A DNA stretch of 64,000 nucleotides from Haloarchaeobius sp. HME9146. Lineage in GTDB: Archaea > Halobacteriota > Halobacteria > Halobacteriales > Natrialbaceae. Below the pieces are notes generated by a model, which had not been told where the DNA came from, searched no databases, and saw only the letters and a list, made by a program, of their open reading frames with translations. The translations under genes and the position numbers were made by a program. The DNA lies in the NCBI RefSeq assembly GCF_025399835.1, contig NZ_JAODVR010000001.1:310001-374000 (forward strand), in the 5' to 3' direction. Below are positions 1-64,000 of the stretch, piece by piece (the first letter of the stretch is position 1; every line of letters begins with the position of its first letter).

Positions 1-771
1 CGATTCGGGTCCGAGGTGGACCGCGCCGTCGGTCGGGTCGTGCGTCTCGTCCGGGAGGCTCTCGGGGTCACGGTATCGGTCGGGGTCGGCCCGGGCCTCC
101 TCCAGCGTGAGGCCGCGCCAGCGCAGGTACATCCGGACCGCGTCAAGGTCCAGCCCGGACTGGCGGGGGTACAGCAGGCTCTTGAGGCGCTCGCCGATGC
201 CCGCATCAGAGTCTGAAAGGAGCTTCCCGTGGGTAGTCGGGATGGCGTCCCAGCGGACCGGAATCCCGACGAACATGCGCCGTCCCTGCTGGCCCATCGC
301 CGTGTTCCGCAGGGCGAGCAGCCCCGGGTAGGCGATGCCCCAGACCACGGCGTTCGTGAGGATGGTAAAGGAGAACACCCGCATCGGGGCGGGGTCGGCG
401 ATGGGGAAGGTCGTCCCGGCGAGTGTGATGGCCGGCCACGTGGGATAGAGCACCGCCATCGTCATCAGCGCCCGGGCGTCCGCGCCGCCGAAGGCACCGA
501 GGAAGTGAAACAGGTACGCCATCGAGACGACGAAACCGACGCTGATGGTCGTCGTGATGACGAACAGCCGCCACTCGCGGCCCCCGGCTGCCACCGCGTC
601 CTGGTAGTCCAGCGCGAGCAGCGCGACGCCGAGCGCCGTGAGGGGAACCCACGTCAGGTTGTCGACGCGGCGCGTCTGGATGTCGGTGTACGCCAGATAG
701 GCGAAGACGGGGACCGTCAGCAGGCGCAGCAGGTCTGGAATCGTCGCGGAGAGGGGGCCGACGTCTACCAC
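1..771 (-). CDS. A24-family prepilin/preflagellin peptidase (PibD/FlaK type), 3' end cut by the window
   Basis: This is a membrane aspartic protease that would cleave class III signal peptides of archaellins and type IV pilins at the cytoplasmic face. The reverse-strand frame stays open to position 1. It reads as several hydrophobic segments with the two expected A24 aspartate sites: one in AYTDIQTRRVDN near the N-terminus and one in GGADAR after the second segment (family GxGD motif). A polar tail follows and the C-terminus lies outside the window. I chose GTG at 771; GTG at 786 in the same frame is an alternative. Function rests on the family motifs; the archaellin or pilin substrates are not in the window. 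Confidence 0.75.
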   Translation of the reverse strand, partial: MVDVGPLSATIPDLLRLLTVPVFAYLAYTDIQTRRVDNLTWVPLTALGVALLALDYQDAVAAGGREWRLFVITTTISVGFVVSMAYLFHFLGAFGGADARALMTMAVLYPTWPAITLAGTTFPIADPAPMRVFSFTILTNAVVWGIAYPGLLALRNTAMGQQGRRMFVGIPVRWDAIPTTHGKLLSDSDAGIGERLKSLLYPRQSGLDLDAVRMYLRWRGLTLEEARADPDRYRDPESLPDETHDPTDGAVHLGPES

Positions 772-848
772 TGGAAAGAGAGGCACCGGGAAGGGAGGTA
801 ACAGTTACGGTCAACTCGGTGCGCGATACGCGATGCCGGACGGGGGGT

Positions 849-1092
849 GAAAACGGATGTAGGTGAGAGTCCGTCTCAATGACGCGGTTCTGTAGTTCAG
901 GCCCACGTTCATCTCCCCAACCTGCTCGTCCGAGCGGGTCTCCTGACCCCGGTTGACTACCGAAGTCGCCAACTTCCACCCTCTCTGACGAAGCCGGTCT
1001 TGGACCACGTGACCTCCCACATCGAAGCTGTCTTCGAACGGGCCGCCGCTCATGCGAATCCAGTGACATCTTCCATACAAGTATGCCAACAT
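849..1092 (-). pseudogene. Decayed copy of the neighbouring 2Fe-2S ferredoxin gene
   Basis: About 46 bases at 849-894 match the ferredoxin 3' end at 2191-2237 with a few mismatches and one lost base, including the NRVI-stop region. A second patch at 905-945 matches the ferredoxin stretch encoding [12 protein letters not shown] (here SDEQVGEMNVGL), and weaker similarity continues towards the start (VNRGQ versus VNQGE). The [2Fe-2S] cysteine region between these patches is missing and the reading frame is broken relative to the parent. I infer an old tandem duplicate of the ferredoxin gene that has degenerated. The first patch is certain; similarity in the 5' half is only suggestive. Confidence 0.6.
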
Positions 1093-1196
1093 CGTGAATC
1101 AATCACAGTGAAAGATCAACGTTATTTGTACTCAGGAATAGTCCGACCGCACCGGAATGAGAAGAGCTAATAACCGATAAAAATCACTATTGGTTA

Positions 1197-2018
1197 ATGT
1201 CAGATGAAAATCCGACACGTCGAACGACGCTGAAGACCCTGTCGAGCCTCGGAGTCGCCGGAGCAGGACTGGCCACAGCCAGCTCTCACGTCACCGCAAC
1301 GCCGGAGACGGAACTCCCGTACGAACCCGACAAGAAGTGGGGAACGTCTACTATCGTCACGGACGGGGTCCTCGAAGACTCGAACCCGTTCGGACAGGCC
1401 TGTGCCCTGGGCTGGTACGGTGCGACCGACGAGTTCAACGACGACCAGTGGGTTCACGAACTGGTGTTGTTGAACCTCGCGACCGTGAATCAAGACCTCG
1501 GTGCACCTGGTATCGACTCCATCGTGAGTACCATCGAACCATCCAGCTACTCCAACGTGACAATCACTGGGAACATCACTGGTGCGCACGACCAGGCGTT
1601 CCCGAACACGACAGGCGATCTCGTCCCCGATTGGCTCGAAGTACCCGCCAAGTTCGTCCTCGGTCTCATGCGGACGTCTCTGTCCGTGGCCTTCGGCATT
1701 GAGGGGATGATCGAAAAGTTCTCGCCGAAAAACGGCTGGCAGTCGACCTCCAACGGATACAAATTCAGGCACGGAACGCCCTGGTACGCGACCTGGAACT
1801 GGGGGAGTGCTGGCACCGCGCTCCGCTTCCAGGTTCGTGTTCCGAAAGGCGGCCAGCAGGGTGTCACCCTTAACACCAAGACCCACCGCGGGGAGATCTG
1901 GGCCGACGAGCCACAGAGTGATTTCGATATCACGTTCTTCGGCGACGGGAGCCAACCCTACGTGAGCACCGACGGGTCCTGTTTCGACGGCAGCAGCTGC
2001 GAAGAAGTGACCAACTGA
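1197..2018 (+). CDS. Tat-secreted protein of unknown function
   Basis: The N-terminus (MSDENPTRRTTLKTL, then a hydrophobic Ala/Gly-rich stretch ending near ATA) is a twin-arginine signal without a lipobox, so export as a folded soluble or surface protein is expected. The mature part of about 240 residues is Trp/Gly/Asn-rich with few cysteines (one in CALGWYG and a C-terminal CFDGSSC pair). I do not recognise a family. A TATA-like AT-rich stretch (GATAAAAAT) lies about 20 nt before the ATG. The gene sits between the decayed and intact ferredoxin copies, and its base use is less GC-rich than its neighbours, which fits later insertion. Confidence 0.7.
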   Translation: MSDENPTRRTTLKTLSSLGVAGAGLATASSHVTATPETELPYEPDKKWGTSTIVTDGVLEDSNPFGQACALGWYGATDEFNDDQWVHELVLLNLATVNQDLGAPGIDSIVSTIEPSSYSNVTITGNITGAHDQAFPNTTGDLVPDWLEVPAKFVLGLMRTSLSVAFGIEGMIEKFSPKNGWQSTSNGYKFRHGTPWYATWNWGSAGTALRFQVRVPKGGQQGVTLNTKTHRGEIWADEPQSDFDITFFGDGSQPYVSTDGSCFDGSSCEEVTN

Positions 2019-2216
2019 GAAGCTATCGCGACTCGATGACACGGGTTGGGCGGCCACATCAGCCCGAGCAACCCTGTCGACAGCGTCCACTCTGTCTCCG
2101 AGCGCTAATCACGAGTAACCGTGTATTCTGATGCTGGTCGAGAGCCACACCGCATTCCCATCTCCGAAGCATACGGCTGGTGGATGTTCGAAAACGGATG
2201 AAGGTGAGAGTCCGTT

Positions 2217-2606
2217 TCAGATGACGCGGTTCTGCAGGTAGTCGAGGTGCTTCGCGTTGTACACGATCCTGACCTCGTCGGCAGCCGGGCTGCCGATGCA
2301 GGTCAGACGGACGTTCTTCTCCTCGACTTCCTCGTCCGAGAGGATCTGCTGCATGTCCATGTCGATGTCACCTTCCGTGACGATAGCTGCGCAGTTCGCG
2401 CAGGCACCGGCACGGCACGAGAAGGGCCAGTCGTAGCCCTGGGCCTCTGCGGCCTCAAGGATGTACTCGCCCTGGTTGACTTCGAGGGAGCCGTAGTCCT
2501 CGTCACCGAGGCCGGCGTCCGCTGCTTTCTCGAAGAGGTCGTCGTCGTCCATGTCCCAGCCCTGGTCGTCCAGCACTTCGTAATTGAGGTATTCTACCGT
2601 GGGCAT
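2217..2606 (-). CDS. fdx: Halophilic-type [2Fe-2S] ferredoxin
   Basis: This soluble cytoplasmic electron carrier serves, in haloarchaea, the 2-oxoacid:ferredoxin oxidoreductases and other redox enzymes. The 129-residue product has the plant-type cluster motif [10 protein letters not shown] with a fourth cysteine in LTCIGSP, plus the acidic N-terminal extension ([14 protein letters not shown]) characteristic of haloarchaeal ferredoxins. It ends in [12 protein letters not shown] at 2606 was preferred over the in-frame GTG just before it because the family begins [11 protein letters not shown] clear TATA box lies about 55 nt upstream. A decayed copy of this gene lies at 849-1092. Confidence 0.95.
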
Positions 2607-2660
2607 CACCCGACGATTCGACCCGCTTCCCCTAAGACCTTGCTGTTTTGAGGGTCACGA

Positions 2661-2668
2661 AATATAAG
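2661..2668 (-). promoter_or_regulatory. TATA box of the ferredoxin gene
   Basis: On the reverse strand this reads CTTATATT, a good match to the haloarchaeal TATA consensus. It sits about 55 nt before the ferredoxin ATG, which predicts a leader of roughly 25-30 nt. Confidence 0.5.
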
Positions 2669-2737
2669 GAACGTTTCGCCGGTATCGCGGTCCTGTCCGG
2701 GGAATCTCGGTGTGTCACGGGGTGGGGAGGAGCGGGG

Positions 2738-3982
2738 TCAACCGTAGATGGGGAACACCGAGAACAGCAGGTACGACGCGGCCGCCGAGAGGCTGGGCGT
2801 GACGATCCACAGCCCGATGACGCGGCCGGTCGTTCCGGGGTCGAACAGGTCGCTGGCGGCGAGTTCGTCGGGTTTCTCCTCGCCGATTGGGGCGACCGAC
2901 TCGCCGGGTTTGTCGGCCTGGAGCGCGCCACCGACCGTCTTCTTCGGCTTGTTCTTTTGTGCCGGGCCGGTCACTCGTTCGGGACCACCGTCAGCCTGCG
3001 CCGCACCGTCGCCCTTGACTGCCTGTTCAGCTGCCTGCGTGATGGTCGTCGTGCGGGTCGCACGGCCCCAGCCGAGCCCGACGATGGACATCGTTGCCGA
3101 CACCGCGAGCGAGGCTGGGATGCCGTTAAGCGAGAGGAACGTGATGAGACTCGCGCTGACGACCTCGACGATGAGGGCGGCCAGCAGGGGCAAGTCGGTG
3201 AGGTCGTTGCCCACCGTGTCCAGGGTTCGGCGGGCGATGGTGAACGCGCCGAGTCCGATGGCCCCGCCACCGATGAGGACGTAGAAGGCGAAACCCTCAC
3301 CCAGAGCCTGGATACTGTACAGCGGGGCGACCGCGTTGGCGACGTTCGACGCGCCCGCCGAGTAGGCCATGTAACAGCCGATGACGACGACGAGGACGCC
3401 GCTGATAGCCTCACGGCGCGACGTGTCCTCGGCGACCCAGACCAGTGGAATGCCAGCGACGCGCCGACGCTCGAAGATCGAACCGGTCGATGTGTCCACA
3501 CCAAACCGCGTGGCGAGCGCCGGGTAGAAGTACCGTCCAATGACTGCACACACCCAGAACGCCATCACGGGCGCGAGGATCCACCACGAGACGATGCCCC
3601 CCATCACCTCCCAGCGGAGGGTCCCGCTGGCGACGCCCATCCCGGCGGTCGCACCTACGGCGGTCATCGACGTGGAAGCGGGGACCCCGAAGAGGTTCGA
3701 GATGAGCAGTGCCAACCCGATGAACAGGAGGATGACGACGCTGGCGGCCAGGGTGAACTTGTACGCGGGGACGATTCGCCCACCCATCGTCTTGATGACC
3801 TCCCGACCGGCGGTCCAGCCACCGAGGAGCGCGAAGCCGGACATCAGGGCCGCCGCCCAGAACTTCGAGATGGAGTTCGAGCCAACGGCTGGCCCGAACG
3901 CGACGCCGGTGGACGAGCCACCGATGTTGAAGCCGACGAACACGGCCACCGCGAGTCCGACGACGAGGAGGAGTTCGACCAT
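2738..3982 (-). CDS. PiT-family inorganic phosphate permease
   Basis: This is a polytopic membrane transporter (414 residues) expected to import phosphate by cation symport. Two homologous halves can be seen: the N-half carries GFNIGGSSTGVAFGPAVGSNSIS and the C-half GASNVANAVAP, a variant of the PiT GANDVANA signature. A charged, Ala/Lys-rich cytoplasmic loop (about residues 325-395) separates the halves from the last membrane segment. ATG at 3982 begins the first hydrophobic segment (MVELLLVVGLAVAVFVGFN); the open frame upstream is not hydrophobic and overlaps hisA. A T-rich TATA-like site lies about 30 nt upstream. A second PiT gene occurs at 21530-22720. Confidence 0.85.
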   Translation of the reverse strand: MVELLLVVGLAVAVFVGFNIGGSSTGVAFGPAVGSNSISKFWAAALMSGFALLGGWTAGREVIKTMGGRIVPAYKFTLAASVVILLFIGLALLISNLFGVPASTSMTAVGATAGMGVASGTLRWEVMGGIVSWWILAPVMAFWVCAVIGRYFYPALATRFGVDTSTGSIFERRRVAGIPLVWVAEDTSRREAISGVLVVVIGCYMAYSAGASNVANAVAPLYSIQALGEGFAFYVLIGGGAIGLGAFTIARRTLDTVGNDLTDLPLLAALIVEVVSASLITFLSLNGIPASLAVSATMSIVGLGWGRATRTTTITQAAEQAVKGDGAAQADGGPERVTGPAQKNKPKKTVGGALQADKPGESVAPIGEEKPDELAASDLFDPGTTGRVIGLWIVTPSLSAAASYLLFSVFPIYG

Positions 3983-4061
3983 TCTGTTCTGGCGTAAGAC
4001 GACCGTCGGTAAAAAGGCCGTCATCGGTGTCTTTACACCCATACGACACGCCCACTCACCT

Positions 4062-4793
4062 GTGACACCCTTCCCCGATTTCGCGGTCATTCCCGCCGTC
4101 GATATGCAGGACGGTGAGGTGGTACAGCTGGTCCAGGGCGAGCGCGGCACCGAGAAGACCTACGGCGACCCCGTCGAGGCCGCCGAGGGCTGGGTCGCCC
4201 AGGGCGCGAACACGCTCCACCTGGTCGACCTCGACGGCGCATTCGAGGGCGAGCGAAAGAACGCCGCCGCGGTCGAAGCAATCCGCGAAGCGGTCGACGT
4301 CGACGTCCAGCTCGGGGGCGGTATCCGCACGGTCGAGGACGCGACGAGCCTGCTCGAGAGCGGCGTGGACCGCGTAATCCTCGGGACCGCCGCGGTCGAG
4401 AACCCCGACATCGTCGCCGAGATAACGGCCGATTATCCGGGCAGCGTGATGGTGAGCCTCGACGCCAAGGACGGTGAGGTCGTCGTCTCCGGCTGGACCG
4501 AGAGCACCGGGCTCGACCCCGCCGAGGCCGCCACGCGCTACGAGGAACTGGGTGCCGGTGCCATCCTCTTCACGGACGTGGACGTCGAGGGGAAGCTCGA
4601 CGGCGTCCACACCGAACCGGTCCGTCGCGTCGCCGACGCGGTCGACATTCCAGTGGTGGCCAGCGGGGGCGTCGCGACGCTGGACGACGTGAAGGCGCTC
4701 CGGGATGCGGGTGCGGCTGCCGTCGTCGTCGGCAGCGCACTCTACGAGAACCGGTTCACGCTCGAAGAAGCGATGGCCGCCGTCGCGGAGTAA
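4062..4793 (+). CDS. hisA: Phosphoribosylformimino-5-aminoimidazole carboxamide ribotide isomerase (HisA)
   Basis: HisA catalyses the Amadori isomerisation of ProFAR to PRFAR, step 4 of histidine biosynthesis, in the cytoplasm. The 243-residue product is a full TIM barrel. The catalytic Asp14 in AVDMQDG and Asp134 in VSLDAKDG are present, Thr171 sits in LFTDVD, and the phosphate loops GGGI and SGGV are in place. I chose GTG at 4062 because it gives the usual N-terminus one or two residues before FPDFAVIPAVD, and a TATA-like TCTTTAC lies about 27 nt upstream. hisB follows about 760 bp downstream with one divergent gene between, so these are separate transcription units. Confidence 0.95.
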   Translation: MTPFPDFAVIPAVDMQDGEVVQLVQGERGTEKTYGDPVEAAEGWVAQGANTLHLVDLDGAFEGERKNAAAVEAIREAVDVDVQLGGGIRTVEDATSLLESGVDRVILGTAAVENPDIVAEITADYPGSVMVSLDAKDGEVVVSGWTESTGLDPAEAATRYEELGAGAILFTDVDVEGKLDGVHTEPVRRVADAVDIPVVASGGVATLDDVKALRDAGAAAVVVGSALYENRFTLEEAMAAVAE

Positions 4794-4904
4794 GCGCGGT
4801 CTGTTTTCGCGGTCGTCCGGGGCGTGCCAGGGTCACGACTGCCGAGTCTACCGAGAGTACAGGTCGGCGGTTGGGGGAGAAGGGAGCGAGCGGTGTGGAG
4901 GGAC

Positions 4905-5000
4905 ACCGCGAGTGGGTGGGAGTGTGTTGGTGTGGGAAAGCGCTGGTGTGGGAGAGCGCTGGTGGGTGGAGGGGTCGCGTGTGGTGGTGTGGGAGCGGCA
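4905..5000. repeat. G/T-rich low-complexity stretch with a 16-bp tandem repeat
   Basis: The gap between the convergent ends of hisA and the next gene (4794-5008) is dominated by GTGGG-type runs on the plus strand. It contains GGTGTGGGAAAGCGCT (4929-4944) followed directly by GGTGTGGGAGAGCGCT (4945-4960), with one difference. Several GGG runs could in principle form a G-quadruplex. I see no credible gene here. Confidence 0.6.
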
Positions 5001-5008
5001 GATCGGGC

Positions 5009-5254
5009 TCACTCGGCACCGTAGCCGTGACCGGCCACGAGCGCGAACAGGTTCAGTGACAGCAGGACGAGGAACGCCTGCGTCTCCGCCGGCGACTCGA
5101 TACCTGACGCCAGGAGCGACAGGTGCGCGAACGGGAGCGCGATGGCCAGCCAGAAGCTGGCGGTGCGCAGGGGAGTCAGGAACTTGTCCGAGTCGAGTCG
5201 CTCTGCGAGCGAGCCTGGGATCGATGGGAGCTGTTGTGGCGTTGCGGGGGACAT
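5009..5254 (-). CDS. Small membrane protein of unknown function
   Basis: This 81-residue product has a polar N-terminal third (MSPATPQQLPSIPGSLAERLDSDKF) and two hydrophobic segments (ASFWLAIALPFAHLSLLASGI and AFLVLLSLNLFALVAGHG), giving a predicted hairpin in the membrane. I chose ATG 5254 over an in-frame start 45 nt upstream because a TATA box (TTATATG on the reverse strand, near 5289) lies about 35 nt before it. It is transcribed divergently from hisB. No function is apparent. Four GTTTTA-like elements lie upstream of its promoter. Confidence 0.6.
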   Translation of the reverse strand: MSPATPQQLPSIPGSLAERLDSDKFLTPLRTASFWLAIALPFAHLSLLASGIESPAETQAFLVLLSLNLFALVAGHGYGAE

Positions 5255-5332
5255 CGGGAACACCTCGTGGGCACTCCTTGCTACGACGGGGTACCCCATA
5301 TAACGAGGCGAGCCTTTGCCCTATTTCGAGAC

Positions 5333-5391
5333 GTTTTACACGGGATGCCAGAATGTTTTACAGCGCTTCAGATTCTTTTAGACGTTTTAGA
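5333..5391. promoter_or_regulatory. Cluster of GTTTTA-type elements between divergent genes
   Basis: GTTTTACA occurs at 5333-5340 and 5355-5362, then CTTTTAGA at 5375-5382 and GTTTTAGA at 5384-5391. Starts are 22, 20 and 9 nt apart, close to helical-turn multiples. The cluster lies 80-135 nt upstream of the small membrane protein gene (minus strand) and about 165-220 nt upstream of hisB. It could be an array of activator or repressor sites; this is inference from spacing. Confidence 0.3.
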
Positions 5392-5555
5392 ACCCTTTCT
5401 AAGCCGATATCTCATTTCGTGTTACCAACCCACATCATCAGATTCCTGAGGTTTCAGAATCGCCGTCACTCTGGGGGCGACCGACCACCGAGTCCTCCCC
5501 GACAGGACTCACCGCGAGCGCAATCGCTTTGCACACGGGGGCGTTCGGATGTGGT

Positions 5556-6143
5556 ATGACCGACCGAGCCGCCGCGGTCACGCGCGAGACCGGAGAGACC
5601 GACATCGAGGTGCGCCTCGACGTCGATGGCGACGGCGAGAGCGAGGTCGACACCGGCGTCGGCTTCTTCGACCACATGCTCGACGCGTTCGCCAAACACG
5701 GCCTGTTCGACCTCACCGTCGAGTGCGACGGCGACCTGGAGATCGACGACCACCACACGGTCGAGGACGTAGCCATCACCCTCGGCCAGGCGTTCACCGA
5801 GGCCCTCGACGACAAGCGCGGTATCGTCCGCTACGCCGACCGGAAGGTCCCGCTGGACGAGGCCGTCGCGGGCGTCGTCGTCGATATCTCCGGGCGTCCG
5901 TACTTCGAGTTCGACGGCGAGTTCTCCCAGCCCTACATCGGCGATTTCACGAGCCACATGGCCGAGCACTTCGCGATGTCGCTGGCGATGAACGCCGGGC
6001 TGACGCTCCACTGTGAGGTCTCGGGCGACAACGCCCACCACGAGGTCGAGGCGCTGTTCAAAGCGCTGGCGCGCTCGCTCGACGACGCGACCCGCATCGA
6101 CGAGCGCCGGAGCGACACCCCCAGCACGAAAGGACAGCTCTAG
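5556..6143 (+). CDS. hisB: Imidazoleglycerol-phosphate dehydratase (HisB)
   Basis: HisB dehydrates imidazole glycerol phosphate to imidazole acetol phosphate in histidine biosynthesis, using two manganese ions. The 195-residue monofunctional product shows the family landmarks: [16 protein letters not shown], the metal-binding pair [12 protein letters not shown] and [15 protein letters not shown], and [15 protein letters not shown] 5556 gives the usual start just before TRETGETDI. Its stop codon overlaps by 4 nt the end of the convergent lipoprotein gene. No phosphatase domain is fused, as expected for archaea. Confidence 0.96.
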
Positions 6144-7297
6144 GAACCCGTCTCCGTCGGTTCCTCGTCGCCCGGCCCGGGCGTGAGGGCCACGCTGTCG
6201 ATGTCGCCCACGTCGGAGCCGTCGACGTACTCGCCGCGGATGTGGAGCGTCTCGACCGACCCGAGGACCGATTCGAACGTCTCCCTGTCCGCGGGTTCGC
6301 TGCGGTCCAGCCGGCCGTCGTCCGGCACGTCACTCACTCCACCTGCCTCCGTCTCCTGCAGCCACGCGTCCGGCGTCAGCGGAACCTCGTACCGGGTCCA
6401 GTCGGTCCCCGGGTGGGCGGTCTCGTCGCCGAAATCGTGGTACAGCACCTGCTCGTCCGACGCCAGCACCACGTCCGCCGCGTCGAACTGGTCCTCGGTG
6501 GTCGACTGCCGGAGCGAGAACGAGAGCGTCCCGCCGATGTACGGCGATTTCGACCCGCGGAACGACCGCGGCGCGACCCAGTACCACACGTCGCCCGTCG
6601 TATCGTCCTCCGCCGACAGGTAGCTCCCGGTGTCGCCGTCGCCGGATTTCCGGTCCGGGAACACCGAGCCGTCCTGTACGTCGCCGACCACGGTCCAGCC
6701 CTCGGTGGTGGTCTCGAACGTGCTCTCACGGGGCGTGAAGTCGCTCGCGATGGTGACCGCCCCCGAGTCGGAGACCGCGCCGTTGACCTCGACCCCAACG
6801 AGGTACTCGCCGGTTCGCACTGGTGCCGAGACACCACGGAACTCGACGACGATGGTGTCGGTCGCCGTCAGCGTGACCGACGACCCCGGCGAGAGCGTGA
6901 GGGTGGTTCCGTCCGAGCCGACCCGCACATCGTTGATGTTCGCCTGTCGCGTCGGCGACCCCGGGCCGCCGACCCGGACCGCCACGTCGTCGTAGGTGAG
7001 ACTCCTCGACAGCGAGAACGTCTCGGGGAAGGTGATGACGAGTTCGTCCAGTTCCTGGCCGTCGAGGGTCTGGGTCGCCCGCACGGTGATGGTGTACGCA
7101 TCGGTGAGCAGCGGCACGCCGAGACTCGGGAGGACCGTCGCGTCGCCCACCGGCTCGGTGATGGTGTGTGGCGGTGGCTGCGTCGTCGCGGTCGAGTTGT
7201 TGTCGCCGAACTCCACGTTCCCCTCACAGCCCGCGAGCCCCGTCGCGACCATCGTACTGGCCGCAGCGAGGAGTCGTCGTCGAGTGACTGGTGTCAT
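6140..7297 (-). CDS. Tat lipoprotein with a C-terminal laminin-B-like domain
   Basis: The N-terminus [14 protein letters not shown] runs into LAGC (Cys24), a Tat signal with a lipobox, so the protein is exported folded and anchored by lipid. A low-complexity Asn/Thr/Pro linker follows. Residues about 60-205 form a beta-rich region ([28 protein letters not shown]). The last ~170 residues ([42 protein letters not shown]) match the laminin B (domain IV) pattern known from animal laminins and some prokaryotic surface proteins. Function is unknown; binding or adhesion at the cell surface is inference. 385 residues. Confidence 0.7.
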
Positions 7298-7428
7298 CGA
7301 TATCTCGACCTCGGTTCGGTAGGGCATAAGCGGAGACGCGAAGTACGACGTGTCCCCCTCCTGCCGGCCCTGTCGGCCCGCCAGCCGTATCCACACGAAT
7401 AAAGCCACGGGGCGTCTCTGTTCGCGCA

Positions 7429-7932
7429 ATGTTCGACGAGATCATGGAGAAGTTCGAGGGCTCCCCGAGCCAGCAGGCCGTCATCCGGCTGTTGCTCGAA
7501 CGGGGTTTCTCCGTGAACGACGACGGGCGGGTCGTCTCCGGGGGTATCGAGATTCCGAACACGGGCATCGCCCGCGAGATCGGCGTGGACCGACGGGTCG
7601 TGGACTCGACGACGGACGCCATCCTCGAGGACGAACAGCTCCGACGCATCTTCCAGAACATCTCGCAGGTGCCGAGCCTGATGGACCTCGCGCCCGTGCT
7701 CGACCTCACCGTCCTGACGGTCGAGGTGACCGACGCCGAACAGCAGGGCATCGTCGCGACCGTCACCGCCCTGCTGGCCGAACACGACATCTCCATCCGC
7801 CAGACCATCAGCGAGGACCCCGAGTTCACCGACGAGCCGAAACTCCACATCGTCACCGACCAGGAGCTCCCCGGCGAGCTCATCAACGAGATACGCAACC
7901 TCGACTTCGTCCGCAAGATCGAGCTGCAGTAG
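7429..7932 (+). CDS. ACT-domain regulator of amino acid metabolism
   Basis: This 167-residue cytoplasmic protein has an N-terminal winged-helix-like part (SPSQQAVIRLLLERGFSVND, IAREIGVDRRVVDSTTDAIL) and a C-terminal ACT domain (LTVLTVEVTDAEQQGIVATVTALLAEHDISIRQTISEDP). ACT domains bind amino acids, and this layout matches archaeal proteins annotated as amino-acid-responsive transcriptional regulators (COG2150). The target genes cannot be read from the sequence; hisB lies about 1.3 kb upstream. ATG 7429 is the first start and lies 131 nt from the divergent lipoprotein gene. Confidence 0.7.
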   Translation: MFDEIMEKFEGSPSQQAVIRLLLERGFSVNDDGRVVSGGIEIPNTGIAREIGVDRRVVDSTTDAILEDEQLRRIFQNISQVPSLMDLAPVLDLTVLTVEVTDAEQQGIVATVTALLAEHDISIRQTISEDPEFTDEPKLHIVTDQELPGELINEIRNLDFVRKIELQ

Positions 7933-7984
7933 GGGTCGAAAATCGAACCGACGCGCTATTGGGGCCGGCTTCCAGAGTACGGGT

Positions 7985-8497
7985 ATGGACGAGAAGGTAG
8001 AGACAGCCCTCCGCTTCGTCGCCGCACAGCTCGCGGTCGCGACCGCGGGCATCCACCTCTGGCTGGGGTGGCGAGCGCTGTACGCCTACATCAACGCCGG
8101 GCGGCCTTTCACCGACCCCCGGATGGTCCTGTTCGTCCTCTCCGCCATCGCGGTCCCCGTGGGCATCGGACTGGCAGCCGCCGGCATGCGCCGTGACTAC
8201 GTCTACAGCCTCGGCATCGGCCTCATGGCCTGTTACCTGGTCGGCTGGCTGCTGTTCGGCGGCCACCCACAGCCCGGGCAGTTGACCATCGCCCCGGCGT
8301 GGACCGCGACCGGCGAACACACCCACGGGTCGATTCTCTCGACGCTCGTCGAGCACCTCTTCTCACAGTGGGAACTGCTCGCGAGCAAGGTCATCGAGAG
8401 CATCCTGCTCGTCGTCCTCGTGGTGTTGCTCTGCGAGGAGCGACGCGATTCGGCCGGCAGTGAGGGCGACGCGACCGACGCGGAGGCCACGGCGTGA
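7985..8497 (+). CDS. Integral membrane protein, unknown function
   Basis: The 170-residue product has about four hydrophobic segments (TALRFVAAQLAVATAGIHLWLG, MVLFVLSAIAVPVGIGLAAAG, YSLGIGLMACYLVGWLLFGG, SILLVVLVVLLC). A His-containing loop (GGHPQPGQ...TGEHTHG) separates the third and fourth, and the tail is acidic. It overlaps the next gene by 4 nt (GTGA), so the two are probably translated together. I do not recognise a family. Confidence 0.65.
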   Translation: MDEKVETALRFVAAQLAVATAGIHLWLGWRALYAYINAGRPFTDPRMVLFVLSAIAVPVGIGLAAAGMRRDYVYSLGIGLMACYLVGWLLFGGHPQPGQLTIAPAWTATGEHTHGSILSTLVEHLFSQWELLASKVIESILLVVLVVLLCEERRDSAGSEGDATDAEATA

Positions 8498-9093
8498 CCG
8501 AGACCTTCAACACCATTGCGGGGCCCGGCGAAGCCCGCTTCGAGGTTCGAGGCTCGGAGTTCATCGGCCACGTCAGACCCGTCGACACCGTCGCGGACGC
8601 CGAGGCGTTCATCCAGTCCGTCGCGGCCGAGTACGACGACGCGACCCACAACGTGCCCGCCTACCGGGTCCGCGCCGACCCGCTCCGCGAGTGGTCGAGC
8701 GACGACGGCGAACCTACGAGTTCGGCCGGGAAACCCGCCCTGAACGTCCTCGCCCAGCGCGACATCGAGAACGTCGTCGCGGTCGTCACCCGCTACTACG
8801 GCGGGACGAACCTCGGCGTCGGCGGGCTGGTCCGGGCGTATTCGAGAGCGGTCAAGGAGGCCGTCGACGCTGCCGGCGTGGTCGAGGAACGCCCCCACGA
8901 ACGGTTCGACATCACGGTCGACTACGACGATTCCGGCTCTGTCCGAGGTATCCTCGAATCCGCAGGCGTCGAGTTCGACGCCGACTACGAGGCCCGCGTC
9001 AGCTTCGACGTGCGCGTCGCGGTCGCCGACGGCGACGACCTGCGCGACCGCATCCGCAGTGCGACGAGCGGACGCGCCGAGATATCGGACTAA
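8494..9093 (+). CDS. IMPACT/YigZ-family protein (UPF0029)
   Basis: The 199-residue protein carries the conserved core of this family: GSEFIGHVRPV, THNVPAYRV, the DDGEPTSSAGKPALNVL loop and VVTRYYGGTNLGVGGLVRAY. A ferredoxin-like C-terminal domain follows (ITVDYDDSGSVRGILESAGV). Bacterial YigZ and eukaryotic IMPACT share this fold; the molecular role in archaea is not established, with proposals in translation regulation. The GTG start overlaps the stop of the upstream membrane-protein gene, which suggests coupling. Confidence 0.8.
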   Translation: MTETFNTIAGPGEARFEVRGSEFIGHVRPVDTVADAEAFIQSVAAEYDDATHNVPAYRVRADPLREWSSDDGEPTSSAGKPALNVLAQRDIENVVAVVTRYYGGTNLGVGGLVRAYSRAVKEAVDAAGVVEERPHERFDITVDYDDSGSVRGILESAGVEFDADYEARVSFDVRVAVADGDDLRDRIRSATSGRAEISD

Positions 9094-9144
9094 TCTCCAC
9101 CGGCGACCCAAGCGTACTTTTGCTCCCCCGCCGTCGTGCGGTCC

Positions 9145-11181
9145 ATGCAGACCGTCGAACCCGCTGACTATCGCGATCTCGCGCTCGCCTCGTCTCCTGC
9201 GGTCTCTCCCGGTGGCGAGCGCGTCGCGTTCGTCCGGACGGTACCGAGAGACGACGAGTCCTACGAGGCCACGGTGTACGTCGCGCCGGTCGGCGGCGAC
9301 GAACCCGAGCGGTTCACGCTCTCAGAGGGCGTCGACGCGGAACCGACGTGGAGCCCGTCCGGCGACCGCCTCGCGTTCGTCAGCACCCGCGGCGAGGACG
9401 ACGACCGCCAGCAGCTCTGGGTGCTGGACGCCGACGGCGGCGAGGCCCGCCAGGTCACGTCGGTCGTCGGCGGGGTCAACTCCATCACCTGGAGCCCGGA
9501 CGGCGAGCGCATCGCCTTCCTCCAGCAGGTGACCCGCGAGGACCGCGACGAGGACCGCGACCGACACGTCGATTCCGAGTACGAGCCCGAGGAGCCCGAC
9601 CCGCGGGTCATCGACCGGACGGTCTACCGCGCCGGCGCACAGTACACCGACGGCCGGCGAACGCACGTCTACGGCGTCGACCTCACCGACGACGCGGTCC
9701 GTCGGCTCACGACCGGTGACGTCGACCACGTCGGCGTCGACTGGGTCGACACCGAGACGCTGTACTACGGTCGGAAGGTCGGCGAGGACCCCGACGACTC
9801 GCTCACCATCGAGATATTCGAGCAGGACCTCGAGACGGGGACCGAGACCAGCCTGACCACCGACACCAGCTGGGGAACGCCGCTCCGGGCGACGAGCGAC
9901 GGCCGGGTCGCGTACTTCCACACGCCCGCCGAGCGGTCGACGCTACGCCAGACCGAGGTTCGCGTGTTCGACCCCGGAACCGGGACGACCCACACCCCGA
10001 CCGCCGGCCTCGACCGGACGATGGCCTACGACGCCGACATCTGCTGGGGCCACGACGAAGAACGGCTCTACTTCCCGACGCCGGAGGCCGGCTCGGTCGT
10101 ACTCCGGCGGGTCCGGTGGGACGAGGGCGAGTCCGCGGACGACACGACCATTGTCGCCGGAAGCGGCATGCACCTCACCGACTTCGACGTGGGCCGGGAC
10201 GTTGCCGCGTTCGCCGCCAGCGAGTGGGACCACCCCGGCGACGTGTTCCTCTCGACGCCCGGCGGCGGCGAAGGTACTCGATTGACGCGGCTCAACTCGG
10301 GGTACCTCGACGACCGCGCCGTCTGCCAGCCGGAGGAACTCAGCTTCGAGAACCCGGATGGCGACGAGATACAGGGCTGGCTGCTCACGCCGCCGGATTT
10401 CGACCCCGACGAGACCTACCCCCTCGTGGTCGAGGTCCACGGCGGCCCCCACGTCATGTGGTCGCCCTCGGACACGATGTGGCACGAGTTCCAGTCGCTG
10501 GCGGCCGCCGGCTACTGCGTCTTCTTCTGCAATCCACGCGGCTCCGCGGGCTACGGCGAGGCGTTCATGGCCGCCATCGAGCGCAACTGGGGCGCGGTGA
10601 CGAGCGCGGACGTGCTCGCGGGGCTCGACGCGGTCTGTGCCCGTGACAGCATCGACGCCGAGAACGTCTTCCTCACCGGCGGCTCCTTCGGCGGCTACAT
10701 GACCGCCTGGCTGGCCGGTCACAGTGACCGCTTCCGGGCCACCGTCGCCCAGCGCGGCGTGTACGACCTGCTCGGGTTCTACGGCTCGACCGACGTGGCG
10801 TACAAGCTGGTCGAGGGCGACTTCGGCACGCGCCCGTGGGACGACCCCGAGTTCCTCTGGGAGCACTCGCCGGCCGCCCACGCCGAGACCATCGACGCGC
10901 CGACGCTGGTCATGCACGCCGAGAACGACTTCCGGGTGCCTATCGACGGCGCGGAGCTGCTGTTCCGGTTCCTCCGGAAGGCCGGCACCCCGACCCGGTT
11001 CGTGCGCTACCCGCGCGAGGGCCACGAACTCTCGCGCTCGGGTGAACCCGCCCACGTCGTCGACCGCATCGAGCGCATCCAGCGCTGGTTCGACGGCTAC
11101 TCCGACTACCGGGACGTGCCACCCGCGCTCGAGCGCGACCGCGACGCCGGGCTCTCGGCGGCCGAGGACGACGCGGAGTGA
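9145..11181 (+). CDS. S9-family serine peptidase (acylaminoacyl-/prolyl oligopeptidase type)
   Basis: This 678-residue soluble peptidase is expected to hydrolyse short peptides. The N-terminal ~400 residues form a WD40/PD40-like beta-propeller with repeated WSPSGDRLAF, WSPDGERIAF and similar blades. The C-terminal alpha/beta hydrolase domain has the catalytic Ser514 in GGSFGGYM, Asp595 in HAENDFRVP and His627 in REGHELSRSG. No signal peptide is visible. ATG 9145 was chosen over an upstream in-frame GTG because a TATA-like stretch (GTACTTTT) lies about 27 nt before it. Confidence 0.9.
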   Translation: MQTVEPADYRDLALASSPAVSPGGERVAFVRTVPRDDESYEATVYVAPVGGDEPERFTLSEGVDAEPTWSPSGDRLAFVSTRGEDDDRQQLWVLDADGGEARQVTSVVGGVNSITWSPDGERIAFLQQVTREDRDEDRDRHVDSEYEPEEPDPRVIDRTVYRAGAQYTDGRRTHVYGVDLTDDAVRRLTTGDVDHVGVDWVDTETLYYGRKVGEDPDDSLTIEIFEQDLETGTETSLTTDTSWGTPLRATSDGRVAYFHTPAERSTLRQTEVRVFDPGTGTTHTPTAGLDRTMAYDADICWGHDEERLYFPTPEAGSVVLRRVRWDEGESADDTTIVAGSGMHLTDFDVGRDVAAFAASEWDHPGDVFLSTPGGGEGTRLTRLNSGYLDDRAVCQPEELSFENPDGDEIQGWLLTPPDFDPDETYPLVVEVHGGPHVMWSPSDTMWHEFQSLAAAGYCVFFCNPRGSAGYGEAFMAAIERNWGAVTSADVLAGLDAVCARDSIDAENVFLTGGSFGGYMTAWLAGHSDRFRATVAQRGVYDLLGFYGSTDVAYKLVEGDFGTRPWDDPEFLWEHSPAAHAETIDAPTLVMHAENDFRVPIDGAELLFRFLRKAGTPTRFVRYPREGHELSRSGEPAHVVDRIERIQRWFDGYSDYRDVPPALERDRDAGLSAAEDDAE

Positions 11182-11518
11182 CGGTGTGAGAAACGGAGCC
11201 ATACTGACGGTCGTTTCGTTCGGAACTTCTGTCACCTGAGCTTCCCCCCGTCGTGCGGTCTAGACCCGAAACGAGGGGGTTCGGTCGCCAGTCGATTTCG
11301 CAATCGGGTACAGAACCGGCCTTCGAGAGCCCTCGATAGCACTCGATAGCCATGTGGAGGTCCGTTTCGTCTGGTTCTGGGTGCCAGTGACGGGACCGTA
11401 GTCGGGCGATTCGCACCCGAAACCAGGGGGTTCACGCGGGGCGTGGCACCAGCAAGAATCGACGGTAGCGTCCGCGTATTTCGGAACGCCACTGCTCTTC
11501 CCGGTACGAGACGCCACC
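11182..11518. repeat. 337-bp intergenic region with a 19-bp direct repeat
   Basis: No convincing gene is present. ACCCGAAACGAGGGGGTTC at 11264-11282 recurs as ACCCGAAACCAGGGGGTTC at 11415-11433, 151 bp apart with one difference. A short direct repeat CTCGATAGC is doubled near 11332-11350. The rest is promoter and terminator space between the S9 peptidase and the acetyltransferase gene. Confidence 0.5.
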
Positions 11519-12031
11519 ATGTCACCGGAGTTCACCATCCGCCGCTACCGCCCTGCCGACCACGAGCGCGTGCTCGCACTCCACGAGGAAGCGATGCGAC
11601 AGGTGGGTTCGTTCGTCGAGGGCGCGCCCGACGCCGACCTCGCAAAGATAGAATCGTCGTACCTCGATTCGGGCGGGGAGTTCCTCGTCGGCGAGGTGGA
11701 CGGGCGACTCGTCGCGATGGGGGCGTTTCGACCCGCCGACGGGTACGTCACCGAGTTCCTCGACGACCTCCGTGACGGGGCAGCCGAACTCAAGCGGATG
11801 CGCGTCGACCCGGCCCACCAGCGCCAGGGGTACGGGAGTCAGCTCCTCGACGCCCTCGAACGACGGGCGCGAGCACAGGGGTACACGGAACTGGTGTTAG
11901 ACACGTCGCCGAAACAGGAGGGTGCCCAGCGACTGTACGAGTCACACGAGTTCGAACAGGTGCGACGAGAAGAGGCGCAACTGGCGGAGGAGGCGTTCGT
12001 GTTGCTGTTCTACCGGAAATCGCTGGCGTAG
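11519..12031 (+). CDS. GNAT-family N-acetyltransferase
   Basis: The 170-residue product has the GNAT acetyl-CoA site: ELKRMRVDPAHQRQGYGSQLLDALERRARAQGYTEL, with RxxGxG seen as RQGYGS. N-terminal strands (FTIRRYRPADHERVLALHEEA) and a typical C-terminal strand (AQRLYESHEFEQVRRE) complete the fold. The acceptor substrate cannot be predicted. It ends one base from the end of a convergent small zinc-protein gene. Confidence 0.85.
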   Translation: MSPEFTIRRYRPADHERVLALHEEAMRQVGSFVEGAPDADLAKIESSYLDSGGEFLVGEVDGRLVAMGAFRPADGYVTEFLDDLRDGAAELKRMRVDPAHQRQGYGSQLLDALERRARAQGYTELVLDTSPKQEGAQRLYESHEFEQVRREEAQLAEEAFVLLFYRKSLA

Positions 12032-12235
12032 TCAGTCCACGATGATGTCGTCGTCCTCGATGACCGGCCCCTGCTGGGGCTGCATCTCCTCCTGGTAGCG
12101 TCGAATCCACGTCGCGAAACAGTCCGGGCAGAGCCGCTGGGCGTCTATCTGTGTTCGGTCGACCGCGAGTTGTACCGTCCGGGACAGCGCATCGGAGACC
12201 GGCTCCCCACAGTCGTCACACGCGTCGTCGCTCAT
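12032..12235 (-). CDS. Small zinc-ribbon-like protein
   Basis: The 67-residue acidic protein carries two CxxC knuckles, CDDC near the N-terminus and CPDC at about residue 36, which would bind one zinc ion. The tail is acidic (PVIEDDDIIVD). Haloarchaeal genomes encode many such small zinc-finger proteins of mostly unknown role. The stop codon abuts the stop of the convergent acetyltransferase gene. Confidence 0.75.
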   Translation of the reverse strand: MSDDACDDCGEPVSDALSRTVQLAVDRTQIDAQRLCPDCFATWIRRYQEEMQPQQGPVIEDDDIIVD

Positions 12236-12324
12236 GGGCCAACCCTCGCGGTCCTCCGTTAAAGACGTTCAGGTCGTTCGACGAGCGTGGCTCGACGCTG
12301 CCCCTCGTCAGTCGTGGACTGACG

Positions 12325-13002
12325 CTACGTCGTCCGGAATGCCCGGTCACCCGCGTCGCCGAGGCCGGGTACGATGAAGCCGTCGTCGTCGAGGTGGTCG
12401 TCGATGGCGACCGTCAGCAGGTCGACGTCCGGCACCTCGTTGCCGACGCGGAGCAGCCCGTCGGGGGCGCTCACGGCCGAGAGCACGATGAGGTGCTCCG
12501 GGTCGGGTGCCTGCTCCTGGACGTGTTCGAGGACGGCACACATCGTCGAGCCGGTGGCGAGCATCGGGTCGGCGACGATGACGGTGTCCTCCTCGTGAAT
12601 CTCGGGGAGTTTCACGTAGTCGATGGTGATGGGGAACTGGCCCTCGTCGTTGCGGCCGGCCTCCTCGTCGCGCGAGGCGGAGATGACGCCCTGGCGGGCG
12701 CGCGGGAACGCCTTGAGCAGCCCCTCGACGAACGGCGTCGCGGCGCGCAGGACGTTGATGATGACGACGTCGTCGAGTCCCTTGACGCGCTCGCCCATCG
12801 TCGTCTCCAGCGGCGTCTCTATCTCGACGTACTCGGTCTCCATCCGGCCGTCGATGATCTCGTAGCCACAGATACGGCCGAGCTTGACCAGGCCCTTGCG
12901 GAACGCGACCTGCTCCGTCTCGATGCTTCGCAGCTTCGACAGTGTGTCCTTGGCGAGTGCGTGCGTGACGAGGTACGCGTCGCCTCGGTCCTCGATGGTC
13001 AT
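12325..13002 (-). CDS. upp: Uracil phosphoribosyltransferase (Upp)
   Basis: Upp salvages uracil by converting it with PRPP to UMP in the cytoplasm. The 225-residue product contains the PRPP-binding loop [14 protein letters not shown], the uracil-site C-terminal segment [13 protein letters not shown] and the conserved [27 protein letters not shown] stretch. The length is usual for the family. ATG 13002 has no competing start. It is followed on the same strand by no other gene within 80 bp. Confidence 0.95.
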
Positions 13003-13062
13003 ACCCCGAAACGGGACGCCTGTGACTTAGAAAGTACCGAATTCCGCGGCGGTCGGGGGCTG

Positions 13063-13752
13063 TCAGTCCTCGTACTCGATGCCGAGCTCGTCGAGCAGTG
13101 TCACCGCGGCCGCGTGCGAGGAGCCCGGTCCCCGTGCCGTGACGAGCGAGCCGTCGACCGTGACGGAGGTGTCCTGGTCCAGTTCGGCGTCCCAGTTGCC
13201 GCCCGCGGCTTTCACCTCGTCCTCTACCCAGTAGGGCAGCTTCCGGCCGTCGGGCATCAGGTCGTCGTCGTCGACGATTCCCTCCTCCCACTCGTTCGGG
13301 AAGCCGGTCACGTCCCGGCCGTCGACGAGGAACCCACCGTCGCTGTCGCGGGTGAACGCGAGGATGCCGACGGCGTGACAGACGACGAGTGCGACGCCGT
13401 CTCCTTCGACGGTGTCCCGGAGGAGGTCGCGTGCGTGGCTGTCCTGGTTGATGTCCCACTCGGTGCCGTGGCCGCCGGGGAACACCACCGTATCGTAGTC
13501 GCCGGCGGTCTGGCGGGCGAGTGGCTCCGGGTTCTGGAGGCGCTCGTCGGACTCGTGAACGTCCATCACCCACTCGGCCTGCTCCTCGCCGACGTTCTCG
13601 GGGTCGACCGAGCGCTCGTCCACCTCGGGCGGGTCGCCGGTCGGTGTCGCGACGGTCACGTCCACGCCGGCGTCCGAGAGCGTGGTCAGTGGCTCGATGC
13701 ACTCCTCTCCCCAGTAGCCGTGCTCGCTGACGACGAACAGTGCGGATGGCAT
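13063..13752 (-). CDS. DJ-1/PfpI superfamily protein (Hsp31-like)
   Basis: The 229-residue protein has the class I glutamine-amidotransferase-like fold with the nucleophile elbow ALVVCHAVG (Cys125, His126) and a conserved acidic residue in YWGEECIEPL. FPGGHGTEWD provides the glycine-rich loop. Members act as protein chaperones, glyoxalase III or deglycases; the Cys-His pair and length are closest to the Hsp31/glyoxalase III branch, but the substrate is not decidable from sequence. It is divergent from the SRPBCC gene. Confidence 0.75.
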   Translation of the reverse strand: MPSALFVVSEHGYWGEECIEPLTTLSDAGVDVTVATPTGDPPEVDERSVDPENVGEEQAEWVMDVHESDERLQNPEPLARQTAGDYDTVVFPGGHGTEWDINQDSHARDLLRDTVEGDGVALVVCHAVGILAFTRDSDGGFLVDGRDVTGFPNEWEEGIVDDDDLMPDGRKLPYWVEDEVKAAGGNWDAELDQDTSVTVDGSLVTARGPGSSHAAAVTLLDELGIEYED

Positions 13753-13857
13753 ACATCACGCAACGACGCCCAACGGATTAAGTCTCGGGCCTACCGACGC
13801 ACCCACCGGAACCGACACCCCCTACGCCTATGAGAGGGGGAGGCGTGGGTGGGGCCA

Positions 13858-14274
13858 ATGGCAGACGTGACCGTGTCACGCCACCTCGACGTCTCGCGAC
13901 CGACCGTCGCCAGTCACCTGAACCCCGGTCGCCTCGTCGAACTGGAGGGGACCTTCGACGTGGCGTCGGTGACCGAGACCGACGAGGGCTGGCGCGTCGA
14001 GGCGACGGCACCCGGCATGACCGCCGCGTTCGACGTGCGGGCGCTCGACGACGGCGACGGCTACGAGTACGAACAGGTCGGCGACCACGGGCCGTTCGCG
14101 TCGATGGAGACGCGCATCGAACTCGCGGCCGCCCCCGACGGGACCGAGGTGACCGCCACCTCCTCGGTCGACCTCGGGCTGCCCCTGACGGTGGTGACCG
14201 ACCGCGTCGCCGGCTGGAAGCGCCGCGGGGAGTTGCGCCGGGCGCTCGACCAGCTCGCCGAGGACGTGGAGTGA
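13858..14274 (+). CDS. SRPBCC (START-like) domain protein
   Basis: The 138-residue protein reads as a single helix-grip domain: an initial strand VTVSRHLDVSRPTVASHLNP, alternating strands (VEATAPGMTAAFDV, YEYEQVGD, METRIELAAAPDGTEVTATSSVDLG) and a C-terminal helix (GWKRRGELRRALDQLAEDVE). Such domains bind hydrophobic ligands or act as polyketide-cyclase-like proteins; the ligand is unknown. ATG 13858 is preferred to an upstream in-frame GTG because it matches the usual start of this domain. Confidence 0.7.
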   Translation: MADVTVSRHLDVSRPTVASHLNPGRLVELEGTFDVASVTETDEGWRVEATAPGMTAAFDVRALDDGDGYEYEQVGDHGPFASMETRIELAAAPDGTEVTATSSVDLGLPLTVVTDRVAGWKRRGELRRALDQLAEDVE

Positions 14275-14344
14275 GGTCGTGGCCTGTGCGACCGTGGCGC
14301 ACAACTGGCCGGGGATTTAGTAGGAGAGTCGCCGATTCGGACGT

Positions 14345-14566
14345 ATGGGTGTCATTACCACGATAAAGGAGATGCTGCAGGCGTCGACACAGTCGACGAA
14401 CCGTGGGACCACGACGGAGCAGTCGAAGGGGGCGTACTGGTGTGACGACTGCAGCGAGCGGCTGCTGGACACGGCGGTCGAGGGCGACGAGGCCCCCGAG
14501 TGCCCGTCCTGTGGCGAGGAGATGCGGTTCGAGCGCTCGCCCGGGTCGACCGGCTGTGCCTGCTGA
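14345..14566 (+). CDS. Small CPxCG-type zinc-finger protein
   Basis: The 73-residue protein has paired knuckles WCDDCSERL and CPSCGEEM that would hold one zinc ion, plus a C-terminal CAC. The N-terminal ~30 residues are polar and Thr/Gln-rich (KEMLQASTQSTNRGTTTEQ). This is a typical haloarchaeal micro-zinc-finger protein of unknown role. Its stop codon abuts the end of the convergent 58-residue membrane protein gene. Confidence 0.75.
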   Translation: MGVITTIKEMLQASTQSTNRGTTTEQSKGAYWCDDCSERLLDTAVEGDEAPECPSCGEEMRFERSPGSTGCAC

Positions 14567-14743
14567 CTAGCGCGTCGCCAGGTACGTCAGTACCATCATG
14601 ATGCCCGTGAAGACGGCGAACCGACCCAGCGTGAACTCCGTCACCCCGATGAACTCCGACCCCCAGAGAACGACGGCCGCGAACACCGCAGAGAGTACGA
14701 GGTTCATCACGAAGTGAACCCGCGGGTCACCTTTCCTGTCCAT
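14567..14743 (-). CDS. Very small membrane protein (58 residues)
   Basis: From ATG 14743 the product has two hydrophobic segments (FVMNLVLSAVFAAVVLWGSEFI and FTLGRFAVFTGIMMVLTYLA) after a short charged start (MDRKGDPRVH). The longer open frame upstream is Arg/Pro-rich and looks like antisense of the next gene, so I used the internal ATG. The function is unknown. Confidence 0.55.
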   Translation of the reverse strand: MDRKGDPRVHFVMNLVLSAVFAAVVLWGSEFIGVTEFTLGRFAVFTGIMMVLTYLATR

Positions 14744-14858
14744 GGTCGGAGACGACAGGACCCACCCACTTAGTTCTCCCTCGCATCCCCAGCCTGCCCG
14801 CGGGCCGACCAGCCTGACTAGAACGCTTACAATAGCACGACACCTAGTCACACGCGTG

Positions 14859-15179
14859 ATGCAGTTCCGGAACAGGCGGGGGACGCCCGTCGACCCCGTG
14901 CCCTTCTTCGTCGTCGTCGCCAGTGTCTTCCTCGTCACCTTCTCGTTCGGCCCGATGTACCTGCTGGCGCTGGACCTCCAGCTACCGGTGTCCCTCGGGG
15001 TCTGTACCATCGTCTTCCTCGGGGCCTCGGTCCTCGCGTACTACCAGCTCGTCTGGCTGACCCGGCCGGAGTTCCTCGCGGAGGTCCCCGCGGCGACCCG
15101 CCTGCGCCGACTCGCCTACGCGGTCGTCACCGGTATCGCACTGCTGGGGCTGCTGTCGATTCCCCTGTTCCTCCAGTAG
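14859..15179 (+). CDS. Small membrane protein with three transmembrane segments
   Basis: The 106-residue product starts MQFRNRRGTPVDPVPFF and has three hydrophobic stretches (FVVVASVFLVTFSFGPMYLLAL, LGVCTIVFLGASVLAYYQLVWL, LAYAVVTGIALLGLLSIPLF) with positive residues at the start, suggesting an N-in topology. A TATA-like CTTACAATAG lies about 28 nt before ATG 14859, which supports this start. The function is unknown. Confidence 0.6.
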   Translation: MQFRNRRGTPVDPVPFFVVVASVFLVTFSFGPMYLLALDLQLPVSLGVCTIVFLGASVLAYYQLVWLTRPEFLAEVPAATRLRRLAYAVVTGIALLGLLSIPLFLQ

Positions 15180-15258
15180 CGACGGGAGTCGCCGACACTA
15201 CGTCAGGTGAGCGTCAGGTGACCGTGTCTTTTTGTACCACCACGAGAAGTGTGGACGC

Positions 15259-15558
15259 ATGACACTCGCAGAGCGAATCGCGTCGTTCCGAGACTGGCTC
15301 GAAGAGGTCTTCCACGGGCTCTACCACGGGATGATCGAACACCCGGCGTTCGAGAAGATCGAACACGAGGCTGAAGACCAGGAGGACGCCTTCTTCTTCG
15401 CCTGCTTCTCCGACGCCTTCGGTATCCCGAGCCCCATCTCCTACTACACCAGCGAACTGCTGCCCTACCTCGCCGAGGAGTTCGAGGCCTGGGAACGCCG
15501 GATGTGGGACCGCCAGACGCTGCTCGAACGCAAGGGCGAACAGTACCACTTCCACTGA
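15259..15558 (+). CDS. Small acidic protein in operon with the GET3/ArsA ATPase
   Basis: The 99-residue soluble protein is rich in aromatic and acidic residues (WLEEVFHGLYHGMIEHPAFEKIEHEAEDQEDAFFFACF, SYYTSELLPYLAEEFEAWERRMWDRQTLLERKGEQYHFH). Its TGA overlaps the ATG of the ATPase gene by one base, so the two are translationally coupled and probably act together. A T-rich promoter element (TCTTTTTGTACC) lies about 25-30 nt upstream. I do not recognise a characterised family. Confidence 0.7.
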   Translation: MTLAERIASFRDWLEEVFHGLYHGMIEHPAFEKIEHEAEDQEDAFFFACFSDAFGIPSPISYYTSELLPYLAEEFEAWERRMWDRQTLLERKGEQYHFH

Positions 15559-16523
15559 TGAGCAAGTTTGTCTTCTTCGGCGGGAAGGGCGGGGTCGGCA
15601 AGACCACCGTCTCGAGCGCCTTCGGCCTGAAGAACGCGAACGCGGGACTGAAGACTCTCGTGGTCTCCACCGACCCGGCCCACAGCACCTCCGACGTGTT
15701 CGACCAGCAGTTCGGCGACGACCCTGACCCCGTCGAGGGCATCGAGAACCTCTGGGCGATGGAGATAGACCCCGAGGAGGAGGTCGAACGTCACCTCCAG
15801 GAGACCAAACGGGCCATGGGCGACCAGGTGAGTCCGGCCATCGTCAACGACATCAACCGGCAGATCGACCTCGCGCACAAGACCCCCGGTGCCTACGAGT
15901 CCGCGCTGTTCGACCGGTTCATCGACGTGATGAAGAACAGCGACGAGTTCGACCGCGTCGTCTTCGACACCTCGCCCACCGGCGGAACGCTCCGGCTGCT
16001 CTCGCTCCCGGAGTTCCTCGGCGACTGGATCGACCGGCTGGTCCAGAAGCGCATGAAGAGCATCGACCTGTACGAGAAGGCCGCCATCGGCGAACGCGAG
16101 GCCCGCCTGAAGATGGAGAACGACCCCATCATCGGCCGACTCACCGACCGCAAGGAGAAGTTCGAGTTCGCGGGCGACGTGCTCCGCTCGGACGCGACGT
16201 TCTACCTCGTGTTGAACCCGGACGAGCTCTCCATCCGCGAGACCGACCGCGCCATCGACCAGCTCGCGGAGTACGACCTCTCGGTCGCCGGCCTCGTCGT
16301 CAACAGGATGACGCCGGAACCCGACGCGGACGAAGACGGGACCGGCGCACGCTACCTCCGGGACCGCTGTGCGACCGAGCGCGAGCGCATCGAACGCGTC
16401 CGCGAGGACTTCGAGGAGCCCATCGTCGCGGTCATCGAGACACGCGTCGAGGAGGTGAAAGGGTCGCTCCTCGCCGAGGTAGCGGACGAACTGGAGATAA
16501 CGGTCGCGCCGTCAGTCACGTAA
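15558..16523 (+). CDS. GET3/ArsA-family ATPase
   Basis: This deviant-Walker-A ATPase (321 residues) has the P-loop GGKGGVGKTT at residues 8-17, the switch I stretch VSTDPAHSTSDVF and switch II DTSPTGGTLRLLSLP. One ArsA domain is present, as in TRC40/GET3 proteins that target tail-anchored membrane proteins and in single-domain ArsA. No arsenic genes are nearby, so a membrane-targeting or chaperone role is the more likely inference. The small partner gene immediately upstream overlaps by one base. Confidence 0.85.
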   Translation: MSKFVFFGGKGGVGKTTVSSAFGLKNANAGLKTLVVSTDPAHSTSDVFDQQFGDDPDPVEGIENLWAMEIDPEEEVERHLQETKRAMGDQVSPAIVNDINRQIDLAHKTPGAYESALFDRFIDVMKNSDEFDRVVFDTSPTGGTLRLLSLPEFLGDWIDRLVQKRMKSIDLYEKAAIGEREARLKMENDPIIGRLTDRKEKFEFAGDVLRSDATFYLVLNPDELSIRETDRAIDQLAEYDLSVAGLVVNRMTPEPDADEDGTGARYLRDRCATERERIERVREDFEEPIVAVIETRVEEVKGSLLAEVADELEITVAPSVT

Positions 16524-16675
16524 CCAGAAAGTATTCAAGCGGATTTGTTTCGGCTCGAAACACGTTTCCCCCGCGTTCAGCCGTTATCGACCCCGAGATT
16601 CGCATTGCTCCTGTTCGGATGCTATAACAAATTTTAAATCACAGTTTTCCATTATATGCCCTGAGGCACGATAGC

Positions 16676-18514
16676 ATGGTACAGGCAATTTGGTTGGTGG
16701 TGTTCGTACTGCTCACGTTCAGCGTCGGTTACATCGGGTACAGCAGGTACCTGGCACGGTTCGTCGGCCTGGACGACGAACGCGAGACACCAGCACACAA
16801 GTACGAAGACGGTCAGGAGTACGTCCCGGCGAAGAAGCCGGTGCTCCTGGGGCATCACTATTCGAGTATCGCAGGCGGGGCACCCATCGTGGGTCCCATC
16901 ACAGCCGCGGTGTGGTGGGGATGGGTGCCGGCGTTCCTCTGGATCGCCATCGGGAACCCACTGTTCGGTGCGGTTCACGACTTCATGTCGCTGAGCACGA
17001 GCGTGCGACACGACGGGAAGTCGATCGGCTACATCATGGGTGAATACGTGGGCGAACGCGGCAAGGACATGATCCTATGGTTCGCGTTCCTCACGATCAT
17101 CCTGGTCATCGCGGTGTTCGCACTGGTGGTCGCACTGGTGTTCACCGCCTATCCGCAGTCGGCGACGGCGAGCATGGTTTACATCCTGCTCGCGCTGGTG
17201 TTCGGGGTCTACCTATACCAGCTCAACCTGCCGTTCCTGCCGGGAGCCGTGGCGTTCGTCGCCGCGGTCTTCGCCGGCGTGTTCGTGGGGGCGCAGTTCC
17301 CCATCGCGCTCACGCCCGGCGCGGGCGGCTTCGCGCCGTACCCAGAGGGAACCATCGTACTGTTCTCCTCGTCACCGCTTCCGGCGGTGCTCGGGAGTAC
17401 GAACATCGCGATGTGGATCCCCGTGGTCATCATCTACGGGTTCGTCGCCAGCGTGCTGCCGGTGTGGGTCCTGCTACAGCCACGGGACTTCCTCACGTCG
17501 AACCTGCTGTACGTCGGCGTCGGCGGCACGCTGCTGGCGGTCATCGTCGGGACCTTCACGGGTGCCGGCGAGACCCTCGCAATCAGTCTCCCCGCGTTCA
17601 AAGGGTTCATGGGGGACCCCGAACTCGCGGCGGCACCACTGTTCCCACTACTGTTCGTGACAATCGCGTGTGGGACCATCAGCGGCTTCCACTCGCTGGT
17701 CTCCTCGGGGACGACCGCGAAGCAACTCAACAAGGAGTCCGACGCGCGGATGATCGGTTACGGGGGCATGCTCGGTGAGGGCCTCCTCGCGTCCGTCGCA
17801 CTCATCACCGTCGCAGTGTACGCGAACATTCCGGCCGGGAGCGGTATCGGGCTCGCACTCCCGAACTTCGCGACCGGTGGCGGCATCATCCTGAACGCGG
17901 CGTTCGGCATCAACCAGACGCTGGCCGCCTCGTTCATGGGACTGGTGCTGGTGAGCTTCCTCCTCACGAGTACGGACACGGCCGTCCGGCTCGGTCGCTA
18001 CATGATGGAGGAGATCATCGGCACGCCCGAGACCGACCTGCAGCGCTCGCTGTCGAACCGCTACGCGACCGCAGGCATCCAGGTCATCCCGGCGTACGTG
18101 CTCGTCGCCAGTGGCCGGTGGGCCGACCTCTGGCCGCTGTTCGGCGGCGCGAACCAGACGCTCGCCGCACTGGCACTGCTCATCGCGACGGTGTGGCTGG
18201 CCAACTGGGACGAGAGCAAGCAGCTGCTCAGCACGGGCGTCCCGATGGCCATCATGTTCACCGTCACGACGACCGCACTGCTGTACCTGGCGTTCTACCA
18301 GAACCTCTACGTCAAGTTCATCCAGGGCAACTGGCCCGGTGAGGGCGCGCCAGGACTGGTGCCACAGCTCGCGGCCGCGGTCCAGATAGTCATCGCACTG
18401 ACGCTGATATACCTGGCCCTGTCGGTGTTGAAGATGGGGTACGAGAACATCCAGCACGCCAGGGGTTCGGGTGCCGTCGCCGCCGACGGCGGGGAGGTGG
18501 AATCGGACGACTAA
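16676..18514 (+). CDS. cstA: CstA-family carbon starvation protein, peptide/pyruvate transporter
   Basis: The 612-residue polytopic membrane protein shows CstA hallmarks: the N-terminal segment, HHYSSIAGGAPIVGPITAAVWWGWVPAFLWI, HDFMSLSTSVRHDGKSIGYI and FHSLVSSGTTAKQLNKESDA. CstA proteins import peptides or pyruvate during carbon limitation. The 152-bp upstream gap is AT-rich, with TTTAAAT (16633-16639) and TTATAT (16652-16657) as candidate TATA boxes. The stop overlaps by 4 nt the end of a convergent gene. Confidence 0.9.
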   Translation: MVQAIWLVVFVLLTFSVGYIGYSRYLARFVGLDDERETPAHKYEDGQEYVPAKKPVLLGHHYSSIAGGAPIVGPITAAVWWGWVPAFLWIAIGNPLFGAVHDFMSLSTSVRHDGKSIGYIMGEYVGERGKDMILWFAFLTIILVIAVFALVVALVFTAYPQSATASMVYILLALVFGVYLYQLNLPFLPGAVAFVAAVFAGVFVGAQFPIALTPGAGGFAPYPEGTIVLFSSSPLPAVLGSTNIAMWIPVVIIYGFVASVLPVWVLLQPRDFLTSNLLYVGVGGTLLAVIVGTFTGAGETLAISLPAFKGFMGDPELAAAPLFPLLFVTIACGTISGFHSLVSSGTTAKQLNKESDARMIGYGGMLGEGLLASVALITVAVYANIPAGSGIGLALPNFATGGGIILNAAFGINQTLAASFMGLVLVSFLLTSTDTAVRLGRYMMEEIIGTPETDLQRSLSNRYATAGIQVIPAYVLVASGRWADLWPLFGGANQTLAALALLIATVWLANWDESKQLLSTGVPMAIMFTVTTTALLYLAFYQNLYVKFIQGNWPGEGAPGLVPQLAAAVQIVIALTLIYLALSVLKMGYENIQHARGSGAVAADGGEVESDD

Positions 18515-19104
18515 CCCAGCAGCCCACGCAGCTTGGTGACCAGTCCGGTTGTCTCTGGGGTGGCGGACTCCCACAACCGAAACGCGCGTTCGACCTCCGC
18601 ATTTTCGCTGGCGACGAGTTCCTCTGCTTCGGGAGCGACGACCACGAGGTTGACCTCGTAGTGACCGTAGTAGCCGTACTTCAGCAGGGTTCGGTCGTGG
18701 AACCCGTCGACGAAGTCGGCGACCTCGTCCGGAATCTCGGGGACGACGACGACGAACGTGAACTCGGTCTCGAAGTGGTCCTCGTCGAGGGTGATCCAGT
18801 CGTCGGCGAGGTCGTGCCCGAGGTCGACAAGGGCCTCGAGGTCGGCCGTCGTCACCGACTCGGCCCGCCGGACGAACAGGTGCTCGACGGCCTCGTGGTA
18901 GCCGTACCGCAAGGCGGCGATGAAGAACTGCTTCTGGTTCTTGATGAGCATCTCGCCGTAGAGGGTGAACTCCTCGCCCTCGACCGTGTAGTCCTTCTCG
19001 AGGTCGTAGTTGTACATGAGCCGGTCGGAGACGCGGTCGACGTACTCGTCGTCGTCCCAGTCGGGCACGTCCTCCGGCAGCTGTTCGTGTGCGTCGTCAC
19101 TCAT
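18511..19104 (-). CDS. Acidic soluble protein of unknown function
   Basis: The 197-residue protein has a very acidic start (EQLPEDVPDWDDDEYVDRVSDRL), a Phe/Tyr-rich middle (YGEMLIKNQKQFFIAALRYGYHEAVEHLFV) and a beta-rich C-half (ETEFTFVVVVPEIPDEVADF, YYGHYEVNLVVVAPEAEELV). No transmembrane segment or known motif is visible. It is convergent with cstA and overlaps the upstream cupin gene by 8 nt, so it is co-transcribed with that gene. The function is unknown. Confidence 0.65.
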   Translation of the reverse strand: MSDDAHEQLPEDVPDWDDDEYVDRVSDRLMYNYDLEKDYTVEGEEFTLYGEMLIKNQKQFFIAALRYGYHEAVEHLFVRRAESVTTADLEALVDLGHDLADDWITLDEDHFETEFTFVVVVPEIPDEVADFVDGFHDRTLLKYGYYGHYEVNLVVVAPEAEELVASENAEVERAFRLWESATPETTGLVTKLRGLLG

Positions 19105-19477
19105 GGTCAGGGTCGTAGGCGTGCGCGTCGTCGTCGACGGCCGGTGCACCGATGGCGAGGACGCGAACCATGTCCGAGGCCGCCGCCGGGTTGTACGCGC
19201 GCTGTGGGCTGTCGGGGGTGATCACGACAGCCTCGTCGGGGCCAGCGGTCAGGTCCCCGTCCGGCGTCTCTACGTGTAGCGTCCCCGAGAGCACGTAGAA
19301 CACCTCTTCCTGCTCGTCGTGGTAGTGGTACGCCAGTGGAAGCTGTTCGCCCGGGTCCGCCTCGTACACGTTCACGGCGACCTTCGAGAGCCCGGCGGCG
19401 TCGCTCAGGCTGCGCTGTACCGATGGTCGGTCCGGTGTGACGTCGAGGTCATCGACGTCGATGACGTGGTAGCCCAT
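19097..19477 (-). CDS. Single-domain cupin protein
   Basis: The 126-residue protein has cupin motif 1 (YHYHDEQEEVFYVLSGTLHVETPDG) with metal-type His residues and motif 2 region (VITPDSPQRAYNPA). Cupins of this size act as dioxygenases, isomerases or small-molecule binding proteins; the ligand is not predictable. ATG 19477 gives the usual start before strand 1, and the preceding in-frame Met codons lie in promoter sequence. It overlaps the next gene by 8 nt. Confidence 0.75.
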   Translation of the reverse strand: MGYHVIDVDDLDVTPDRPSVQRSLSDAAGLSKVAVNVYEADPGEQLPLAYHYHDEQEEVFYVLSGTLHVETPDGDLTAGPDEAVVITPDSPQRAYNPAAASDMVRVLAIGAPAVDDDAHAYDPDHE

Positions 19478-19570
19478 ACCCGTCGGAATGAGAGTATCCG
19501 ATAAATATCCACTGCCACATGTTCCCATAGACCACAACTTTTGTCACCCTGTACCGCTAGCATACTCTCT

Positions 19571-19786
19571 ATGGGCACGAACGACGAGGCAGAGGCCTGT
19601 GGACGCTGTGCCATGAGCTCGGCGATGGCGACCACAGGGGGCGACCACGGCACCAACCCGTTCGACGGCGACCGCATCGAACTCAGCGACGACGAACTCC
19701 GCTCGGCGTCCCGGCACGTCGTCGCGCTCGGGAACCTGAAGCGCCGGCTCAACGAGTGGGTGCACGACCTCACCTACGGGCGCTGA
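19571..19786 (+). CDS. Small hypothetical protein
   Basis: The 71-residue product has one CGRC pair near its N-terminus, a Gly/Asp-rich linker and an amphipathic C-terminal helix (DDELRSASRHVVALGNLKRRLNEWVHDL). ATG 19571 is preceded by AT-containing sequence in the divergent gap with the cupin gene. The function is unknown and the gene call is moderate because of its size. Confidence 0.5.
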   Translation: MGTNDEAEACGRCAMSSAMATTGGDHGTNPFDGDRIELSDDELRSASRHVVALGNLKRRLNEWVHDLTYGR

Positions 19787-19955
19787 CGGCCGCTCACGGC
19801 GCTTCAGCCTGTCACGAACACGGCGAGCCGCTGGCTCGTCTCCAGCGGAGGCCGACACCATTGCTCGCGAGCAGGTCGTAGACACGTGGTGAGTGTCACG
19901 TTCACACGCGCGCTGGAAGGTTTATGGCGCGTGGTGGCTTAGGGGCCAACGACCG

Positions 19956-20648
19956 ATGGAAGAGAGCATCTCCGGGTTCAAGGTGCGCGGCGAGTGGCAC
20001 GACGTCGTCGAACACGGCGAACGTGTCACACGCGCACTCAGGGACCTCGACGCGAACACCGGGGAGTACGAGAAAGCGTTCGACGCATGGAACGAGTGGC
20101 GGCCGAAGGCGACCGACACCATCGAACAGGACGTCCCGGAGAAGACCGCCGAGCAGGCGAGTGTCGGCGAAGGCCAGGGCGAGAAGGCCGGGAAGAAGCC
20201 GAACGAGGACGTCCAGACCGCGGGCGAGAAGCTGAGCGAGTCCTACGAGAAGTTAGAGGAGGGCGACACCGACGACGCGGTGAACAAGTGGAACGAGTCC
20301 ATCGAGTACGTCGCGCGGGCGGCCGACTCCGCCGGCCGGAAGGCGCTCCGGAAGGTCGAGAGCACGGTGTACCAGCGCGTGATGACGCAGCTCGCGCCGT
20401 ACTACTTCGACAACGAACTCGTCTCCGCGAACCTCCAGCAGACCGGCGGGCGCGAGGAGCTGTTCATCTTCGAGGTGAACGTCAACGACGACGCCCTCAA
20501 GCCCGAGGTCGCCGACCGCCTCTACGAGTACGAGGACACCGTCGACCGCTGGCACGTCGACGTCGAGAAGGAGACCACCCAGATAGAGGCCGCCGAGGGT
20601 GTGGAGCCGCCGAAGTCCGAAGACCGGTCGAAGCACTCGACCAACTGA
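19956..20648 (+). CDS. DUF5828-type haloarchaeal protein
   Basis: The 230-residue soluble protein starts MEESISGFKVRGEWHDVVEHGERVTRALRD, a signature I associate with the haloarchaeal DUF5828 family. The middle is low-complexity and charged (EKTAEQASVGEGQGEKAGKK), and the C-half alternates helix and strand (TVYQRVMTQLAPYYFDNELVSANL, ELFIFEVNVNDDALKPEVADRLYEYEDTVD). A TATA-like GGTTTATGG lies about 30 nt before ATG 19956. The family's function is unknown. Confidence 0.75.
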   Translation: MEESISGFKVRGEWHDVVEHGERVTRALRDLDANTGEYEKAFDAWNEWRPKATDTIEQDVPEKTAEQASVGEGQGEKAGKKPNEDVQTAGEKLSESYEKLEEGDTDDAVNKWNESIEYVARAADSAGRKALRKVESTVYQRVMTQLAPYYFDNELVSANLQQTGGREELFIFEVNVNDDALKPEVADRLYEYEDTVDRWHVDVEKETTQIEAAEGVEPPKSEDRSKHSTN

Positions 20649-20651
20649 TTC

Positions 20652-21446
20652 TCAGAACTCGACCCAGTCGGACTGGGTCCGGGCGTCCCCACCTGCACCG
20701 ACCAGGTCCTCGACGAACAGCATGGTCGCCGCGTCGGCCGCGACCGCGAGTGGCGTCGTCGCGAGCAGGCCGACGACGATACCGACGATGCCGGTGTTGT
20801 ACACGACCACCGAGAGCGGGAACGAGACGGCCGCGGTGAACAGCAGGTACTGGAACGCGAACGAGAGGTACTCCCCGCCTTGCCGGGCGAGCCCGTAACT
20901 GCGCCGGAGCGCGTCGACCGCACCGCGGTCTTCGACCACGACGAGGTAGGGTGCCGCATAGAACAGGTAGGCGAGGACGAGCAGGAGCGGGATGGCCAGA
21001 ATCAACAGTCCCGACCCGGCAGCTCCACCGAGAACGAGCAGGAGGACGATGGCGAAGTCGAGCGCGACGAGCCCGAACATGGGGACGAACCGGTCGCGGG
21101 CCGCCTCGACGGGGTCGACCTCGCGGCTGTGCATCGTGGCGCGGAGTCTCGAGAGATAGCCCGCGGTCAGGGCGGCGTCGGCACCCAGCGCGACCGGTGC
21201 CAGGACGAACAGGGGCGAGACGGTGACGCCCGCCGGGACCGGGACGTTCACGAACGCGTCGAGGGTCCCGAGCCCCGTCGGGAAGCCGAACTTTATCGAG
21301 GCGACGTCGGCCCCCACGAGGATACGCCGAAGCCGGTCCACGTAGAGGAGCGACGCCAGCAGCGGGAACGCGAACAGGAGCCGGTCGTCAGATGCCCGGA
21401 ACCAGCCACGGCGGAGGTAGGTGGTGAGCGAGGACGTGACAGCCAT
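20652..21446 (-). CDS. Multi-pass membrane protein, unknown function
   Basis: The 264-residue product has about six hydrophobic segments (LLFAFPLLASLLYVDRL, VSPLFVLAPVALGADAALTAG, MFGLVALDFAIVLLLVLGG, LLILAIPLLLVLAYLFYAAPYLVVVEDRG and others). The segment YAAPYLVVVEDRGAVDALRRSYGLARQGG is the kind of motif seen in DUF7847/GdpP-membrane-like haloarchaeal proteins. The function is unknown. It is divergent from the second phosphate permease gene. Confidence 0.65.
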   Translation of the reverse strand: MAVTSSLTTYLRRGWFRASDDRLLFAFPLLASLLYVDRLRRILVGADVASIKFGFPTGLGTLDAFVNVPVPAGVTVSPLFVLAPVALGADAALTAGYLSRLRATMHSREVDPVEAARDRFVPMFGLVALDFAIVLLLVLGGAAGSGLLILAIPLLLVLAYLFYAAPYLVVVEDRGAVDALRRSYGLARQGGEYLSFAFQYLLFTAAVSFPLSVVVYNTGIVGIVVGLLATTPLAVAADAATMLFVEDLVGAGGDARTQSDWVEF

Positions 21447-21529
21447 GGCGGGCCGTACTCGACTGAGACTCGTATAGGTTGGGAGTCGAGACGACACCGA
21501 CTTATAGCCGCCCACCGACGTGGCCGACA

Positions 21530-22720
21530 ATGGTAGGCGCCGCGACGATCGCGACGTTCCTCGTGGCGGGACTGGCCAGTCTGTTCATGGCGTGGTCCAT
21601 CGGTGCCGGGTCGTCCGGGTCCACACCGTTCGCTCCCGCGGTCGGCGCGAACGCCATCTCGGTGATGCGTGCGGGCTTCTTCGTCGGTATCCTCGGCTTC
21701 GCCGGCGCGGTGTTGCAGGGCCAGGGCGTCACGGACGCGGTCGGGAAGGAACTCGTCCTCTTCCCGGCAGGCGGCGGCCTGACCGCGCTCGCGGCCACCG
21801 TCGGCCTGCTCATCGCGGGCCTGCTGGTCGCGGCCGGTATCTTCACCGGCTACCCCATCGCGACCGCCTTCACCGTCACGGGTGCGGTCGTCGGCGTCGG
21901 GCTGGCACTGGGTGGACAGCCGGCCATCGACAAGTACCGCGTCATCGTGACGATGTGGGTCGCGGTTCCGTTCGTCGGTGGCGGGGTGGCCTACGTCGTC
22001 GCCCGGTTGCTCCGGGCCGAGGGCGTCAGCGAACGGCTCGTGGTGCCCCTGCTCGCCGGCATCGTCGGGGTCATCATCGCGAACGTGAAGTTCGTGCTGC
22101 TCGGGCCAGCCGGGGAGAGCCAGTCCATCGCACGCACCGCGGCCCAGTCGATGCCGGGCTCGACGCTGGCCGACATGGCCATCGTCTCGCTCGCCCTCGG
22201 CGGCATAGCCGCGCTCGCGCTCGCACAGGACATGGCGAACGACGAGACGGCGGGCCAGCGCCACTTCCTGCTGGTGCTCGGCGCACTCGTCGCGTTCTCG
22301 GCCGGTGGCAGCCAGGTCGGCCTGGCGGTCGGCCCACTCGCGCCACTGCTCTCCGAGTTCTCGATTCCGACCGTCGCCCTCCTGCTCGGTGGCGGCCTCG
22401 GCCTGCTCGCCGGGTCGTGGACGGGTGCCCCGCGGATGATAAAGGCGCTCTCGCAGGACTACTCCTCGCTCGGGCCGCGCCGGTCCATCGCCGCGCTCAT
22501 CCCGAGTTTCGCCATCGCCCAGACCGCCATCTTCCTCGGCGTCCCCATCTCGTTCAACGAGATAATCGTCAGCGCCATCGTCGGGTCCGGCTACGCCGCC
22601 GGTGGGTCGGGTGTCAGTCGCAAGAAGATGGTCTACACCGTGCTGGCGTGGATCGGCTCGCTGGTGCTCGCGTTCGTCGTGAGCTACCTCGGGTTCCTCG
22701 CGGTCGACGCGGTGCTGTAG
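21530..22720 (+). CDS. PiT-family inorganic phosphate permease (second copy)
   Basis: The 396-residue membrane transporter shows both PiT half-signatures: AWSIGAGSSGSTPFAPAVGANAIS at the N-terminus and ALAQDMANDETAG with FSAGGSQVGLAVGPLAPLL in the second half. It is only moderately similar to the PiT gene at 2738-3982 and lacks that protein's long charged loop. ATG 21530 has a TATA box (CTTATAG) about 27 nt upstream, which supports a leaderless transcript. No PhoU-like gene accompanies it. Confidence 0.82.
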   Translation: MVGAATIATFLVAGLASLFMAWSIGAGSSGSTPFAPAVGANAISVMRAGFFVGILGFAGAVLQGQGVTDAVGKELVLFPAGGGLTALAATVGLLIAGLLVAAGIFTGYPIATAFTVTGAVVGVGLALGGQPAIDKYRVIVTMWVAVPFVGGGVAYVVARLLRAEGVSERLVVPLLAGIVGVIIANVKFVLLGPAGESQSIARTAAQSMPGSTLADMAIVSLALGGIAALALAQDMANDETAGQRHFLLVLGALVAFSAGGSQVGLAVGPLAPLLSEFSIPTVALLLGGGLGLLAGSWTGAPRMIKALSQDYSSLGPRRSIAALIPSFAIAQTAIFLGVPISFNEIIVSAIVGSGYAAGGSGVSRKKMVYTVLAWIGSLVLAFVVSYLGFLAVDAVL

Positions 22721-22907
22721 CGCTATCGCGTTGGGGACGCAACTGCCGACACGACTGCGTCGCATCGACGGACCCACTGCGCTCGTCCTGCTCGTTCGGC
22801 GAGACGCACGGCCAGCTGTGGAAACTGTCACTCGGTCAGTTCCACACAGTTTTTTCAATCGGAAGGTAGACTGGTGACACATCGCAGCGGGGGCAACGGG
22901 GCATACA

Positions 22908-23087
22908 ATGAAGAATCCAAAGCGAGACGCGCCACAGACGACCAGCGAGTTTCAGGACCAGCTTCGGCGACTCCTTCGCGCGGCCTACGAGAACGACGTC
23001 GACATCAAGGGGTCGGTCGACTGTCGAAACGGGCCGTATATGCCGGACTACGAGCTCCAGATCACGGAGATAACGAAACCGGATTAG
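22908..23087 (+). CDS. 59-residue soluble protein next to the Bat-type regulator
   Basis: The frame encodes 59 residues beginning MKNPKRDAPQTTSEFQDQL, with the core RRLLRAAYENDVDIKGSVD and CRNGPYMPDYELQITEI. The pattern LLRAAYxNxVDIxG followed by CRNG...PDYExxI resembles small haloarchaeal proteins I have seen near HTH_10 regulators. It lies 156 bp upstream of such a regulator on the same strand, so co-expression or partnership is plausible. A T-rich promoter-like element (GTTTTTTCAATC) lies about 50 nt before the ATG. Confidence 0.6.
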   Translation: MKNPKRDAPQTTSEFQDQLRRLLRAAYENDVDIKGSVDCRNGPYMPDYELQITEITKPD

Positions 23088-23243
23088 TGAGCCGGGCGAC
23101 CGACGCCAACAGCGACGGGCGTGACCCACAGTTGACTATCCATGGCGGTCGTTTATTCCCTTATAGCTGCAATAGTTTCAGACGATGCTCACTGACGTTA
23201 GCCCCTGCTGCTGGCAAGCGAAAACAAGAATGGGAACGGAGAG

Positions 23244-23888
23244 ATGACGGTCTCACTCGCACTCGGGGTCGACGTCTCGGCGGTCTTTCCGGGCAAAGAG
23301 ACGCTTCTCGAACCGAGTCAGACGGGGACGTTCGAACGCATGGTCCCGTTCAGAAGTGGCGGAAAGACCACGCTCTGGGTCTCCGGCCCGTCCCACGACG
23401 CGGCCGCAGACGTATTGCTGTCACACCCGGCGGTCACGCACGCAGTCCGCCTCGACGAGGGAGACGAACGGTCGCTGTACGAGCTCGAACTCGCGAGCGA
23501 CCTGGGCCCCGTCGCCGACGCTATCGACCACACCGGTGCGATGGCCACCCGCGCCGAGGTCATCGACGCGACGATCCGCCTGACGCTGCGCTTCCGGGAC
23601 CAGGACGAACTGCAGCAGTTCGTCGATTCGCTCGAGGTGGCAGCCGTCCAGTTCGAGGTCACCTGGAAGGGCAACGGGACCGTCACCGGCGACGGTGGCA
23701 CCGATTCCCTGACCCAGTGCCAGCGCCAGACCCTCTGGCTCGCCTACGAACGCGGCTACTTCAACATCCCCCGCGACACGTCGCTCTCGGAACTCGCGGA
23801 CGAGCTGGGTGTGTCGAGCCAGGCCGTCTCGGAGCGGCTCCGTCGGGCGATGGGGTCCTACCTCGGGACGACCATGCTGACGGAGTGA
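23244..23888 (+). CDS. Bat-type transcriptional regulator with HTH_10 domain
   Basis: The 214-residue protein ends with the haloarchaeal HTH_10 DNA-binding domain (LTQCQRQTLWLAYERGYFNIPRDTSLSELADELGVSSQAVSERLRRA). The N-terminal ~150 residues form a beta-rich domain like the region before the HTH in bacterio-opsin activator (Bat) homologues, but no PAS or GAF sensor is attached. It is therefore a small one-component regulator with an unknown signal. TTTATTCCCTTATAG lies about 80-90 nt upstream, predicting a leadered transcript. Confidence 0.85.
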   Translation: MTVSLALGVDVSAVFPGKETLLEPSQTGTFERMVPFRSGGKTTLWVSGPSHDAAADVLLSHPAVTHAVRLDEGDERSLYELELASDLGPVADAIDHTGAMATRAEVIDATIRLTLRFRDQDELQQFVDSLEVAAVQFEVTWKGNGTVTGDGGTDSLTQCQRQTLWLAYERGYFNIPRDTSLSELADELGVSSQAVSERLRRAMGSYLGTTMLTE

Positions 23889-24047
23889 GACACCGCCGTT
23901 CTCGACGGTCCCGCTCCGTCTCGGCGACGATAGAACGATTGTAGCGAGGACACGCGATTCCACCAGTCTCGGTGGGAAATAGTTGTATCATGCACGGAGC
24001 GTCGCAATCAGCGACGTGGTGAAAACTCGTGAACCGGACCGGGACCG

Positions 24048-25445
24048 CTATTCGCTCGACGTGACTTCGCTCGCCTCGGCCTCCTGTGACTCGCCGTCCT
24101 CGACAGGTTCGGTTTCGACACGCGTGAGGCGTGCCTTCATGATGCGGGTGTTCTCGACCGCCTCGACGGTGATGCGGATGTCGCCGTACTCTATCTCTTC
24201 ACCTTCCTCGACGAGCCGACCGGCCCGGTTGAAGATGAAGCCCGCGATGGTCTCGAACTCCTCACCCTCGGGGAGTTCGATCTCCATCGCCTCGTTGACG
24301 ACCTCGATGTTCACCTCGCCCTTGACGATGTAGGTGTCCTCGTCGAGGGCCTCGATGGGCTCTTCCTCCTCACCCTCGAGGATCTCGCCGACGATCTCCT
24401 CGATCATGTCCTCCATCGTCACCAGCCCCTCGGTGGTGCCGAACTCGTCGATGACGATGACCATGTGCATGCGGTTCTCGCGCATCTCGGCCATCAGTTC
24501 GTCGGCGTTCTTCGACTCGGGGACGTGCAGCGTCGGGTGGATGAGGTCACTGAGCGTGATGTCCTCGGGTTCGCTCTCGCCGTAGTTCAGGTCCCGGACG
24601 AGGTCACGGATGTGGACGACGCCGATGACGTTGTCCAGGCTCCCCTCGTACACCGGGATGCGGGCGTGACCCGACCGGATACACTGCTCGATAGCCTCCT
24701 CGATGGGGGCGTCCTTGGGGACGGCCTCCATGTCGAGACGGGGGGTCATCACCTCCTTCGCGATGGTGTTGTTGAACCGGAAGATGCGCTGGAGCATCTC
24801 GTGTTCTTCTTCCTCGATGACGCCCTCGCGTTCGCCGGTCTCGATCATGTCCTGAATCTCGTCGCGCGTGACGTACGAGGTCTCGATGGCCGACCGCCCG
24901 CCCGTGACGCTGTTCACGATACGGGTCAGGTAGTCGAACAGCACGATGAGCGGCATCAGGACGTACTCGGACACCTTCAGGGGCTTCGCGATGCGAAGCG
25001 ACCACGACTCGGTGTTCTCGACCGCGTAGCTCTTCGGGGCGGACTCCCCGAACAGCAGGACGAGGGCGGTGATACCGAAGGTCGCAGCGATGACGGCCTC
25101 GCCCTGTCCGAGGTACAGGCCGAACAACCCGGTCGCGATGGACGACATCGCGATGTTCACGAGGTTGTTCCCGACGAGGATGGTCACGAGCAGCCGGTGC
25201 GGGTCGTTCTTCAGTTCGGCGACCGTGTCGGCTCCAGGTGTCCCATCCTCGACGAGTGCCTCGACGCGGTGCTTCGCGAGCGAGAACATCGCGATCTCGG
25301 ACGACGAAAAGAACGCCGAGAGTCCGATGAGGATGACGATGACGAACGAGCCAGCCAGTGCTAGCACGTCTTTCGGGATGAGTATCCCGTAGACGTTGAC
25401 GTCGCTCTGGAGGACCACAGCCGCAATACTAGACGATGAACCCAT
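24048..25445 (-). CDS. CNNM/CorC-type membrane protein with paired CBS domains
   Basis: The 465-residue product has an N-terminal DUF21 membrane domain with four hydrophobic segments (LAGSFVIVILIGLSAFFSSSEIAMFSL onward). A cytoplasmic CBS pair follows (EVMTPRLDMEAVPKDAPIEEAIEQC and LIHPTLHVPESKNADELMAEM, IDEFGTTEGLVTMEDMIEEIVGEI), then a C-terminal CorC_HlyC domain. Family members act in magnesium or cobalt homeostasis; earlier annotations call them hemolysins. The acidic tail (EDGESQEAEASEVTSSE) fits a halophile. ATG 25445 is the first start in the frame. Confidence 0.88.
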   Translation of the reverse strand: MGSSSSIAAVVLQSDVNVYGILIPKDVLALAGSFVIVILIGLSAFFSSSEIAMFSLAKHRVEALVEDGTPGADTVAELKNDPHRLLVTILVGNNLVNIAMSSIATGLFGLYLGQGEAVIAATFGITALVLLFGESAPKSYAVENTESWSLRIAKPLKVSEYVLMPLIVLFDYLTRIVNSVTGGRSAIETSYVTRDEIQDMIETGEREGVIEEEEHEMLQRIFRFNNTIAKEVMTPRLDMEAVPKDAPIEEAIEQCIRSGHARIPVYEGSLDNVIGVVHIRDLVRDLNYGESEPEDITLSDLIHPTLHVPESKNADELMAEMRENRMHMVIVIDEFGTTEGLVTMEDMIEEIVGEILEGEEEEPIEALDEDTYIVKGEVNIEVVNEAMEIELPEGEEFETIAGFIFNRAGRLVEEGEEIEYGDIRITVEAVENTRIMKARLTRVETEPVEDGESQEAEASEVTSSE

Positions 25446-25576
25446 TCAACAGTGACCCTTGGTGGCCGCCGGGATTAACTCTTTTCTCTTTCGTTGACCA
25501 GTCTGGGAGTCGATTGACACGCTCGCGGCCTGCCGGGAACAACACCTTTTCCGACCTCGCCGGCGAAGTAGGCTGT

Positions 25577-25846
25577 ATGTCAGAGCGCGACCCGGGCATC
25601 ACCCTCTACCGGCTGCAGGCGTGCCCGTTCTGTGAACGAGTCGTCCGTGTGCTGGACGAGTACGGCCTCGACTACGAGTCCCGGTTCGTCGAACCGATGC
25701 ACTCGGACCGCAACGTCGTCAAGCGAATCTCGGGTAAGCGCACGGTGCCCGCCATCGTCGACGAGAACACCGGCGTCACCATGTCCGAGAGCGCGAACAT
25801 CGTGGAGTACCTTCACGGCACCTACGGCGACGGGGGTGCGAACTGA
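25577..25846 (+). CDS. Glutaredoxin-like thiol protein
   Basis: The 89-residue thioredoxin-fold protein has the dithiol active site ACPFCERV (CPFC), the cis-Pro TVPAIVDE and the terminal SESANIVEYL helix typical of glutaredoxins and N-terminal glutathione-transferase-like domains. It would exchange disulfides with small thiols (gamma-glutamylcysteine in haloarchaea) or partner proteins. Its TGA overlaps the ATG of the peroxiredoxin-like gene by one base, so the two form an operon. ATG 25577 was chosen because the upstream open frame is not thioredoxin-like. Confidence 0.85.
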   Translation: MSERDPGITLYRLQACPFCERVVRVLDEYGLDYESRFVEPMHSDRNVVKRISGKRTVPAIVDENTGVTMSESANIVEYLHGTYGDGGAN

Positions 25847-26361
25847 TGGAGCTCGACTTCGACGTGGTCGACCTGCCCGAGGCGGACCACGTGGCCGAGG
25901 GCGACGAAGCGCCCGATTTCACCCGCCCGCTGGTGAACGAGGAGTACTGGGCGGACGCCTCCCTCTCGGACCTCACCGAGGAGGGCCCGGTCCTGCTCGT
26001 CTTCTACACGATGGACGGCGCGTTCCCCGCGACGTACATCTGGAACGAGATCCGCGACCGCGAGTGGGGCGAGCGCTTCGACGCGCAGGTCGTCGGCGTC
26101 TCCATCTCGGACCCGTACGCGCACAAGCAACTCATCGAGGAGCGCGGCATGGACTACGACCTGTTCTCCGACCCGGGCAACGGCGTCGGGAAAGCGTACG
26201 GTATCGAGAACCCGCTCGACGGGATGGCCGGCATCTCCGAGCCCCGACCCGCGGTCTTCCTCGTCGACGCTGACCGGACCGTCGAGTACGCCTGGGTCGC
26301 CCAGCAGTGGCCCGACTTCCCCGACTACGACGCGGTCGAGGCGGCGCTCGAAGGCTACTGA
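25846..26361 (+). CDS. Peroxiredoxin-fold protein lacking all cysteines
   Basis: The 171-residue protein has the AhpC/TSA-redoxin layout: GDEAPDFTRPLV, the strand PVLLVFY, VVGVSISDPYAHKQLIEERGMDYDLFSDP and PAVFLVDADRTVEYAWV. Where peroxiredoxins carry the peroxidatic cysteine (PxxxTxxC) this protein reads FYTMDGAFPATYIWNEI. There is no cysteine anywhere in the sequence, so standard peroxidase chemistry is not possible. It is coupled to a glutaredoxin-like gene by a one-base overlap. The role is unknown; a binding or chaperone role is inference. Confidence 0.75.
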   Translation: MELDFDVVDLPEADHVAEGDEAPDFTRPLVNEEYWADASLSDLTEEGPVLLVFYTMDGAFPATYIWNEIRDREWGERFDAQVVGVSISDPYAHKQLIEERGMDYDLFSDPGNGVGKAYGIENPLDGMAGISEPRPAVFLVDADRTVEYAWVAQQWPDFPDYDAVEAALEGY

Positions 26362-26422
26362 CTGGCTCCGGCCGCCGTCGTGCAACGTCACCGTTTTTTC
26401 GCCCTGCCGCGAACGCGTTCCC

Positions 26423-27016
26423 ATGACGGAGAACGACATCGACCGGGCCGGGCAGGCCATCCGCGACGGCGAGCTGGTGGTCTACCCGACCGAGACGGTG
26501 TACGGCCTCGGCGCGGACGCGCTCGACGCCGACGCTGTAGAACGCGTGTTCGAGGCGAAGGGACGCAGCCGCGACAAGCCGGTCTCGCTTGGCGTCCCGA
26601 GCGTCGACGCGGCGCTGGAGCACGTCCACGCGAGCGACCGAGAGGAACGGTTCATGCGCGAGTTCCTGCCGGGGCCGGTGACGGTACTGTGCGAACGTCG
26701 TGGGCACGTCCCCGACGTGTTGACCGCCGGGCGCGACCGAGTGGGCATCCGGGTTCCCGACCACGAGCTGGCGCTGGCGCTCTACCGCGCCGCCGAGACC
26801 CCGGTGACGGCGACCAGCGCGAACGTGAGTGGCACGCCCAGCGTCACCGACCCGGCCGACCTCGACGCCGTGTTCCTCGAACAGGTCGCGGTCACCCTCG
26901 ACGGCGGCGTGACCGCAGGCACCGAGAGCACCGTCGTGAACGTCTCGACGGGCGAGATTCACCGTCCCGGCGCACTCGGCCAGCGCATCGAGACCTGGCT
27001 GGCCGAGGACGCCTGA
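26423..27016 (+). CDS. L-threonylcarbamoyladenylate synthase (YrdC/Sua5 domain)
   Basis: This enzyme uses threonine, bicarbonate and ATP to make threonylcarbamoyl-AMP, the first step in t6A37 modification of ANN-decoding tRNAs. The 197-residue product is a single YrdC domain with the expected VVYPTETVYGLGADA start, KGRSRDKPVSL, FLPGPVTVL, RVGIRVPDH and TATSANVSGTPS motifs and the terminal EIHRPGALG. The extra Sua5 C-terminal domain is absent. ATG 26423 is the first start. Confidence 0.9.
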   Translation: MTENDIDRAGQAIRDGELVVYPTETVYGLGADALDADAVERVFEAKGRSRDKPVSLGVPSVDAALEHVHASDREERFMREFLPGPVTVLCERRGHVPDVLTAGRDRVGIRVPDHELALALYRAAETPVTATSANVSGTPSVTDPADLDAVFLEQVAVTLDGGVTAGTESTVVNVSTGEIHRPGALGQRIETWLAEDA

Positions 27017-27070
27017 CCCCGTCGGCCGCATCAAGCAACGCCCAAGGCAACCGGGTTCCTGGGTCCTCGT

Positions 27071-27535
27071 ATGGACGACATCGACGGTCCACGAATCGAG
27101 CACCACGACAGCTTCACCGTCGTCGGCCTCTCGACGCGTGCGACCTCGGAGACCGACCTCGGTGCGCACTGGGTCGACTTCGACGCCCGACACGACACGT
27201 ACACCGATCTCACAGACACACAGGAAGCCTTCGGCGTCCTGTTCGACTTCGACGTCGACACCGACTCCTTCACCTACATCGCTGGCGTCGAACCGTCGGC
27301 CAGCGCGACCGTCCCTGGAGACGTCGAACGGGTCGACGTGCCCGGTGGGACGTTCGCAGTGTTCACCACCCGAATCGACGAGGTCGGTGACGTGATGGAC
27401 TACATCTACGACGAGTGGTTCCCCACCAGCGAGTTCGAGCGCAGCGACCGCCCCGTGTTCGAGCACTACGGGCCGGAGTTCGACCCCGCCAACCCCGCGG
27501 CGACGCTCGACGTGTACGTGCCGGTCGAGGAGTAA
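27071..27535 (+). CDS. GyrI-like/AraC effector-binding-domain protein
   Basis: The 154-residue protein fits the effector-binding (GyrI-like) fold: FTVVGLSTRATSET, FGVLFDFDVDTDSFTYIAGVEPS, VERVDVPGGTFAVFTTR and the ending DRPVFEHYGPEFDPANPAATLDVYVPVE. There is no DNA-binding domain, so it is a stand-alone small-molecule binding protein. The ligand is unknown. It is convergent with the Cas4-like gene 46 bp away. Confidence 0.8.
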   Translation: MDDIDGPRIEHHDSFTVVGLSTRATSETDLGAHWVDFDARHDTYTDLTDTQEAFGVLFDFDVDTDSFTYIAGVEPSASATVPGDVERVDVPGGTFAVFTTRIDEVGDVMDYIYDEWFPTSEFERSDRPVFEHYGPEFDPANPAATLDVYVPVEE

Positions 27536-27581
27536 GCACCCGTCACGGTCCGGGCACCCCCGGCGACGTCGATGCGGTGCC

Positions 27582-28235
27582 TCACAGCCCCAGCAGCGAC
27601 CGCAGACTCCGCGTCTTCACGCCGCACTCGCTGGCGTACTCGCAGGACTCGCACTTCGGGCTGTCGCGGAGTCGCGGCGGCGGCCCGTCGATGGCCTCGA
27701 GGGTTCGCTTCGCTCGCTGGAACGCGGCCTTCCGACCGCCGGTCATGCGGACCGCTCTGACGACGCCCACTTTCGGGTACTCGACGAACGCCCTCGCGAC
27801 CGGTTCCTCTTTCTCCCACGCGAGTGCCTTCGCGGCCGCGACCGCCCATACCGCGTGTGGCTCCCAGACGCCGTTCTTCGGTGGCGTTCCGGGCGAGACG
27901 AGTGCGGGTTCGGGTGGTCCCGTGAGGACCTTCTGTGCGATGCCTCGAACCTCCTTCCCGGTCAGCAACGCGTCGCGCCCGGCCGGGTCACAGAGATCGT
28001 CGAACCGGTCGAGTCGGTCGCGGGTCCGGCGGAGGTTCTGGCGATACTCGGCGGGCGGCAGGTCGATACGAAGGCTCCGGAGTTCGTCGTCGGTGGCTTC
28101 CAGCAGCTCGGGGTACCGGAACGCGAGGGCCCGAACCTCGGCCACCTCGTCGGGTGGCTCTCTGTCGCCCTGTCTGGTGTAGTAGAGCTTGCGCGGGCAG
28201 TAGGTCGCGAGGCGGAGGTCGCTGAAGGCGAACAC
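27582..28235 (-). CDS. Stand-alone Cas4/Dna2-like (DUF83) Fe-S nuclease-family protein
   Basis: The 217-residue protein starts DLRLATYCPRKLYYTR and ends with CESCEYASECGVK, giving four cysteines (13, 195, 198, 204) in the Cas4 arrangement that holds a [4Fe-4S] cluster. The middle has AHAVWAVAAAKALAW-type helices and a FVEYPKVG strand resembling the PD-(D/E)xK nuclease core. Cas4 proteins are 5'-3' exonucleases in CRISPR adaptation, but no cas genes or arrays are in the window, so a house-keeping repair role is possible. The start is GTG 28235, with a TTTTAAATA box about 25 nt upstream. Confidence 0.7.
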   Translation of the reverse strand: MFAFSDLRLATYCPRKLYYTRQGDREPPDEVAEVRALAFRYPELLEATDDELRSLRIDLPPAEYRQNLRRTRDRLDRFDDLCDPAGRDALLTGKEVRGIAQKVLTGPPEPALVSPGTPPKNGVWEPHAVWAVAAAKALAWEKEEPVARAFVEYPKVGVVRAVRMTGGRKAAFQRAKRTLEAIDGPPPRLRDSPKCESCEYASECGVKTRSLRSLLGL

Positions 28236-28260
28236 GCCACCTCTGGCCGCGGCTTCGTAT

Positions 28261-28863
28261 TTAAAACGAGACGTTGGACTCGGGTTCCGCGTCCTCCGTG
28301 GCGTCCTTCAACCCCGTCTCCCTCACCTGTTCGGTGAGGTGGCCGCTGATGTCCGCGTCACTGAGGATGGAAGCGAACTCGTCGCGGTACCGGTCGTTGG
28401 CGGCCCGGGACTGGTCTCTGGCCGCGACGGCGTCGCGGTACCGCCGGAGGGTCGATTCGCTCACGCCGACGTCCTCGGCTACCTCGGCCAGCGGTTCCCC
28501 GCTTTCGAGGCGCTCGCGGAGCGTCGTCAGGTCGAAGGACGCGTCGAGGTCTCCCTCTCGGAGGAGGTGGAGGTCCATCCGCGCCCGGAACGCGGTGTGC
28601 CTGGACACGTCGAGTTCGTCGGCGAGTTCGGTGTCGTTCGCGCCCTCGTGGAACCGGCGGACGAGCGTGCACAGCTCGCCGTCGTCGAGGTCGGTCCGGA
28701 ACTCGTAGCGCTCGCGCAGCTGCCCGACGACCGCTTCGAGCCGTTCCGACACGTCGCCGCGGTCGGCGAGCGACCCTCGCGAGGCCTCCTGTGTCTCGGT
28801 GACCGTCTCCCCGTCGGCCACGTCCATGAAGATGTCTCGGAGTTCCTCGGTCTTCTCGTCCAT
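28261..28863 (-). CDS. Helix-turn-helix protein resembling conditioned-medium-induced protein 4
   Basis: The 200-residue acidic protein contains two predicted HTH segments (NDTELADELDVSRHTAFRARMDLHLLRE and PLAEVAEDVGVSESTLRRYRDAVAAR) and no membrane segment. The start MDEKTEELRDIFMDVADGETVTETQE resembles haloarchaeal proteins annotated as conditioned-medium-induced protein 4; I recall this by pattern only. A DNA-binding regulatory role is the inference. A TATA box (CTTTTATACT on the reverse strand) lies about 30 nt upstream of ATG 28863. Confidence 0.65.
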   Translation of the reverse strand: MDEKTEELRDIFMDVADGETVTETQEASRGSLADRGDVSERLEAVVGQLRERYEFRTDLDDGELCTLVRRFHEGANDTELADELDVSRHTAFRARMDLHLLREGDLDASFDLTTLRERLESGEPLAEVAEDVGVSESTLRRYRDAVAARDQSRAANDRYRDEFASILSDADISGHLTEQVRETGLKDATEDAEPESNVSF

Positions 28864-29114
28864 CGTGGAGCAGAAAGTAGGCGAGTTTCAGTATAAAAGA
28901 CTGCGGTGACGGGCCGCGGCACGCGCCCGAACCGACACGCTCGTCTCAAAAAGCCGACTCGAACCGGCCGACCCCCGCCCCGGCAAGCGATTCCAACTGG
29001 TGGGCCGCCCGACGGATAAATTCGAAACTCGTTCGCGATTCCCGCAAGACGGGAGCGGGTTGGTTCGAACGGTCGGTGACAAGATTTAAGCCCCGTACGA
29101 CCGGGTGATAGACT

Positions 29115-31265
29115 ATGACAGTTCCGCTCGCATCGGGCCAGACGCGGGAGACGTTCTGGCAGATCAGCCACGTCGAGGAGGTCGTCTTCTACTTCTTCGC
29201 GTTCGCGGCTGTGCTGGCGTTCGGCTGGGGTGTCTACCAGCGTTTCGCCCGGTATACGAAGGGTTCCGAGGACTGGTTCGACCGCACGGACCAGCTCGGC
29301 AAGCGCATCGCCGAGGCGGCGAAGATCGTCGCCACGAACGAGAAGCAGTTCAACCGCGACCTGTACGGCGGGTTGATGCACACGTTCATCATGTGGGGCT
29401 TTCTCACCCTGCTCATCGGGACGACCATCATCGGCATCGACATCGACCTCTGGCAGAAGGCGCTCGGCAACGAGCCGTTCCTCTCCGGCGCGTTCTACCT
29501 CTCGTACTCGCTGGTGATGGACGCCATGGGCCTGCTGTTCGTCGTGGGCATCGGCATGGCCATCTACCGCCGCTACTGGGTCCGGAACGAGCGCCTGTGG
29601 GGCAAGCACACCTCGGCGGAGGACGACCTGTTCATCTGGACGCTGTTCCTGCTCGGCGTGGGCGGCTACATGGTCGAGGGGCTGCGCATCCTCGGCCGCG
29701 GCGGCGGCAGTGAGTCCTTCCCGAGCTTCGAAATCGTGAGCTTCGTCGGCTGGTTCACCGCCCGAGTGTTCCAGGCAATCGGCATCTCGCCCGACCTCGC
29801 CGCGGACATCTACCCCGCGATGTGGTGGAGCCACGCGCTGCTCGCGTTCGGCTTCATCGCGCTCATCCCGTACGCGAAGCCGTTCCACATGATATCGAGC
29901 TTCGCGAACGTGGTCGCCCGCGACGAGAAGGCCGGCAAGCGCCTGCCCTCCGTTCCCGCTGCCCTGGACGCCGAGACCGGTGCCGACAGCATCGACCACT
30001 TCTCCTGGAAGGAGATCCTCGACCAGGACGCCTGTACGAAGTGTGGTCGCTGTTCCTCGGTCTGCCCGGCGAAGGCCTCCGGTCGGAACCTCGACCCCCG
30101 CGACGTGATTCTCGACCTGAAGCAGTACCGTGAGAATCTCGATTCGGGCGGCGAAGAGAAGACCATCGTCGCCGACGGCGGGTCCTCGGTCATCCAGGCC
30201 GAGACGATGGAGTCCTGCATGTCCTGTATGGCCTGCATGGACGCCTGCCCGGTCGAAATCGAGCACCTGAAGAGCTTCACCCGGATGAACCGCCAGCTCA
30301 CCGACATGGGCGAGATCCAGGGCCCGCTCCAGGACGTGTTCCAGAACGTCATGCAGAAGGGCAACACCTTCGGCGACCCCAACCGCAAGCGCGGTGACTG
30401 GACCGAGAAGGTCGACGTGGACGTGCCCGACGCCCGCGAGGAGGAGGTCGAGTACCTCTGGTACGTCGGTGACTACCCGAGCTTCGACGAGCGCAACAAG
30501 AAGGTCGCGCGGTCGCTCGCGACCATCCTCGACGCCGCCGACGTGAGCTTCGGTATCCTGTTCGACGACGAGAAGTACGACGGCAACGACATCCGCCGCG
30601 TCGGCGAGGAGTTCCTCTACATCGAACTCGCCGGCCACCACGTCGAGTCCTTCGAGGACTGCGACTTCGAGAAGATCATCTGTACCGACCCGCACTCGTA
30701 CAACACGTTCAAGAACGAGTACCCGGAGGTCGACTTCGAGGAGTTCGCCGACGACCCGATGATGCCCTTCGAGATCGAGGGCTTCTGGAACGAGGACGGC
30801 GACATCGACGTGCTCCACTGGACCCAGGCCGTCGAGGAACTCGTGCCCCAGCTCGGCCTTTCAGGTACGGAACTCGACTACACCGTCACCTACCACGACC
30901 CGTGCCACCTCGGCCGCTACAACGACGAGTACGAGGCCCCGCGCGAACTCGTGAAGGCGACGGGCTGTGACCTCCACGAGATGCCGCGCAACCGCGCCAA
31001 CTCCTTCTGCTGTGGCGGCGGTGGCGGTGGCCTCTGGATGGAACTCGAGGAGGAGACCAAGCCCAGCGAGGAGCGCCTGCGTGAGGCGCTCGAAGACACC
31101 GAGGCCGGTGCTGGAATCGAGAAGTTCGTCGTCGCCTGCCCGATGTGCATGACGATGTACGAGGACGGCCGCAAGACCGGCGGTTTCGAGGAGGACATCG
31201 AAATCGTCGACGTGGCCGAGCTGGTGGTCGAAGCTATCGGCGAGAAGGAGACGGCCGGGTTGTAG
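29115..31265 (+). CDS. Membrane-bound HdrD-like Fe-S oxidoreductase
   Basis: The 716-residue protein joins an N-terminal membrane domain of about five segments (residues ~20-265, like the cytochrome-b subunits HdrE/NarI) to two [4Fe-4S] motifs (Cys307-310-313-317 and Cys368-371-374-378). Two cysteine-rich CCG-type regions follow (DPCHLGRY, SFCCGGGGGGLWME, VVACPMCMTMYED). This is the architecture of heterodisulfide-reductase-related oxidoreductases; haloarchaea lack methanogenesis, so it probably passes electrons between soluble donors, such as electron-transfer flavoprotein, and the quinone pool. A TATA-like GATTTAAG lies about 27 nt before the ATG. Confidence 0.88.
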   Translation: MTVPLASGQTRETFWQISHVEEVVFYFFAFAAVLAFGWGVYQRFARYTKGSEDWFDRTDQLGKRIAEAAKIVATNEKQFNRDLYGGLMHTFIMWGFLTLLIGTTIIGIDIDLWQKALGNEPFLSGAFYLSYSLVMDAMGLLFVVGIGMAIYRRYWVRNERLWGKHTSAEDDLFIWTLFLLGVGGYMVEGLRILGRGGGSESFPSFEIVSFVGWFTARVFQAIGISPDLAADIYPAMWWSHALLAFGFIALIPYAKPFHMISSFANVVARDEKAGKRLPSVPAALDAETGADSIDHFSWKEILDQDACTKCGRCSSVCPAKASGRNLDPRDVILDLKQYRENLDSGGEEKTIVADGGSSVIQAETMESCMSCMACMDACPVEIEHLKSFTRMNRQLTDMGEIQGPLQDVFQNVMQKGNTFGDPNRKRGDWTEKVDVDVPDAREEEVEYLWYVGDYPSFDERNKKVARSLATILDAADVSFGILFDDEKYDGNDIRRVGEEFLYIELAGHHVESFEDCDFEKIICTDPHSYNTFKNEYPEVDFEEFADDPMMPFEIEGFWNEDGDIDVLHWTQAVEELVPQLGLSGTELDYTVTYHDPCHLGRYNDEYEAPRELVKATGCDLHEMPRNRANSFCCGGGGGGLWMELEEETKPSEERLREALEDTEAGAGIEKFVVACPMCMTMYEDGRKTGGFEEDIEIVDVAELVVEAIGEKETAGL

Positions 31266-31300
31266 GCGGGCTGTTTTCGGTTTTTTCTGTGCTGGTCGTG

Positions 31301-31579
31301 CTACGCCGACCGATAGCGGAGGTAGTACGCGGCACCGGCGATGGCTGGCAGCAGCACCGCCCCGACGTAGAAACCGGCTGGCGCGCCGTCGGTCGTGGTC
31401 GCGTGCTTGTGGATGAAGAACGCCAGTAACCCGCCGTGGACGACGTTCACCACGGCGATGTCGAGGAGAAGGTTCGAGCCGAAGACGACCGCACCAGTGG
31501 TCGCGAAGGAGTAGACGACGAGGGTGAGCACGATACCGCGAAGCGAGTTCGTCGCGATGTCCGCGTTCTCGGCCTGCAT
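31301..31579 (-). CDS. Small membrane protein (92 residues)
   Basis: Three hydrophobic segments can be seen (LRGIVLTLVVYSFATTGAVVF, LLLDIAVVNVVHGGLLAFFIH, GFYVGAVLLPAIAGAAYYL) after an acidic start MQAENADIATN. ATG 31579 was preferred to an in-frame start 93 nt upstream because AT-rich promoter sequence (ATTTATCG...ATAATAG on the reverse strand) immediately precedes it. The function is unknown. It ends 35 bp from the end of the convergent Fe-S oxidoreductase gene. Confidence 0.6.
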   Translation of the reverse strand: MQAENADIATNSLRGIVLTLVVYSFATTGAVVFGSNLLLDIAVVNVVHGGLLAFFIHKHATTTDGAPAGFYVGAVLLPAIAGAAYYLRYRSA

Positions 31580-31724
31580 GGCGCTATTATGTCTACGATA
31601 AATCGTCGAGTGATAAATCGGCTGGTACGAACCGCAGCCGGCGTTCACCGTCGCTGCGGATGCAGGCACCACATCGAAAAACGAACGAACCGAACCACCG
31701 ACACCGGCGAGCCAGGAAACGAAC

Positions 31725-31928
31725 TCACCGGAACCGGTCTTTCAGGTACAACACGGTCGCGACGGCGGTTCCCACACCAAGAACCGTCGCGACCGGGAGT
31801 CCCAGCAACATCGTGGTGCGCGTCCCACTGGCGACCACGACGAGAAGCCCGAAGACGAAGACACCAGCCAGCAGCCCGACCGTCAGTATCGAGACGGGTC
31901 GAACGCTGGCTCGCGTCCGCGTGGCCAT
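31725..31928 (-). CDS. Small membrane protein (67 residues)
   Basis: The product has two hydrophobic segments (VSILTVGLLAGVFVFGLLVVVASG and TTMLLGLPVATVLGVGTAVATVLYL) flanked by arginines (MATRTRASVRP and KDRFR). It starts one base after the stop of the gene upstream on the same strand, so the pair is an operon. No family is recognised. Confidence 0.6.
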   Translation of the reverse strand: MATRTRASVRPVSILTVGLLAGVFVFGLLVVVASGTRTTMLLGLPVATVLGVGTAVATVLYLKDRFR

Positions 31929-31929
31929 C

Positions 31930-32205
31930 TCAGGCCGTGAGTTCTTCCGCTTCGTCTTCCAGTTCGATTTCGGCGGACTCGTCGTCGCTGCCGGCGAACT
32001 TGCGGGCTGCCGCGGCGGCCACCGAGAGGCCCACGACGAGCGCGAGGAACTTCACCGCGCGTCCTGCACCCGAGGAGCCGGTCATCTCGGCCGATTCCAT
32101 CTCGGCTTCGCGCTCGACTTCCACCGGAATCTCGACGCCCTCGCCGCCGCCGATCTTCGCGCCATCCATCCGGATCTCGAACAATGTGAGCTTCTCGAAT
32201 ACCAT
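31930..32205 (-). CDS. Single-pass membrane protein with acidic tails
   Basis: The 91-residue product begins MVFEKLTLFEIRMDGAKIGGG, has an acidic stretch, one hydrophobic segment (AGRAVKFLALVVGLSVAAAAARKF) and a very acidic C-terminus (DDESAEIELEDEAEELTA). ATG 32205 is favoured because a TATA box (ACTATATACTTTAT on the reverse strand) lies about 25 nt upstream. It heads a two-gene operon with the 67-residue membrane protein. The function is unknown. Confidence 0.65.
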   Translation of the reverse strand: MVFEKLTLFEIRMDGAKIGGGEGVEIPVEVEREAEMESAEMTGSSGAGRAVKFLALVVGLSVAAAAARKFAGSDDESAEIELEDEAEELTA

Positions 32206-32352
32206 ACACCTCAATACGCCGATAAAGTATATAGTCGTTGTGCGACACGTGCTATCTCTGGCGAGGAGAGTACGAGACGTAGGTTCTCGGCGATATATCA
32301 GTTCATCCCCTTCGCCCGAAAGGAGAACGACCCCTCAGCAGCGTGAACACAG

Positions 32353-32913
32353 TCAGGTATCCTGGTCGCGCCAGCTATCGAAGCCGTCCCACTCGTCTTC
32401 GAGCAGGCCGAAGTAGCGCATCCCGACGTGCTCGCCATCGAGGAACTCGGACTCGCGCAGGGTGCCCTCGTGGGTGAACCCGAGTTTCTCCCAGATACGG
32501 GCGGAGGCGTCGTTCGTCGTCAGCACGCGCGCGAGCACGCGGTGGAGCCGACGCTGGCCGAAGGCGTGGTCGACCACCAGGGCGGCGGCCTCGGTGCCGT
32601 AGCCGTTGCCGTGGTAGTCGGGGTGGAGCCAGATGCCGATCTCTGCGTTCCCGCGGCGGTCGTCGATGTCGAACAGGATGACCATCCCGGCGGGGTCGTC
32701 GTCCTCCACGCAGATGAGGAGGTTCACGCTCTCGTCGTCGGAGATGTGCTCCTCGAAGTGGCTCTCGGTCGTGGCCATGGGGGCGGGCCCGGCCATCGTC
32801 ATCCCCAGGCGAACCTGGCGGATGTTTATCGTCTCGTTGATGAACGCGAGGTCCTCTTCCTCGACGGTGCGAAGGGTCACGTCGTCCCCGTCGAGGTAGC
32901 GAGCACCCGGCAT
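32353..32913 (-). CDS. GNAT-family acetyltransferase, RimJ/RimL type (second of tandem pair)
   Basis: The 186-residue protein has the RimJ/L layout: DGDDVTLRTVEEEDLAFINE, AEIGIWLHPDYHGNGYGTEAAALVVDHAFGQRRLHRVLARVLTTNDASARIWEKLGFTHEGTLRE. The acetyl-CoA loop is GNGYGT. It follows its paralogue at 32914-33531 with no intervening base (stop codon directly followed by start), so the two are co-translated. Likely substrates are protein N-termini or small amines; the specificity is unknown. Confidence 0.85.
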   Translation of the reverse strand: MPGARYLDGDDVTLRTVEEEDLAFINETINIRQVRLGMTMAGPAPMATTESHFEEHISDDESVNLLICVEDDDPAGMVILFDIDDRRGNAEIGIWLHPDYHGNGYGTEAAALVVDHAFGQRRLHRVLARVLTTNDASARIWEKLGFTHEGTLRESEFLDGEHVGMRYFGLLEDEWDGFDSWRDQDT

Positions 32914-33531
32914 CTAGGCGTCCTCCTGTGCGCCCGCTGCGTCCCCAGCAGGCCACTCGTGTTCGAGGATGCTGTAGAGGTGGGTGTCGACGTGTTCACC
33001 GTCGACGAACTTCGCGTCGCGCATGACGCCCTCCTCGGTGAAGCCGAGCGACTCGAGCAGGGCGCGCGAGCCGTCGTTCCAGGTGAGGGTTCGGGCGCGC
33101 ACCCGGTGGATGCGAAGCTGGCCGAACGCGTGGTCGAGCACGAGCGAGACGGCTTCCGACATGTAGCCCTCGCCGTGGGCTGGGGGCGTCAGCCAGTAGG
33201 CGATCTCGAAGTCGCCCGCGGTCTCGTCGCGCGGCCAGCTGAACAGCGCGCCGACCGGCTCGACGGGCGTCTCGCCGTCCTCGGCCTCGACGTACTCCTC
33301 GTTGTACCCGGTCCGGTCACCCTCGACGCAGACGAGTAGCGAGAAACCGGGGCCGTCGTCGTCACCGTCCGGGATGTGTTCGCGCTGCTGTTCGAGGTTG
33401 TTCGGCCCGGTCATCGTCATCGGCCGACGGATTCGCGGGTCGTTGGTGTGGTCGCGGAGGAACGCGGCGTCGTCCGCCTCGACCGTTCGGAGTGTCACGG
33501 TCTCGCCGTGCAGGAACGGGGAACCAGGCAT
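32914..33531 (-). CDS. GNAT-family acetyltransferase, RimJ/RimL type (first of tandem pair)
   Basis: The 205-residue paralogue of the adjacent gene shares HGETVTLRTVEADDAAFLRD, EIAYWLTPPAHGEGYMSEAVSLVLDHAFGQLRIHRVRARTLTWNDGSRALLESLGFTEEG. The acetyl-CoA loop is GEGYMS. The pair presumably arose by tandem duplication and has diverged well beyond recent copies. ATG 33531 follows the family start; an in-frame Met 24 nt upstream is possible. An insertion of about 25 residues (DDDGPGFSLLVCVEG to GALFSW) is longer here. Confidence 0.83.
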   Translation of the reverse strand: MPGSPFLHGETVTLRTVEADDAAFLRDHTNDPRIRRPMTMTGPNNLEQQREHIPDGDDDGPGFSLLVCVEGDRTGYNEEYVEAEDGETPVEPVGALFSWPRDETAGDFEIAYWLTPPAHGEGYMSEAVSLVLDHAFGQLRIHRVRARTLTWNDGSRALLESLGFTEEGVMRDAKFVDGEHVDTHLYSILEHEWPAGDAAGAQEDA

Positions 33532-33601
33532 GGCTACGTGTGCGAAACCGACCACAAAAGACTTTCTGGGGCAGTGAGAGGCACTGCCACGGTGGCGCGG
33601 G

Positions 33602-34300
33602 CTACAGGAAGCCGAGTTCGAGCACGCCCATCGTCACCAGCGCGAGGACGATCTCGAACGAGAGCGTCCCGAGCGCCGAGAGCAGGATGAACTGGTGGTC
33701 GTCCATCTCGGAGAGGCCCGCCGGCACCGTGAGCATCCCGCGGGTGAACAGGAGCGTGTTGCTCACCGGCACCGCGAGCAGGCCCCACTTGCCGAACCAG
33801 TCCTCGAACCGCTCCAGTTGCGAGTCGCTGATGCGGAACCAGGGGCGTTCGAGCAGGCGCTCGCGGCCCCAGCGCTTGGCCAGCAGGAACAGCACGTACT
33901 GGCCGATGGTCGCGCCGGCGACCGCGGTCCCGATGATGAGCGCGTACACGGGCAGGGTGTTCGGCGCGATGTCGGTCTCGATGGCGAGGCCGATGGCGAC
34001 CGGGACGAGCGACTCGCTGGGCGCGAAGTACAGCAACATCGCCCCTTCGAGGATGAAGATGGCGAACAGGGCGGCGAGCCAGTAGCGTTCGAGCAACACC
34101 TCGAAGAAGGCGGCGTCGCGGTTCAGGAACAGCCAGACGCCAACGACCGCGAAGAAGCCGAAAAGCACGAACACGCCGTAGTCGAGTGCGAGACGACGGG
34201 TGGAGTCGCGGACGTCCTCGGAGAACACGGAGGCGACGCCGAGGGGGAGCAGTGCCGCGAGCACGACGAGGGGGAGGGGCAAGGTAGCGGCGACCGTCAT
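33602..34300 (-). CDS. DedA-family (VTT-domain) membrane protein
   Basis: The 232-residue product has about six hydrophobic segments with the DedA/VTT core: APSESLVPVAIGLAIE, GTAVAGATIGQYVLFLLAKRWGRERL and GLLAVPVSNTLLFTRGMLTVPAGLSEM. DedA proteins are proposed flippases for C55-P or phospholipids and affect membrane homeostasis. ATG 34300 starts before the first membrane segment; the longer open frame upstream is antisense to hemB. It is divergent from hemB with 90 bp between. Confidence 0.8.
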   Translation of the reverse strand: MTVAATLPLPLVVLAALLPLGVASVFSEDVRDSTRRLALDYGVFVLFGFFAVVGVWLFLNRDAAFFEVLLERYWLAALFAIFILEGAMLLYFAPSESLVPVAIGLAIETDIAPNTLPVYALIIGTAVAGATIGQYVLFLLAKRWGRERLLERPWFRISDSQLERFEDWFGKWGLLAVPVSNTLLFTRGMLTVPAGLSEMDDHQFILLSALGTLSFEIVLALVTMGVLELGFL

Positions 34301-34390
34301 CGTTCCACAGGTCCGGTTCGTCGGGCATAGGTGTTCTGTTCGGAGGTGACGAGCGACGGGACTTTGGGCCGACCCGTCGAAGCCCCCAGT

Positions 34391-35371
34391 ATGAACCTGT
34401 CCGACAGACCGCGTCGCCTGCGCGGCGACGGCGTCCGCGGGCTCGTCAGCGAGACCAGTCTCTCGGCGAGCGACCTCATCGCGCCCGTCTTCGTCGACGC
34501 GACGACCGATTCGAGGGTACCCATCCAGTCGATGCCCGGCCACGAGCGCGTGCCCATCGACGAGGCCGTCGCCCGCGTCGAAGAGGTGCTGGAGACGGGC
34601 GTCGAGGCCGTCATGCTGTTCGGCATCCCCGAGGAGAAGGACGAGCGCGGCTCGCGTGCCTGGGCCGCCAGCGGGGTCGTCCAGGAGGCCACTCGCCGAA
34701 TCACGGAGCAGACCGACGCCTACGTCATCACCGACGTCTGCCTCTGCGAGTACACCGACCACGGCCACTGCGGCGTCCTCGAAGAACACGCCCAGGCAGA
34801 GCCCGACCTCACCGTCGACAACGACGAGACGCTCCCCCTGCTCGGGAACATCGCGGTCTCGCACGCCCGCGCGGGAGCGGACATGGTGGCCCCCTCCGGC
34901 ATGATGGACGGGATGGTCGCGAGCATCCGCGAGGCACTCGACGAGGACGGCCACGAGAACGTCCCCATCATGAGCTACGCGGCGAAGTTCGAGTCCGCCT
35001 TCTACGGCCCGTTCCGCGACGCCGCCGACGGCGCGCCCGCCTTCGGCAACCGCCGGCACTACCAGATGGACCCCGCGAACCGCCGCGAGGCGATGCGGGA
35101 GGTCCAGCTCGACGTCGAACAGGGCGCGGACGTCCTGATGGTCAAGCCGGCCCTGCCGTACCTCGACATCGTGGCGGACGTGCGCCGCGAGTTCGACCAT
35201 CCCGTCGCGGCCTACAACGTCTCGGGCGAGTACGCGATGCTCCACGCCGCCGCCGAGAAGGGCTGGCTGGACCTCGACGCGGTCGCCCACGAGTCGCTCC
35301 TCTCCATCAAGCGCGCCGGCGCGGACCTCATCCTGACGTACTTCGCCGAGGATATCGCGGAAACCCTATAG
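34391..35371 (+). CDS. hemB: Porphobilinogen synthase (HemB)
   Basis: HemB condenses two 5-aminolevulinate molecules to porphobilinogen in the cytoplasm. The 326-residue product has both Schiff-base lysines, Lys199 in YAAKFESAFYGPFRD and Lys252 in VKPALPYLDIV. The zinc-type cysteine cluster is also present (VCLCEYTDHGHC; Cys117, 119, 127). ATG 34391 gives the usual start NLSDRPRRLR. Other tetrapyrrole genes in the window are hemL and hemC-cobA-hemD. Confidence 0.96.
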   Translation: MNLSDRPRRLRGDGVRGLVSETSLSASDLIAPVFVDATTDSRVPIQSMPGHERVPIDEAVARVEEVLETGVEAVMLFGIPEEKDERGSRAWAASGVVQEATRRITEQTDAYVITDVCLCEYTDHGHCGVLEEHAQAEPDLTVDNDETLPLLGNIAVSHARAGADMVAPSGMMDGMVASIREALDEDGHENVPIMSYAAKFESAFYGPFRDAADGAPAFGNRRHYQMDPANRREAMREVQLDVEQGADVLMVKPALPYLDIVADVRREFDHPVAAYNVSGEYAMLHAAAEKGWLDLDAVAHESLLSIKRAGADLILTYFAEDIAETL

Positions 35372-35461
35372 GTCGCCGCCTGCTTGCGGGTTAATCGGAC
35401 CATTCTCGAACGGCGGTCCACGGTACGTTGCGCATAACAATCAGAAAAATTCGTGATAGAT

Positions 35462-37231
35462 ATGCGTGTCATGGCACGAGAGACACACCGTCGGTGGGTT
35501 CTGCGCTCCCTGGCACTCGGTGCAGGCGTCACACTGGCCGGATGCAACACCAGCCAGCAGACGGAGACGGAGCCCGGGACGGAGACAGACACGCAGGAGC
35601 CGGGCACCGACACCGGGACCCAGACGCAGACCGACGAGGACAGGGCGGGCATCGTCGAGGACCTCACGTACCTCCCGGTTCGTGACGCCGCCTCGCCAGA
35701 CGAACTGGTCCAGACGCGGAAGGAGGCCGCACTGAAGCAGCTGTTCGCGGTCGACGAAGTGGCGACGCTGGTCGAGGACGCCGTCTCCTCCACGGCGTAC
35801 CACCGCATCTTCGAGGACGTCGACTTCGTGGAGATACTCGCCCCGCACGAGATGGACGTGCAGGGGTCGCTCGAATCCGGGCACACCATCGAGTACCGCG
35901 ACATCAAGCAGGTCCGGGGCCTCGTCCACCGCGAGACGGACGACCTGCTCGCCGTCGACGTCCGGACCCGTGAGCCACACACCATCGAACAGAACTACGA
36001 CAGCATGAACATGGCCACGGTGGAGGCCGCGATGGAGAACGACCAGATACAGCAGGCCCTGGAGGGCAAGGACTGGTTCGTCGCCGCCTCGGACTACTCC
36101 ATCATCACGGCGTACTCCGAGGAGTTCCCGATCGGGGTCGTCACGCCGGTCCTGTTCAACTGGAACAACGACGAGGGCGACCTGGTGGCCATCAGCGCGG
36201 CGGTGACGACCGGCGAGACGAACGAGGTTCTCAGCGTCCAGCGGCCGACGCGCGAGACGACGACCCCGCTGCCGAGACTCGTGGCAGATGCGAGGGGGAA
36301 CGACCCCGGCGAGTACGCGGAGGCCGAGATCGACCCGCCGGGCGACATGGAGCACGAGGACTGGGCCATCAACCGCCCGGCACAGACCATCGAACAGGAC
36401 GGCTGGACCGTCGAGTGGGAGAACACGCTCCACGACGCGTACCGCGTGATGGCCTCCTACAACGGCAAGCCGGTGTTCGGGTCCGAGACCAAGGTCCCCT
36501 GGATGTTCTCGGACTACGAACCGTTCGGGCTACAGGCCCCGGGCGTCCCGGAGGGACAGGCGAACTGGCACTTCTGGGACACCCTCGGGTTCACCGGCCC
36601 CGGCGTCATCGAGAAACACGACTTCGACGGCGGGTTCCGCATCCGCGGGAGCTACCACACCGGCTCGCTCGACCACTGGGAGTGGCGCTTCGGCCAGAAC
36701 TGGGGTCCGTACCGCTACCTCATCGACTGGAACTTCCACGACGACGGCGTGGTGACGGTCACGTCCCGGCACCCGACGACCGGCTTCCGGACGACCAACG
36801 GCTACCCGAAGTACACGTTCCACCTCTGCATCGAACCGGGGTACGAGGCCGCCACGATGGCGACCAGCGATGGGAGCGAGTGGTCAGCCGTCACCGAAGA
36901 GACTCGCGTCGACCGGGGCGACGTGGCGGCGTTCCGGGTCGAGCGACAGGATGGCCCGGAACGGCTCGTGTTCGAGCGCCCGGGCGACCGGAACTACCTG
37001 CTCCAGTACGACCCCGAACTCGTCGAGTACGACCAGACGCTCCAGGGCGTCGTCAAGGAGATGCTGGAACACCAGGAGTACCTCGACCCCGAGAACTACC
37101 TCCGCGGGAACTCGGTCGAGGGAGAGAAACCGCTGGTACGACTGTACTCCTCACGCGACACCGGGGCGGGGCTACACGCGACGACGAACCCGTTCATGTT
37201 CCGGTTCCGGATGCGCGCGGAGAACTACTGA
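35462..37231 (+). CDS. Tat lipoprotein resembling the copper amine oxidase catalytic domain, active-site motif altered
   Basis: The N-terminus (THRRWVLRSL, then LAGC with Cys28) is a Tat lipoprotein signal, followed by a Thr/Glu-rich linker. Residues about 310-589 follow the copper amine oxidase C-terminal domain: GWTVEWENTLHDAYRVMASYNGKPVFGSETKVPWM, then GPYRYLIDWNFHDDG. In true amine oxidases the second stretch holds T-x-x-N-Y-(D/E), whose Tyr becomes topaquinone; here it is N-W-G-P-Y417-R. The HxH copper site expected about 30 residues later is not seen (GYPKYTFHL). I infer a divergent, possibly non-amine-oxidising homologue. It is followed after 2 nt by a blue-copper lipoprotein gene. ATG 35471 is an alternative start. 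Confidence 0.6.
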   Translation: MRVMARETHRRWVLRSLALGAGVTLAGCNTSQQTETEPGTETDTQEPGTDTGTQTQTDEDRAGIVEDLTYLPVRDAASPDELVQTRKEAALKQLFAVDEVATLVEDAVSSTAYHRIFEDVDFVEILAPHEMDVQGSLESGHTIEYRDIKQVRGLVHRETDDLLAVDVRTREPHTIEQNYDSMNMATVEAAMENDQIQQALEGKDWFVAASDYSIITAYSEEFPIGVVTPVLFNWNNDEGDLVAISAAVTTGETNEVLSVQRPTRETTTPLPRLVADARGNDPGEYAEAEIDPPGDMEHEDWAINRPAQTIEQDGWTVEWENTLHDAYRVMASYNGKPVFGSETKVPWMFSDYEPFGLQAPGVPEGQANWHFWDTLGFTGPGVIEKHDFDGGFRIRGSYHTGSLDHWEWRFGQNWGPYRYLIDWNFHDDGVVTVTSRHPTTGFRTTNGYPKYTFHLCIEPGYEAATMATSDGSEWSAVTEETRVDRGDVAAFRVERQDGPERLVFERPGDRNYLLQYDPELVEYDQTLQGVVKEMLEHQEYLDPENYLRGNSVEGEKPLVRLYSSRDTGAGLHATTNPFMFRFRMRAENY

Positions 37232-37233
37232 CG

Positions 37234-37830
37234 ATGCGAGAGGACAGACAGTCACCGTCGAGGCGGGCCGCGCTGCGCCGTGTAGCCGGAATAGCGACCG
37301 GGACACTCCTTGCCGGGTGTCTCAGCGGTGAGGTCGGCACGACGGCGACGGAGTCGACGGACACCGAGACCGACCCAGCCACCGGTACGGGAACGATGAC
37401 GGGTACGACCACGCCGAGTGTCGACCATACCGTCGGGCTCTACACGGACCTCTACTTCGACCCCATCGGGCTCCATGTCGAGCCGGGCGATACGGTCGCC
37501 TTCGAGCTGGTCTCCGGCGCTCACTCGGCGACCGCGTACCACCCCGACAACGAGGCCGTCCTGGAGCGTCGCGTCCCACAGGACGCAAAAGCCTGGGACA
37601 CCGGCACCTGGAGCGAGACGGGGACTAGCAGGACGATCACGCTGGAAGCCGAGGGGACGCACGACTATTTCTGCATCCCACACAAGGGTGTGGAGATGGT
37701 CGGCCGCATCGTCGTCGGTAGTCCGGGCGGTCCGGCGACCGCCTCGGCGAACCCCGACGGGAAGCTCCCCGCGTCGGCCCGCATCGTCTCCGAGGGATCG
37801 GTTCCCTACGACGAGTGGGCGTCGGAGTAA
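37234..37830 (+). CDS. Blue copper (plastocyanin-like) Tat lipoprotein
   Basis: The 198-residue halocyanin-like protein begins with a Tat signal (SPSRRAALRRVAG) and lipobox LAGC (Cys29), then a Thr-rich linker. The cupredoxin domain (residues ~65-162) has type-1 copper ligands: a His in GAHSATAYH, then Cys147-x2-His150-x4-Met155 in YFCIPHKGVEM. It would be a membrane-anchored one-electron carrier outside the cell. It starts 2 nt after the amine-oxidase-like gene, so the pair is an operon and the proteins may work together. About 30 residues extend past the cupredoxin fold. Confidence 0.9.
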   Translation: MREDRQSPSRRAALRRVAGIATGTLLAGCLSGEVGTTATESTDTETDPATGTGTMTGTTTPSVDHTVGLYTDLYFDPIGLHVEPGDTVAFELVSGAHSATAYHPDNEAVLERRVPQDAKAWDTGTWSETGTSRTITLEAEGTHDYFCIPHKGVEMVGRIVVGSPGGPATASANPDGKLPASARIVSEGSVPYDEWASE

Positions 37831-37889
37831 GTCCTGCGGCGGCGCTCCCGGCGGGACAGCCACCACGGCGCGTGCAATCTTTGCCACCT

Positions 37890-37897
37890 ATATAATC
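37890..37897. promoter_or_regulatory. TATA-like element at the 5' edge of the amt1 control region
   Basis: TATATAAT lies 60 nt after the blue-copper gene and 340 nt before amt1. It could drive a long amt1 leader transcript or be part of the blue-copper terminator region. Confidence 0.25.
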
Positions 37898-37965
37898 GCA
37901 GTAGGGCGTCGACCCGGTCGTGCGCGACCATCTCGCATGGGACGGACCATCAGGGTTCTACATTG

Positions 37966-38086
37966 TGGACAGTCGTCCGGGAATAGGATGGACAGCTGCC
38001 CTGTTTCTGGACACTAAACAACCTTATATTGACTTCATTCGATTTTAATTTGGACATACGACCATTAGGCCCGAGAATTATGGACA
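37966..38086 (+). promoter_or_regulatory. Array of five TGGACA elements upstream of amt1
   Basis: TGGACA occurs at 37966, 37989, 38008, 38051 and 38081, all on the plus strand within 121 bp. Three are extended to TGGACA-x-(T/A)CG-x: 37966 (TGGACAGTCGTCC), 38051 (TGGACATACGACC) and 38081 (TGGACACTCGTC). One copy would rarely be expected by chance in a gap this size. This looks like a multi-site binding region for a nitrogen-responsive regulator. The factor is not known to me. Confidence 0.55.
38018..38061 (+). promoter_or_regulatory. 44-bp block shared with the amt2 upstream region
   Basis: This block aligns without gaps to 40201-40244. Identical parts are ACAACCTTA at the start, CGATT-x-TAATTTGGACA, and CGA at the end. 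It contains the TATA-like CTTATATT (38023-38030) and one TGGACA element. It is the best candidate for the core promoter and operator common to both ammonium transporter genes. Confidence 0.6.
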
Positions 38087-38152
38087 CTCGTCAACGCCAA
38101 CTACTAAATAGTAATCTCTCTACGCCATCGACCGGAGAAAACAGTCACAAAC

Positions 38153-38233
38153 ATGGTCGAAATAGCTGAAAACGTGGACGGTTGTATGGGTGTATCGGGT
38201 ATCGGTAACGGGTTCGGTGGGGTGAACTGCTGA
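38153..38233 (+). CDS. Short upstream ORF overlapping the amt1 start (26 codons)
   Basis: The frame MVEIAENVDGCMGVSGIGNG ends in VNC-stop with the stop TGA sharing its last base with the amt1 ATG (TGATG). A Shine-Dalgarno-like GGTGGGGTGA lies just before the overlap. Nothing in the peptide suggests a function. It may be a leader peptide that couples ribosomes into amt1. Whether it is translated is not known; amt2 has a similarly placed, unrelated ORF. Confidence 0.35.
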   Translation: MVEIAENVDGCMGVSGIGNGFGGVNC

Positions 38234-39657
38234 TGTTGCCGCTACAGGCGGATGCGGCGGCGATCGCGAACAGCATCAACTACGTGTGGATTCTCGTGGT
38301 GTCGTTCCTCATCTTCTTCATGCAGCCGGGCTTCGCGCTGCTGGAGGCGGGGCAGGTCCGCGCGAAGAACGTGGGTAACGTCCTGATGAAGAACATGACC
38401 GACTGGGGCCTGGGGGTCCTGGTCTACTTCATCGTGGGGGCGGGCGTCGCCGGCATCGTCGGCAGCCTGACTTCCTCGAGCGCACTCGACATCATGGGTG
38501 CGTTCTCGTACATCGGTGAACCCGGCGCGACCGGGTGGATCGACTGGGTGTTCGGCGCGGTGTTCGCCATGACGGCGGCCACCATCGTCTCCGGGGCAGT
38601 CGCGGAACGCATGGACTTCCGTGCGTACGTGGTCTTCGCCGGAGTCATCACGGGCATCATCTACCCGGTCGTCCAGGGCCTGACCTGGTCCGGCGGCCTC
38701 CTCGCCGGCTCGGGCTACCTCGGTAGCGCACTCGGCGTCGGCTACATGGACTTCGCCGGTGCGACCGTCGTCCACATGGTGGGCGGCATCGCGGGTCTCG
38801 TCGCCGCGAAGATGGTCGGCCCGCGCAAGGGTCGCTTCGACGAGGACGGTAACAGCCAGCCCATCCCGGGCCACTCGATGCTCCTTGCCGTGCTCGGCAC
38901 GCTCATCCTGGCCTTCGGCTGGTACGGCTTCAACGTCGGCACGCAGGCGACGGTCCTCGCCGCTGCCGACGACGGCTCGCTGACCTTCATGGGCGCTGCA
39001 CTGGGACGCGTCGTGCTCGTCACCACGCTCGGCATGGGTGCCGGCGCGGTGGCCGCGATGATCGTCTCGACGCAGTGGCAGGGCAAGCCCGACCCGCTCT
39101 GGATGGCGAACGGTCTGCTGGCCGGTCTCGTGGCGGTCACGGGTGCGGTCCCGCACGTCACCTGGTGGGGCGGCCTCATCCTCGGTGCACTCGGCGGCGC
39201 AATCGTGCTGCCGGCGTACCGCTGGACGGTCGACTCGCTGAAGATCGACGACGTCTGTGGTGTCTTCGCGGTCCACGGCGCGGCCGGCGCGCTGGGGACG
39301 GTCCTCATCCCGGTGTTCGGCGCGTCCAGCTCGGGCGCGGCCATCCTGGGTGACGGCTACGCCTTCATGGGCGTGACCCAGCTCGTCATGCAGGTCCTCG
39401 GCGTCGCAATCATCGCGCTGTGGACGGTCGCGGCGACCGCGGTCACGTTCAAGGTGCTCGACGCGGTGTTCGGACTCCGCGTCTCCGAAGAGGAGGAACT
39501 CGCCGGCCTCGACGCTGGCGAACACGGCATCTCGACGTACCCCGAGTTCGTCGGCGACACCGGTCCCGACTCCGCCCGCGCCACGCTGACCACGGACGGC
39601 GGTGTCCGCACGGACGGTGGCGCTGTCGCGGAATCCGGAGGTGAGACCGATGACTGA
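38233..39657 (+). CDS. amt1: Ammonium transporter (Amt)
   Basis: The 474-residue integral membrane channel for ammonium has about eleven hydrophobic segments. It carries the conserved pore pair His181 ([10 protein letters not shown]) and His348 ([11 protein letters not shown]) and the signature [12 protein letters not shown]. The cytoplasmic tail is long and acidic (residues ~425-474). The ATG overlaps the short upstream ORF. glnK1 starts inside its 3' end, 8 nt before the stop, so Amt and PII are made together as in bacterial amtB-glnK operons, where PII plugs the channel from the cytoplasm when nitrogen is plentiful. Confidence 0.95.
39637..39644 (+). promoter_or_regulatory. Strong Shine-Dalgarno site for glnK1
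   Basis: GGAGGTGA inside the end of amt1, 5 nt before the glnK1 ATG, is a full match to the 16S rRNA anti-SD. It is unusual in a window where most genes look leaderless, and it explains efficient re-initiation of glnK1. Confidence 0.65.
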
Positions 39658-40012
39658 TGCGGTCGACACCGACATCAAGATGGTCGTCGCTATCATCCGG
39701 CCCGACCGCCTGACCGACGTCAAGCGGGCGCTGGCCGAGACGGGCGCGCCGTCACTGACCGTGACGGACGTCTCCGGTCGTGGCTCCCAGCCCGCCAAGA
39801 AGAGTCAGTGGCGTGGCGAGGAGTACGTCGTCGACCTCCACCAGAAGGTCAAAGTCGAGTGCGTCGTGGCCGACATCCCGGCTGAGGACGTCGTCGACGC
39901 CATCTCGGAGGCCGCACACACTGGTGAGAAGGGTGACGGCAAGATATTCGTCCTTCCCGTCGAGGGTGCCTACCAGGTCCGCACCGGGAAGGAGGGGGTG
40001 GAAGCAGTCTAG
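39650..40012 (+). CDS. glnK1: PII nitrogen regulatory protein (GlnK)
   Basis: The 120-residue cytoplasmic trimeric sensor of 2-oxoglutarate and ATP/ADP has the PII core: [33 protein letters not shown], the T-loop with Tyr59 in [16 protein letters not shown], and the nucleotide-binding [15 protein letters not shown]. The T-loop is shorter and Lys/Gln-rich compared with the E. coli protein, as in other haloarchaeal GlnKs. It is the natural partner of Amt1. It is highly similar to the PII domain fused to Amt2. Confidence 0.95.
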
Positions 40013-40200
40013 GCGGCGACTGGCAGCAGGTGCCGCCCTCCCTGTGCCACTCCGTTTCCGACGTCGGTCCCCTTTGAACCATCGCAGGCAACGCACCGCG
40101 GCCAGCGCGCGACATGGTGTTCGGCTCCGGTGCACTCCTCCATTCTGACACGACAAACGTAGTGTTCTGTGGCAACATTTGTCCAGACAGTGGCAACAAT

Positions 40201-40244
40201 ACAACCTTAAACAACCCTTATCCGATTATAATTTGGACAGTCGA
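40201..40244 (+). promoter_or_regulatory. 44-bp promoter block of amt2, shared with amt1
   Basis: This block matches 38018-38061 in length and in both ends. It contains ATTATAATTTGGACAGTCGA with a TATA-like core and a TGGACA element at 40234-40239. An inverted copy (TGTCCA) lies at 40180-40185 and a direct repeat GTGGCAACA at 40169-40177 and 40190-40198 (21 bp apart, two helical turns). The whole gap 40013-40325 holds no gene other than the short ORF that follows. Confidence 0.6.
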
Positions 40245-40325
40245 ACTAATACGCACGATAAATTAGACACTTGCAGTGCGCACCTTTATGTGATAAAGCA
40301 CCGTGAGCGTTTAACCGAAGTGAGC

Positions 40326-40412
40326 ATGACGAAATTCACGAATTACAGCCACTCGGTGAACGAACGTCCAGCAAGTATTGACTCGACGACGGAGGGAGCA
40401 GTATGGTACTGA
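40326..40412 (+). CDS. Short upstream ORF overlapping the amt2 start (28 codons)
   Basis: The frame begins [20 protein letters not shown] and ends in AVWY-stop; the stop lies 10 nt inside amt2. A strong Shine-Dalgarno GGAGGGAG (40391-40398) precedes the amt2 ATG. The peptide has no similarity to the short ORF before amt1, but the position is the same. Possible roles are translational coupling or a chance open frame. Confidence 0.3.
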
Positions 40413-42073
40413 CCCCCCTCCAGACCGACGTCGCCGCCCTCGCCGAAGGTATCAACCTGATGTGGGTGCTCGTCGTCACCTTCCTCATCTTCTTCATGCA
40501 CGCCGGCTTCGCCATGCTGGAGGCCGGGCAGGTGCGCTCGAAGAACGTCGCGAACCAGTTGACCAAGAACATGCTGACCTGGAGCGTCGGCGTGATGTTG
40601 TACTTCGCACTGGGTGCGGGTATCTCGACGCTCGTCGGACAGCTGACCGGTCCCGACCCGATGAACGTCGGCGGGGCGTTCGGCTACATCAACGGCGGCT
40701 CGGCCGGCTGGGTCAGCTGGCTGTTCGGCGCGGTGTTCGCCATGACGGCAGCGACCATCGTCTCCGGCGCGGTCGCGGGGCGTGCGAAGCTCCGTGCCTA
40801 CGTCGGCTACACCATCCTCCTCGCGGGCGTCATCTACCCCGTCGTGGTCGGGTTCACGTGGGGCGGCGGCATCCTCGCGCAACTCGGCTTCCACGACTTC
40901 GCGGGCGGCATGATCGTCCACGGGATGGGCGGCGTCGCCGGTCTCACCGCCGCGTGGGTCATCGGCCCGCGCATCGACCGCTACAACGCCGACGGCAGCA
41001 CGAACGTCATCCCGGGACACTCCCTGACGTTCGCCGTCCTCGGCACGCTCATCCTCGCGTTCGGCTGGTACGGCTTCAACGTCGGGACCGCCGCGACCGT
41101 GTTCTCACAGGAACAGGCCGATGCCGGCACCCTCGCCCTCGGTGCGTTCGATTACGTCGGGCGCGTCGCGCTCGTGACCACTCTCGGCATGACTTCGGGG
41201 GCCATCGGTGCGGCCGCCATCTCGCTCTACAAGACGCAGAAGGTCGACACCCTCTACGTCGCGAACGGCCTGCTCGCCGGTCTGGTGGGTATCACCGGCA
41301 TCGCCGACGCCATCGTCTGGCCCGGTGCCATCGCCGTCGGCCTCCTGGCCGGGGCACAGCTCCCCATCGTCTTCGAGTTCGTCGAGAAGCGCCTCAAGAT
41401 CGACGACGTGTGTGCGGTCTTCCCGGTCCACGGTTCGGCCGGTATCCTCGGCGCACTCGCGTTCCCGCTCGTCGCAGTCCCCGGTGCAGAAGCGAGCTTC
41501 GTCGCCCAGATCGCGGGCGTCGTACTCATCGTCGGCTGGACCGTCCTCGCGACGGCCCTCGTCTTCGGCGGTGCGAAGGCAATCGGTCAGGCTCGCGTCT
41601 CGGAAGCACACGAGCGTGAGGGCCTCGACGTCAGCGAACACGGCGTCGACACCTACCCCGAGTTCGGCCAGCCCGACGTGGTCACCGACGGCGGCATGGA
41701 CGTGTTCCGCACCGACGGCGGACACCCCGACGCCATCAAGATGGTCGTCGCGTACATCCGCCCGGACAAACTCGGTGACGTCAAGCAGTCCCTCGCGGCT
41801 GCCGGCGCGCCGTCGCTGACCGTGACGAACGTCTCCGGCCGCGGCTCCCAGCCCGCGAAGAAGGGCCAGTGGCGCGGCGAGGAGTACGTCGTCGACCTCC
41901 ACCAGAAGGTCAAGATCGAGACCGTCGTCGCCGACATCCCGGCCGACGACGTGGTCGAGGCCATCGCGGACGCGGCCCACACGGGCGAGAAGGGCGACGG
42001 GAAGATCTTCGTCACCCCCGTCGACGACGCCTACCAGGTCCGCACCGGCAACCGCGGCCCGGACGCGGTCTGA
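40403..42073 (+). CDS. amt2: Ammonium transporter fused to a C-terminal PII (GlnK) domain
   Basis: The 556-residue protein is a complete Amt channel (pore His173 in [10 protein letters not shown], His343 in [10 protein letters not shown]) whose cytoplasmic tail runs through [20 protein letters not shown] directly into a complete PII domain (~444-556: [21 protein letters not shown], Tyr495 in [20 protein letters not shown]). No stop or frame change separates the parts. Amt and PII are both trimers with PII docking on the cytoplasmic face, so the fusion is stoichiometrically and topologically sensible. The 3' end overlaps the antisense HEAT-protein gene by 43 bp. Internal initiation at Met432 is possible but has no Shine-Dalgarno. 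Confidence 0.93.
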
Positions 42074-43806
42074 GGACCGCCCGCGGCACAGAACACCACA
42101 TATTTCTCTTCTTTCGTCCGGTTCCAGCCGCCGATAGCTGCGGCCTCGGTTTCTAGTGGGTCGACCGGGTCGGCTTCGCCGGGGCGCTCGTCGTCGAACA
42201 GGCCCTGCCGACAGGGTTCGACGAACGGGGCGACCCGCTCGGGCACGGCATCGTGGCCGTTCTCGTAGAGCGCCACCAGCGCCCGCACGGCCCGCCGACG
42301 CTGGCGGGCCATCGAGTACCCCTCAGCAGTGTACTCGGCAGTCGCCACGAGATCGTCGACGACGTCCGCCGGGACACCCTGCCACTGGCCCGCGGTCGCT
42401 TCGAGCATTGGCACGAACTCGGTGCTGACCGGGGGATTACGATGCGCGGCCGCCAGCGCCTCGGGGAAGGTTTCGGCGACCAGGTCGGGACAGACCAGCG
42501 AAAGCTGGTAGGTCGCCCGCAGGAGCGTCCGGTCGCCCAGGTCCCCGGTCAAGACGGCGGGGACCCCTTCGACCGCCGCTCTGGAGCGTTTCGCTACCCC
42601 CGCGACCAGGTGCTCATCGAAGCGGGAAAACCCGGACAATTCACCCGCAAGCACCTGCTGATAGCCAGCCCGCAACTGCTCGGCCACGAACGAGGGGTGC
42701 TCGTCTGCCAGCGCGACTAGCGGGTCGGTTTCGTCGAAGTCGACCGTGTCGACCAACCCCGCGAGCGTCTGCAAGACAGGGTCGGCGTCGAAGTCACTCT
42801 CGGTCACGAGCCGTGCAATCGCCTCGACCGTGTACTGGCTCTGGTAGGTGCAGTGATGCGGCTGACTCGTTCGTTCACCACCGATCTTCAGCCGGAGTTC
42901 CCGGGCGAGGGTGTCTGCCGTCGAGGGAGAGGCAAGCGCGACATCGACCGCAAGCGGCATCGACCGTTCCGTCAGCGGATAGACGCTCTGTTCGAGTGCA
43001 CCGACAACGTCGGGAGCGATGGTTTCGAGGTCGATGGCTCCACACTCTCTCAGGTCGCATATCAACTCGGTGGCAGCCCATCGGACCTGCTGCGATGGGT
43101 CTGTGAGCAGGCGCGTGATGGCGTCGATTCGGTCGGCGACGAGCCACCCGTCGTGGGCTGCGTACTCGGTGAGCGCCCGCAGTGCCGCGTACCGCGGTGT
43201 GGTCGCGTCACGGTCCGGTGCCAGGGCGTCGAGGCCGTCGTCGAAGCTGTCGACCAGACTGTCGACAGCTGCTGCCGTGTCGGGGTGCGCCTCCAGTACC
43301 TCCACCGCGTTCGAGGCGACGTAGTTGGCGACGCGTTTGCGAACGATGGGCGCAGGGTCGTGCAGTCGCGCAACGAGACGTCGGGCCAGCCACGCCCGCG
43401 ACTTCGAACTGAACGACTCGTCGTCGAGCTCGCTGGCGACCAGCCGCCCGGTCATCCCGCTGGAGACCGCGACCTGCCGGACGTGGCGATGCTCGTCGTC
43501 GATACAGTCGAGGAGTCGACCAGCGAGCACGGCACGGTCGATGCTGGCATCGAGTTCCTGATTCTCCTCGAAGACGCTCCTGGTGACGAGAGAGGAGAGC
43601 AAGACGACCGTGCTGGCTCGGACACTTTCGTCGTCGTGTGCCAGCAACGACCCCAGCGTCTGGACGTTCTCGGCAGACGGAACCACGGACCACCCCGGCG
43701 GGTCACTGACCAGCGCGGCATGCAGGTCCGCGACGACGTGAACAGCCTCGTCGTGGCCAGCGGTCTCGAGTCGTTCCCACAACAGGGCGTCGTCAGATTC
43801 CGCCAT
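42031..43806 (-). CDS. HEAT-repeat-like protein
   Basis: The 591-residue soluble acidic protein is almost entirely helical with repeated hydrophobic helix pairs ([87 protein letters not shown]). The DPxxxVRxxA repeat pattern is typical of HEAT/armadillo scaffolds that mediate protein interactions. The gene overlaps its upstream partner by 14 nt and its 3' end overlaps amt2 by 43 bp on the other strand. No catalytic domain is visible; the function is unknown. Confidence 0.75.
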
Positions 43807-44170
43807 CGACACCGTAGCGTGCTGTGTAGTAGTCGAAATGTGACTCCACGAACCAGCGCGAGACGCTTTCGAGTTCGTCGACCGGGTCGCCCAGTCCCTC
43901 GTCACCGACTTCGTAGTACCGGCTCACTGTTTCTCCCATGCCGCCCTCGAACGACTCGACGATGACCACCCGGTCGAGGTGCTCGCTGACAGTAGAGAGG
44001 GCTGGCTCGACCGATGTCGTCGCCACGCCGTCGTCGTAGAATACGACGCGGGACTCCTCACGCTGTCCCCGCACCTGCCCGGGATTCGCCCCGGTGACTG
44101 CCTCCAGCACGGCTGTCGGGTCGCCGGTGTCCGATACCTCCGCGACGACCCATCCCTGATGTTCTGCCAT
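43793..44170 (-). CDS. Small protein co-transcribed with the HEAT-repeat protein
   Basis: The 125-residue acidic protein has an alpha/beta look (GWVVAEVSDTGDPTAVLEAV, SRVVFYDDGVATTSVEPALSTVSEHLDRVVIVESFEGG) and a Tyr-rich end ([19 protein letters not shown]). No family is recognised. It overlaps the HEAT gene by 14 nt. A TATA-like GAAATTTACCA lies about 30 nt upstream of ATG 44170. A two-component partnership with the HEAT scaffold is inference from the overlap. Confidence 0.7.
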   Translation of the reverse strand: MAEHQGWVVAEVSDTGDPTAVLEAVTGANPGQVRGQREESRVVFYDDGVATTSVEPALSTVSEHLDRVVIVESFEGGMGETVSRYYEVGDEGLGDPVDELESVSRWFVESHFDYYTARYGVDGGI

Positions 44171-44382
44171 ATCGACTCGTAGAGTTCGGGATGGTAAATT
44201 TCATCTGGGGGATGGGTCCTGAACTGTCCCCGAGGTCAGGAGAACACGGCCGTCACCGTGACCCCGCGCTTTGGACGCGGTCGAAACAACCCTACTTTGC
44301 TCTTTTGGCCAGAGACGCGCTAGAAACCTGATATTCGGCCAGTGCGTTTTTTATGATATGCCTCGCCTGTACTACCGAGACA

Positions 44383-44961
44383 ATGGCAGGGGGGCCGAAG
44401 CCAATCGTCGAGAGTGCCATCATGGAGGCCACGCGCGAAGCACTGGCCGAGGAGGGGTACATGGAGCTCTCGTTCGAACGCGTTGCAGCAGGGTGTGAAC
44501 ACGACCGGAGTACACTCGACCGCTACTACGACGACACCACGCACCTCGTCGCCTCGTTCCTGGAGTACGAGAGCGACCGGTTCACGGAGTTCGTCATGGT
44601 CGCGCCCGAGCAGCCACACCTGCGCCTGCGGGTTCTGCTGGAGACGCTCGTCGGCCTCGACGCGCTCGACGCCGACGGCCTGCTCGAACCCTACCTCGAA
44701 CTGTACGTCCACGCGCTGCGTGACGAGCGCATCCGGGCGAGCCTCGACAGCCTCCAGTCGGTGATGTACGATTCACTGGTCGAGACCATCGAACGCGGCG
44801 TCGACGACGGGACGTTCGAACCGGTCGACCCCGACCTGGCCGCCTCGGCCATCTTCTCGGTCCACGAGGCGGCGCTCCGCAGGGAGGCGCTGGGACACGA
44901 CTCGGCCCGGCTGCGGGACGCCCTGGACCAGTTCGTGCTCTGTCAGCTTCGACCCGCATAA
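44383..44961 (+). CDS. TetR-family transcriptional regulator
   Basis: The 192-residue repressor has an N-terminal TetR HTH (VESAIMEATREALAEEGYMELSFERVAAGCEHDRSTLDRYYDDTTHLVASFLEY) and a C-terminal all-helical ligand domain (TLVGLDALDADGLLEPYLELYVHALRDERIRASL). The target and ligand are unknown. I chose ATG 44383 because a TATA-like TTTTTTATGA lies about 30 nt upstream; an in-frame ATG at 44353 sits inside that box and is less likely. Confidence 0.85.
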   Translation: MAGGPKPIVESAIMEATREALAEEGYMELSFERVAAGCEHDRSTLDRYYDDTTHLVASFLEYESDRFTEFVMVAPEQPHLRLRVLLETLVGLDALDADGLLEPYLELYVHALRDERIRASLDSLQSVMYDSLVETIERGVDDGTFEPVDPDLAASAIFSVHEAALRREALGHDSARLRDALDQFVLCQLRPA

Positions 44962-45037
44962 CACCGGTCACGTCCTGATACCGTGGGAATACGAGAGCGA
45001 AGACGAATGTAGCTCGGTGTGGTATCTTTTCACACAG

Positions 45038-45688
45038 ATGTTCCGCAACAGGAGAGACGCGGCCGAGCAACTGGTACAGGTCATCGACGACCGCGACCTC
45101 GAAGACAAGGTCGACCTCGTGGTCGCCGTCCCGCGTGGCGGCGTGCCCATCGGACGCATCGTCGCCGACGAGCTGGGGGTCCCCCTCGACATCGTCGCGG
45201 CGAAGAAGCTGGGCGCGCCCGGGAACGCCGAACTGGCCATCGGGGCGGTGGCGGCGGACGGGAGCCTGTGGCGAAACGAGCCACTCATCGGTCGGCTCGG
45301 CGTGCCCGAGACGTACGTCGACGAGGAACGCGAGCGGGTCGCCGAGCTGGCTCGCGAGAAGGCAGAGCACTACCGGGTCGACGGCCCCGAGACCGTCGCC
45401 GGCAAGCACGTCATGGTCGTCGACGACGGGGTCGCCACGGGCGCGACCATGTTCGCCTGCGTCGAATCGCTCGAGAACGCGGACGCCGCCTCGGTGACCG
45501 TCGCCGTCCCGGTCGCCCCACCGAACACCGTCGAACAGCTCCGGCGGGTCGCAGACGACGTGGTCGTGGTCTCGTCCCCACCACACTTCGCCGCCGTCGG
45601 GCAGTTCTACGACCACTTCGAGCAGGTCTCGGACGACGAGGCTATCGCGATGCTCCACGGAGAGCGCCGCGGAGCGCCGGGCGCTTGA
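45038..45688 (+). CDS. Phosphoribosyltransferase-domain protein
   Basis: The 216-residue protein has the PRTase fold with the PRPP loop [14 protein letters not shown], the [23 protein letters not shown] start and a terminal [14 protein letters not shown]. It resembles predicted PRTases of the ComF/Orf1 group (COG1926) rather than a defined nucleobase enzyme. The substrate is unknown. ATG 45038 begins the domain; the in-frame start 21 nt upstream adds residues inside the promoter. Its 3' end overlaps the convergent exporter gene by 47 bp. Confidence 0.8.
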
Positions 45689-46544
45689 CCAGCGCGAACC
45701 CCACGCAAATAACGAGGAAGCCCACGACGGTTCCCACGGAGACGACCTCGTCCAGCCAGTACCAGCCGACGAGCGTCGCGAACACGGGGGCGACGTAGCC
45801 GACGAGGTTTATCTCGACCGGCCCGAGTCGGTCGAGCAGGCCGAAGTACAGCAGGTAGCCGGCGACACCGGCGGCGAGGACGAGATAGCCGAACGCGATG
45901 ACGACGCGGGGGGTGACCGTGATGGTCTGTGGTTCGCCGGCGAGGACGCTGGCGACGTGGAGGAGCGGTCCGCCGACGAGCATCATCCAGCCCTGGCGAG
46001 CAGCCACACCGAGCACAGGGGACTCGCGACGGAGACCCACTGCGGCGAGCGCGAACGCCGCTGCGGACGCGAGGAGGAGCCCGACACCCAGCGGGTCTGG
46101 CGCATCGACTGCCATCGGGCCGGGGACGGCAAGGATAGCCGTGCCGATGAGGCCGAGGCAGACGCCGGCCACCCGAGAGGGCGTCGGGCGGGCGGTGTCG
46201 AGGAACGCGGCGGCGAAGCCGACGCTCCAGATGGGGACGGTCGCGAGCACGACCGCGCCGACCGCACCCGAGACGCGGGCCTGACCCACGAAGAGCAAGC
46301 CGTTGTGGACCGCGACGATGCCGACACCACCGACCAGGATGCTCCGGGCGTCCTGCGCGCCCGGCCAGATGCGCTGCCCGCGAACGAGCGCGTACGCGAG
46401 GACGACGAGGCCGATGGCGTCGAACCGGAGCGCCGCCATCAACAGCGGGTCGACACCGGCCTTCGCGGCGCGGATAGCCGGATACGACGCGCCCCACAGC
46501 GCGGCGAGCGCGACGAAGCCGAACAGGTTCTCGTGACGCGTCAC
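45642..46544 (-). CDS. EamA/DMT-superfamily transporter
   Basis: The 300-residue protein has ten hydrophobic segments in two EamA repeats ([36 protein letters not shown] at the start and [27 protein letters not shown] at the end). The family exports metabolites, amino acids or drugs. The GTG start at 46544 gives a normal N-terminus ([13 protein letters not shown]). It is divergent from hemL. The ending [12 protein letters not shown] is within the overlap with the phosphoribosyltransferase gene. Confidence 0.85.
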
Positions 46545-46697
46545 GATTCGACCGAGGAGAGGCCTCGAAATAGCAGTTGTGTGGTGGGAACGCTCAACAT
46601 GATTGCCGATGGTAGCGCCAGCCACGCCAGTTCTCGGTCCCTGAAACCGACGCGCCAGTGGGTCAACCCTTTTAGGACCGACTTCGAACGCCCTGCC

Positions 46698-48038
46698 ATG
46701 CACGAGGAGAACTCGCGGAACCTGTACGACCGGGCGCTCTCTGTCATGCCCGGTGGCGTCAACTCTGCCGTCCGTGCCGCCATCGAGCCGTACCCCTTCT
46801 TCGTCGAACGCGGCGACGGCGGCCACGTCATCGACGCGGACGGGAATCGCTACATCGACTGGGTGCAGGGTCTCGGCCCACTCCTGCTCGGCCACGACCT
46901 GCCCCAGCCGGTCCAGTCCGCGGTCCAGAAGCACGCCAGCAGCGGCCCGATGTTCGGCGCACCCGCCGAGATCGAGGTCGAACACGCCGAATTCGTCACC
47001 CGGCACGTCCCGAGCGTCGAGATGATCCGCTTCGTGAACTCCGGGACCGAGGCGACCGTCTCCGCGGTCCGCCTCGCCCGTGCCTACACCGGTCGCGACA
47101 AGATCGTCGTGATGCAGGGCAGCTACCACGGCGCGAACGACTCGACACTCGTCGAGGGCGAGGGCGGCGACCTCCACCCCTCCAGTCCCGGCATCCCGGA
47201 CTCGTTCGCCGAGCACACCATCGCGGTGCCGTTCAACGACCACGAGGCCGCCCACCACGTCTTCGAGAAGCACGGCGACGACATCGCGGGCGTGCTCGTC
47301 GAACCCGTCCTGGCGAACTACGGCATCGTCTCGCCGACCGACGAGTACCACGAGACCCTCGAAGAGCTGTGTGAGGACCACGACTCCCTGCTCATCTTCG
47401 ACGAGGTCATCACGGGCTTCCGCGTCGGCGGCCTCCAGTGCGCCCAGGGCAAGTTCGACATCGACCCCGACATCACCACGTTCGGGAAGATCATCGGCGG
47501 CGGCTTCCCCGTCGGCGCCATCGGTGGCAAAAGCGAGATCATCCGGAACTTCACGCCCTCGGGCGACGTGTTCCAGGCCGGCACCTTCTCGGGCCACCCC
47601 GTGACGATGGCCGCCGGGCTGGAAACCCTGAAATTCGCCGCCGAGAACGACGTGTACGACCACGTCAACTCGCTGGGCGAGCAGTTGCGGCGCGGCCTGA
47701 CCGAGATCTGTGCCGACTACGCCCCCGAGTACACCGTCGTCGGCACCGACTCGATGTTCAAGGTCATCTTCACCCGCGAGGGTCCGAATGACCTCGAGGG
47801 CCAGTGCGAGGCCGGCTGCCAGCAGCGCCCCGGCTGTCCACGCTTCGAGTACTGCCCGAAAGACGGCGGGGACGTGGCCGCAGCCGAGACCGACCGCTGG
47901 CGGCGGCTGTTCTGGCCCAAGATGAAAGAACTGGGCATCTTCCTCAGCCAGAACCAGTTCGAGTCGCAGTTCGTGAGCTACGGGCACACCGAGGAGGACG
48001 TCGAGGAGACGCTGGAAGCGTACAAGGAAGCGCTGTAG
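46698..48038 (+). CDS. hemL: Glutamate-1-semialdehyde 2,1-aminomutase (HemL)
   Basis: HemL makes 5-aminolevulinate from glutamate-1-semialdehyde with PLP, in the C5 heme pathway. The 446-residue product starts [22 protein letters not shown] and has the PLP lysine Lys264 in [14 protein letters not shown] and [12 protein letters not shown] cysteine-rich insert near the C-terminus ([19 protein letters not shown]; Cys370, 374, 380, 386) looks like a metal-binding finger. ATG 46698 has a CCTTTTA box about 27 nt upstream. A methyltransferase gene follows 48 bp later. Confidence 0.94.
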
Positions 48039-48086
48039 ACACCCCGAACACGCCTTCTTTCTCCCTCCGGTCCTAACGCCTACCCG

Positions 48087-48722
48087 ATGCCAGACGACCC
48101 GGTCCTCTCCGAGGCGGACCGCGCAAAGCTCGATTCGAGCCCCGACGATTCGTTCTACGACCAGCCGCGCTTCGTCCATCACGTCGACGACGGCTTCAGG
48201 GACCGGCTCACAGACCTCTATTCGGACCACCTCGAAGACGGCGACGAACTCCTGGACGCGATGTCGAGCTGGGTGTCGCACCTGCCCGACGAACTCAAAC
48301 TCGAGCGCGTGGTCGGTCACGGCCTGAACGAGGCCGAACTGGCCGAGAACCCGCGACTCGACGAATACGTGGTCCAGAATCTGAACCAAGACCAGGCCCT
48401 TCCATTCGCCGACGACAGCTTCGACGCGGTGCTGTGTGCCGTCTCCGTGCAGTACCTGCAGTACCCGGAACCCGTCTTCCGGGAGTTCTCACGGGTGCTC
48501 CGCCAGGGTGGCGTCCTCGTCGTCTCGTTCTCCAATCGAACGTTCTGGCAGAAGGCCATCCGGGCGTGGCGCGAGGGCTCGATGGACGAGCGGGCCGACC
48601 TCGTGGCCCGCTACTGCGAGGCAGCCGGGTTCGAGGTGGTCGAGACGATTCGAGATTCGAGACAGTCCGTCCTGCCCGGGCTGAGTGGTGACCCGTTCTA
48701 TGCGGTTGTGGCGCAGGCCTGA
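48087..48722 (+). CDS. Class I SAM-dependent methyltransferase-like protein
   Basis: The 211-residue protein has the second half of the Rossmann methyltransferase fold clearly (LPFADDSFDAVLCAVSVQYLQYPEPVFREFSRVLRQGGVLVVSFSNRTFW), with the acidic DSFDAV strand. The usual N-terminal glycine-rich motif I is weak (VVGHGLNEAELAENP), so SAM binding may differ. The substrate is unknown. It lies 48 bp after hemL, possibly in one transcript. Confidence 0.75.
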   Translation: MPDDPVLSEADRAKLDSSPDDSFYDQPRFVHHVDDGFRDRLTDLYSDHLEDGDELLDAMSSWVSHLPDELKLERVVGHGLNEAELAENPRLDEYVVQNLNQDQALPFADDSFDAVLCAVSVQYLQYPEPVFREFSRVLRQGGVLVVSFSNRTFWQKAIRAWREGSMDERADLVARYCEAAGFEVVETIRDSRQSVLPGLSGDPFYAVVAQA

Positions 48723-48930
48723 CGACGGGCCCACGTCGCGTGCTGCCCACATTTTCAAGTAGCCGTCTCGTCTCGGTTCACACGAGATGGACTGATCGTG
48801 GTTCCTGGCGTCGGACGGTAGTCTATTCGCGTCGAGCAGCAGCTGTTGTACTGCTCTCGAAGCCTCAGGTCCGGCTGCCCTGGCTGTTCTCGTATCGCTT
48901 CCTCAGCAGCGGCTTCGATATCACACCACG

Positions 48931-50007
48931 ATGAACGACGACACCACCATCGGTACAGAAACGATAGAACGGACGGTCCGAACCATCGCCCCTGAGTGGT
49001 CGCTCCGCGCACACGAACCGGCGAAGGGCGGCTACCTGCCCGTACACGTCCTCAAGCTCGACACACCTGTCGGCCCGAAACGAGCCGTCCTGAAGGCCAG
49101 CCCGAACGGGGAGTCTCACGGTATCGACGTCGAGGCACGCATCCTGCGGCTCCTCGACGCGAACACGTCGATTCCCGTGCCCGAGGTGTACGGCGCAGTC
49201 GACGAACACGACGACCTGCCAGCTCCGTATTTTCTGGCCGGCTACGCTCCGGGTGTCACCGTCGAACGGAACGAACTCGACACGCTCCCCGACGGTCGGC
49301 TCGAACAGCTCGCTCGGGCGTCCGGGCGGTATCTCGCCGAACTCCACGACCTCACCCTGTTCGACGGCTACGGCTACCTGACCCGGAACCCAGACAACAC
49401 GCTCCGCGGCGCACGTCCACCGGCCTCCCCCGACACGCTCGTCGTCGCAGACCCGGTCGAGACGTGGAAATCGCAGATTCGTGCGTGGGCCGACGACACC
49501 CTCACCCGCGCGGCCGACACGCGGTTCGGTGACCTCGTAGACGACATCGGACCGTTTCTCGACGACCGTATCGGACGACTGGAGGGACCGTTCCGGCCGG
49601 TGCTCGGGCACATCGATAACTCCGTCGAGAACGTTCGACACGACCCCGAGACGGGCGATATCACCGGGATGCTCGACTGGGCGTTCTCGCTGTCGGTCAC
49701 ACCCGCCTACGACCTCGTGCTCATCGAACAGAGCATGAACGGTGGCCAGTGGCGGCTCCTCCCCGACTCACCGGACTACACCGACCGCATCCGTCCCGCA
49801 CTGTTGGACGGATATCGCGAGGCCGGATCGCCGCGTGTCTTCGACGAGCTCGCCGAGCACCGCGACCTCTACGAACTGCTCACGCTGCTCCGCTCGATGA
49901 ACAACCTCGAAACGTGGCTCTCCGTGAAGGGTGCCACATCCGAACAGGTTGACGCCGCCGCCCGGGCAGTCCGAGAAACGGCGCTGGCCATCGTCGACGG
50001 CAGGTGA
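48931..50007 (+). CDS. Aminoglycoside-phosphotransferase-fold kinase
   Basis: The 358-residue protein has the APH/choline-kinase-like layout: an N-lobe (RAVLKASPNGESHGIDVEARILRLL), the catalytic loop LGHIDNSVENV and the metal-binding MLDWAFS. In typical members the loop is HGDxxxxN; here HID replaces HGD, but the Asp and Asn are kept. The phosphate acceptor is unknown; in archaea such proteins are rarely antibiotic-resistance enzymes. The 208-bp upstream gap (48723-48930) shows no gene. Confidence 0.8.
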   Translation: MNDDTTIGTETIERTVRTIAPEWSLRAHEPAKGGYLPVHVLKLDTPVGPKRAVLKASPNGESHGIDVEARILRLLDANTSIPVPEVYGAVDEHDDLPAPYFLAGYAPGVTVERNELDTLPDGRLEQLARASGRYLAELHDLTLFDGYGYLTRNPDNTLRGARPPASPDTLVVADPVETWKSQIRAWADDTLTRAADTRFGDLVDDIGPFLDDRIGRLEGPFRPVLGHIDNSVENVRHDPETGDITGMLDWAFSLSVTPAYDLVLIEQSMNGGQWRLLPDSPDYTDRIRPALLDGYREAGSPRVFDELAEHRDLYELLTLLRSMNNLETWLSVKGATSEQVDAAARAVRETALAIVDGR

Positions 50008-50244
50008 CGGACCTCGGGCTCCTCGGCGCGTCGCCGTGAGCACCACCGAATAGATTTGATATAGCAGTATGTGATACATCACTACGGAAGGGCAGAACCG
50101 ACTCATCGGCCGAGAAACAGCGCACCAGCGTCTCTGAGCGGCATCTTCCGGAGAGTCGTGGCGAGAAGCGGGTAGTACGGCCACCAATCGAGTGGGCAGC
50201 GACAAACTGGAGGGCTTTTCACCCTCGGCCGCCGATTCCCGACC

Positions 50245-51333
50245 ATGCGAACACGCGGGACCATCCGACTCGCCACGCGGGGCTCCGACCTCGCGCTGCG
50301 ACAGGCGGCGACGGTCCGGGACGCCCTCGAAGACCAGCGATACGAGGTCGAGCTGGTCGAAGTGGAGACCGAGGGCGACCGGATACGCGACGAGTTGATA
50401 CAGGACCTGGGGAAGACCGGGGCGTTCGTCCGGTCGCTGGACGAGGAGATCCTCGACGGGAACGTCGATGCTGCCGTCCACTCCATGAAGGACATGCCGA
50501 CGGAGCTGCCCGACGACCTCGTGGTCGCGGGCGTTCCCGAGCGCGCTGCACCGGGCGACGTGCTCGTTACCCCCGACGGGACGTCGCTCGACGACCTCGA
50601 ACCCGGGGCGGTCGTGGGCACCTCGTCGATGCGACGACAGGCCCAGATAGAGGACTACCGCGATGACCTCGTCGTCGAACCCCTGCGCGGGAACGTCGAC
50701 ACCCGGGTCGAGAAGCTGCTCGCGCCCGCCCTCCAGCGCGAACACGAGCGCCGGAGCGAGGCGGACAAGGAGCGCAAGGGCGCAGTCGGTAAGGACGACC
50801 CTGACCCCGAGTTCGACCAGACCACCGACGAGTGGTTCGAGTCCCTCTCGGAGATCCGCAAGCGTGCCCTCGGCCGCGAGGTCGAGACCGACTACGACGC
50901 CATCGTGCTCGCCGAGGCTGGCCTGCGCCGGTCCGGGCTGCTCCACCACATCGAGTACGAACAGCTGCCGACCACCGAGTTCGTCCCGGCCGCCGGCCAG
51001 GGCGCACTGGCCGTGACGGCGGCGGACGGCGAGACCGCCGAGGCCATCCACAAGGCGCTCGACCACCCCCGGACCCGCGTCGAGACGACAGTCGAGCGGA
51101 CCGTGCTCGCGGGGCTCAACGGCGGCTGTATCGCCCCAATCGGCGTCCACGCCATGATTCAGGGCGAGTTCGTCCGAACCACGGCGCAGGTGCTTCACCC
51201 CGACGGCGAGGGCGTCGTCAAGGAACGACGCGACCTCCCGGTCGAGACCCACGCGAAAGCCGCACGAGATTTCGCCGAGGACCTGAACGAGAAGGGCGCG
51301 GCCGAGTACGTGCAGGCCGCCCGCGAGAAATGA
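50245..51333 (+). CDS. hemC: Hydroxymethylbilane synthase (porphobilinogen deaminase, HemC)
   Basis: HemC polymerises four porphobilinogens into hydroxymethylbilane. The 362-residue product has TIRLATRGSDLALRQ, HSMKDMPTELPDDL, VGTSSMRRQAQI and RGNVDTRVEKL, and the dipyrromethane-cofactor Cys295 in NGGCIAPIG. A charged insertion of about 50 residues (from REHERRSEADKERKG to IRKRALGREVE) is longer than in bacterial enzymes and typical of halophiles. It overlaps cobA by 4 nt. The 237-bp upstream gap holds no gene; GTGATACATCAC at 50071-50082 is a small inverted repeat. Confidence 0.96.
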   Translation: MRTRGTIRLATRGSDLALRQAATVRDALEDQRYEVELVEVETEGDRIRDELIQDLGKTGAFVRSLDEEILDGNVDAAVHSMKDMPTELPDDLVVAGVPERAAPGDVLVTPDGTSLDDLEPGAVVGTSSMRRQAQIEDYRDDLVVEPLRGNVDTRVEKLLAPALQREHERRSEADKERKGAVGKDDPDPEFDQTTDEWFESLSEIRKRALGREVETDYDAIVLAEAGLRRSGLLHHIEYEQLPTTEFVPAAGQGALAVTAADGETAEAIHKALDHPRTRVETTVERTVLAGLNGGCIAPIGVHAMIQGEFVRTTAQVLHPDGEGVVKERRDLPVETHAKAARDFAEDLNEKGAAEYVQAAREK

Positions 51334-52073
51334 CGGGGAAGGTCTACCTCGTCGGGAGCGGCCCCGGCGACCCGGAGCTGCTGACCGTGAAGGCCACCCA
51401 CCTCCTTGAGGAGGCCGACGTGGTCCTGCACGACAAGCTGCCTGGCCCAGAGATTCTGGGCCTCATCCCCGAGGAGAAGCGCGAGGACGTGGGCAAGCGC
51501 GCCGGCGGCGAGTGGACCCCGCAAGAGTACACCAACAAGCGGTTGGTCGAACTCGCCGAGGAGGGCAAGACGGTCGTCCGCCTGAAGGGCGGCGACCCGT
51601 TCGTCTTCGGCCGCGGCGGCGAGGAGGCCGAACACCTCGCCGCGAACGGTATCGAGTTCGAGTACGTCCCCGGTATCACCTCCGCCATCGCGGGGGCTGG
51701 CGTCGCAGGCATCCCGGTAACCCACCGCGACCACGCCTCATCCGTCTCGTTCGTCACGGGCCACGAGGACCCCACGAAAGAGGAATCCGCAGTGAACTGG
51801 GAGGCGCTCGCCGCGACCGGCGGCACTATCGTCGTCTTCATGGGCGTCGGCAAGCTGCCGGAGTACACGAAAGCCCTGCGAGAGGCCGGGATGGACCCCG
51901 AGACCCCCGTCGCACTGGTCGAACGCGCAACCTGGCCCGACATGCAGGTCGCGACCGGGACCCTCGACACCATCGTCGACGTTCGGGACGCAGAGGGTAT
52001 CGAGCCCCCCGCGATCACCGTCATCGGCGACGTCGCGGGCACGCGTGAGGAGGTGCTTGAGTTCCTCCAATGA
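51330..52073 (+). CDS. cobA: Uroporphyrinogen-III C-methyltransferase (SUMT)
   Basis: SUMT methylates uroporphyrinogen III at C2 and C7 to precorrin-2, leading to siroheme and cobalamin. The 247-residue product has VYLVGSGPGDPELLTVKA at the N-terminus, RLKGGDPFVFGRGGEEAE, the GITSAIAGAGVAGIPVTHRD loop and VALVERATWPDMQ. It lies between hemC and hemD with ATGA overlaps on both sides, so this operon supplies uroporphyrinogen III and its first methylation together. Confidence 0.95.
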   Translation: MTGKVYLVGSGPGDPELLTVKATHLLEEADVVLHDKLPGPEILGLIPEEKREDVGKRAGGEWTPQEYTNKRLVELAEEGKTVVRLKGGDPFVFGRGGEEAEHLAANGIEFEYVPGITSAIAGAGVAGIPVTHRDHASSVSFVTGHEDPTKEESAVNWEALAATGGTIVVFMGVGKLPEYTKALREAGMDPETPVALVERATWPDMQVATGTLDTIVDVRDAEGIEPPAITVIGDVAGTREEVLEFLQ

Positions 52074-52819
52074 CGACCAGAGACACGACCGTCGCCGTCT
52101 TCCGGCCGGACGACGAGCGCCTGTCGAACGCAATCGAACTCATCGAATCGCTGGGCGCGACGCCGGTTCCAGACCCGATGCTGTCGGTTCGTCCCTCGGG
52201 GTCTGGCCCGCAGACGGGCGCGGACTACACCATCCTCACGAGCAAGACCGGCGCGGAACTCGCCCGCGAGGCAGGCTGGGAGCCCGGAGAGACCACGGTC
52301 TGTGCCATCGGCCCCTCGACGGCCCAGGCGCTCCGCGACCAGGGGTACGAGGTGGACCGGATTCCGGACGAATACACGTCCAGCGGGCTGGTTTCGGAGC
52401 TTGCCGGCGATGTGGCTGGCGCGACCGTCGAGGTCGCCCGGAGCGACCACGGCAGCGACGTGCTCATCGACGGCCTCTGGGAGGCTGGCGCGTTCGTCCA
52501 CGAGACGGTCCTGTACGAACTCGTCCGGCCCGAGGGCGCGGGTGAGTCGGTCGAACTGGCCGCTTCGGGCGATCTGGACGCTGCCGCGTTCACCTCCTCG
52601 CTCACGGTCGAGAACTTCCTCGCGACCGCCGACGAGAAGGGGATTCGCGAGGAAGCGCTCGCCGGCCTGAACGACGCCGTCGTCGGCGTCATCGGCCCGC
52701 CGACCCGTGAGACGGCCGAATCACTCGGTATCGCAGTCGACGTGGTCCCCGACAACGCGGACTTCGAGGAGCTGGCCTGCGTGGTCGTCGAGGAAGCGGC
52801 CCCGACGTACCACGACTGA
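52070..52819 (+). CDS. hemD: Uroporphyrinogen-III synthase (HemD)
   Basis: HemD closes and isomerises hydroxymethylbilane to uroporphyrinogen III. The 249-residue protein shows the two-lobed pattern of this poorly conserved family: VAVFRPDDERLSNAIELIESLGA, DYTILTSKTGAELA, VCAIGPSTAQALRDQGYEVD and the terminal VVGVIGPPTRETAESLGIAVDVV. It overlaps cobA by 4 nt. The following 204-bp gap to the convergent VOC gene contains AT-rich sequence but no gene. Confidence 0.9.
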   Translation: MTTRDTTVAVFRPDDERLSNAIELIESLGATPVPDPMLSVRPSGSGPQTGADYTILTSKTGAELAREAGWEPGETTVCAIGPSTAQALRDQGYEVDRIPDEYTSSGLVSELAGDVAGATVEVARSDHGSDVLIDGLWEAGAFVHETVLYELVRPEGAGESVELAASGDLDAAAFTSSLTVENFLATADEKGIREEALAGLNDAVVGVIGPPTRETAESLGIAVDVVPDNADFEELACVVVEEAAPTYHD

Positions 52820-53023
52820 GTTCGGAACCCGGTTTTCGGTAGTATTCGGCATCGAGAAGCCACTTTTCGAGAGAATTCTGTGTTGGCCGGGTATCGCCCG
52901 ACCACGTCCAATAAATCACATACCACGATATCAAATCGGTTTCGCGAAGGAACTCCTATCCTTCGGCGACGGGCAAGAGAAAGCGTCTCTGGTGGGTATT
53001 TGGGAATTCGGGGCGAAACTGCG

Positions 53024-53644
53024 TCAGTTCACGCCACCGACGCCCGAGGAAGCGTCGGGCAGGTCGTACGGCGTCGCGTCCATCCCGAGTTCCTCCAGGG
53101 CGGCCGCCATGTGCTCGTCCTTCGCGTAGTCGGCACCGTCCTCCTCGCGGATGCGCTGGGTCGTCGCCAGCACCTCGGCGCGGCGATCGTCCGGGATGTC
53201 GTACTTGTCCGTCGAGAGCTCGATGACGAGGCCGTTGTTGTCCTTGGTGTAGATGGAGTGGAAGATGCCCCGGTCGAACACGTTGTAGTGGTGCCCGGCC
53301 TCGTCCAGCGCGTCCATGACCTCCTCGTACCGTTCGGGGTCGACGCTGAAACAGAGGTGGTGGACCGCACCGACGCCGCCGCGGACGCCCCGAGCCGAGG
53401 GGCGGTCGTCGCTCACGAAGAAGGTGAGGATGCGGCCGTCACCGGTGTCGAAGAACAGGTGCGTCTGCGAGGGGTCGTCGAGGTTCGGCTGTCGGAGCAC
53501 GAGTCGCATGCCGAGGAGGTCGCGGTAGAACGCGAGCGTGTCTTCCTCGTTACTGCCCCAGATTGTGATGTGGTCGGTGCCGGTCGTTCGGAAGGGACTC
53601 TCGGGGAACTCGTCGGTGACGGGTGCTTGCTGCTGGTCGCTCAT
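53024..53644 (-). CDS. VOC-superfamily (glyoxalase/extradiol dioxygenase-like) protein
   Basis: The 206-residue protein has two vicinal-oxygen-chelate repeats with candidate metal ligands: GTDHITIWGSNEEDTLAFYRDLLGM (His), GAVHHLCFSVDPERY (His) and NGLVIELSTDKYD (Glu). The C-terminal ~45 residues are a helical extension. The substrate is not predictable; relatives include ring-cleaving dioxygenases and glyoxalases. A GCGTTTATC TATA-like box lies about 32 nt upstream of ATG 53644. Confidence 0.8.
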   Translation of the reverse strand: MSDQQQAPVTDEFPESPFRTTGTDHITIWGSNEEDTLAFYRDLLGMRLVLRQPNLDDPSQTHLFFDTGDGRILTFFVSDDRPSARGVRGGVGAVHHLCFSVDPERYEEVMDALDEAGHHYNVFDRGIFHSIYTKDNNGLVIELSTDKYDIPDDRRAEVLATTQRIREEDGADYAKDEHMAAALEELGMDATPYDLPDASSGVGGVN

Positions 53645-53729
53645 GAGAGAAACGTACGGGTTCTCGACCGATAAACGCTCGCGGACACCACCGTCACCCG
53701 GTGACAGGCGTGTCCCCAGTTGGTTGGGG

Positions 53730-54572
53730 TTATCGATCAGCCTCGTCGGTCTCGTCGTCCCTCTCCCGTATCGCGGCGTCCACTGCTTCCTGCTCCGCGG
53801 CCTCCATCACCTCCCGCTCGGCCTCGGCTTCCTCGGCAGCCTCCACGACCTCGTCCGGTTCCGGCTCCGGCGGGCGCTTGACGACGAGCACCGGTCCGAC
53901 CGACAGCTCGGCCACCTGGTCGACGTCCTCGCCGAAGACGATCGACCGGAGCGAGGGGGCGCGTTCGCCCATCACGACGAGGTCGTGCTCGGTGGCGGCC
54001 GCCGCCGTGGCGCGGATGGGGGCGTCGGTCAGCTTGACGGTGGTATCGAGCACGTCCTCGGAGAAACCGTGCTCGACGAACCAGTCGTAGGCGGCCTCGA
54101 CGAGCGCGGTTCGCTCGGAGAGCGTCTCCTCGTCGGGGGCGGTCGCGAAGATGGAGATGGTGACGTCGTCGTTCGCGAAGACGGCCGCGGCGTACTCGAC
54201 GACGCGCTCGACGGCCACGTCGGGGTGGACCGGGACGAGTACGTCCTTCACCTCGGGGGTCGGATTCGGAAGGAGGTAGGCGTCGCATCCCGTCTCGTCG
54301 GCGACGCGGTCGATGGTCTTCTCCGCGTCGTGGGTGAAGACGATGCGGGTCTCCGGGGTCGCGCCGTGCTCCTCGAACAGTTCGACCACGTCCGCGAGCT
54401 TGTTCTGTGCCTGTTCCTCGAACTCCAGTTTCCCTTGCCCGGGCGGCGTCTGCTCGGGGAGGACGTGGTAGCCAAGCAGCAGGACCGGCACGTCCGCGAG
54501 GACCTCGGCCACGCCTGGCGAGACGCTCTCCCCCTTCAGTACCTGCACCGGAACGAGTACGCGTCGGGTCAT
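53730..54572 (-). CDS. Universal stress protein (UspA) coupled to an amino acid transporter
   Basis: The 280-residue soluble protein has two Usp-like alpha/beta halves ([46 protein letters not shown]) and ends [41 protein letters not shown], with the Usp ATP-loop pattern partly kept. A very acidic helical tail follows. The gene overlaps the APC transporter by 4 nt. In other haloarchaea Usp domains are fused to such transporters, so this is a split version, probably regulating uptake. Confidence 0.85.
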
Positions 54573-55969
54573 ACGGCACCTCGTAGTTTCACGTCGCGGG
54601 CGTAGTACAAGTACCACACCCCTGCCAGTACCATCACGGCGACCCCGATGAGCTGTGAGGCGGGCTTCATGAACGCGATGAGCCCGAAGCTCGCGATGGC
54701 TCCAAGCACGGGAATCACGGGGCCGAGGGGCACCTCGAAGTCGGGTTCGTACCACTCCGGCGGCGACCGCCGGATGACCACCAGCGCGACACACATCAGG
54801 CCGTACATGATGAGATGCAGGAACGAGGCCACCTCCGCCAGTATCTCGACCTGCCCGGTTCCCACGAGCACCAGCACCGGTCCGGCTGCCGAGACCAGCG
54901 CGATGTGCGGGGTGCCGTACTTCAGGTTGAGCCGGCGGAAGCGCTCGGGGACGATGGCGTCACGACTCAGGGCGTAGATAGCCCGTGAGGACGAGAGGAT
55001 GCTCGCGTTCGCCGACGAGAGCGTCGCGAGCAGCCCCGCGAGCAGGATTGCCACTGCGCCGGCCAGCCCGAAGAAGTCGCGGGCCACCTCGACCATCGCG
55101 GTCTCGCCGAACTGTTCGAGACGCGGGCTCCCGAACGCGCTCGTCGCGACGAAGATGGTCGCGACGTAGAACACGCCGACGAGGAGGACCGAGCCGACCA
55201 TCGCCAGCGGGAGGTTCTTGCCCGGTTTCTTCACCTCACCCGCGACGGTCGCGACCTGTGCGAACCCGAGGTAGGAGGTGAACACCAGCGCCGCGGTCGA
55301 GAACACCGGCGCGAGGCCGAACCGGAAGAACGTCTCTGGTGCCGAGGCCCGGCCGAACACCCCGAGGGCGTCGAGGCTGCCGTAGGTCAGGAACCCGGTC
55401 AGGATGACGAGCAACAGCGCGACGACGACGTTCTGGAGCTTGGTCGCGTTCTCGGTCCCCGTGAGCGAGAGCGCGGTGAGCAAGACGGCGAACGCGAGCC
55501 CGAGCGGAATCACGAGCCCGGCTGCGTTCACCCCCACTTCGGCGAGGACGGCCGCGGCGTAGTTGCCGAAGCCGACGAGGTAGAACGCCGACGCGAACAC
55601 GAGCCCGAGCCAGACCGAGAGCCCGACGACAGCCCCGAACAGCGTCCCGAGCCCACGCGAGATGAAGTAGTAGCCACCGCCCGACTTCGGCATCGCGGTG
55701 GCCAGTTCCGCGGTCGGGACCGCCACCAGCAGGGCGATGACCGCCCCGATGGCGAACGAGAGGGCGGCGGCGGGCCCGGCCTGCCCGGCTGCCAGCCCCG
55801 GGAACACGAAGATACCCGCGCCGATCATCGTCCCGACGCCGATGGCCATGGCCCCTCGCAGGCCGATGGTCCGTTCGAGTTCGACGCCCTCGTCGTGGAC
55901 GGTCGCCTCCTCGGTGACCGCGCCGGCGTCGGTGTCCGGCTCCGGTCGTGCGGCTGGGTCGACTGCCAT
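54569..55969 (-). CDS. APC-family amino acid permease
   Basis: The 466-residue membrane protein has twelve hydrophobic segments and APC hallmarks: [38 protein letters not shown] and [28 protein letters not shown]. It presumably imports amino acids. ATG 55969 follows a 15-residue-shorter start than the longest frame and gives the acidic cytoplasmic N-terminus usual for these proteins. The downstream universal stress protein gene starts within its stop codon region. Confidence 0.88.
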
Positions 55970-56057
55970 GCGGTAAGATAGCACGGTTGCGCTGAAAAAT
56001 GACGACCTTGATACTGTCCCGATGGTTTAAACCCGAGACCGCCCCACTACCCGACGA

Positions 56058-57473
56058 ATGCCCGATTCCGTCCCGGTCCCAGAAATGGCAGACCGCGCCG
56101 CCGCGTGCGCCGAGCGCCTGCGCGCGGCCGACGAGGTGCTCCTCAACTCGCACATCGACGCTGACGGCCTGACCAGCGCCGGCGTCGCCGCGACGGCGCT
56201 CGAGCGCGCCGGTATCCCGTTCGAGGTGAACTTCGAGAAACAGCTCGACGAGGAGGCTGTCGCGGCCATCGCCGCGACCGACTACGACACCGTGCTGTTC
56301 ACCGACTTCGGGAGCGGGCAACTGGACGTCATCGCGCCACACGAGGAGGCGGGCGACTTCACGCCGGTCATCGCGGACCACCACCAGCCGGCCGACGCAG
56401 AGACAGAATACCACCTGAATCCCCTGCTGTTCGGCATCGACGGTGGTTCCGAACTCTCCGGCGCGGGCGCGGCGTACGTCCTCGCACGAGCGCTGGAGGG
56501 CGACGGCGACAACCGGGACCTGGCCCGTCTCGCGGTCGTGGGGGCCGTGGGCGACATGCAGGACACCGACGGCGAGTTGCAGGGGGCGAACCAGGGCATC
56601 GTCGAGGACGGCGTGGCAGCGGGCGTCCTCGAGGAGGGCACCGACCTCGCGGTGTACGGCAAGCAGACGCGGGAACTCCCCAAACTGCTCGAATACGCCA
56701 GCGACGTGGTCATCCCGGGCATCACGAACAACCGGAACGGGGCCATCGACTTCCTGAACGACCTCGATATCGAGGCGAGAGCGGGCGACGACTGGAAGCG
56801 CTGGGTCGACCTCGACGCCGACGAGCGCCAGAAAGTCGCCAGCGGCCTCGTCCAGCGGGCAGTGCGCTCGGGCGTGCCCGCCGACCGCATCGACCGCCTC
56901 GTCGGGACGAGCTACACGCTCCTCGCCGAGCCCGAGGGCACGGAACTCCGGGACGCCAGCGAGTTCTCGACGCTGCTCAACGCGACCGCCCGGTACGAAC
57001 GCGCCGACGTGGGGCTCGCGGTGTGTCTGGGCGAGCGCGACGAGGCACTCACCGCGGCGCGCGAACTGCTCCGGAACCACCGCCGGAACCTCTCCGAGGG
57101 CCTCCAGTTCGTCAAGAACGAGGGGACGACCAAGGAGGACCACGTCCAGTGGTTCCACGCCGACGACCGCATCCGCGAGACCATCGTCGGCATCGTCGCC
57201 GGGATGTCCCTCGGGGCGAGCGGTATCGACAGGGGACGACCCATCATCGCCTTCGCGAACGAGAGCGACGAGGAGGTCAAGGTCTCGTCCCGTGGAACCG
57301 GCCACCTCGTCCGGGATGGACTGGACCTCTCGGTCGTGATGCGCGAGGCGTCACAGGCCGTCGGCGGCGACGGCGGCGGGCACGTCATCGCGGCCGGGGC
57401 GACGATTCCGCGGGGCAAGGAGGACGAGTTTATCGCGGAGTGCGACCGGCTGGTCGGGGAGCAGTTGGGGTGA
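56058..57473 (+). CDS. Archaeal RecJ-like DHH/DHHA1 exonuclease
   Basis: The 471-residue protein contains DHH motifs LNSHIDADGLTSAG, LFTDFGSGQ and IADHHQP, and the DHHA1 motif GGDGGGHVIAAGATIPRG at the C-terminus. This is the archaeal RecJ/GAN type, a 5'-3' single-strand-specific nuclease that associates with GINS and the replicative helicase. A TATA-like GGTTTAAACC box about 30 nt upstream supports ATG 56058. No replication genes are adjacent. Confidence 0.88.
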   Translation: MPDSVPVPEMADRAAACAERLRAADEVLLNSHIDADGLTSAGVAATALERAGIPFEVNFEKQLDEEAVAAIAATDYDTVLFTDFGSGQLDVIAPHEEAGDFTPVIADHHQPADAETEYHLNPLLFGIDGGSELSGAGAAYVLARALEGDGDNRDLARLAVVGAVGDMQDTDGELQGANQGIVEDGVAAGVLEEGTDLAVYGKQTRELPKLLEYASDVVIPGITNNRNGAIDFLNDLDIEARAGDDWKRWVDLDADERQKVASGLVQRAVRSGVPADRIDRLVGTSYTLLAEPEGTELRDASEFSTLLNATARYERADVGLAVCLGERDEALTAARELLRNHRRNLSEGLQFVKNEGTTKEDHVQWFHADDRIRETIVGIVAGMSLGASGIDRGRPIIAFANESDEEVKVSSRGTGHLVRDGLDLSVVMREASQAVGGDGGGHVIAAGATIPRGKEDEFIAECDRLVGEQLG

Positions 57474-57514
57474 GCGAGGTGGCGGTAAACAGCAGAAATC
57501 GGACTACCGAGACC

Positions 57515-57709
57515 CTACTGCTCGACGGCGACTGCTCCAGAGACGTGCCAGACGACACCACCGACGAGTATAGCCGCGACGACAGGCACGACGAAGAAGG
57601 TCATCGTCATCGATACCGACGACACCAGCAGGTCGGTCGCTAACAATCCGATTATCAGGCTCAGTTGTATCGAAATCGCGTTCAGGTAGCGTCTGAGTTC
57701 CGCATCCAT
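57515..57709 (-). CDS. Small membrane protein (64 residues)
   Basis: Two hydrophobic segments can be seen (AISIQLSLIIGLLATDLLVSSV and FFVVPVVAAILVGGVVWHVSGAVAV) after MDAELRRYL. ATG 57709 was chosen because the open frame upstream is Pro/Ser-rich and lies in promoter sequence. It is convergent with recJ. The function is unknown. Confidence 0.55.
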   Translation of the reverse strand: MDAELRRYLNAISIQLSLIIGLLATDLLVSSVSMTMTFFVVPVVAAILVGGVVWHVSGAVAVEQ

Positions 57710-57779
57710 ACGGTTTCCTGACACACGGTGAGGAAATAAACCGGGTGGGAACGAGGAAGAAGGGTCGACCGGCAACGGC

Positions 57780-58379
57780 TCACTCGTAGAACCGCTCGGG
57801 GACGTGGTGCCGAAGTTCCGGCGGGAGCGCCTGCGCGACCTGTGACCAGACCGTCGCGAGCCGCTTTCGCAGGGCGACGTACACCCCGCCGACCACTATC
57901 GTCACGACGACCAGCGGCGGCACCGGTTCCGGGAGCGTCAGGGCAGGGACGCCCAGCGCGCCCGCCAGTGCGAGGTCACGCGGCGAGCCGTCGTAGGGCA
58001 CGAGTCGCCGCGGTGCGAGCCAGCGGCCGTGGTAGTGGCTGTAGACCGCTTTCTCGGACCGTCCCTCCCAGGGGCGAAGTTCGAGGCCGCCACCGTAGAG
58101 GTCCATCACGGGGTGCAAGGCGGCCGCGACGAGGAACGTCGCGAGCGCCAGCGTCGCCGTGGTCGGGATCGCCAGTGCGAGCACGACCGCGAGGCCGGCC
58201 GGGAACCAGCCGAAGACGGGGAAGTGAAGCGTCTTTCGGTGGCCCGCGTAGATGTCCAGGTCCGGGAACACGCTGCCGGCGACCGCCGCCGCGACGACCG
58301 TGGCGGGGTCGCCACCGCCCAGTTGGACCACGAACGTCGCGAGCAGGAGGCCCGCGAGCGCGTGGGTCATGGCCATCAT
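57780..58379 (-). CDS. Membrane-bound metal-dependent hydrolase-like protein (YdjM/DUF457 type)
   Basis: The 199-residue product has about five hydrophobic segments with His/Asp-containing motifs: MTHALAGLLLATFV, FPDLDIYAGHRKTLHFPVFGW, ALHPVMDLYGGGLE and YSHYHGRWLAPRRL. The HALAG...PDLD...HR...H pattern is that of YdjM/LexA-regulated membrane hydrolases, whose substrate is not settled. Two in-frame ATGs (58379, 58376) begin the frame. The gene is divergent from the next membrane gene. Confidence 0.75.
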   Translation of the reverse strand: MMAMTHALAGLLLATFVVQLGGGDPATVVAAAVAGSVFPDLDIYAGHRKTLHFPVFGWFPAGLAVVLALAIPTTATLALATFLVAAALHPVMDLYGGGLELRPWEGRSEKAVYSHYHGRWLAPRRLVPYDGSPRDLALAGALGVPALTLPEPVPPLVVVTIVVGGVYVALRKRLATVWSQVAQALPPELRHHVPERFYE

Positions 58380-58477
58380 CGTGGAATCCGATACGTCTCG
58401 AACCTATACAAGGTTGTCCCGACTGATGTTACTCTGTGACATGGTGGTGCGGGGGTGTTTTTCGGGTGGGGCGCGTA

Positions 58478-59122
58478 ATGACGAGTATGCGAGGACACGG
58501 GGTGTGGATGCGAAACGCCACGCTGTTCACCCGGACGACACAGGCGTGTCTCGTCGGCGTGTTCGTCCTCGGGATGACGCTGCGCAACGTGAGCGTGGTG
58601 CTCAACGCCCTGTTCGCCCTCGGCGTGACGTTCCTGCCGGCGGTCCTCGAACGCGACTTCCGCATCGAACTCGACCCCCGGTTCACCGTCTACCTCGGCG
58701 TCGCGGTCCTGTTGCACGCCGTCGGGATGTTCCGGTTCTACGACCAGGTCTGGTGGTGGGACCACCTCACGCACACCCTGTCTGCCAGCATCGTCGCCGT
58801 CGTCGCCTATGCGACCGTCTGGGCCATCGACGCCCACAGCGACCGGCTCTACTTCCCCGAGACGTTCGTCACGGTGTTCGTCCTCGCGTTCACGCTGGCG
58901 ATGGGCGTCTTCTGGGAGGTCCTGGAGTTCGCCGCCCGCGAAGCCGCCCTCGCGCTGAATCTCGACCCGGTGCTCATCCTGTACGGCCTCGACGACACCA
59001 TGCTCGACCTCGTGTTCAACCTCGCGGGCGCGCTGGTCGTGACGCTGTTCGGGACCGGTGCGGTCCGCGAGCAGGGCGAGGAACTGGCGGCGTGGCTGGA
59101 ACGGCGGCGGGGGACGAGCTAA
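58478..59122 (+). CDS. Multi-pass membrane protein (DUF2238-like)
   Basis: The 214-residue product has about six hydrophobic segments with conserved polar sites YDQVWWWDHLTHTLSASIVAVVAY and MGVFWEVLEFAAREA, then DDTMLDLVFNLAGALVV. The WDHxTH and FWExxE pattern matches the YjdF/DUF2238 type of unknown role. ATG 58478 is chosen because a GTGTTTTTCGG promoter-like element lies about 25 nt upstream. The following VTT-domain gene starts 25 nt after its stop. Confidence 0.7.
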   Translation: MTSMRGHGVWMRNATLFTRTTQACLVGVFVLGMTLRNVSVVLNALFALGVTFLPAVLERDFRIELDPRFTVYLGVAVLLHAVGMFRFYDQVWWWDHLTHTLSASIVAVVAYATVWAIDAHSDRLYFPETFVTVFVLAFTLAMGVFWEVLEFAAREAALALNLDPVLILYGLDDTMLDLVFNLAGALVVTLFGTGAVREQGEELAAWLERRRGTS

Positions 59123-59147
59123 ACACCCGGCGGCCGAACAGTCGCCC

Positions 59148-59849
59148 GTGAGACCGGAGCGCTTCCTCGCGGCCGACGCGGACCGTCGACAGCTCCTGCT
59201 CGTGGTCGTGGTCGTCACCGTCGGGCTCGTCCTCGGAACCGTGGTGACGGGCCGGTACCTGTGGTTCCTGCGCGACCCCGACGCCATCCGGACGGTCGTC
59301 GAGGGGTTCGGCCCGCTCGCGCCGTTCGTGTTCGTCCTCCTCCAGACGCTGCAGGTCGTTGTCGCGCCCGTCCCCGGGCAGGTGCTCGCGTTCACCGCTG
59401 GCTACCTGTTCGGGGCGGGTCCGGGCTTCGCCTACAGCATGACCGGCGCGACGGTCGGCACGTACCTCGCCCTGCTGCTGGCACGCCGGTACGGCCGGCC
59501 CTACGTCGAGCGGGTCGTCACACCCGACGCACTCGACCGGTTCGACGACTTCCTCGGCGAGTACGGCCTCGCGGGCGTCTTCGTCGTCTTTCTCTTACCC
59601 GGGTTCCCCGACGACGTCATCTGTTTCGCGGCCGGCATGAGCGACCTCGACGTGCGGAAACTGGTACTGGTCTCCGTGGCAGGGCGGACGCCCGGATACC
59701 TGGTGCTGGTCTTCTCTGGGGCTGGACTGGCGCAGGAACAGGTGTATCAATCAGTGGGGTTGCTGGTCGCGGCGGGGTGCGTCGGCATCGCGCTGTTCTG
59801 GAAACGGGAGGTGCTGTTACGACGGCTCGCGACGGCGAGAAACCGATAG
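59148..59849 (+). CDS. TVP38/TMEM64-family (VTT-domain) membrane protein
   Basis: The 233-residue protein has about six hydrophobic segments and the VTT core APVPGQVLAFTAGYLFGAGPGFAYSMTGATVGTYLALLLARRYGRPYVERVV, with a second half LPGFPDDVICFAAGMSDL. The family includes proposed scramblases. The start is GTG 59148, before a charged N-terminus; a longer frame is antisense-like. It runs directly after the DUF2238-like gene and probably shares its transcript. Confidence 0.8.
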   Translation: MRPERFLAADADRRQLLLVVVVVTVGLVLGTVVTGRYLWFLRDPDAIRTVVEGFGPLAPFVFVLLQTLQVVVAPVPGQVLAFTAGYLFGAGPGFAYSMTGATVGTYLALLLARRYGRPYVERVVTPDALDRFDDFLGEYGLAGVFVVFLLPGFPDDVICFAAGMSDLDVRKLVLVSVAGRTPGYLVLVFSGAGLAQEQVYQSVGLLVAAGCVGIALFWKREVLLRRLATARNR

Positions 59850-59866
59850 CATACAGAAACAGGGCG

Positions 59867-60574
59867 TCAGTCGTCCCAGACCGCGACGTTCTCCTCGCGG
59901 AGTTCGCCCTTCGCCTTCCAGGTGCGGGGGCGGAGCGCGATGACGACGAGGGTGACGTACGCGAGCCCGACCATCACGGTGACGAGTTCGCCGGAGAGCC
60001 GGCCGACGGCGGCCGTCTCGGGCCACGGGCGTTCGGTCGGGACGACGAAGATGCGCGCGAGCCACGCCGCGCCCAGTACGGTGAACAGCGGGAGGTAAAC
60101 CCGCCGGAGGCGGTGGGCGAGGGCCTCCTCGAACGATATCTTGATGACTGGCGTGCGGTAGTCCTGTGCGAGTTTGCGTCGCCAGTTCGGGTCCGCGACG
60201 GGAATCGTGGGGTCGAGGCCCTTCGCGAACACGTTCTCCTGCAGGACCCGGACCCGCGAGCGCCAGATGTCGTAGCCGCGGTAGCGTCTGGCCTCCATGA
60301 CGAGGAACGTCGAGAGCATCACGCCCGCGATGAGGATGAGGTAGTGGGGATGGTCGGGACTGGCGAAGGCGAACGTCAGGATGGCCGCGAGCGTCGTGAC
60401 CGCCCAGTTCGTGGTGCGGTCCAGCCGCTCTCGCCAGAACTTCATCCGGTGGATCTCGCCACGGTAGAGGTGCGCCAGCGACGAGCTCGGCCCCATGGTC
60501 TCGTCGAGCAGGCCGGCACCGACGTCCCGGGCCTCCGCGCTGGTTGGGTCGAACGGCTCTTCGTCGGCCGTCAT
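59867..60574 (-). CDS. DUF2270-type membrane protein
   Basis: The 235-residue product has a cytoplasmic N-terminal region and four hydrophobic segments (WAVTTLAAILTFAFA, YLILIAGVMLSTFLVMEA, VYLPLFTVLGAAWLARIFV, LVTVMVGLAYVTLVVIALRP). The signature HLYRGEIHRMKFWRERLDRTTNWAV and MEARRYRGYDIWRSRVRVLQENVFA is that of DUF2270 (COG4803). The function is unknown. It lies 19 nt after the upstream HTH regulator gene on the same strand. Confidence 0.8.
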   Translation of the reverse strand: MTADEEPFDPTSAEARDVGAGLLDETMGPSSSLAHLYRGEIHRMKFWRERLDRTTNWAVTTLAAILTFAFASPDHPHYLILIAGVMLSTFLVMEARRYRGYDIWRSRVRVLQENVFAKGLDPTIPVADPNWRRKLAQDYRTPVIKISFEEALAHRLRRVYLPLFTVLGAAWLARIFVVPTERPWPETAAVGRLSGELVTVMVGLAYVTLVVIALRPRTWKAKGELREENVAVWDD

Positions 60575-60593
60575 CGTGTTCCCGCCCGTCGTG

Positions 60594-60998
60594 TCACTGC
60601 TCGGCGGCCTGCTGGAGCTGGGCAGACTCGTCGTACTTCTCGCGGAATTCGCCGATGAGGTTGCCCATCTTGGCGTACCAGTCGTTGAGCATCCGCTGCA
60701 TGTCGTCGGCGACCTGGTCGGGGTCGACCGGCTGGTAGACGTGGTAGTAGCCGCCCTGCTCGTAGTTCACCTGTTCCTGCTGGACGAAGCCCGACTGCTG
60801 GAGGCGCTTGATCGCGCGGTAGGCGGTCGAGCGCTCGCGGTCGACGCGCTCGGCGATCTCGTCGACCGTCAGCGCTTCGGGGCTCTCGACGATGGTCGAG
60901 AACACCTCCTTGTCCAGTTCCTTGAGTCCGTGGATACACTCCAGCAGGCCCTCGCACTCCATGTCCTGCTGCAGGTACTCCCGCATCGAATTGGCCAT
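60594..60998 (-). CDS. TrmB-like helix-turn-helix regulator (paralogue A)
   Basis: The 134-residue regulator has a winged helix (KELDKEVFSTIVESPEALTVDEIAERVDRERSTAYRAIKRLQQSGFVQQEQ), a beta hairpin YEQGGYYHVYQPVDPDQV and a C-terminal helix (MQRMLNDWYAKMGNLIGEFREKYDE) for dimerisation. The N-terminal CEGLLECIHG holds two cysteines that could sense redox or sulfur species. There is no sugar-binding domain as in full-length TrmB. It is a close paralogue of the next upstream gene. Confidence 0.8.
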   Translation of the reverse strand: MANSMREYLQQDMECEGLLECIHGLKELDKEVFSTIVESPEALTVDEIAERVDRERSTAYRAIKRLQQSGFVQQEQVNYEQGGYYHVYQPVDPDQVADDMQRMLNDWYAKMGNLIGEFREKYDESAQLQQAAEQ

Positions 60999-61109
60999 CT
61001 CGTGTTGAATCTATGTGGTACGGAGGTAAAAGCCTTGTTCGATTCGTGCAACACCGCGCACGGGCGGACCGGAAGCTCGCTGGAGGGTGACGATGGGGGA
61101 CCACGGCTG

Positions 61110-61508
61110 TCAGTCCGACGCCTCCCTGGTGGCCGCCTCCTCGTACTTCTCGCGGAACTCGCCGACCAGCATCCCCATCTTGGCGTACCAGTCGTTGAGC
61201 ATCCGCTGCATGTCGTCCGCGACCTGCTTCGGATCCGCGGCCCGGTAGACGTGGTAGTAGCCGCCGTCGGCGTAGTTCACCTGTTCCTTCCGGACGAATC
61301 CGGCGTCGACGAGCCGCTGGATGGACCGGTAGGCGGTCGAGCGTTCACGGTCGGTCGCGACCGCGACCTCGTCGATAGAGAGCGGCTCCGGGCTCTCTGT
61401 GAGCGTCCGGAACACCGCCAGGTCGAGGTCGCCGAGTCCGTGCCCGCACTCCAGCAGGCCCTCGCACGCCATGTCCTGTTCAAGGTACTCGCGCATCGAA
61501 TCGGGCAT
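61110..61508 (-). CDS. TrmB-like helix-turn-helix regulator (paralogue B)
   Basis: The 132-residue regulator is clearly duplicated from the adjacent gene: MREYLEQDMACEGLLECGHGLGDLD, ERSTAYRSIQRLVDAGFVRKEQVNY, ADGGYYHVYRAADPKQVADDMQRMLNDWYAKMG. It keeps the Cys pair in CEGLLEC. Its upstream region shares the AAGTATTGTG and AATACACACAAT elements with the persulfide-dioxygenase-type gene, so it probably controls both itself and that gene. ATG 61508 is 33 nt from the shared motif. Confidence 0.82.
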   Translation of the reverse strand: MPDSMREYLEQDMACEGLLECGHGLGDLDLAVFRTLTESPEPLSIDEVAVATDRERSTAYRSIQRLVDAGFVRKEQVNYADGGYYHVYRAADPKQVADDMQRMLNDWYAKMGMLVGEFREKYEEAATREASD

Positions 61509-61540
61509 CGTTCGTCCTGAGAGACGGGCCACATCGCCAA

Positions 61541-61559
61541 AAGTATTGTGCAATATTCG
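61541..61559. promoter_or_regulatory. Promoter/operator of the paralogue-B regulator, shared with the dioxygenase gene
   Basis: AAGTATTGTGCAATATTCG contains the inverted repeat TATTG-TG-CAATA and, on the coding strand, a TATA-like ACAATACTT. It starts 33 nt upstream of the ATG, exactly as at 62999. Overlap of operator and TATA suggests repression. Confidence 0.5.
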
Positions 61560-61576
61560 AAATACTGTTCGTGCAG

Positions 61577-61599
61577 CTGTCAGCAGTCACTGACAGTGA
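61577..61599. promoter_or_regulatory. Overlapping inverted repeats upstream of the paralogue-B regulator
   Basis: CTGTCAG (61577-61583) and CTGACAG (61590-61596) form an inverted repeat. TCACTG-A-CAGTGA (61587-61599) is a second palindrome overlapping it. They lie 70-90 nt before the start codon and may be a second operator. The rest of the gap to 61772 holds the AATACACACAAT repeat at 61677-61688 but no credible gene. Confidence 0.35.
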
Positions 61600-61676
61600 G
61601 AGGTGAAGACTTCTGTGCAGAAGCAGTCGTTACGATGGCGGGAAGCGACCAAACGCTATTGATTGGTGGTGGAAGA

Positions 61677-61688
61677 AATACACACAAT
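61677..61688 (+). repeat. 12-bp element shared with 63156-63167
   Basis: AATACACACAAT occurs here, 169 nt upstream of the paralogue-B regulator, and again 190 nt upstream of the dioxygenase gene. Flanking sequence is partly similar (GCT-ATTG on the left side of both). It suggests that the two upstream regions are related. Confidence 0.4.
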
Positions 61689-61772
61689 CGACCGGCTGCA
61701 AGCGACGCGCGCGAGGTGGTCAGGCACGCGGGCGCGAGTGGTGAGGAGTAGCGGCAGGCTGTGAGTGGGGAA

Positions 61773-62966
61773 TCAGTCGCTGGTGAGCGCGTCCTGGCTG
61801 GCCGCGCAGTTGTTCGGCCCGAGTTCGAGCTCGAAGGCCTCCTCGTCGGTGGCCTCGTGCTGGCCGAGGTTGGTCTCGATGATGTCGACGTAGTTCGCCG
61901 GACGCGGGGGCATGTCCGAGAGCACGAGGTCGACGAAGTCGTCCTCGTCCATCGTCAGCGCGGCCATCGTCTCGACGAGTTCGCCGATGGGTGCGGTGTA
62001 GGTCTCGTCCTCGGCCGGCGTCGCGGCGTCGCTGAAGTGCGCGCCGCCGACGAGCACGTCGTCGTCCTGGGTGAGGACCTTCGTCTGGAGCGTGTCATAG
62101 AGCTGCTTTGCGGCGTCGGGTGCGCCCTCGTCGCCCTCTTCGAGGTCGGGGCGTGCGACGCTCTCGGTGAACAGCCCGTCACCGGTCGCGAGCAGGCTTC
62201 CGCCGACGAGGTAGGAGGTCATCCCGCTCGTGTGGCCGGGCGTGTGGATGGTCTCGATCTCGGCCGCGCCGACCTCGAAGACCTGGCCGTCCTCGGCCGT
62301 CTCCACGTCGTCCGCGTAGGTGACACCGCGGGGGACCGCGGCGGCCGGGATGACGCCTGTGACGCCCTCGGCATCGAGGTTCCGGACGCCGCTGATGTGG
62401 TCGGCGTGGATGTGCGTGTCGATGGCGTAGCGGAGGTCCGCGTCGAGCTCGTCGGCGTCCGCGAGGTAGCGGTCGGTGAACTCCCGGAGGGGGTCGATGA
62501 CCGCGGCCTCGCCGACGGAGACGAGCATGTACGCGAGACAGCCACTGGACGGGCGCTGGTACTGGTAGAGCTTGCCCGGGCCGTCGTAGCGCGTGACTTC
62601 GACGCGCTCGTAGATGCGGGCCCAGCCGTTCATCCCGTCCGCGAGGTGAGCCACGTCGCGGCCGTTCTCGGCCAGCTTCGCGGCGACGTACTCGCTCGCG
62701 CCGCCCTTCGCGCACAGGACGACGAGCGGCTCGCCCTCGGGGACGCGGTCGAGCACCTCCTCCGGAACCTCGTCGTCGAGGAACTCGAAGTACGGAACGT
62801 TGGCGATCTCGACGTTCTCGCCCTCGATGTGCCACTCGGAGAAGTCGCTCTCCATGCGGGCGTCGAGGATGGTCACGTCCTCGCCCGCGTCGATGCGGGA
62901 CTTCAGTTCGGTCGGGTTCAACTCTTCGACGTCGATGTCTATCGTGGGTAACGCGTCAGGGTCCAT
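61773..62966 (-). CDS. Rhodanese-metallo-beta-lactamase fusion, persulfide-dioxygenase type
   Basis: The 397-residue soluble protein joins an N-terminal rhodanese domain (VTILDARMESDFSEWHIEG; active-site Cys in VVLCAKGGASEYVA) to a C-terminal metallo-beta-lactamase domain (IDTHIHADHISGVRNL, HTPGHTSGMTSYLVGGSLLATGDGLF). Such fusions oxidise glutathione or other persulfides to sulfite while the rhodanese moves sulfane sulfur; in haloarchaea the thiol would be a different one. A TauE/SafE gene upstream and two HTH regulators downstream fit a sulfide or persulfide detoxification module. Confidence 0.85.
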   Translation of the reverse strand: MDPDALPTIDIDVEELNPTELKSRIDAGEDVTILDARMESDFSEWHIEGENVEIANVPYFEFLDDEVPEEVLDRVPEGEPLVVLCAKGGASEYVAAKLAENGRDVAHLADGMNGWARIYERVEVTRYDGPGKLYQYQRPSSGCLAYMLVSVGEAAVIDPLREFTDRYLADADELDADLRYAIDTHIHADHISGVRNLDAEGVTGVIPAAAVPRGVTYADDVETAEDGQVFEVGAAEIETIHTPGHTSGMTSYLVGGSLLATGDGLFTESVARPDLEEGDEGAPDAAKQLYDTLQTKVLTQDDDVLVGGAHFSDAATPAEDETYTAPIGELVETMAALTMDEDDFVDLVLSDMPPRPANYVDIIETNLGQHEATDEEAFELELGPNNCAASQDALTSD

Positions 62967-62998
62967 GCGTCACTCCACGCTTGGGGATGGCCTGCAAT

Positions 62999-63017
62999 AA
63001 GTATTGTGGATATTGCG
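62999..63017. promoter_or_regulatory. Promoter/operator of the rhodanese-dioxygenase gene
   Basis: AAGTATTGTG followed by GATATTGCG lies 33 nt upstream of the ATG. The first ten bases are identical in sequence and offset to the regulator promoter at 61541. On the coding strand it contains a TATA-like ACAATACTTATT. Confidence 0.5.
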
Positions 63018-63139
63018 CAAGACACTCAGAAATATCTTCATCAGGCGATGTCCAGCACAGCAACAACCAGCTATACAGCCGCCCTATGCCTTCTATCGGC
63101 GTTTGGCAGGAATCCAGGGATGGAGACCAGAAGAGCTTT

Positions 63140-63158
63140 ATTGGACAATTTGTCCAAT
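63140..63158. promoter_or_regulatory. Perfect 19-bp palindrome
   Basis: ATTGGACAA-T-TTGTCCAAT has two perfect 9-bp arms around one central base. It lies 174 nt upstream of the dioxygenase start and 60 nt downstream of the TauE/SafE stop. Such tight symmetry with a 1-nt spacer fits a dimeric repressor site better than a transcription terminator. AATACACACAAT follows at 63156-63167. The half-site contains TGGACA, also found in the amt1 and amt2 upstream regions. Confidence 0.55.
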
Positions 63159-63167
63159 ACACACAAT
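63156..63167 (+). repeat. 12-bp element shared with 61677-61688
   Basis: AATACACACAAT overlaps the right arm of the palindrome by 3 bases. It is identical to the copy upstream of the paralogue-B regulator. The whole 251-bp gap (62967-63217) holds these sites and no convincing gene. Confidence 0.4.
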
Positions 63168-63217
63168 TCTGTCTGCGATGTGGGTACAACCGAAAATAGA
63201 CGCTCCAGGAAAGTCCG

Positions 63218-64000
63218 TCAGTCCGCGGCGGCGTGGCTGGTTCCCGACTCCGCGCGCAGCTCTTTGATGCTGCTGTAGACGACCGCACCGCTGACGAGCA
63301 GGGCTGCGCCGAGGATGATGGCGAGGCTGACCGTGTCCGCGACGGGAACCTCGAAGACGTTGCCGAGCTTGCGGATGGCGACGGCGATGGCCCCGAGCAG
63401 GAGCATCACGCCGAAGTACACCTTGATCTCGGCCTCGTCGACCAGGCTGGTCGAGGCCGCGCCCATGCGGGCCCCGAGCGCGCTACCCGCGAGGAGCGGG
63501 ACGACGATGCTCAGGTCCACCGCGCCGGACTGGGCGTAGAGGAAGCTCCCGATACCGCCCGAGAAGACGATCTCGAACAGGTCGGTCCCGACCGCGACGG
63601 GGACCGGCACGCCGATGAGGTAGAACAGCGCGGGCATCCGGATGAATCCGCCACCGACGCCGAGGAATCCCGATAAGAGGCCCGTGAGGAACGCGACGAG
63701 CAGTATCATCCACAGGGAGACGCTGACGCCCCCGCGGAGGGATATCATCGGCGGGACGCGGTAGGACTGTATCTTCTTCGCGATGTCGGGGATGTCGTCG
63801 GCCGACAGTTCGGCGTCCTCGTCGACGTCGTGGCTGATGCCACCGTCACCGCCTTTCAGAGCAGTGTAGGTGACGAACACACCGATGCCGCCGAGCAGGA
63901 AGACGTAGGCGACGCTGACCACGCTGTCCGCGTAGCCCATGTGCTGGAGCCACTCCAGGCCGAGCTTCCCGACCTCGATGCCGGCGGTCGTCCCGGCGAT
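63218..64000 (-). CDS. TauE/SafE-family sulfite/sulfur-compound permease, 5' end cut by the window
   Basis: The reverse-strand frame runs open to position 64000 (261 codons), so the N-terminus is missing. Visible are several hydrophobic segments with the family motif LLSGFLGVGGGFIRMPALFYLIGVPVPVAVGTDLFEIVFSGGIGSF and the second-half segment LLAGSALGARMGAASTSLVDEAEIK. A soluble acidic loop (HDVDEDAELSADDIPDIAKKIQSY) lies between the halves. The neighbouring rhodanese-dioxygenase suggests export of sulfite or thiosulfate produced by persulfide oxidation. Confidence 0.85.
   Translation of the reverse strand: MAGTTAGIEVGKLGLEWLQHMGYADSVVSVAYVFLLGGIGVFVTYTALKGGDGGISHDVDEDAELSADDIPDIAKKIQSYRVPPMISLRGGVSVSLWMILLVAFLTGLLSGFLGVGGGFIRMPALFYLIGVPVPVAVGTDLFEIVFSGGIGSFLYAQSGAVDLSIVVPLLAGSALGARMGAASTSLVDEAEIKVYFGVMLLLGAIAVAIRKLGNVFEVPVADTVSLAIILGAALLVSGAVVYSSIKELRAESGTSHAAAD

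Follow-up and report, generated by a model that had tools for sequence, protein, structure and literature searches.

A conserved cis-element of nitrogen-assimilation genes in the amt1 gap of Haloarchaeobius, with an Lrp/AsnC protein as candidate reader

The gap upstream of the ammonium transporter gene amt1 in Haloarchaeobius sp. HME9146 almost certainly contains a cis-element of haloarchaeal nitrogen assimilation. Starting from a window of 64,000 nucleotides (the whole stretch of DNA analysed), we show that this element exists, is conserved and occurs at amt, nirA, nasA, narK, gltB, urease/urea-transporter (ure/urt) and one lrp gene. An Lrp/AsnC regulator is a candidate for its reader, favoured by gene neighbourhood and phylogeny somewhat above an even chance, and the element itself has apparently not been described so far. 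The switching of haloarchaeal nitrogen genes has been given as unknown, the bacterial NtrC/sigma-54 system being absent (PMC3831643). A precise cis-element common to uptake, nitrate/nitrite, urea and glutamate genes, together with one candidate protein, makes this question directly testable by ordinary Haloferax genetics.

The amt1 and amt2 gaps

The features of the window are as follows.

37966..37979, no strand: operator-like site 1 (TGGACAGTCGTCCG), 2 mismatches to TGGACGNNCGTCCA; TGGAC core kept in the closest relative, G003
37989..38002, plus: weak site 2 (TGGACAGCTGCCCT), 4 mismatches; TGGACG in G003
38006..38064, plus: conserved nitrogen block of amt1; profile R1, 46.6 bits, model positions 2-60
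38008..38013, plus: half-site B within the amt1 block, 14 bp before CCTTATA
38022..38028, plus: CCTTATA core of the amt1 block
38051..38064, no strand: operator-like site C (TGGACATACGACCA), 2 mismatches; 43 bp after site B
38081..38094, no strand: operator-like site E (TGGACACTCGTCAA), 2 mismatches; abuts the putative BRE
38092..38111, plus: putative amt1 core promoter, BRE-like CAACGCCAAC and TATA-like TACTAAATAG, predicted by reading the sequence
38153..38233, plus: short leader ORF, 26 aa; its TGA overlaps the amt1 ATG (TGATG)
38175..38188, no strand: sixth TGGAC site, inside the amt1 leader ORF (TGGACGGTTGTATG), 4 mismatches
38233..39657, plus: amt1, ammonium transporter (PF00909, E 6e-102)
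39650..40012, plus: glnK, PII protein (PF00543, E 4e-28)
40180..40185, minus: inverted TGGACA upstream of the amt2 block, conserved in G003
40191..40244, plus: conserved nitrogen block of amt2; R1, 33.5 bits
40320..40412, plus: short amt2 leader ORF, 30 aa, GTG start; extends 10 nt into amt2
40357..40370, no strand: palindrome within the amt2 leader, the best of both gaps (TGAACGAACGTCCA), 1 mismatch
40403..42073, plus: amt2, an ammonium transporter fused to a GlnK/PII domain (PF00909 plus PF00543)

An earlier note on this DNA had reported five TGGACA hexamers in one orientation upstream of amt1, far above random expectation, with one direct and one inverted copy in the amt2 gap. All of these were found: on the plus strand at 37966, 37989, 38008, 38051 and 38081 in the amt1 gap, and at 40234 (plus) and 40180 (inverted) in the amt2 gap. 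Four or more copies never occurred in 20,000 dinucleotide shuffles of the amt1 gap (37831-38232, 402 bp), which reached three at most. Since any 6-mer reached five copies in about 0.6% of 5,000 shuffles of this gap, the p-value of the TGGACA cluster corrected for looking elsewhere is about 0.006. Other 121-bp stretches of the window hold at most one TGGACA on the plus strand and two on the minus strand, and across the whole 64 kb the word is not enriched (22 copies against 22.6 expected). Thus, it is the clustering that is special and not the word itself.

Three of the five copies (37966, 38051 and 38081) belong to imperfect palindromes with two mismatches each to TGGACGNNCGTCCA. These had been overlooked, as had the sixth TGGAC at 38175 and the single-mismatch palindrome at 40357 in the amt2 leader. 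Of the five hexamers, three are each the left half of a 14-bp imperfect palindrome, one is a half-site before CCTTATA and one is a weak site.

The conserved unit

The closest congener (G003) has kept all five TGGAC cores, with G as the sixth base in three of them, and other congeners keep sites C and E as TGGACG while much of the remaining gap has diverged. The prevailing word across haloarchaea is TGGACG, half of the palindrome TGGACGNNCGTCCA. The proposal that TGGACA, or its extension TGGACANWCG, is the unit therefore did not hold, as the sixth base is free and relatives mostly carry TGGACG. A chance or local-duplication cluster without function would fit the fact that several relatives have no TGGACA itself in their amt1 gaps. 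However, shuffles do not reproduce the cluster, TGGAC cores persist in relatives while adjacent bases change, and matching sites appear as TGGACG throughout the class, so that this explanation is extremely improbable.

The comparison set comprised 77 collected amt loci and 92 non-redundant amt upstream regions, with dinucleotide shuffles as background. TGGACG was present in 71 of the 92 upstream regions (24 expected) and TGGACA in 42 (12 expected); ACGAACGT occurred in 45 (3 expected), ACCTTATA in 38 (0.6 expected) and GGAC-N4-GTCC in 15 (0.8 expected). GGAC/GTCC pairs favour the inverted N4 spacing of TGGACGNNCGTCCA. Several palindromic operator-like sites are clustered in each promoter, with preferred inter-site spacings of 43 bp (direct) and 28-30 bp (everted). 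Words of the TGGACG type also flank an AT-rich conserved block of about 45 bp (ACnnCCTTATAnnnnTAATATTCTA...TGGACGnnCGTC) that lies 180-207 bp before amt; a gap-free alignment anchored on CCTTATA resolves it as TGGACGAnnTACGACCTTATAT..TAATATTCTA..TA.TTTGGACGnnCGTC.

It could be argued that the CCTTATA block itself acts as a core promoter (BRE/TATA), the second and upstream one of a tandem promoter; the TGGACG operator 29 bp downstream of it would then lie at its start site, and the factor would be a repressor. ACnnCCTTATA does resemble the downstream BRE/TATA, and site C lies where the start site would fall. On the other hand, conservation extends beyond the TATA-like word (TAATATTCTA, positions 11-20) and exceeds what a promoter normally needs, and mutation of a nasABC promoter site decreases, rather than increases, expression. 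We consider such a tandem promoter unlikely.

Two candidate markers were rejected. TGGACANWCG, the form of the regulon motif suggested in the earlier note, gave 33 matches in a genome scan, most of them within genes, compared with 24 for its reversed form as control, and its intergenic matches near nitrogen genes in the HME9146 genome were confined to amt1 and amt2. The palindrome alone (at most one mismatch) gave 23 sites against 16 for its control, again mostly in genes. One perfect copy, TGGACGAACGTCCA, is intergenic and precedes nadE (NAD synthase, PF02540) by about 55 bp at locus L108 (G000:C1:57830-57843), and in Haladaptatus (L350) a block-bearing amt gene has a nadE-like gene as its divergent neighbour.

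Occurrence at other nitrogen genes

A sequence-only profile built from the amt blocks alone (R1) was run on the HME9146 genome and 40 relatives. It gave 26 matches at E<=0.052 in these 41 genomes, a threshold at which about two chance matches are expected. Twenty-five were placed: 18 at amt, three at nirA, two at nasA, one at gltB and one between ureB and a urea-transporter substrate-binding gene. The unplaced match (L146/L372) has a perfect palindrome, TGGACGTCCGTCCA, at L372 (G031:C26:136722-136755), with no clear nitrogen gene adjoining.

The nirA upstream regions, picked by gene and not by motif, served as a held-out test. The block (score above zero) was present in 19 of 23, always at -187 to -194, and in none of 399 non-nitrogen control upstreams (Fisher p 2e-29); this p-value overstates the evidence because the sequences are related, and the fixed place and gene specificity are independent of it. 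Five further 'controls' scoring above zero were set aside, having proved to be nirA or nasA upstreams. A second profile, R2, was built from amt plus nirA and run on 29 named genomes. Haloferax and Halogranum each yielded both nasA and nirA, Halohasta yielded nasA, three Halosimplex a NarK-type transporter gene, and Halorarius an Lrp/AsnC gene. Weaker matches (most above E of about 0.25, two below) precede unrelated genes and were not used.

In the HME9146 genome the block was found only at amt1 and amt2, profile matching giving none at its nirA or glnA. The earlier note had named glnA among the nitrogen genes that might carry the site; however, neither the palindrome (at most two mismatches) nor the block was present in any of 30 glnA upstreams, and glnA was rejected as a regulon member. 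For gltB, the block was present in one genome only and the palindrome in 24% of upstreams against 2% of shuffled ones, some start calls being unsure. The TGGACG palindrome is weakly represented at nirA promoters (17% against 5% shuffled), and the block and the palindrome may therefore have different protein readers. A UrtA family search, run at too strict a threshold, returned no matches.

The suggestion of an unrecognised nitrogen regulon motif thus survives in altered form: a larger block, and not TGGACANWCG, precedes nirA, nasA, narK, gltB, urease/urea-transporter genes and one Lrp gene in other haloarchaea. Since it also precedes nitrite, nitrate, urea and glutamate genes, nitrogen-uptake genes are probably switched jointly. 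A half-block (CCTTATATCGATTATATTCTATC) was also seen in Halorhabdus (L346, G093:C26:4062-4084), between a PhoU-like gene and a divergent lipoprotein gene. This lipoprotein resembles a phosphate-binding protein, which hints that the AT-rich core may be common to other starvation promoters.

Candidate regulator and proposed mechanism

NrpR was rejected as the regulator, as PF01995 is absent from the HME9146 genome and its genus (none of six, five congeners included). Further, it was missing from 29 of the 31 genomes searched, and the controls M. jannaschii and M. acetivorans both scored with this family.

Several observations point to an Lrp/AsnC protein as the likely reader. The gene order amt-glnK-lrp occurs in about 20 amt loci, sometimes with one Lrp for each amt-glnK pair; in several of these loci the Lrp is diverged. 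The amt-linked and glnA-linked Lrps form one group (support 99/97) that excludes ten other AsnC paralogs encoded by HME9146, which has the glnA-linked Lrp as its sole member of this group. In Halorarius litoreus (L333, G098:C1:2036928-2036972), an Lrp/AsnC gene beside amt-glnK carries its own nitrogen block (E 3e-4). When the Hfx. mediterranei nasABC promoter served as bait, the glnA-linked Lrp HFX_0246 was pulled down, and altering 5 nt in 'region 2' of this promoter abolished expression on nitrate (PMC8143581). Archaeal Lrp activators have clustered sites, often with one just upstream of the BRE (PMC2995911). The position of site E of amt1, which adjoins a predicted BRE in the genus and at several other loci, would agree with this arrangement. 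In Haloferax, amt/glnK transcripts increase under nitrogen limitation (PMC3831643; PMC6801745).

Counted against Lrp are the lack of the element at glnA, a gene whose promoter Lrp activates in Hbt. salinarum (PMC2894021), the different recognition-helix regions of the amt-linked and glnA-linked Lrps, and the restriction of the block to amt1 and amt2 in the HME9146 genome. The first two of these, and the lack of an Lrp beside amt at most loci, would favour a regulator outside the Lrp/AsnC family, for instance a haloarchaeal HTH protein not yet described, in which case the amt-linked Lrps would act elsewhere, for example by sensing glutamine for other targets. Set against this are the recurrent amt-glnK-lrp operons, the block found at one lrp gene and the pull-down reported for nasABC, and we judge a non-Lrp reader somewhat unlikely.

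The reading we prefer for the amt1 gap as a whole, and hold to be moderately probable, is a nitrogen cis-element read by an Lrp/AsnC protein of the glnA-linked clade. Upstream of a predicted BRE/TATA core promoter, the AT-rich block of about 45 bp (about -180 to -207) has imperfect palindromic operators (TGGACR-NN-CGTCCA) around and inside it, one operator abutting the BRE. A dimeric or multimeric Lrp would bind these sites cooperatively and, under nitrogen scarcity, recruit the basal machinery through contact with TBP/TFB at the core promoter. We infer the protein's identity, activation over repression, and the signal, which may be glutamine, 2-oxoglutarate or GlnK status. A wider proposal, to which we give about an even chance, is an undescribed global nitrogen regulon throughout the Halobacteria. 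It would comprise amt-glnK, nirA, nasA/narK, gltB, urea genes and its own Lrp, be marked by the block of about 45 bp and TGGACGNNCGTCCA operators, have Lrps of the glnA-linked clade replacing NrpR as its reader, and couple amt translation to the leader ORF.

Relation to known systems

The literature search found no description of the block or the palindrome, most subscription journals lying outside it. The NrpR regulon of methanogens similarly places amt/glnK and assimilation genes under archaeal control, but differs in its regulator, given the missing PF01995. The Ptr2 site is GGACGATTTTCGTCC, the halves of which resemble GGACG/CGTCC with a longer spacer. The archaeal Lrp/AsnC (feast/famine) regulons of Sa-Lrp (Sulfolobus), Ptr2 (M. 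jannaschii) and Lrp of Hbt. salinarum, as described in the available parts of the reports, resemble the present case in their clustered imperfect palindromes, one of them just upstream of the BRE (here a predicted one), and in their nitrogen and amino-acid gene targets (gltB, gdhA and glnA for Sa-Lrp), and differ from it in site sequence, the 45-bp block, its fixed place and the amt/nirA/nasA/urt targets (PMC3584215, PMC2995911, PMC2894021).

The nasABC 'region 2' and HFX_0246 of Hfx. mediterranei share the pathway, a required activator site and the Lrp clade with the present element; however, that work concerns a single promoter in a single species, with TAGAT as the site, and proposes no regulon element (PMC8143581). 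TAGAT was not found within the block in nine nasA promoters from Haloferax other than Hfx. mediterranei. The L-alanine/ammonium motif AAAGACTAART of Hfx. volcanii was likewise derived partly from amt1/amt2 promoters and is Lrp-linked, but it lies upstream of 492 genes and is unlike the block consensus in sequence (PMC6801745).

Leader ORFs

An ORF of 14-37 aa ending at the amt start codon stands before 79 of the 92 amt genes, with the frame almost always the same; shuffled sequences gave 29%. Both leader ORFs of the window (38153-38233 and 40320-40412) contain an operator-like site. Synonymous and nonsynonymous codon changes in these ORFs look near neutral and the amino-acid sequence seems weakly constrained, only the open frame seeming to be kept. 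A leader peptide acting as a functional product was rejected on these grounds, and the pattern of codon changes suggests that the ORF may instead serve translational coupling to amt. A block in Haladaptatus (L336, G100:C22:842909) precedes a free-standing 31-aa ORF that resembles the Halorussus amt leader peptide (L039).
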